From the NCBI GenBank assembly GCA_029937205.1, contig JAPYQV010000158.1, forward strand, positions 1 through 6,672: a DNA stretch of 6,672 nucleotides, in the 5' to 3' direction. Below, in pieces: positions 1 to 6,672 of this stretch. Each line of letters begins with the position of its first letter. Position 1 is the first letter of the stretch. The translations under genes were made by a program, and so were the position numbers. The notes under the pieces were generated by a model. That model was not told the DNA's origin. It did not search any database and worked only from the letters and a program-made list of their open reading frames with translations. Source of the DNA: Alphaproteobacteria bacterium. GTDB lineage: Bacteria > Pseudomonadota > Alphaproteobacteria > UBA828.

Positions 1-860
1 AAGTCCACAAAGGCCCTAACTTTGGCCGATACCATTCGGCCCTCCTGGTGGACGATATGAATCGGCATGGGCGGTGTTTCGAAATTCGTAAGGATTGGTT
101 GCAGTCTGCCGTCGGCGATGTCGGGGGCGATTTGGTAGGACAGGAGGCGGGAGATTCCCCAGCCTTTGAGGGCGATCTCGATGACGGCGTCGTTGGTGTT
201 CATTTGCAGGCGTGACGATGTGCGGACGGTGAAGGGCTTGCCGTTTTCTTGGAACGGCCACTCTGTGACGCCGCCGGTGGCTGTGGATTGGATCAGGCGG
301 TGGTCTTTTAGTTCCCTGGGGTGCTTGGGCAGGCCGTGCTCTTTTATATAGGCGGGGGATGCGAACAGGGTGCGGCGGACGGATCCGACGCGAGTGGCGC
401 TGAGGGAGGAGTCGGGCAAGTCGCCGATGCGGATGGCGGCGTCCAGGCCCTCATCCATCAAATTGACGATGCGGTCGAGGAACAGGGTTTGGCATGTCAC
501 CAAAGGGTAACTGTCGAGAAAATCACCCAGGATCGGAGTGACGAACGTGCGGCCGAAGAGGACGGGTGCGGTGATGCGGAGTTCACCGGCCGGTGACGCA
601 TGGCTGCCGACCGCTGCCTCCTCCGCCTCTTCCAGATCGAGCAAAATCCGCCGGCCGTCGGCGAGAAAGCGCGCGCCGCTTTCGGTCAAACGCACCGAAC
701 GGGTGGTACGGACGAACAAGCGGGTACCGAGATGGGCCTCGAGCATGGCGACGGCGCGGGTCACGGCGGGTGGCGACATGGCGAGATCGCGCGCCGCGGC
801 GGCAAATCCGCCGCTCTCGGCGACCTTCACAAAGGTTTGGATGGCGTGAAATCGGTCCAT
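1..860 (-). CDS. LysR-family transcriptional regulator (3' end beyond the window)
   Basis: This is a DNA-binding regulator of the LysR family, expected to control the divergent neighbour and itself. Reading the minus strand from ATG at 860 gives 286 uninterrupted codons to the window edge. The N-terminus (MDRFHAIQTFVKVAESGGFA) is typical of the family. The winged helix-turn-helix spans about residues 1-60, with AARDLAMSPPAVTRAVAMLE as the recognition region and LGTRLFVRTTRSVRLTESG as the wing. The effector-binding domain starts near residue 92 (GELRITAPVLFGR) and contains DAAIRIGDL. Family members are about 300 residues, so roughly 10-20 residues are missing off the edge. It faces the PPOX remnant across a 113-base AT-rich gap that holds an inverted repeat next to the start codon, as expected for autoregulation. 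The effector is unknown. Confidence 0.93.
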   Translation of the reverse strand, partial: MDRFHAIQTFVKVAESGGFAAAARDLAMSPPAVTRAVAMLEAHLGTRLFVRTTRSVRLTESGARFLADGRRILLDLEEAEEAAVGSHASPAGELRITAPVLFGRTFVTPILGDFLDSYPLVTCQTLFLDRIVNLMDEGLDAAIRIGDLPDSSLSATRVGSVRRTLFASPAYIKEHGLPKHPRELKDHRLIQSTATGGVTEWPFQENGKPFTVRTSSRLQMNTNDAVIEIALKGWGISRLLSYQIAPDIADGRLQPILTNFETPPMPIHIVHQEGRMVSAKVRAFVD

Positions 861-865
861 AATAT

Positions 866-884
866 TATTCCGTATATTGGAATA
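866..884. promoter_or_regulatory. candidate LysR binding site in the divergent intergenic region
   Basis: The inverted repeat is TATTCC-N7-GGAATA, with six-base arms and no mismatch. The inner part fits the T-N11-A form of LysR boxes. It lies only 5 bases upstream of the lysR-type ATG at 860, where a bound protein would block expression of its own gene. Overlapping -10-like sequences sit beside it: TATAAT at 891-896 reading right and TATAAA at 894-889 reading left. I found no convincing -35 box for either direction. Function is inferred from position and symmetry. Confidence 0.5.
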
Positions 885-973
885 GAATTTTATAATTTAC
901 GCATATTCAAACGCAACACGGAATTCATTATTTCCTAGTTAGAGCACAGCCTCACTGACTCGAGGAACAATTC

Positions 974-1183
974 ATGGCCCGGAAATTCGCAGAGATTGCG
1001 TTCACCCCAGCCGTCAAGGTGGCGCAGACGCGCTATGGCAGTCGCGCCGGTGCCTCGAAACTGGAACAGGGTGAGATGATATCGGGCGACAGGCTGGGCG
1101 AAATGCAGGCTGCCTTTATCGCGGCGCGCTATACGTCAGACGAAATCGGGCGGTTGCCCACCGTGGCGCCTAATCACGGTTGA
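974..1183 (+). CDS. remnant of a PPOX-type (pyridoxamine 5'-phosphate oxidase-like) FMN-binding protein, internally deleted
   Basis: The ORF encodes 69 residues from ATG at 974, with a GAGGA ribosome-binding site at 961-965. The first ~46 residues (MARKFAEIAFTPAVKVAQTR, then YGSRAG, GDRL and FIAAR) match the N-terminus of a family of split-barrel flavoproteins I recognise, usually about 200 residues long. In that family FIAAR is followed by DSFY..ATVSETGWPYVQHRGG, the start of the FMN-binding barrel. Here it is followed directly by RYTSDEIGRL, which resembles the tail near the family's C-terminus (QHI.PR-[FY]-T..E). The simplest reading is an in-frame internal deletion of the whole barrel. 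The product would not bind FMN and is probably non-functional, although the ORF, start and RBS are intact. The divergent LysR gene is the usual partner of such genes. The family call is from memory of its N-terminus. Confidence 0.6.
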   Translation: MARKFAEIAFTPAVKVAQTRYGSRAGASKLEQGEMISGDRLGEMQAAFIAARYTSDEIGRLPTVAPNHG

Positions 1184-1209
1184 GCGGAGCCCGGTGAAGG
1201 GCTCCGCTC
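1182..1209. terminator. hairpin between convergent genes, likely bidirectional terminator
   Basis: A perfect 11-base-pair stem (GAGCGGAGCCC at 1182-1192, GGGCTCCGCTC at 1199-1209) closes a six-base loop. The left arm starts inside the TGA stop of the PPOX remnant, and the right arm ends 14 bases from the stop codon of the helicase on the other strand. Neither side has a T-run, so it is not a classic intrinsic terminator. It may work with Rho or simply protect the 3' ends. Confidence 0.6.
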
Positions 1210-1223
1210 GATAGCGATATTGA

Positions 1224-2474
<1,251 letters not shown>

Positions 2475-2511
2475 CTATTGTTGTTCTTTCTAGAAAATAA
2501 CGTCGCAACTC

Positions 2512-2541
2512 GCACGCCGCGCAAATCAGCGCGGCGCGTGC
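2512..2541 (-). other. GC-rich hairpin in the presumed helicase leader
   Basis: An eight-base-pair stem (CGCCGCGC... at 2515-2522 against 2529-2536) with loop AAATCA is extended by three more pairs (2512-2514 with 2539-2541) across a two-base bulge. It lies about 40 bases upstream of the helicase ATG, inside its likely untranslated leader. Structured leaders are known for some cold-regulated helicase mRNAs, but no regulation can be shown from the sequence alone. Confidence 0.4.
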
Positions 2542-2638
2542 AAGCGCGATGCAAGCATGTTTCGACGCGGCGCGGCACAGTGAATCCGTGCAGCATGCCC
2601 GTCTAACGAAACGCCCACAATATGTCGGAGAAAACTTG

Positions 2639-2674
2639 GCCGGCTATCGGTGGTTCATAAACCACCGGGCCGGC
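2639..2674. other. long stem-loop of unknown role, terminator-like on the minus strand
   Basis: The inner stem CGGTGGTT/AACCACCG (2648-2655 with 2660-2667) closes a CATA loop. After a small asymmetric interior loop (TAT against G), an outer stem pairs GCCGGC (2639-2644) with GCCGGC (2669-2674), giving 14 pairs in total. Reading the minus strand, the stem is followed by CAAGTTTTC, which resembles an intrinsic terminator. Reading plus, a T5 run lies only 20 bases further on. No gene on either strand obviously ends here, so it may mark the end of an unannotated small RNA or be a stand-alone palindromic element. Confidence 0.5.
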
Positions 2675-2839
2675 GAGCGATCGGTAATCGACCTTTTTAG
2701 GAGTGTCGCTGGCGCAGTACTTGGGCTTTCCAGTTGCGAAAGTCAAGAGCTTTCACATTTTATCCCTTGGCCGATGATTTCAAGAGAGTGCTATAACGGA
2801 CGCACAAAGAATAAGATCAGGTGATTTACATTAATTGCA

Positions 2840-2869
2840 TTGTCAATTATTTTCTTTGTAGTTTATGCT
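2840..2869 (+). promoter_or_regulatory. candidate sigma-70-type promoter for the cold-shock gene
   Basis: TTGTCA (2840-2845, five of six consensus bases) and TATGCT (2864-2869, four of six) are separated by 18 bases in an AT-rich stretch. Transcription would start near 2876 and leave a leader of about 155 bases before the cold-shock ATG. Long leaders are a known trait of cold-shock protein mRNAs. Prediction by eye only. Confidence 0.45.
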
Positions 2870-2887
2870 TTTGCATGTAGGGTTATG

Positions 2888-2903
2888 CGACGTTGCTACG
2901 TCG
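2888..2903 (+). other. small hairpin at the 5' end of the presumed cold-shock leader
   Basis: CGACGT (2888-2893) pairs perfectly with ACGTCG (2898-2903) around a TGCT tetraloop, just after the predicted transcription start. A stem at the extreme 5' end could stabilise the mRNA or be part of a temperature-responsive fold. Confidence 0.35.
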
Positions 2904-2974
2904 TTGTTGCTCTTGAGATTACCCGTTTCGGCGGTTAGCCAGGTTACTTCCTCGACATTGTGAACGTTAATTCT

Positions 2975-3010
2975 GGAACACCGCACTGGGTGGCGTTCCG
3001 CCTATTTTTT
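2975..3010 (+). promoter_or_regulatory. terminator-like hairpin plus T6 run in the cold-shock leader (attenuator candidate)
   Basis: GGAAC (2975-2979) pairs with GTTCC (2995-2999). After one A/C mismatch, CCGC (2981-2984) pairs with GTGG (2990-2993, containing one G-T pair), leaving a five-base loop. Five bases later comes T6 at 3005-3010, only 21 bases before the cold-shock ATG. The arrangement resembles an intrinsic terminator inside the leader, so it could attenuate transcription or mark the end of a separate short transcript of about 135 bases. Both are inferences. Confidence 0.45.
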
Positions 3011-3031
3011 GTCGTGAAAGGAAAAATGATC

Positions 3032-3241
3032 ATGGCTACAGGTACTGTCAAATGGTTTAACCCGACCAAGGGTTTTGGATTTATCGAGCCGGAAGATGGC
3101 TCGAAAGATGCGTTTGTGCACATCAGCGCAGTTGAGCGTTCCGGTCTGCCGGGCCTCAGCGAAGGCCAGCGCGTCTCGTTTGAATTGGTCTCAGGTCGGG
3201 ACGGAAAAATGGCTGCCGAGAATCTCGCCATTGTCGACTGA
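3032..3241 (+). CDS. CspA-family cold-shock protein (RNA/ssDNA chaperone)
   Basis: This is a single cold-shock domain of 69 residues, the usual length for the family. It binds single-stranded RNA or DNA on a five-stranded beta barrel and melts secondary structure. Visible hallmarks are GTVKWFN (4-10), RNP1 KGFGFI (13-18) and RNP2 FVHI (28-31), with the aromatic and basic nucleic-acid-contacting residues K7, W8, F15, F17, F28 and H30. The C-terminal strand follows in GQRVSFEL and AAENLA. I chose ATG 3032 because AAGGA at 3018-3022 is 9 bases upstream. The in-frame ATG at 3026 would leave 3 bases, and a GTG at 2960 would add a tail unlike the family. It has a long structured leader and a dedicated terminator, so it is probably transcribed alone. 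Whether it is cold-induced or constitutive cannot be read from the protein. Confidence 0.95.
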
Positions 3242-3260
3242 CACCGATTGAATTGAATGT

Positions 3261-3281
3261 GGGGCGGTCCTTGGCCGCCCC
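3261..3281 (+). terminator. intrinsic terminator after the cold-shock gene
   Basis: GGGGCGGTC (3261-3269) pairs with GGCCGCCCC (3273-3281) with one T-G pair, around a three-base loop. It is followed by the T-containing ATTATTCGTTCT and lies 19 bases after the cold-shock stop codon. The T tract is interrupted, but the GC-rich stem is strong. Confidence 0.75.
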
Positions 3282-3342
3282 ATTATTCGTTCTATGTTAC
3301 GGTTACCGTACCGGTTCTTTCAACATATGAAGAGAGCGCGAA

Positions 3343-3537
3343 TTGCCACGCAAACCCAACTACAAGTTTGAACGTTTTGAGCGCGAACGCGCAAAGGCCG
3401 AGAAGAAGGCCGCGAGATTGCAGGCGCGTGCCGATAAGAAAGCGGCCCTCTCCGGTGAGGACGCGCCGCCTGACGAAAATTCCAGCGAAGATATGTCCGA
3501 GACCCCGTCGGTGAACAGCGATACAACGCAGGATTAA
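3343..3537 (+). CDS. small conserved-type protein with basic coiled N-half and acidic tail, function unknown
   Basis: The ORF encodes 64 residues. An in-frame TGA at 3328-3330 leaves TTG at 3343 as the only credible start codon; GAGAG at 3332-3336 serves as ribosome-binding site 6 bases away. The protein begins MPRKPNYKFERFERERAKAE and continues as a Lys/Arg/Glu/Ala helix to about residue 36. It then switches to an acidic, Ser/Thr-rich, probably disordered tail (GEDAPPDENSSEDMSE and on). I recall small alphaproteobacterial proteins starting [MPARKPNY.FER], often near cold-shock genes, with no assigned function. No signal peptide, membrane segment or cysteine is seen. The charge layout suggests nucleic-acid or ribosome association, but that is a guess. 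It follows the cold-shock terminator by about 60 bases, so co-transcription would need read-through. Confidence 0.7.
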   Translation: MPRKPNYKFERFERERAKAEKKAARLQARADKKAALSGEDAPPDENSSEDMSETPSVNSDTTQD

Positions 3538-3593
3538 TTCCTGCTTGCGCGGGGTCACTCCCCTCCTCCATTGCTTCGAATAAATTACGCGCT

Positions 3594-3719
3594 CTATTGC
3601 GCCGTGTAGCCGCCGTCGATGAACAGTTCGGCACCGGTGGTAAAGGCGGATTCGTCGCATACCGTGTGACGGGCGCCATTGGTGACATCCACTGGCTCGC
3701 GGACGGGGTCGCTGGCCAT
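3594..3719 (-). pseudogene. 3'-terminal fragment of an SDR dehydrogenase gene
   Basis: The minus strand from about 3704 down to a TAG at 3594-3596 encodes REPVDVTNGARH, ESAFTTGAEL and IDGGYTAQ, the C-terminal signature of a short-chain dehydrogenase. It aligns without gaps to the end of the intact SDR 1.4 kb to the right (GEPLDVANG, DSAFSTGAEL, IDGGYTAA). Over the last 36 codons I count 25 identical residues and 82 of 108 identical bases. The Rossmann fold, NNAG and YxxxK motifs are absent; upstream of about 3715 the similarity stops and the frame reads into unrelated sequence. An ATG at 3719 would give only 41 residues with no ribosome-binding site. It is a decayed relic of a second, related but already diverged SDR gene, or of an old duplication. 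Confidence 0.75.
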
Positions 3720-3871
3720 ACCACCGCCAAAAATAATCGTGCGCTTTGGCTGAAATTCAACCGCTAACTAACTTTCCTACATCTTTCCATTATTTCTGCG
3801 ATGGAATAGCATTTCACCTAACGGGGGTAATTAATTCAATTGCAGCGACGACATAACGGGAATATGGATTG
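3720..3871. other. AT-rich spacer upstream of the Sel1-repeat gene
   Basis: The stretch between the SDR relic and the Sel1 gene has no gene-like ORF. It presumably carries the promoter of the Sel1 gene (AT-rich run with AATTAATTCAATTG around 3826-3841), but I cannot assign boxes with confidence. Confidence 0.35.
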
Positions 3872-4874
3872 ATGCGGAAATTATTAATGGCCGCAATTGC
3901 CGCTTGTTTGCTCGTCTTCGCAGCGCCGGGTTCCGCTCAGGATTTCGAATCCGGGGAGCTCGCGTTTCATCAAGGTAACTACGAGGTGGCGCTAAGCGAC
4001 TTACGCCCGCTCGCAAACCTACACGACCCGATTGCACAGTTCAATCTCGGCGGGATGTACCGCGAAGGCCTAGGTGTCCCACAAGACAACGCTGAAGCGG
4101 CAAAAGTGGTTCCTCAGGGCTGCGATCGCGGGACATGCCATGGCACAACACAATATCGGGATAATGTATCTCGAAGGCAAGGGCGTGATTCCGGACGTTG
4201 TAGAAGCGGTAAAGTGGTTCAGCATGGCAGCGGCTCAGGGTGACGCCAATTCTCAATACATCATCGGAATTATAAATCTCGATGGGACGAGAGACTTTGT
4301 AGAAGCGGCGAAGTGGCTCGGCATGGCAGCGGAGCAGGGCCACGTCCATGCTCAATCTGCCTTCGGTTTATTGCACTGGACGGGACGGGGTGTCGCCCAG
4401 GATTATGCCGAGGCGGCGAAGTGGTATCGCAAGGCTGCTGAGCAGAGTGATCCTGACGCCCAAGCCAATCTCGGCCGCATGTACGATGAGGGCAGAGGTT
4501 TTCGGTATGATTACGTCAAAGCGGAAATGTATTATCGCCTGGCTGCCGCGCAAGACCATCCTGCGGCTCAGCTCCATCTCGGATTGATGTATGCCGACGG
4601 CGTGAACATGGCGATAGACAATGTGCTGGCGTATATGTGGTTCGAACTTGCGGCTGGCCAGGACCTTCGGAGCACAGACGAGTCAAGAACTGAGGCGGCC
4701 GTGGCGCGAGAATTAATAACGGAAGATATGACTCCTGAGCAAATTGCCGAGGCGAAAAAACTTGCTCGCGAGTGGCGACCAAAATCCAGTCCGGTAACGC
4801 GTTTATCCGAGGACGAGACGTCTCCCAGTACTGAAACGCCCAGCAACGAATCGAATAAGCGACCGCAACGATAA
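3872..4874 (+). pseudogene. secreted Sel1-repeat (TPR-like) protein interrupted by a +1 frameshift
   Basis: Sel1 repeats form alpha-alpha solenoids that act as scaffolds for protein contacts. ATG 3872 opens a signal peptide (MRKLLMAAIAACLLVFAAPG, cleavage after GSA, residue 22), so the product is probably periplasmic. After AEAA at 4091-4102 the frame runs into nonsense. Dropping one A from the A4 run at 4102-4105 restores AEAAKWFLRAA and continues to the stop at 4872-4874. The restored protein has 333 residues. Six repeats lie at about 51-87, 88-123, 124-156, 157-192, 193-228 and 229-265, with consensus AQ..LG.MY..G.GV..D..EAAKW...AA.QG. The C-terminal MTPEQIAEAKKLAREW (286-301) is typical of this protein class, followed by a Ser/Thr/Glu-rich tail. 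Repeat 3 lacks three residues. The first-frame product would stop at 4243. Neither half has a credible separate function, and the single-base cause may be mutation or a sequencing error. Confidence 0.85.
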
Positions 4875-4986
4875 CGCGAATGCGCGGAAGCTTTCCCACG
4901 ACCCGCCCTGCGCTCCGGAGTAATACCGGCCTTGGAATACAGAAACGGCGGCAGTGCGAAGCCGCTATCGTATCGGCGAACACTAT

Positions 4987-5754
4987 TCAAGCGGCGGTAT
5001 AGCCGCCGTCGATGACCAATTCGGCGCCGGTAGAAAAGGCGGAATCATCGGATACCAGATGGAGGACGCCATTGGCGACGTCGAGCGGCTCGCCGACATG
5101 GCCGACCGGATGGAGCTTGCCGAATTCCGCTTTTCCGGTGGCGACATCGCCATACAAGCGGATTGCCGTGTCTTCCATCATCGGCGTGTGAATAAAGGCG
5201 GGGTGAACCGAATTGACCCGGATGCCGTCTCCGGCGCATTCCAGGGCGGCGCATTTGGTGAAGAGACGCACCGCTGCTTTGCTCGCCGTGTAGGCGGATA
5301 TCATCGCAGAGCCGGTAATGCCCAACACTGAGGATAGGTTAACAATCGCACCGCCGCCGCCACGCCGCATCAGCGGGATGGCGTGCTTGGTGCCGAGGAA
5401 TACGCCATCCACATTGACCGCCATGATCTGTTGCCAATCTTCCAACGCAGTATCCTCAATCCGACCCGACATGGTGATTCCGGCATTGTTGACCAGGATG
5501 TCGAGCCGGCCATAGGTTTTGTCGAGGGACTTCAAAGCGCTCTGCCAATCGGATTCCCGGGCGACATCAAGCGACAAATACAGGGCTTCCCCGTTTGCCT
5601 TTAGAATTTCCGCAACCACCGCCCGGCAATTGTTCTCGCTGCGCCCGGTGACGGCAACGCGCGCGCCTTCCGCTGCAAGACGCTGTGCCACCGCCCGTCC
5701 GATGCCGGCGCCGGCGCCGGTTACAAGAGCAACCTTGCCTTCGATTCTGCCCAT
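4987..5754 (-). CDS. short-chain dehydrogenase/reductase (classical SDR)
   Basis: This is an NAD(P)-dependent alcohol or ketone oxidoreductase; the substrate is not recognisable. From ATG 5754 the protein has 255 residues, the classical SDR length. Seen in order: cofactor-binding TGAGAGIG (12-19), D63 after the third strand, NNAG (89-92), N114, catalytic S142, Y155 and K159 (YTASK), HPAFIHTP (184-191) in place of the usual PG motif, and C-terminal IDGGYTAA. An arginine (R38) after strand two may favour NADP, which is uncertain. An upstream in-frame ATG at 5799 would add 15 residues (MPLGILKRRAGVGGD) before the normal MGRIEGKVALVTGAG. I reject it because it overlaps the palindrome at 5784-5801, while GGGGGAG and AGGAG lie just before 5754. 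The gene is convergent with the Sel1 gene and divergent from the GAF gene. Cyclopentanol- or steroid-dehydrogenase-like enzymes look similar. Confidence 0.92.
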   Translation of the reverse strand: MGRIEGKVALVTGAGAGIGRAVAQRLAAEGARVAVTGRSENNCRAVVAEILKANGEALYLSLDVARESDWQSALKSLDKTYGRLDILVNNAGITMSGRIEDTALEDWQQIMAVNVDGVFLGTKHAIPLMRRGGGGAIVNLSSVLGITGSAMISAYTASKAAVRLFTKCAALECAGDGIRVNSVHPAFIHTPMMEDTAIRLYGDVATGKAEFGKLHPVGHVGEPLDVANGVLHLVSDDSAFSTGAELVIDGGYTAA

Positions 5755-5783
5755 ATCTCCCCCAACTCCTGCTCGCCTCTTCA

Positions 5784-5801
5784 ATATGCCTAGAGGCATA
5801 T
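5784..5801. promoter_or_regulatory. palindromic operator candidate at the SDR promoter
   Basis: The 18-base element ATATGCCT-AG-AGGCATAT has perfect eight-base arms. It lies 29 bases upstream of the SDR start ATG. On the minus strand it overlaps a TAATAT sequence that could be the -10 box. Size, symmetry and position fit an operator for a dimeric repressor of the TetR, MarR or GntR type. No such regulator gene is in the window, and the LysR gene's own candidate site has a different sequence. Confidence 0.55.
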
Positions 5802-5942
5802 ATTAGCAGTTTGGTGCGCCGACGGAGGAATGCCGCGTGAGCTGCCACCACTTAGTTAACCGGGCAACTAAAGCCTTGCTTTGCCTGCACGGAATTCCGC
5901 GTTAACATTGCGACGGAAGACTTTAGGGAGCGGTTTCGAGAT

Positions 5943-6440
5943 ATGAGCGCAATTCTCGAGTTTCTCGAGTTTATCGAGCAGCCAGGCAATCAATCGGTAC
6001 GGGATTTGCTTGACCGCGTTCTTATGAAAGCCCGTGAGATGACCGGCGCCGAAGCCGGCTCCATCTTCATCGTGCGCAAGTCCGGCCGGCAGGACTGGCT
6101 CGTCGCCAACAGTATCCAGAATGACAAAATAAAACTGAGCAAGGCGGATTTTCGCATCCCCATCGTGTCGACGTCGATCGCCGGCTATGTCGCCTCAACC
6201 GCCGAGACCGTGCTGATTGACGATTTCTATGCGATTCCGAAAAATGTCTCGTTCGATTTCGATCAATCTTTCGACAAGGCGACCGGCTATCGCTCGCGCT
6301 CGATGCTGGCATTTCCGTTGACGAATTTTCAAAAGAAAGTCATCGGCGTGGTGCAGCTCATAAATCGCCGCAAGGGTAATAGCGTGTCGCCGGTCGCCTT
6401 CGAGGATAAGCAGGCTGATTTGATTTTACCGTTCAACTAA
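5943..6440 (+). CDS. GAF-domain sensor half of an interrupted GAF/HD-GYP gene
   Basis: The ORF has 165 codons from ATG 5943, ending at a TAA in 6438-6440. Residues about 18-160 form a GAF small-molecule-binding domain: AEAGSIFIV (36-44), GYVAST (81-86), VLIDD (90-94), FDKATGYRSRSMLAFPL (110-126) and IGVVQLINR (134-142). The FDK..GYRSRSML stretch is typical of GAF domains in cyclic-nucleotide-type signalling proteins. There is no membrane segment, so it should be cytoplasmic. The ribosome-binding site is weak (GGGAG at 5926-5930, 12 bases away). GAF domains of this type normally feed a helix into an output domain. Here the same reading frame resumes after the stop as coiled coil and HD domain, so this is probably the 5' part of a longer gene. 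If translated alone, it would be a sensor without output. Confidence 0.8.
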   Translation: MSAILEFLEFIEQPGNQSVRDLLDRVLMKAREMTGAEAGSIFIVRKSGRQDWLVANSIQNDKIKLSKADFRIPIVSTSIAGYVASTAETVLIDDFYAIPKNVSFDFDQSFDKATGYRSRSMLAFPLTNFQKKVIGVVQLINRRKGNSVSPVAFEDKQADLILPFN

Positions 6441-6672
6441 ATTGTCGGCCGAGTGATTTAGCGTGCTGATATGCTTGAATAAATTAACAAGCGAAATGCG
6501 GATCTGAAAAGCAAAAACAAGACGCTGCGGGCGCAGCAAATGCAGATCGAATATTTACAGAAAGACACCGAAGAAGCCTTCATGGTGTCGATCCGCCTGC
6601 TCGCCCGTGCCGCTGAAGTGCATGACGAGGACACCGGCAATCACATCATCAGATGCAACGAATACGCCTTCC
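6441..6672 (+). pseudogene. coiled-coil linker and start of the HD-GYP domain, cut off from the GAF half by in-frame stops (3' end beyond the window)
   Basis: The frame of the upstream GAF ORF continues without indel: IVGRVI, stop, RADMLE, stop, then INKRNADLKSKNKTL, RAQQMQIEYLQKD, and EEAFMVSIRLLARAAEVHDE followed by DTGNHIIRCNEYAF at the edge. The linker is a heptad helix: I6483, L6504, L6525 and I6546 are exactly 21 bases apart. LLARAAEVHDEDTGNHIIR is the beginning of HD-GYP phosphodiesterases, which hydrolyse cyclic di-GMP; the metal-binding HD and GYP motifs would lie off the window. The stops are TAA 6438, TAG 6459 and TAA 6480. Each becomes Gln, Glu or Lys by one base change. A restart at ATG 6540 would include the HD domain, but it has no visible ribosome-binding site. 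Most likely this is a decaying gene. Confidence 0.75.

Follow-up and report, generated by a model that had tools for sequence, protein, structure and literature searches.

PmGH of Persephonella marina (PDB 4mcw, 4mdz and 4me4) combines a GAF domain, a long inter-domain helix and an HD-GYP domain, and its dimer is reported to rest on the GAF domain together with a helix of about 42 residues (PMC4159591). A second point of comparison is provided by the cyclic-di-GMP genes dgcE, dgcQ and dgcN of Shigella, in which nonsense mutations precede the catalytic domain; these degenerate genes are reported still to make cyclic-di-GMP, with several products (PMC11327459). In a survey of in-frame stop codons, independent stops at one codon are described as rare (Belinky et al. 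2021, PMC7918605). The gene considered here shares its domain plan with PmGH, but, unlike PmGH, the allele in the window stops inside the corresponding helix. Like the Shigella genes it is interrupted before its catalytic domain, although those genes encode synthases rather than a phosphodiesterase, and here three stops are found within 45 bases. In contrast to the rarity reported in the survey, protein ends at the same codons appear to recur here in more than one lineage. We propose that this gene, with its three linker stops, is probably a pseudogene of recent origin that is still polymorphic, and that its intact form is a predicted cyclic-di-GMP phosphodiesterase; a literature search covering titles and abstract openings recovered no report of its decay.

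An interrupted GAF-HD-GYP gene at the end of a contig

The window is the entire 6672-base contig (G000:C102) of a metagenome-assembled genome (MAG) of 630 contigs, which is 87% complete and 6% contaminated; its relevant features are collected in Table 1. The frame opened by the ATG at 5943 runs for 165 codons, meets TAA (6438-6440), TAG (6459-6461) and TAA (6480-6482), and is then open until 6672. A sequence-only reading had described three stops in one frame, 21 bases apart and with no indel, and both points hold: the spacing of 6438, 6459 and 6480 was confirmed, and the 243 codons align without a gap to the four congeners which carry the gene (78.6-83.3% ungapped nucleotide identity). That the GAF domain precedes an HD-GYP domain in one frame is seen from Pfam matches, which recover GAF in the window product and GAF, HD_5 and HD in the orthologue from the congener G002; the 44-residue piece of the window from 6540 matched no Pfam family by itself. 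Furthermore, the family profile can be aligned with PmGH over the two domains of structure 4mcw. The residues H266 and D267, and G327, Y328 and P329, are invariant in the G002 protein and 44 homologues, and the corresponding positions of the window fall past the contig end. As the HD-GYP tail thus lies beyond the contig, its decay cannot be shown, which leaves room for a split working gene. When the 87%-complete genome G000 was searched for the missing tail, the sole match was to a distant HD relative (24%, C535). No match to the gene came from viral contigs, and Rfam at gathering scores found no family in the window.

Table 1. Coordinates of the interrupted gene, its parts and two further damaged genes of the window
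Feature	Position	Strand	Basis or remark
GAF-linker-HD-GYP gene	5943..6672	+	243 of about 409 codons, truncated by contig end; G002 orthologue 409 aa
165-codon open part, predicted product GAF domain alone	5943..6437	+	ORF; Pfam GAF at residues 20-144
GAF domain PF01590, residues 20-144	6000..6374	+	Pfam
Stop 1, TAA, codon 166	6438..6440	+	Gln or His in four congeners; P0001 ends alike
Stop 2, TAG, codon 173	6459..6461	+	Glu in 45/45 aligned sequences
Stop 3, TAA, codon 180	6480..6482	+	Gln in four congeners; P0002 and P0003 end at 179
Inter-domain helix	6438..6581	+	homology to helix alpha5 of PmGH; extent inferred
HD-GYP start, in frame, conserved	6582..6672	+	ATG 6582 (codon 214) a possible internal start; P0060 begins at that codon
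Sel1-repeat gene, broken	3869..4874	+	frame change between 4083 and 4240 relative to intact 341-aa G002 gene
PNPOx-like gene, reduced to 69 codons	974..1183	+	201 aa in G002

The gene is whole in three of five congeners (G002 and G003, 409 aa each; G001, 419 aa as listed from an upstream start), so that three stops in the window stand against intact frames in three orthologues. The copy of G004 (L004, G004:C39) shows a frame change near residue 364, read from DNA, and G005, which is 86% complete, gave no match to the gene. The named records carrying it are alphaproteobacterial MAGs, for example Rhodospirillaceae bacterium SI073_bin108, MarineAlpha10_Bin2 and ERR599062_bin.171, and their record names suggest a marine origin. 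At the stop sites the congeners L002, L003, L004 and L005 have Q, Q, H and H respectively at codon 166, and all have E at codon 173 and Q at codon 180. In an alignment of 45 sequences, with rows picked among the matches listed and G002 placed first, residue 173 is Glu throughout, residue 166 is His (23), Arg (16), Gln (5) or Asn (1); at residue 180 there are 22 Arg, 18 Gln, three Asn, one Thr and one Lys. The sequence-only reading had noted that all three stops are one T-to-C step from Gln and also convertible to Glu or Lys; in the relatives the middle site, 173, is Glu and not Gln, which requires a G-to-T change.

The possibility that the stops are errors of sequencing or assembly near the end of a MAG contig of presumed low coverage draws on their position 190-235 bases from that end, on the fragmented (630 contigs) and partly contaminated (6%) state of the assembly, and on the damaged look of two more window genes. 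Against it stands P0001, a 165-residue protein from a 4188-base contig, 99% identical to the window product with one residue different and ending at the same residue. Its source label is the one that is also given to proteins encoded by the window, but its sequence and the length of its contig both differ from those of the window, so that stop 166 very likely exists in another assembly, and error, which had been listed among the options, is unlikely at least for this first stop. For stop 173 the window's own clade provided no second copy. To our knowledge three substitutions without an indel within 45 bases are not the usual pattern of error, and 24 other genes of the genome are free of lesions. 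On balance we regard error as improbable.

These 24 genes come from a comparison with G002, whose genes were taken to be ORFs of at least 80 aa. Against the collinear G002 contig, three of eight window genes are damaged (three of six at the 80-aa limit of the control), as opposed to none of 24 on the G002-aligning parts of four other G000 contigs (C2, 10; C5, 8; C6, 3; C7, 3). The window count took in two genes below 80 aa (cold-shock, 69 aa; 3343-3537) and left out two ORFs: one of 107 aa in G002 (59%), which lies in the spacer that precedes the cold-shock gene and meets four stops in the window, and one of 104 aa, with one stop, which runs antisense to that gene. Three ORFs were left out of the control count, namely one of 87 aa that lay in two frames, one of 218 aa that runs antisense to a larger gene and one of 752 aa, for which the match reached just 57%. 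The count kept one of 118 aa, which we take to be PII-like and whose flagged stop precedes its likely ATG, and one of 361 aa that overlaps another gene at its first residues. In the reverse comparison two ORFs antisense to counted genes, of 146 and 182 aa and with one and two stops respectively, were left out as well. The broken Sel1-repeat gene is 63% identical to that of G002; in the LysR, SDR and DEAD-box genes identity is 85-92%. In the PNPOx-like gene the first 51 residues match (83%), the last residues resemble the G002 end by eye, and about 120 codons are absent between them. The neighboring SDR gene is unbroken over its aligned part in four congeners. The notion of an error-ridden genome finds no support in this comparison, given the absence of lesions on the four control contigs.

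Two further features were seen. A stretch at 3600-3704 is a leftover of an SDR gene 3' end (77% over 35 residues to the G002 SDR), separate from the intact SDR gene ending at 4987. At L057:1676-1790 lies an interspersed repeat of about 110 bases; this contig has 48 matches in G002, of which 42 fall on the repeat, and the repeat occurs at four further places on 20 G000 contigs.

Spacing, termination and selection

The sequence-only reading had held that random decay would not be expected to yield three stops in one register within so short a span. When three nonsense hits were dealt over codons one step from a stop, a span of at most 15 codons had a probability of about 0.01 over all 243 codons and of 0.07-0.10 from the linker onwards; a shared heptad register, assigned by eye, had a probability of 0.015-0.029, and the exact 7+7 spacing one of 0.00007 to 0.0016. 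These figures overstate the surprise, because the spacing was singled out after being seen. In light of the simulated chances the claim was too strong, even though ends at the same codons elsewhere remain suggestive. Codons for Gln and Glu, a single step from a stop and set at position g of successive heptads, likely account for the equal spacing, and its exact 7+7 form is a post hoc oddity favored by the presence of these residues at one heptad position.

A directed C-to-T process had also been offered as a source of the stops, and we considered it as a deaminase-like one acting on the linker. Codons 144-200, a region chosen after the fact, do show C-to-T changes at seven of 34 sites (p 0.011 relative to control genes, where the count is 169 of about 2321); over the whole gene the count is 18 of 170, which is not significantly above the controls (p 0.13). 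Moreover, the middle stop arose from Glu by a G-to-T change, and therefore such a process cannot have made all three. Neither the whole-gene rate nor the middle stop supports a single directed process, and we consider it extremely improbable.

Alternatively, conditional read-through or suppression, or a reading of TAR as Gln, could join the GAF and HD-GYP domains across the stops. The frame stays open past them, omega is low after them (see below), and the survey of in-frame stops reports them as widespread in bacterial genes whose dN/dS stays below 1 (PMC7918605). On the other side, losses would be expected to multiply over three stops in a row, and the middle site is Glu rather than Gln. In addition, among 93 ORFs of at least 200 aa called mechanically on 20 contigs, TAA ends 31 and TAG 25; these 56 terminators, together with Glu at the middle site, speak against codon reassignment, in agreement with the sequence-only reading, which had found full reassignment unsupported. 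A stop anticodon was sought in the 19 tRNA genes which ARAGORN could read at 21 Rfam hits of this incomplete genome (two hits were unread), and none was found. Suppression, another of the options raised earlier, has gained no positive evidence, and joining of the domains by read-through appears very improbable.

Under a codon model with five genomes, the window branch has an omega of 0.072 over codons 1-165 and of 0.078 over codons 181-243; neither value differs from the background (p 0.45 and 0.62, respectively). Omega lies below 1 in both the GAF part (p 7e-11) and the part after the stops (p 0.03), and relaxed selection, with omega near 1, was not found after the stops by this test (omega 0.08). 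As the window branch is long, omega mostly records the time before the stops. The low values therefore imply that the stops are very recent or that the gene still works in pieces, and argue against long-standing decay. The earlier suggestion of relaxed decay in a linker with Gln or Glu at each g position thus stands as far as the residues of the relatives fit it, while its relaxation is not seen in the codon test.

Lesions and recurrent ends in relatives

We placed 35 proteins on the G002 reference (at least 73% identity, plus P0056, which looks chimeric), drawn from 58 matches, 120 listed of 7700 and 120 listed of 831. Seven of them (P0178 to P0184, with six extra residues in P0180) span residues 1-409, and the other 28 are broken or partial, some possibly just cut by contig ends. 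Apart from that of G004, these lesions were read from predicted proteins of metagenome contigs, and contig ends or faulty assembly may explain some of them. The first protein search could return only lengths of about 91 to 289 residues, a design that favors broken forms, and the census covers this gene alone.

On the tree the window clade comprises seven rows (support 85/82; inner six rows 98/92). Within it the window and P0001 stop at 166, P0002, in which Gln 166 and Glu 173 are retained, lacks seven residues and ends at 179, P0005 lacks the same seven residues and ends at 135, P0004 and P0011 change frame after 133 and 100 respectively, and P0053 ends at 61. No intact copy from this clade was found among the matches listed (120 of 831), where 90% clustering could conceal one in the G002 cluster. 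A second lineage (100/99) has a frame change after 332 in P0116, shared by P0123, which is off the tree, another after 79 in P0026, and a protein end at 179 in P0003. A third lineage contains two different late frameshifts, near 364 in G004 and after 376 in its near-identical kin P0185. Sister alleles thus carry further, apparently independent lesions, comprising protein ends, frame changes and one deletion (seen in proteins, and in DNA for G004). Across the tree, rows labeled "broken" cluster no more than they do in shuffles (8 changes versus a shuffled mean of 7.0), a result that repeated loss and random fragmentation would explain equally well.

Outside the window clade 11 proteins (P0003, P0006, P0007, P0008, P0009, P0012, P0035, P0057, P0058, P0134 and P0158) end before 409 with no long changed-frame tail, and three of these ends fall on stop sites of the window, namely P0003 at 179 and P0006 and P0035 at 172. 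The latter two could reflect one-base insertions rather than a stop at 173. By this informal count, protein ends in other lineages seem to coincide with the window's stop codons more often than random decay would produce, and this coincidence is the sole part of the finding which raises it above ordinary decay. This brings up the possibility, which we consider remote, that evolution in the genus repeatedly cuts GAF-HD-GYP proteins at the same three heptad positions, in a selected domain fission by nonsense codons. If true, such fission would leave the GAF domain and the HD-GYP phosphodiesterase as two free proteins and shorten the signaling helix heptad by heptad. As a separate observation, P0008 and P0134 share an end at residue 322, immediately ahead of the conserved Trp 323, which is another possible recurrent end.

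A pseudogene or a divided gene

By analogy with PmGH, intact relatives would sense a ligand through the GAF domain, pair via this domain and the long helix, and hydrolyze cyclic-di-GMP by the HD-GYP domain, an activity that is predicted for them. The product of the broken allele would be a GAF fragment of 165 residues that lacks the enzyme part and most of the helix, and loss of function of this copy is likely. The stop at 180 was likely the first to arise, because the close relative P0002 ends at 179 with the residues at the other two sites kept; this order rests on the P0002 protein end, on a 2489-base contig. With translation already terminated at codon 180, additional linker stops ahead of it would have carried no cost.

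The alternative that the gene is split and still used, with a free GAF protein and an HD-GYP protein made from an internal start at ATG 6540 or ATG 6582, would account for the low omega, which is well under 1 before the stops as well as after them. ATG 6582 sits five bases after GAAGAAG, and relatives with the HD-GYP domain only begin at 177 (P0134), 186 (P0123), 188 (P0059 and P0158) and 214 (P0060). Among these, P0059 (cluster size 27) and P0060 (cluster size 2) extend to the natural end at 409. The nonsense-bearing diguanylate cyclase genes of Shigella, as described in PMC11327459, offer a precedent. However, these HD-GYP-only starts are choices of the gene caller, some of which may be contig edges, and the low omega mostly pre-dates the stops. 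Furthermore, strains of the same clade also break the GAF half (P0004, P0011 and P0053) and sister lineages break the HD-GYP half too (P0116, P0123, P0185 and G004). We therefore consider a divided working gene unlikely and favor a pseudogene.

At the level of the genus, a predicted cyclic-di-GMP phosphodiesterase is apparently being lost by several routes in a marine group known from MAGs, which is a possible sign that this cyclic-di-GMP switch is dispensable there. The family would also form a convenient natural series for asking whether stops in a signaling helix leave two working halves.
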